Assembly (NCBI GenBank): GCA_023512255.1 | Contig: JAILZY010000102.1 | Span: 1-12,033, forward strand | DNA: 12,033 bases | Reading direction: 5' to 3' | From: a bacterium | GTDB lineage: Bacteria > SZUA-182 > DTGQ01 | Shown here: piece after piece, positions 1 to 12,033 of the stretch | Layout: each line of letters begins with the position of its first letter | Numbering within the stretch: position 1 is the first letter of the stretch | Position numbers and translations under genes: made by a program | The notes under the pieces: model-generated | Told to the model about the DNA's origin: nothing | What the model saw: the letters and a program-made list of their open reading frames with translations, nothing else | Database searches by the model: none

Positions 1-92
1 AACTTTCTTCTCTCTTTATTTTCTCTCCTCCCCTTTATATTTTCAACATTATTTTTTCAACATGGGGAACATCTGATAGACACTTAACTTCA

Positions 93-121
93 TTGACTAT
101 CTTATTGAACTTAGCTATCAT
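93..121 (+). promoter_or_regulatory. Candidate sigma70 promoter of the tamB-like/Omp85 operon
   Basis: A -35 box TTGACT (93-98) and a -10 box TATCAT (116-121), each 5/6 to consensus, are separated by an ideal 17 bp. Transcription would start near 128 and leave a leader of about 80 nt before the ATG at 211. The leader holds a 10-bp direct repeat AATAAGAATA (139-148 and 156-165) and a weak hairpin (170-176 with 184-189, one bulged base). The -35 box lies inside a 17-bp motif that recurs at 11976-11992. The assignment rests on consensus match and position only. Confidence 0.5.
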
Positions 122-210
122 AAGATGTTTTTAACCTTAATAAGAATATCATCAAAATAAGAATAACAAAGGCCTATTCTCAGTAGCCTATTTGTAGTTC
201 TCTGCTAATT

Positions 211-3200
211 ATGACCAGATTAAAAAAAGTCATCATTATCTCTACTATTTTTATTGCCATTATTATTATCGGAAGTTTTCCGCTGATGGTTCGGTTTGGT
301 ACAAATTTTATGGAGAAAAAATTATTGTCCATAATTAATACCGAAATTTTGAAACCACTCACTGGACATATCGAATGGGAAAGGGTCAAACTCAATCTTC
401 TGAAAAATGAGCTTGTTTTTGAAGGTGTATCGTTTTATCCCACCAATCTTACCCACACCCAGGTCCGATCATTATCTTTATCGGCAGAAAAGATTCGTGC
501 CCGCTACAGTCTCAAAAAGGTTTTCAGCACTGGCAGGCTCTTTTTCCCCAGGGTACGCCTTGAGGGTCTGCGGGGAAGATGGACGCCGGGGGAGGCTTTT
601 TTCAAGATAGGGGAAGCTGATGAAAAGATCCCGCTAAGTGGAGAGCTGATCTTAGGTACACTACTTAGGGCGAATGCTTTTTTAAGCAAGGTGCAGGTGC
701 TCGATGGCTCCTTTCAGGTTGATCTTCCGGCACCAGTGGCAGCAGGCAATAGAATATCGCTGCGGCAGATTGAGCTGGCCTTGGATTTCTCAAGTAAAGG
801 TTTGGTTGCGGTGCAGGTTCAGGCTCCCAAGATAGAAATTATTGCCTCAGGCCAGGATGAATCTTTTATCTTGGAGGCGAGTTTGCATCTTGACCACAAG
901 GCCCTGAGCCTTGACGCCTTCTCTCTGGCCACAGAAGGGGGAGAAGAAAAGATCGACCTAGAGGGTAAATTATCCTATCCTGCTGATAAGCCTTTGCAGC
1001 TTGCTGCCTTCTATAAGGCGCGGCTTGACTGGAGGAGGATAGAGGCCCTCTGGCCTCATCTGCCTGCTGCTGCCCTATCTCCACTGCTGATCAAGGGGAA
1101 AATCGAGGGGCCGCTAGAAGCTCCCCTGCTTAAGGGAACTGTGGAGGTGGCTAGACTCACTCCTCATAGAAGTCATAGAAGCTGGCCAGGGGCATCCTCT
1201 GAAGCACCCACCACCTCAGTGGCCCAAAGGTGTCTAGCCCTGCTAGTGCCTAAATCTTCATTGGTAGCGGGAAATTCGCCCCGCGGGGGCGAACTAGTTG
1301 GGCAGCCAAAGCCCTATCCAGAGATTGATAAGCTGAAGTTCCGCTACCTGGTTGAAAAAGGGAAAATCACCCTGAGTCAATTTTCTTTCTCCACTCTGTC
1401 AGGAGGGGTTTTGGGGCAGGCTGTAATTTCTCTTCCTGAGCGAGCAATTTCCCTGACCGCTTCTCTTGATGGGTTGAGACTCGATCATTGTGAGCTTTCC
1501 TCACCAGCTCACAATTTTTCCTTAAATCTCATTGATAAGATTCGACGCAGATTTCCTGAGCTCAAGGGGAGAGCCTCCTTTGAGGGGAAATTGCTGCCAA
1601 GCCGCGGCCTGGTCGGATCAGGAGAGCTTGACCTGCGGCTCAATGGCCGTAAGCCTTTTGAGGGGCCGCTTTTTTGGAAAACGAAATTTTCACTTGTTGG
1701 AGAAAAAAATCTTCACTTCGATAGCTCCAACCTTAAGCTAGCCGAAAATAGGCTAGACTTTCGGGGAGAGCTGTCCACTTCAGCAACAGGGCAGGGCTTC
1801 AAAGATTTCTCCTTTGATCTTCGGCTCAAAAATATCAGCTCCCTTTCCTCCTTCTGGCCACTCACAAGGGAGGCAGCCGGGGAACTGTCCTTTTCGGGAA
1901 AAATGAGTGGCCCTTTTTCCGATCCGCAACTTTGTGGCTTGCTCATCTGGCAGAACGCAGCCTTTGGCCGCTATTTTGCCCAGAGAATTGAGGGGAGGAT
2001 TGACTATGATAAAAAATTCATCGCCCTCTCTGATGTTACCCTGGTTCAGAATAAGACCCATATTTCCATTGAGGGAAAGATTTCCGCAACCAGCGGACAG
2101 GGGACCTTGCATGCCGAAGCCGATCCGATTTATTATGATGATCTTGAGAAAATTTTAACTCTTCAAGCACCGGTTTTGATAAAAGGGAGGATGAGGTGCA
2201 CATCTGATTTCCAGATCCTACCCCATACTCCCCGCAAGTTTCTGGGCCAGGGGCAGGTTACCACTGCCGAGTGGTCCATTGCCGATAAGGAGCATCCATA
2301 TTTATGGCAGCGATTCGATTCTGTAACCAGCAGGTTTGAAGTTGATGGACAGAGTTTTCATCTCGATCAGACCGTTGGCTACAAGGGAAAGCAAAAAGTC
2401 GTGGCTGAGTTGATCATTCCTCACAGCGACTTGGGTCCAAATTCTCTCTACCGCTTTGCCTCTGATGACTGGAGCCTTGACCTTCTCGATACGGTCAGGG
2501 AACAAAAGATTCCACTACGGGGAAGAGCCTCTTTCCAGGTTCAGGGAAGCGGAGGGATTGGCTCTGGAGATTGGAGGTGGGAGCTTGTGGTCCAAAAGCC
2601 CCAGTATGAGGGTTTTAGTCTGGATCAGGTTGTAGCCTCAATCCACATGCAGGCAGATAAGTATTGGGGAGAGCTGAGCGCGGGAGAAAATATCTTCTCG
2701 GTTCAGGGGAAGATGGGCCAGGGCATCTCCTATAATCTGGATGGGCAGATTCCCCAATTGAGGGTGGAACCAGATATTGGTTATCTAGCTCGTGTGATTC
2801 AGACAAGGGCACCTTATCAGGACCCTAAGAATTATTATACGCCACTGGCTGGGGAGAAGATCTTCATCGAGCTTTCTGGAAAGGTCAAAGCCTCTGGGTA
2901 TCTGGCCGATTTTGAGCACAGTGCAGGAGAGTTTTTAGCCACTCAGGCTACGGTTCATACGCCGCTCTATCACTTTAGAGCCAAGGAGCCCTTTACCATT
3001 GTCTATGAACAGGGTCGGATTTCTCTTTCGGATAGTTGGTTTAGCAGCGGACAGGAACAGGGCATTGAAGCCAGACTTCGAGGTAGTGCCAATCAGCATA
3101 GACAATTAGATTTTTCCCTCTCAGGCGCTATCCCTATGAGCTGCCTGGGAGAGAAGTGTCAACTTTTTTCTGGCTCGACCGGAAACCTGCAATTTGATTT

Positions 3201-4443
3201 TTTCCTCAAAGGCCCGATAGACTCTCCTCGGGTTTTTGGCCGGCTTCGGCCTGTTGATTGCTCGCTTCCTATCCCGCAGCTCAACCGCCGGATCGAGGCT
3301 ATTGGGGGCGAGCTGCTCATTGATGGTCAAACCATAACTATTGTCAATCTTGCTGGCAGATACCCCGATGGGCGGCTTTTCCTGTCGGGCAAGATGGAGT
3401 GGCAGGATCTAGCCATCAGCTCGGTCGATTTAAACCTTCGGGGTGAAAATATCATCCTAGCCTCTCCCTCTCGATATCAATTTATTATCAGTGGAGATGT
3501 CCACTTGCAGGGTGATAAAGAGTACTCTGACCTGAGCGGAGTAATCGATGTTCGGGAGGGAAGATACTATCGGGATACAGGATTTTTGCAGGCTCTTTTG
3601 TCAAGGCGAAGAAGGATTGAGATTGATGAGAAGATGTTAAGTAGCTTTCAATCCTTGGCTACTGAATGGCTCGGCAATATGTCTTGTGATCTTAAGGTCA
3701 ATATTCCGCAAAATGTTTGGGTAAAGAGTGCGTTCTTGACCGCAGAAGTTGCCGGATCGGAGTTTTCCATTAAGGGTAATTTTCCTAATCCCTATCCAGA
3801 TGGCCAGATTCGAACTACGAATGGGACGATCCTTCTGGGAGGTAATAAGTTTCAGATTGTCTCTGGGGTCTTGGAGTTGACTGATCCGCAGCGGCATAAT
3901 CCATCAGTGGATATTCTGGCTGTGGCCGAGATTGATAATTATCAGATTTCCGCTAACATCTTCGGCTCGGTTGACGATCCCCAGATTCGACTCTCCTCAA
4001 CGCCCTATCTTTCCCAAACTGATATTCTCAATATGATCGCTCTGGGTATTAGCGCTTCTGATGGAGTGAGTGGCGAAGGGGATGATTGGGCAAAAGAACA
4101 GATGACCATCGGGGAGGAGCCTATACTTTCTGATATTTTTGGGAATCAGGTAACGAGTTTTTCCGGTCTTGATCTTTTTCGGGCCAAGCTCTTAAATCGC
4201 GACCTTTTCCGGGTGGATATTTTTAAGTTTAAAGTGGGCGAGGAGAGCGGCGCGGTTGAAAAGATTACTGTGGGACGGGACATAACCAAGAGGCTACAGC
4301 TTAAATATTCCATTCCAGCTAGCGTGGAAGAGAGGGAAACCGCTGAGGCTGGCTACAGGCTGTCTGATTATATCAGGCTGATTGGCTCCCAGGATGATCT
4401 TGGTACTTACTCACTTGATTTGAACTTTAGCTTTGAATTTTAA
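211..4443 (+). CDS. tamB: TamB-like (DUF490) translocation and assembly module protein
   Basis: This is a large AsmA/TamB-type protein of 1410 aa. In the family, an N-terminal helix anchors the protein in the inner membrane and a long beta-taco fold spans the periplasm to an Omp85 partner; family members carry phospholipids or help insert outer-membrane proteins. Here a basic start (TRLKK) precedes one hydrophobic helix at about residues 7-23. Beta-rich repeats with a G-x-[LIV]-x-[GF]-like pattern follow. The C-terminal TamB domain covers roughly residues 1060-1410, including GGNKFQIVSGVLELTDP near 1210 and LSQTDILNMIALGIS near 1267, and the protein ends in a barrel-like NFSFEF. The ATG at 211 has no visible Shine-Dalgarno sequence; I chose it because it is the only start that keeps the anchor helix. 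Residues about 315-368 look like an in-frame insertion (see findings). The Omp85 gene follows after 2 nt, so the two are surely one operon. Confidence 0.87.
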   Translation: MTRLKKVIIISTIFIAIIIIGSFPLMVRFGTNFMEKKLLSIINTEILKPLTGHIEWERVKLNLLKNELVFEGVSFYPTNLTHTQVRSLSLSAEKIRARYSLKKVFSTGRLFFPRVRLEGLRGRWTPGEAFFKIGEADEKIPLSGELILGTLLRANAFLSKVQVLDGSFQVDLPAPVAAGNRISLRQIELALDFSSKGLVAVQVQAPKIEIIASGQDESFILEASLHLDHKALSLDAFSLATEGGEEKIDLEGKLSYPADKPLQLAAFYKARLDWRRIEALWPHLPAAALSPLLIKGKIEGPLEAPLLKGTVEVARLTPHRSHRSWPGASSEAPTTSVAQRCLALLVPKSSLVAGNSPRGGELVGQPKPYPEIDKLKFRYLVEKGKITLSQFSFSTLSGGVLGQAVISLPERAISLTASLDGLRLDHCELSSPAHNFSLNLIDKIRRRFPELKGRASFEGKLLPSRGLVGSGELDLRLNGRKPFEGPLFWKTKFSLVGEKNLHFDSSNLKLAENRLDFRGELSTSATGQGFKDFSFDLRLKNISSLSSFWPLTREAAGELSFSGKMSGPFSDPQLCGLLIWQNAAFGRYFAQRIEGRIDYDKKFIALSDVTLVQNKTHISIEGKISATSGQGTLHAEADPIYYDDLEKILTLQAPVLIKGRMRCTSDFQILPHTPRKFLGQGQVTTAEWSIADKEHPYLWQRFDSVTSRFEVDGQSFHLDQTVGYKGKQKVVAELIIPHSDLGPNSLYRFASDDWSLDLLDTVREQKIPLRGRASFQVQGSGGIGSGDWRWELVVQKPQYEGFSLDQVVASIHMQADKYWGELSAGENIFSVQGKMGQGISYNLDGQIPQLRVEPDIGYLARVIQTRAPYQDPKNYYTPLAGEKIFIELSGKVKASGYLADFEHSAGEFLATQATVHTPLYHFRAKEPFTIVYEQGRISLSDSWFSSGQEQGIEARLRGSANQHRQLDFSLSGAIPMSCLGEKCQLFSGSTGNLQFDFFLKGPIDSPRVFGRLRPVDCSLPIPQLNRRIEAIGGELLIDGQTITIVNLAGRYPDGRLFLSGKMEWQDLAISSVDLNLRGENIILASPSRYQFIISGDVHLQGDKEYSDLSGVIDVREGRYYRDTGFLQALLSRRRRIEIDEKMLSSFQSLATEWLGNMSCDLKVNIPQNVWVKSAFLTAEVAGSEFSIKGNFPNPYPDGQIRTTNGTILLGGNKFQIVSGVLELTDPQRHNPSVDILAVAEIDNYQISANIFGSVDDPQIRLSSTPYLSQTDILNMIALGISASDGVSGEGDDWAKEQMTIGEEPILSDIFGNQVTSFSGLDLFRAKLLNRDLFRVDIFKFKVGEESGAVEKITVGRDITKRLQLKYSIPASVEERETAEAGYRLSDYIRLIGSQDDLGTYSLDLNFSFEF
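1149..1311. repeat. Palindrome-rich in-frame insertion inside the tamB-like gene
   Basis: This stretch encodes a Ser/Pro/Arg-rich, low-complexity segment (residues about 313-367) that breaks the otherwise regular beta-rich TamB pattern. It is dense in DNA symmetry: GGCTAGAC (1149-1156) with GTCTAGCC (1232-1239), a tandem 9-bp repeat TCATAGAAG (1164-1172 and 1173-1181), the palindrome CTGGCCAG (1182-1189), CCAC-N4-GTGG (1211-1222), and TTCGCCCC-N3-GGGGCGAA (1275-1293). The reading frame stays open throughout. It resembles in principle the palindromic elements known to insert in frame into bacterial genes, such as those of Rickettsia. Element identity and exact borders are inference. Confidence 0.4.
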
Positions 4444-4445
4444 GC

Positions 4446-7253
4446 ATGGAAAATCTTATCCGAAATCGCTTTGAGCCCAGGCTCAAAGTCGCGGTTATTC
4501 TCCTGCTGCTCCTGGTGATGGAGCCGATAATCTGCCAAGCTGTTGAGAATGAAGCTCTATTTTCCAACCAGCCCATAGCCGACATTCAAATCAAAGTTGA
4601 TGATCTGTCTGTAGTGCCGCAGGTCCGCTACCTTCTTGGTTTGAAAATTGCAGACAGGTTCAGTCAGGAAAAACTAGATCAGGGACTCAACCGGATAAAG
4701 ATGCTAAATCTTTTTTCCTCTGTCCAGGTAGAAAAAGAGGTTGATCCTCAGGCTGGAGTCAGGCTGACCATCGCCTTGAAAAAGCAGCCTATCATTGAAA
4801 AAATCAAGATTTGCGGCAACTATCCCCTCTTTAAGAACGAGGTCAGGAAGGTAATTAGAGTTCGGATAGGTGATCAGTTCAATCCTGAAATCCTTCAGCA
4901 GAGCGCCAGGGACATTGAGCGGCTTTTTAGGTCGGAAGGATATTATCAGGCCCGGGTATCGGTCCTCTCGAAGATATCCAAGCCGAGTCAGAAAGTCAAA
5001 GTTACCTTCCAGATCGAGAAGGGATGGCGAACCAAAGTGCAGGAGGTAAAATTTGAGGAAAATGGACAGCCACTTAGTGATGTCTTTGCCTTTCAGAGCA
5101 TTTTGGGTATTTATAAGGGAAATAGTCTGCGGGAGGTTAAGCTGAGAAGGAATATCCGGCACTTAGAGAGTATCCTAGTCAGCCAGGGATTCCTGGAAGC
5201 AAAGGTTAGCTTTCAGGTGATTCACTGTTCGGATGATCGTGCTCTTTTAAAGATAATTATTGACCGGGGCAGAAGAGTCGAGGTGCGGTTTCAGGGAAAT
5301 CACTCAATCAAAGAGGCGAAGCTGCGCAGCAAAATCGCTCTGTATGAAAATCGCTCCTGCAGTGAATTTGATCTTCAGGAAAGCGTTGAGGATATCAAAA
5401 GGCTTTATCTTGAAAGAGGTTTTTTATTTGTCAAGGTCTGGTATGAAAAAAAGGTTGCCGATAGTGGTAAGATCCGCATTACCTTTATGATTCAGGAGGG
5501 GGAAAGGGTCTTTTTGGACCGAATAACTTTTAGCGGCAATCGGGGCATTTCTAGCAAGAAACTGGCTGGGCAGATGCTAAGTTTACAGAAGATTGTGCCC
5601 TTTCAGCACAAAGCCTTTAACCGGCTGATTTATGAACAGGACCTTAAGGCTTTAAAAACTCTCTATGCCTTTGAAGGGTATCCTTGGGCTGAGATTCGTG
5701 ACGGGAAAACCACCTTTAGCCCTGATCAGAGGTTTATCTCCAAAACAGTCTTTATTCAGGAGGGGCCACGGGTAGTTGTGGAGCGGATTTCTTTTACTGG
5801 AAATAACCTCTTTCCCAATTCTGTTCTGGAAGAAAAATTGACTCTGCGGCCAGGGAGTTTCTTTACTGAGAAAAAATGGCAAGAGGATAGAAAAAGGCTG
5901 GCTATTTTCTATTCCAATCACGGTTATATTTTTGTCAATATAACTCCTAAGGTGAATTTCTCAAAAGAGAGAGGATCGGTAGAGATCACCTATGTCATTG
6001 ATGAAGGGGAGGCGGCATTTTTTGGCAAATCAATTATCCGGGGAAATGTCAGGACACGCTCTTTGGTTATTCAAGATTCCCTGATCTTTTCCGAAGGAGA
6101 AGCCTTCAGCTATCAGAAGGTGGTCGAAAGCAATAAGAATCTCAGCGACCTTGGCATTTTTCGGACTGTGCGGGTAAAACCGATCGGCCTGGAAAAACAG
6201 AGGAGAGAAACCGATATTCTGGTAGAAGTGGAAGAGATGAACACTGGACGGGGTAATCTGGGCGTTGGGTTTAATTCGAGCCAGGGCTATCGAGGCTATC
6301 TGGAACTTCGAGAAGATAACTTGTTTGGAACTTCACTTGGCACTACCTTGAGGCTGGAATATTCTGGCATAGGCCAGCAGTACAACCTCTCGAGCGGCGT
6401 CCAATACGCCCGAAAAACCACTCTCAGCCTCCATGATCCACTGCTTATGCCGAAGCAGAAGGTAGATGGCAATTTTGACCTATTCGACATCTATGAGGAG
6501 AAGACAGGCTATGACCTTCGGCAAAATGGAGTGAAGATCCGCCTGGAGCGGCCTTTGCAAAAAAGCACAAAACTTTCTCTCACCTATCGGCTTGAGGCGG
6601 CAAGATTGCATAATGTGGACGTAGCCCTAAGTATCATCCCAGAGTCAGACCGCGAGTTGACTATCAGCAGCTTAAAACCCACCCTCTCTTTCGATACCCG
6701 AGACAGTCTCTTTGATCCCCGTCGGGGAACCTTTGCCCAGCTTGGATTTGAATTTGCCGGAGAATTTCTAAAGGGAGAAAGCAGCTTTTCCAAGTTGACC
6801 ATCTCAAACGCCAAGTTTTTCTCCCTCTCCAGGCGGCTGGTGCTTGCCCTTGAAACAAATGGCGGCTATGCTTGGGTACCACTTCATGATGAGCTTCCGA
6901 TTCAAGAGCGGTTTTATGCCGGAGGCCTGAGCACTGTCCGAGGATATCTGGAAGATTCCCTTGGACCGCGGAATGAAGATGTTCCTACGGGCGGACGAAT
7001 TTTGTTGGTCAATAATCTAGAGTTTCGGTACGATCTCTACCGACAACTCGGCGGGGTTATCTTTTTCGATGCTGGCAATGTCTGGAGTAGCCAGAATGAT
7101 CTGGCCCTTGACTCGATTAGAACCAGCGCGGGCGCAGGGCTGCGGCTGGTTACCCCGGTTGGCCCAATCCGCTTGGATCATGCCTGGGTGCTGGGACGGC
7201 GGCAAGGTGAGCCGGTCGGGAAATTTTACATTAGCGTAGGACACACTTTTTAG
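4446..7253 (+). CDS. bamA: Omp85/BamA-TamA family outer membrane protein with seven POTRA domains
   Basis: This 935-aa outer-membrane assembly protein has a signal peptide (basic, then hydrophobic 15-29, likely cut after Ala32 in CQA). Seven consecutive POTRA-like modules begin at about residues 44, 115, 194, 276, 353, 441 and 522. Most show the hallmark central GN, a helix ending in a G-[YF]-x-x-[AVI] turn, and a closing strand ending in [EI]-[EDR]-G. The barrel runs 599-935, about the size of a 16-strand barrel, and contains EDNLFG, the loop-6 VRGY motif (831-834) and a terminal Phe as the barrel-export signal. Classical BamA has five POTRAs and TamA three. The upstream tamB-like gene suggests a TamA-like partnership, and none of the usual bamA neighbours (skp, lpxD, fabZ) is in view, so the symbol is tentative. 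The ATG follows the tamB stop by 2 nt without a Shine-Dalgarno sequence, which suggests translational coupling. Confidence 0.93.
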   Translation: MENLIRNRFEPRLKVAVILLLLLVMEPIICQAVENEALFSNQPIADIQIKVDDLSVVPQVRYLLGLKIADRFSQEKLDQGLNRIKMLNLFSSVQVEKEVDPQAGVRLTIALKKQPIIEKIKICGNYPLFKNEVRKVIRVRIGDQFNPEILQQSARDIERLFRSEGYYQARVSVLSKISKPSQKVKVTFQIEKGWRTKVQEVKFEENGQPLSDVFAFQSILGIYKGNSLREVKLRRNIRHLESILVSQGFLEAKVSFQVIHCSDDRALLKIIIDRGRRVEVRFQGNHSIKEAKLRSKIALYENRSCSEFDLQESVEDIKRLYLERGFLFVKVWYEKKVADSGKIRITFMIQEGERVFLDRITFSGNRGISSKKLAGQMLSLQKIVPFQHKAFNRLIYEQDLKALKTLYAFEGYPWAEIRDGKTTFSPDQRFISKTVFIQEGPRVVVERISFTGNNLFPNSVLEEKLTLRPGSFFTEKKWQEDRKRLAIFYSNHGYIFVNITPKVNFSKERGSVEITYVIDEGEAAFFGKSIIRGNVRTRSLVIQDSLIFSEGEAFSYQKVVESNKNLSDLGIFRTVRVKPIGLEKQRRETDILVEVEEMNTGRGNLGVGFNSSQGYRGYLELREDNLFGTSLGTTLRLEYSGIGQQYNLSSGVQYARKTTLSLHDPLLMPKQKVDGNFDLFDIYEEKTGYDLRQNGVKIRLERPLQKSTKLSLTYRLEAARLHNVDVALSIIPESDRELTISSLKPTLSFDTRDSLFDPRRGTFAQLGFEFAGEFLKGESSFSKLTISNAKFFSLSRRLVLALETNGGYAWVPLHDELPIQERFYAGGLSTVRGYLEDSLGPRNEDVPTGGRILLVNNLEFRYDLYRQLGGVIFFDAGNVWSSQNDLALDSIRTSAGAGLRLVTPVGPIRLDHAWVLGRRQGEPVGKFYISVGHTF

Positions 7254-7336
7254 GGCGTATGTTTTAGAAAGCTAACATCAGCTCAAGCAGGTGCGGCCCA
7301 AAACCCGGCCTTAAAGAATTTCTCCTCCTCTTGCCT

Positions 7337-8437
7337 TCACAGCACACGGTCAATGACCCCGCCGCCAAGAACTTTGTCATCCTGATAAAAGACAACAGAC
7401 TGCCCAGGAGCAATCGACCGCTCCGGGTCTTTGAAGCGAACCAGCACCGCATCCTTATTTTCCTCAATAGGGAAAATGATTACTGGCCGAGGCTGATGAC
7501 GATAACGAATCTGAGCCAAAGCCTTTATTGGACCTTGGATTGAGTCGATCAGCATCCACCTCAGATTGAAGGCTATCAACTCACGCCGGTAAGTCTCTGG
7601 TTCTTCACCGACAATCACAGCATTTTGCTCCGGGTCAATGGACAGCACATACAGTGGAGTCGGATGATAGAGGCCAAGCCCTCGACGCTGGCCAATGGTG
7701 TAGGAATAAATTCCCTTATGACTGCCAAGCACTTTTCCCCACCGGTTCAGAATCGGCCCGCAGCCTTGGTCCTGATGCCCAAGGTGGCTCCTCAGGAATG
7801 CGGCATAATCACCCTGGGGAAGAAAGCAGATTTCCTGACTTTCAGGCTTGTTGTGCACTGGCAGGCCAAGCTCTCTGACCATAGCTCGGACCTCTTCTTT
7901 GGTATAGGTTCCAAGAGGAAACAGTATCTGTCGAAGCTGCTCCTGGGTCAGCGTATAGAGGAAATAGGACTGATCCTTGCGCCGGTCTCTGGCTCGCTGG
8001 AGGTAGAGCCGTTTTGATTCTTGATCCTGAGCCAGCAAGACATAGTGGCCAGTAGCCAGAAAATCAAATCCCATCGAGCGGGCTTCTTTTAGAAGAGTGC
8101 CGAATTTTATCCTTAGATTGCAAGGAATGCAGGGGTTTGGCGTTCTGCCAGCCAGGTATTCACGGCAGAAATAGTCAACTACCACGCTCTGGAATTCCTG
8201 CTCAAGATCAAGAGTATAGAAGGAGATGCCAAGATGCTGACATATCTTGCGGGCATCATCAGCCTCCTCCTCCTTGCTGCTGCTGCCATAAGAGACAAAA
8301 GAGGGAAGCTTAAGATAGACTCCAGCTACCTCATACCCCTGCCTGAGCAGGAGATAAGCAGCCGCGGCCGAATCTACACCGCCGCTTAGAGCTACCAACA
8401 CCCTTTGATTTTTCGCTGTCTGAGTAGTTATGGCCAC
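7337..8437 (-). CDS. mnmA: tRNA-specific 2-thiouridylase MnmA
   Basis: MnmA adenylates and then thiolates U34 of tRNA-Lys, -Glu and -Gln in the cytoplasm, using persulfide sulfur passed from a cysteine desulfurase. The 366-aa protein has the PP-loop SGGVDS at residues 18-23, ATGHYV at 128-133, and the two catalytic cysteines in the expected places: Cys106 in NPCIPCN (paired with an extra Cys103) and Cys204 in QEICF. YTIGQRRGLG (246-255) and the C-terminal beta-barrel domain complete a full-length enzyme. The start is a GTG at 8437. It has no Shine-Dalgarno sequence, and a perfect hairpin ends 13 nt upstream, so the start is less certain than the identity; the next in-frame GTG, at residue 13, is possible. 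The gene is convergent with the Omp85 gene and lies downstream of the UPF0280 gene on the same strand. Confidence 0.97.
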   Translation of the reverse strand: MAITTQTAKNQRVLVALSGGVDSAAAAYLLLRQGYEVAGVYLKLPSFVSYGSSSKEEEADDARKICQHLGISFYTLDLEQEFQSVVVDYFCREYLAGRTPNPCIPCNLRIKFGTLLKEARSMGFDFLATGHYVLLAQDQESKRLYLQRARDRRKDQSYFLYTLTQEQLRQILFPLGTYTKEEVRAMVRELGLPVHNKPESQEICFLPQGDYAAFLRSHLGHQDQGCGPILNRWGKVLGSHKGIYSYTIGQRRGLGLYHPTPLYVLSIDPEQNAVIVGEEPETYRRELIAFNLRWMLIDSIQGPIKALAQIRYRHQPRPVIIFPIEENKDAVLVRFKDPERSIAPGQSVVFYQDDKVLGGGVIDRVL

Positions 8438-8446
8438 TTGTGTTAC

Positions 8447-8587
8447 TATTTAAGGGGAAAACCCTTTTGAAAAAGGGTTTTCCCCTTATACCCCTTTCCT
8501 AAAACTTTAATTAATATTAATTAAAGTTTTAGGAGGATGGGTTGGAAGGAACCCTTATTGAATAAGGGTTCCTTCCAATTTATTTAA
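8447..8587. repeat. Triple-palindrome intergenic element (MITE/REP-like) with flanking 7-bp direct repeat
   Basis: Three perfect inverted repeats sit head to tail. The first is an 18-bp stem with a 2-nt centre (8451-8468/8471-8488). The second is a loopless 38-bp palindrome (8497-8534) centred on TTAATTAATATTAATTAA. The third is an 18-bp stem with a 1-nt centre (8542-8559/8561-8578). The first and third share the core ACCCTT(T/AT)TGAA(A/T)AAGGGT, and the spacers are partly complementary (ACCC 8490-8493, GGGT 8539-8542), so the whole forms a larger imperfect palindrome centred near 8515. The direct repeat TATTTAA occurs at 8447-8453 and 8581-8587, consistent with a target-site duplication. No stem is followed by a clear T-run, so these are not textbook intrinsic terminators. 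Function is unknown. Confidence 0.75.
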
Positions 8588-9322
8588 CTAGCCTGATCTA
8601 AGCTTTACCTTTCCCCAAAAACCAGCCCGCTCATCCTTGATGATCACTGCCCCTTCTACCCCTTCGATCATCTGAGCCGCAGCTAGGGCCTGATCAATAT
8701 CATCCGCCGTCTTGACCATATTGCCGATGGCTGTGGCCGCAGCATCAGCCACTGCTGCTGATGGGGAAATGATCACCACTGCATCTGCTTGGCCAAAGCT
8801 CAGCGAATGCCCAACAGTTCCAGAAGAGGTGCATACTCCAAGCGGAGAGTATTCAGGCTCGATTTCCAGGCAGATTCTGTTACTAAAAGGGGAGCGTCCG
8901 GCAAATATTCTCACCAGCCGCTTCCTTGTGCTGCTCAAAAAAATATCCCCACCATTTTCCACAATTACCTGCTGGCAGTAGTTTAGCAGCTCCCGGCCAA
9001 CAAACTCAGCCACTGCTCCAGCCACTGCTGCCATTGGTCCAACGTTAGCCTTCTGAGCTGCCAGAATCATGGTCGAGACAATCCCGCTGGCCTGATCATC
9101 AGCAGGCAGAGGCTCTAGGCTCGTCAGAAAGACAGGATGACGCTCAATATATTCCTCAAGCGCCGCCCGACAACTTATGACGGCTTTCTTTGCCTGCTCC
9201 TCTAAATTTTTCTCAGCCAGAATGAAAAGATCAGTCTCTTTGACCACTACCGAGAATGGAGTGAGGTCCTCAGACTGACAACTTCGGCGGTATAGCCTTG
9301 GCTCATATCCAGAAGTCTTCAT
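8588..9322 (-). CDS. UPF0280 (COG2122) family protein, ApbE-related
   Basis: This 244-aa protein matches the UPF0280 family in length and motifs: VGPMAAVAGAVAE (94-106), ENGGD (122-126), GVCTSSGTVGHS (162-173) with a conserved Cys164, and the Ala-rich VADAAATAIGN (201-211). The fold is related to ApbE FAD:protein FMN transferase, recalling its GGD and DA-x-A-TA motifs, but FMN transfer has not been established for this family. From memory, COG2122 proteins of methanogens have been linked, together with COG1900/DUF39 and NIL-ferredoxin proteins, to sulfide assimilation into homocysteine through protein persulfides; Cys164 would fit such a role. That function is inferred here, and the COG1900 partner is not in the window. 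The ATG at 9322 has no Shine-Dalgarno sequence; a TATAAT box lies just upstream. The gene probably belongs to the leftward run ending in mnmA. Confidence 0.92.
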   Translation of the reverse strand: MKTSGYEPRLYRRSCQSEDLTPFSVVVKETDLFILAEKNLEEQAKKAVISCRAALEEYIERHPVFLTSLEPLPADDQASGIVSTMILAAQKANVGPMAAVAGAVAEFVGRELLNYCQQVIVENGGDIFLSSTRKRLVRIFAGRSPFSNRICLEIEPEYSPLGVCTSSGTVGHSLSFGQADAVVIISPSAAVADAAATAIGNMVKTADDIDQALAAAQMIEGVEGAVIIKDERAGFWGKVKLRSG

Positions 9323-9330
9323 AGAAATAT

Positions 9331-9336
9331 ATTATA
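9331..9336 (-). promoter_or_regulatory. Possible -10 box (TATAAT) directly upstream of the UPF0280 gene
   Basis: Read on the minus strand, a consensus TATAAT ends 8 nt before the ATG at 9322, so transcription would begin at or within a few bases of the start codon (leaderless or nearly so). This would agree with the missing Shine-Dalgarno sequence. No good -35 hexamer is found 16-18 bp upstream, and the area is AT-rich, so a chance match is possible. Confidence 0.3.
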
Positions 9337-9418
9337 TCCCATATCTTGGGTCGCTACCAGTTCTTAAATCAAAAAACACAGCTCTTTTCTATCTCCCGCG
9401 GCGGCCTCGCCCTTTTTT

Positions 9419-10243
9419 TCATTCGCCTGTCAAAAGTTTCGCCCACTCGCATTCTGTGTAGGGCGCATCATGGAATATTTTCAGCCAGGATGTGGGCAGA
9501 TGGTCAATTACCTGCCTAAACTGGCGCTCATCCTCTTTAGTAACTTTGGTCGGAGTCTTATTTTCGTTTTTCCAGCCGGTCGGAAAATGTATCCTTTCAT
9601 CTTTTTGCTCAAGGCCAAAAAAGTGGAACATACTTCTTAAAACCTCGCTGCTGTTTAAGTCCTCGGGAGCAAACAGCGTATAGCAGTCGGCATGTTTATT
9701 ATAGGTATCCAAAAATCGGATGGCTCGGTTTTCGATTTCGATCCACTGGAGCACAAGAAATTGATATGGCGTCAGCGGATTAAGGGTAGTTGCCTGAAAA
9801 ATCTCCTCATTTCCGGTTAGGGTCCAGCGGAAATATTTTTTCCCATCACTGGCCCGATAATACCTCCTTAGAGGAAGATGAATCTTGTTCAGCCAGAGAT
9901 GCCGATTAAGCTGACTTTTGGCTACTTCCAGCGGATTTCGGATAATATGGATAAGTTTCAGATCAGGAAAACACTCCAGGGCAATATCAGCAAAGGATTT
10001 TAGAAAGGCGTTATTAGTCTCAAGGTAAACATCTGCCCGATAGTGGCAAATTCTCCATTGTTTTATGGCAAAGAGTCTTCTTATTTTCTCGAAATTTTTT
10101 TCCTGATACCAGTAAATGGGCTGACCAAACATAGTGGGGTAAGGCTCATGTTTGCTGACACAGCGCTTGATGTTATGGCGAAAGACAGAGGCCAGATACC
10201 TTGTGCCCGATCTCCCACTGGCCAGGACAAATATTTTGATCAT
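9419..10243 (-). CDS. Sulfotransferase family protein
   Basis: This 274-aa protein has the two PAPS-binding signatures of the sulfotransferase fold. The 5'-phosphosulfate loop is ASGRSGTRYL at residues 8-17, right at the N-terminus. The 3'-phosphate motif is IIRNPLEVAKS at 100-110, with Arg102 and Ser110 as the expected ligands. Such proteins move sulfate from PAPS to hydroxyl or amino groups of sugars, lipids or peptides. The acceptor cannot be told from sequence, and the catalytic base is not obvious; His24 and His32 are candidates. No signal peptide is present, so it should be cytosolic. The ATG at 10243 is chosen because the P-loop follows at once; the Shine-Dalgarno sequence is poor. It lies 47 bp after the nitroreductase gene and 96 bp before the UPF0280 gene on the same strand. 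Surface polysaccharide or lipid decoration is a guess. Confidence 0.88.
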   Translation of the reverse strand: MIKIFVLASGRSGTRYLASVFRHNIKRCVSKHEPYPTMFGQPIYWYQEKNFEKIRRLFAIKQWRICHYRADVYLETNNAFLKSFADIALECFPDLKLIHIIRNPLEVAKSQLNRHLWLNKIHLPLRRYYRASDGKKYFRWTLTGNEEIFQATTLNPLTPYQFLVLQWIEIENRAIRFLDTYNKHADCYTLFAPEDLNSSEVLRSMFHFFGLEQKDERIHFPTGWKNENKTPTKVTKEDERQFRQVIDHLPTSWLKIFHDAPYTECEWAKLLTGE

Positions 10244-10290
10244 AGCGTTTTTTGCTTCGGCATTGGCTCAAAAAAGCCTTCATCAGAGCC

Positions 10291-10920
10291 TCAGTAGGAG
10301 CCGAGCCGCACAAACTCCTCAAACCTTCTCCTGAACGCCCGCGGCAGTAAGGTCGTTCCCTTCTTGAGATGACCAACGGCAATGATCATCGGTATGACCT
10401 TGTCGGGAGGGATATCGAATTCTCTTTTTATGCTATCCTCATCAAACCCATCCATCGGGTGAGTATCGAGACCGAAGCCCTTGGCAGCAATCATCAGATT
10501 CATGGCAAACAGGGAAGCATTCTTGATAGCGAAAAATTTTCTCTTGAGGCTGTTTGGCTGGCCGTAGAGATTCTGAATCATATCAACATAGCCTTGCCTG
10601 GCCTCAGGCTTCATATAGCCCAACTCTTCCCAGTTATCCAAAACTCTCTCCAGATTTTCCTCAACACCACCCGGATCAGCCACAATGATAAACACTGCCG
10701 CGGCCTCCTCAATCTTTCGCTGATTAAAGGCACAGCGCCGCAGGATGCGCTTGCTTTCAGGATTTCTCACCACGATCAGCTTCCACGGCTGAAGGTTGAA
10801 TGAGGAAGGGGCAAGATTTGAGATCTCAACCAATTCCCTAAGCTGCTCATCAGGCAGCTCCTGTCCGGTTTCAAAGAAGTTGATTGAACGCCTTTCCTTG
10901 ATGGCCTGAATAACATCCAT
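10291..10920 (-). CDS. Nitroreductase family flavoprotein (FMN-dependent NAD(P)H oxidoreductase)
   Basis: This 209-aa protein is a typical single-domain nitroreductase, a family of FMN-binding homodimers that reduce nitro groups, quinones or flavins with NAD(P)H. The FMN phosphate site RRS is at residues 10-12, the isoalloxazine-contacting PSSFNLQPWK at 38-47, the late helix GFGLDTHPMDGFD at 148-160 and the strand IPMIIAVGH at 176-184. The true substrate is not predictable. The ATG at 10920 is backed by a good Shine-Dalgarno sequence (AGGAG, minus strand, 10933-10929) 8 nt upstream. The leader carries a hairpin with a U-run immediately before that site (see separate entry). It is divergent from an EFR1-type flavodoxin-ferredoxin, a possible redox partner, and the first gene of the leftward run toward mnmA. 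Confidence 0.93.
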   Translation of the reverse strand: MDVIQAIKERRSINFFETGQELPDEQLRELVEISNLAPSSFNLQPWKLIVVRNPESKRILRRCAFNQRKIEEAAAVFIIVADPGGVEENLERVLDNWEELGYMKPEARQGYVDMIQNLYGQPNSLKRKFFAIKNASLFAMNLMIAAKGFGLDTHPMDGFDEDSIKREFDIPPDKVIPMIIAVGHLKKGTTLLPRAFRRRFEEFVRLGSY

Positions 10921-10933
10921 GACGAAATCTCCT

Positions 10934-10957
10934 AAAAATATCAGGCTTTACCCTGAT
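10934..10957 (-). promoter_or_regulatory. Leader hairpin plus U-run upstream of the nitroreductase start
   Basis: ATCAGG (10957-10952, minus strand) pairs perfectly with CCTGAT (10945-10940) across a 6-nt loop, and A then TTTTT follows and abuts the AGGAG ribosome-binding site. The layout is that of a short intrinsic terminator or attenuator in the 5' leader. As DNA it is also an 18-bp dyad (6-6-6) that could serve as an operator. The stem is only 6 bp and half A/T, so it would be weak; which role applies, if any, is undecided. Confidence 0.35.
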
Positions 10958-11098
10958 TTTGCAGAAAAACAGATTGTTCTCTTTTCTTAGATTTCCCCTC
11001 CACTCTCTGCCAATGGTAATATCGGATAGGAGTATCTAAGAGAGCGACTGATTAGCCACACAAAACAAAGACTTCTCTGTTTTTCTTGAAAAAACCGA

Positions 11099-11104
11099 TA
11101 TACT
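11099..11104 (+). promoter_or_regulatory. Possible -10 box for the EFR1-type gene
   Basis: TATACT (5/6 to consensus) lies 33 nt upstream of the ATG at 11138 and would give a leader of about 25 nt containing the Shine-Dalgarno sequence. No convincing -35 hexamer is seen at 16-18 bp; the nearby TTGAAA (11086-11091) is too close, with a 7-bp spacer. Low-confidence call. Confidence 0.25.
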
Positions 11105-11122
11105 TTGGCTACCATTTCAGCT

Positions 11123-11130
11123 AAGGAGGT
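11123..11130 (+). promoter_or_regulatory. Strong ribosome-binding site fixing the EFR1-type start
   Basis: AAGGAGGT is a near-perfect anti-16S match, 7 nt before the ATG at 11138. It lies inside the longer open frame that could begin at TTG 11105, and so decides the start in favour of 11138. It is the strongest Shine-Dalgarno site in the window; most other genes here have none. Confidence 0.85.
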
Positions 11131-11137
11131 GCACAAT

Positions 11138-11938
11138 ATGGACAAGGTGAACACGATCCTTTTTTATTTTACCGGTACGGGAAACTCTCTAAAGGCAGCC
11201 AGGGAGCTGGCCCAAGAGCTAGGGGCAGCAGAGCTTCGGCCAATTGCCAGACTGATAAATAGAGGTGGCCCCATTTTGGCCAATGCTGACCGCATAGGCA
11301 TTATCTGCCCTGTATATGCCTGGGGGTTGCCGCTAATTGTTTTGCAATTTATTCAGCAGTTATCTTTAGATCAATCTAGCTACATCTTCGGTTTAGTTAC
11401 CTGTGGCGGATTTGCCGCTGCGACTTTAAAGCAGCTCGATCGCCTGCTAAGACAAAAAGGGTTGAAGCTATCAGCAGGATTCAGCCTGCGATTTCCAGGC
11501 AACTATACCCCCTTGTATGGAGCAATCCCTGAAAAGCAGCAAAAGGAGCTATTTTCAAAAGCGCATCTTAGGCTAAAGCAGATCGCGGGTATAGTCAGAG
11601 AAGGCAGAATGGCCCGGATTGAGTCAAACTTCTTTCTGGTTAATCTGCTGTTTTCGGGTCTTATCTACCGCCAGGGGATAAGTCGGTTTCCAGCAGGGGA
11701 TCGAGACTTTTGGCTAAATGATAAATGCAGTGGCTGTGGAATCTGCGCCAGGGTCTGTCCAGTGAATAACATCGAGATTAAGGAAGGGCGGCCAAGTTGG
11801 CAGCATCATTGCCAAAGATGCCTGGCCTGTCTGCACTGGTGCCCTGAGGAGGCGGTCGAGTGCGGGAAGACCACACAAGGTCGGCGGCGCTACCGGCATC
11901 CAGAAATAACTCTGGAAGATATCATTCAGCAAAAGTAA
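11138..11938 (+). CDS. EFR1-type flavodoxin domain plus 2[4Fe-4S] ferredoxin
   Basis: This 266-aa cytosolic electron-transfer protein has two parts. Residues 1 to about 170 form a flavodoxin-like domain with the FMN phosphate loop FTGTGNS (11-17), PVYAWGLP (58-65), TCGG (88-91) and PGNY (120-123). The C-terminal part is a bacterial-type ferredoxin with two complete [4Fe-4S] motifs: Cys187, 190, 193 and 197 followed by Pro, and Cys215, 218, 221 and 225 followed by Pro. Proteins of this EFR1 type are widespread in strict anaerobes; they probably pass electrons between ferredoxin pools and flavoenzymes, though few have been studied. The ATG at 11138 is set by a strong AAGGAGGT site; a TTG at 11105 would extend the frame by 11 residues but has no such support. 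It is divergent from the nitroreductase, which could be a partner. No strong terminator follows. Confidence 0.93.
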   Translation: MDKVNTILFYFTGTGNSLKAARELAQELGAAELRPIARLINRGGPILANADRIGIICPVYAWGLPLIVLQFIQQLSLDQSSYIFGLVTCGGFAAATLKQLDRLLRQKGLKLSAGFSLRFPGNYTPLYGAIPEKQQKELFSKAHLRLKQIAGIVREGRMARIESNFFLVNLLFSGLIYRQGISRFPAGDRDFWLNDKCSGCGICARVCPVNNIEIKEGRPSWQHHCQRCLACLHWCPEEAVECGKTTQGRRRYRHPEITLEDIIQQK

Positions 11939-11957
11939 ATTTAATTAATAAATTTTT
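11937..11957 (+). terminator. Weak AT-only hairpin after the EFR1-type gene
   Basis: AAATTTA (11937-11943) is complementary to TAAATTT (11949-11955) across 5 nt, followed by two more T. It overlaps the stop codon. With no G-C pair in the stem it would be a poor intrinsic terminator. It is listed because nothing better lies downstream of this gene within the window. Confidence 0.2.
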
Positions 11958-11988
11958 AATTAGTGTCTGTCCGAAATTGACTAACTTA

Positions 11989-12016
11989 TTGACAATATTA
12001 TGTTAATTAGTATTAT
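11989..12016 (+). promoter_or_regulatory. Candidate sigma70 promoter reading out of the window
   Basis: A perfect -35 TTGACA (11989-11994) and a -10 TATTAT (12011-12016, 5/6) are separated by 16 bp. The start would be near 12023, so the gene it serves lies beyond the right edge on the + strand. A second overlapping -35-like TTGACT (11977-11982) sits 12 bp upstream within the 17-bp motif shared with the left end of the window. The region is AT-rich, but the spacing and hexamers are good. Confidence 0.5.
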
Positions 12017-12033
12017 TACAGGCTCTATCTTTT

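Follow-up and report, generated by a model that had tools for sequence, protein, structure and literature searches.

The window, as we call the whole stretch of 12033 nt analysed in the present study, contains the genes for the tRNA 2-thiouridine(34) synthase MnmA and a UPF0280-type protein, and the intergenic gap between them is filled by a palindromic block at 8451–8578 (Table 1). At 211–7253 the window encodes a TamB-like protein (1410 amino acids) and, immediately after it, an Omp85 protein of the BamA/TamA type (935 amino acids). The three perfect inverted repeats claimed for the block in a preliminary description were confirmed, namely P1 (2 × 18 nt with a 2-nt loop), P2 (2 × 19 nt without a loop) and P3 (2 × 18 nt with a 1-nt loop), and with dyad centres at 8469.5, 8515.5 and 8560 the claimed spacings of 46 and 44 bp hold. 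P1 and P3 have the core AACCCTT/AAGGGTT in common. The block was also rightly called a 'palindrome of palindromes', because over 8460–8570 it was 78% identical with its reverse complement. The predicted RNA fold of the minus strand of 8438–8587 had an energy of −78.1 kcal/mol compared with −33.3±4.0 kcal/mol for shuffled sequences (z −11.3), the DNA fold of the same segment gave a z of −11.2 against shuffles, and the fold was very stable on both strands. The three dyads are genuine and go far beyond what chance would produce.

Table 1. Features of the palindromic block and its neighbouring genes in the window
Feature	Position	Strand	Remarks
Whole block	8447–8587	.	Inverted half-unit pair with three hairpins, plus TATTTAA flanks
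TATTTAA, left copy	8447–8453	+	Runs 3 bases into P1; judged incidental
P1, outer hairpin of left half-unit	8451–8488	.	TAAGGGGAAAACCCTTTT / AAAAGGGTTTTCCCCTTA
HL, left half-unit	8452–8508	−	Covariance model R1, 79.7 bits
Conserved linker of left half-unit	8490–8508	−	Minus-strand reading AAAGTTTTAGGAAAGGGGT; same 19-mer in Ruminococcus
P2, central perfect dyad	8497–8534	.	Where the two half-unit linkers meet
P2 tip	8509–8522		AT-rich, variable
HR, right half-unit	8523–8578	+	Covariance model R1, 66.5 bits
Conserved linker of right half-unit	8523–8540	+	AAAGTTTTAGGAGGATGG
P3, outer hairpin of right half-unit	8542–8578	.	TTGGAAGGAACCCTTATT / AATAAGGGTTCCTTCCAA
TATTTAA, right copy	8581–8587	+	Judged incidental
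mnmA, tRNA 2-thiouridine(34) synthase	7337–8437	−	Start at 8437
UPF0280-type protein	8588–9322	−	NCBIfam PRK04334.1-3; stop at 8588

The full element of ~125 nt is built from two homologous half-units in opposite orientation, and thus has the terminal inverted repeats of a MITE. Each half-unit of ~55 nt starts with a conserved linker of 18–19 nt, AAAGTTTTAGGARRRKGG(T), followed by a perfect hairpin with arms of 13–17 bp. HL reads AAAGTTTTAGGAAAGGGGT plus GGGGAAAACCCTT-loop-AAGGGTTTTCCCC, and HR reads AAAGTTTTAGGAGGATGGTT plus GGAAGGAACCCTT-loop-AAGGGTTCCTTCC. P2 consists of the two linkers placed face to face and pairing as the central dyad.

Searching the window's own genome (G000; 3.83 Mb in 172 contigs) by BLASTN with the block revealed at least 40 further full-length matches, which were 89–96% identical with it; over all searches the identity of full-length copies was 89–98%. 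Copies were collected by linker pattern and by stretch: the right-linker pattern AAAGTTTTRGGAGGATGG, with up to two mismatches, occurred at 69 places compared with one for the reversed control, and the left-linker pattern at 90 places compared with two in the control. The tally was about 95 related and dispersed loci, comprising about 57 complete triple-hairpin copies, four pairs in which one or both of the outer hairpins are missing, and 26 left-only and eight right-only solitary halves, and the half-unit covariance model gave at least 150 hits. Thus the block is not a single-copy structure, which favours a mobile repeat, and its many dispersed, closely similar, non-coding copies are as expected of a MITE. 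A second subfamily with a longer centre of about 60–70 nt was seen at L031, L060, L079, L087 and L109; left-only copies such as L108, L110, L112 and L125 belong with it, and its start, AAAACTTTTAATAACC, is common to several left-only copies. Another repeat, CAGATGTTCCCCAT..., was found both beside elements and near contig ends (L040, L054, L101, L111, L115 and L130); it probably represents a dispersed repeat of its own at which the assembly breaks.

The stems were almost invariant within G000, and the AT-rich tip of P2 was different in almost every copy. Counted by cells, two-sided stem changes numbered five for P1, six for P2 and three for P3, and broken pairs 14, six and 20 respectively. Covariation was evident in the outermost variable pair of P1, which was complementary in 70 of 84 cases compared with 47.8 after shuffling (maximum 57), and a comparison between genomes showed two-sided changes in seven of 12 stem pairs. 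Solitary half-units were as intact as pairs: all eight right-only hairpins were perfect, and left-only hairpins carried 0.46 edits compared with 0.28 in pairs. An extra outer-hairpin half-arm lay immediately beyond the element, directly repeated, in 17 of 26 left-only copies and, among the pairs, at 14 of 59 right ends (controls, 0–2), on the left side at L090, L107, L116, L119, L120, L124 and L126–L131, and on the right side at L053, L073, L077 and L092.

The TATTTAA flanks noted in the preliminary description are present on both sides, the left copy encroaching upon P1. Their reading as a target-site duplication was not borne out and is rejected: there was no excess of general flanking repeats among 55 copies, so the motif is regarded as incidental, and the element lacks the target-site duplication of a MITE.

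We looked for empty sites in a genome of the same genus (G001, sampled to 1.15 Mb). A flank match of any kind was found for 35 loci, nine of them with both flanks colinear, and at all nine the element was absent from G001, as is expected of a MITE. At L075 the length difference between the two genomes was 134 bp for an element of 127 bp, and at L090 it was 156 bp for an element of 128 bp plus the extra half-arm, so that both differences equal the element within a few bases. Since the G001 flanks used were 73–85% identical, few junctions could be placed exactly. Model R1 had a single weak match in G001 and none in G002, G004 or G005; G003 gave one weak match in one search and none at a stricter limit. 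From the empty sites and the weak or missing hits in G001–G005, we infer that the element most probably spread in the G000 lineage after its split from G001.

The distribution across bacteria was assessed with the covariance model and with an exact 19-mer of the left linker scanned against 257 Gb of genome contigs. R1 was built partly from sequences that it then detects, and the scan provides the independent evidence. The 19-mer occurred in at least 88 stretches, compared with about two expected by chance from a base-count estimate. Nearly all of the matches listed were from Ruminococcus or other Clostridia, with others from Ca. Magnetomicrobium and a Deltaproteobacteria MAG, and most of those listed then carry the same hairpin; a few single hits without a visible hairpin, in Bacillus, Anaerolineales, Lachnoclostridium and, at a contig end, Desulfovibrio, may have arisen by chance. 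Ruminococcus, Ca. Magnetomicrobium and several further genomes carry a nearly identical half-unit. At a threshold of 0.001 on E-values that are only rough, the half-unit model was positive in 27 of 241 sampled genomes, in a collection that includes nine genomes of the window's own phylum. Many copies were found in three genomes from the same class, G006, G007 and G008 (6–68 each), and in G040, G119, G128 and G148, which belong to other families of the domain. Within the order to which G148 belongs, ten of 60 genomes were positive in a patchy manner, and every genome searched in the family of G128 had 59–74 copies. With a half-unit near-identical in distant genomes but missing, apart from one weak match, in close relatives, the distribution, as judged from these matches, is patchy.

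The opposed pair with a central inverted repeat recurs in G006 (L234), G008 (L239) and G007 (L062/L067), in Ruminococcus (L146, L165, L178 and L187) and in Magnetomicrobium (L230). No match to the Ruminococcus-type half-unit was found in phage and plasmid collections. The outer hairpins of Ruminococcus sp. YE71 seemingly have another kind of palindromic repeat, CCGCCTTAGCTTCGCACGG, inserted in their tips (L158, L161, L164, L188, L195, L205, L214 and L219), and in a Clostridiales MAG a putative RidA-type gene, as read from its sequence, lies between two opposed composites (L194, 4299–5145).

In the lineage of G128 the element behaves differently. G128 and G244, which are about 94% identical, have several copies in orthologous positions, which indicates that activity differs between lineages, and because many copies are orthologous in congeners, mobility in this lineage is low. 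At G128 C59:41658 a half-unit has been duplicated or lost locally, with one half-unit compared with two in G244, G245 and G246, and central palindromes were swapped between G128 and G244. Inspection also showed many collinearity breaks between G128 C24/C59 and G244 C6 within about 150 bp of a half-unit.

Taken together, the empty sites in the sister species and the nearly letter-for-letter half-unit in unrelated bacteria make the element look mobile. We propose, with a probability of roughly 0.7, that the block belongs, as one copy among many, to a mobile palindromic element of the non-autonomous, MITE/REPIN-like kind, which has recently spread in its lineage, transposition being deduced from the pattern of copies. 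The earlier suggestion of a non-autonomous mobile repeat is thus well supported, by the number of dispersed copies and the empty orthologous sites. A trans-acting enzyme would recognize the hairpins, perhaps as single-stranded DNA, and would copy or move the element, integrating it without a target duplication of fixed length. Intergenic sites near stop codons would be tolerated, with passive intergenic insertion being favoured, and distant lineages may have been entered horizontally, with local bursts thereafter. What is copied may be the half-unit itself, as single half-units have not decayed, unlike those of REPINs. Several observations count against the mobile element: neither a transposase nor an autonomous relative was found, there is no general target-site duplication, its solitary halves are as intact as its pairs, mobility is low in the G128 lineage, and the stop-codon bias described below could be explained by host function.

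No transposase, matching IS or autonomous relative was found in a limited search. Single half-arms were rejected as IS ends at the places listed, where they belong to or adjoin known hairpins, except for one in L135. Nor was an autonomous element recognized between opposed half-units: in G000 the nearest single ones sharing a contig are separated by about 11 and 27 kb, and in G128 an opposed pair 1.2 kb apart sits among separate host genes.

A function for the host at the RNA level was also considered, in which bidirectional 3′-end hairpins terminate, protect or process the end of the upstream mRNA (here that of UPF0280) and set the levels of mnmA. Distances from the element to stop codons were short (median 15 nt, with 20 nt or less in 45 of 71) and those to start codons longer (median 53 nt), a pattern that fits either promoter avoidance or an RNA role; the very stable fold on both strands, the kept stems with some two-sided changes and the vertical retention of copies in the G128 lineage are likewise consistent with such a role. 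However, the occupied gaps were 20% convergent, 59% codirectional and 21% divergent compared with a background of 22, 61 and 17%, on gene calls from a simple hexamer score that are approximate, and this background-like mix argues against a dedicated terminator. The GC-rich stem plus U-run on the 3′ side of genes that makes an intrinsic (Rho-independent) terminator was not found: the stems lack a trailing U-run, and terminator prediction gave no site at the block. Half-units showed no orientation preference, and genes of the same genus work without the element. A pure terminator, one form of the processing or terminator module suggested earlier, is therefore not favoured, and a host RNA function as a whole appears unlikely.

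It is still less probable that the palindromes are by-products of replication or repair, which template switching and gene conversion would have made and amplified with no transposition system. The two-sided stem changes with the covarying outermost pair of P1, the tandem extra half-arms beside left-only copies and the hypervariable P2 tips would all fit, but about 95 dispersed near-identical copies and the same 55 nt in several phyla would be left unexplained. Such processes may act on the copies of the mobile element after insertion.

The least probable alternative, which we consider highly improbable, is a REP/REPIN or IS200/IS605-derived miniature element mobilized by a Y1 transposase: no target duplication and a patchy distribution would suit it, as would the inverted palindromic doublet in extragenic DNA at high copy number, but PF01797 (Y1 transposase) had no match in G008, G040, G119 or G128, all rich in copies, and a single match, weak and partial, in G000. 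REPINs are REP doublets that form hairpins and whose singlets are decayed (Bertels and Rainey 2011, PMC3116915). Like them, the element is a non-autonomous, extragenic doublet of inverted palindromes with a spacer and a larger predicted hairpin. Unlike them, it has a ~55-nt unit with a perfect hairpin and a conserved linker, it occurs in several genomes without Y1/RAYT, its single half-units are undecayed, and it is near-identical across phyla. Among the GTAG- and CGTC-tagged REPs, the CGTC group was reported without a dedicated transposase (PMC3733652); these are also palindromic repeats, often closely spaced in opposite orientation and mostly behind genes, whereas the element has three hairpins, lies between divergent genes at the background rate and, in the copies inspected by eye, showed no GTAG/CGTC tag at the hairpin feet (TAAGGGG and CCTTCCAAAA). 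Since Y1/RAYT is absent from four carriers, the singles are undecayed and no tag is visible, the element is not a strict REP/REPIN; 'REP doublet' stands as a description of an inverted palindrome pair, but not as a membership. The mover of the element would then be an enzyme other than a Y1 transposase (IS200/IS605, RAYT) of the carrier genome itself.

With ERIC/IRU, RUP, Correia/NEMIS and RPE elements, the element shares a size of 100–200 bp, an intergenic location, long stem-loops and recent spread (PMC2229807). ERIC, RUP and Correia elements have terminal repeats and target duplications (reviewed in PMC2229807), whereas each end of the present element is a complete hairpin, with no duplication and no matching IS found. 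Rfam at gathering scores gave no match in the window or at nine related loci. Searches of the open-access literature for the sequence strings of the element found no description, and those for palindromic repeats of Ruminococcus and Desulfovibrio nothing on it. Tentatively, the copies may represent a cross-phylum family of hairpin-ended mobile elements, of which half-units or inverted pairs would be copied by an unrecognized non-Y1/RAYT transposition or recombination enzyme.

If the element is mobile, a small and very stable palindrome would have entered several phyla and reached dozens of copies without a REP-type transposase. Its patchy spread offers a route to the responsible enzyme via correlation with copy number. 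For rearrangement, the inverted repeats that it carries provide obvious substrates.
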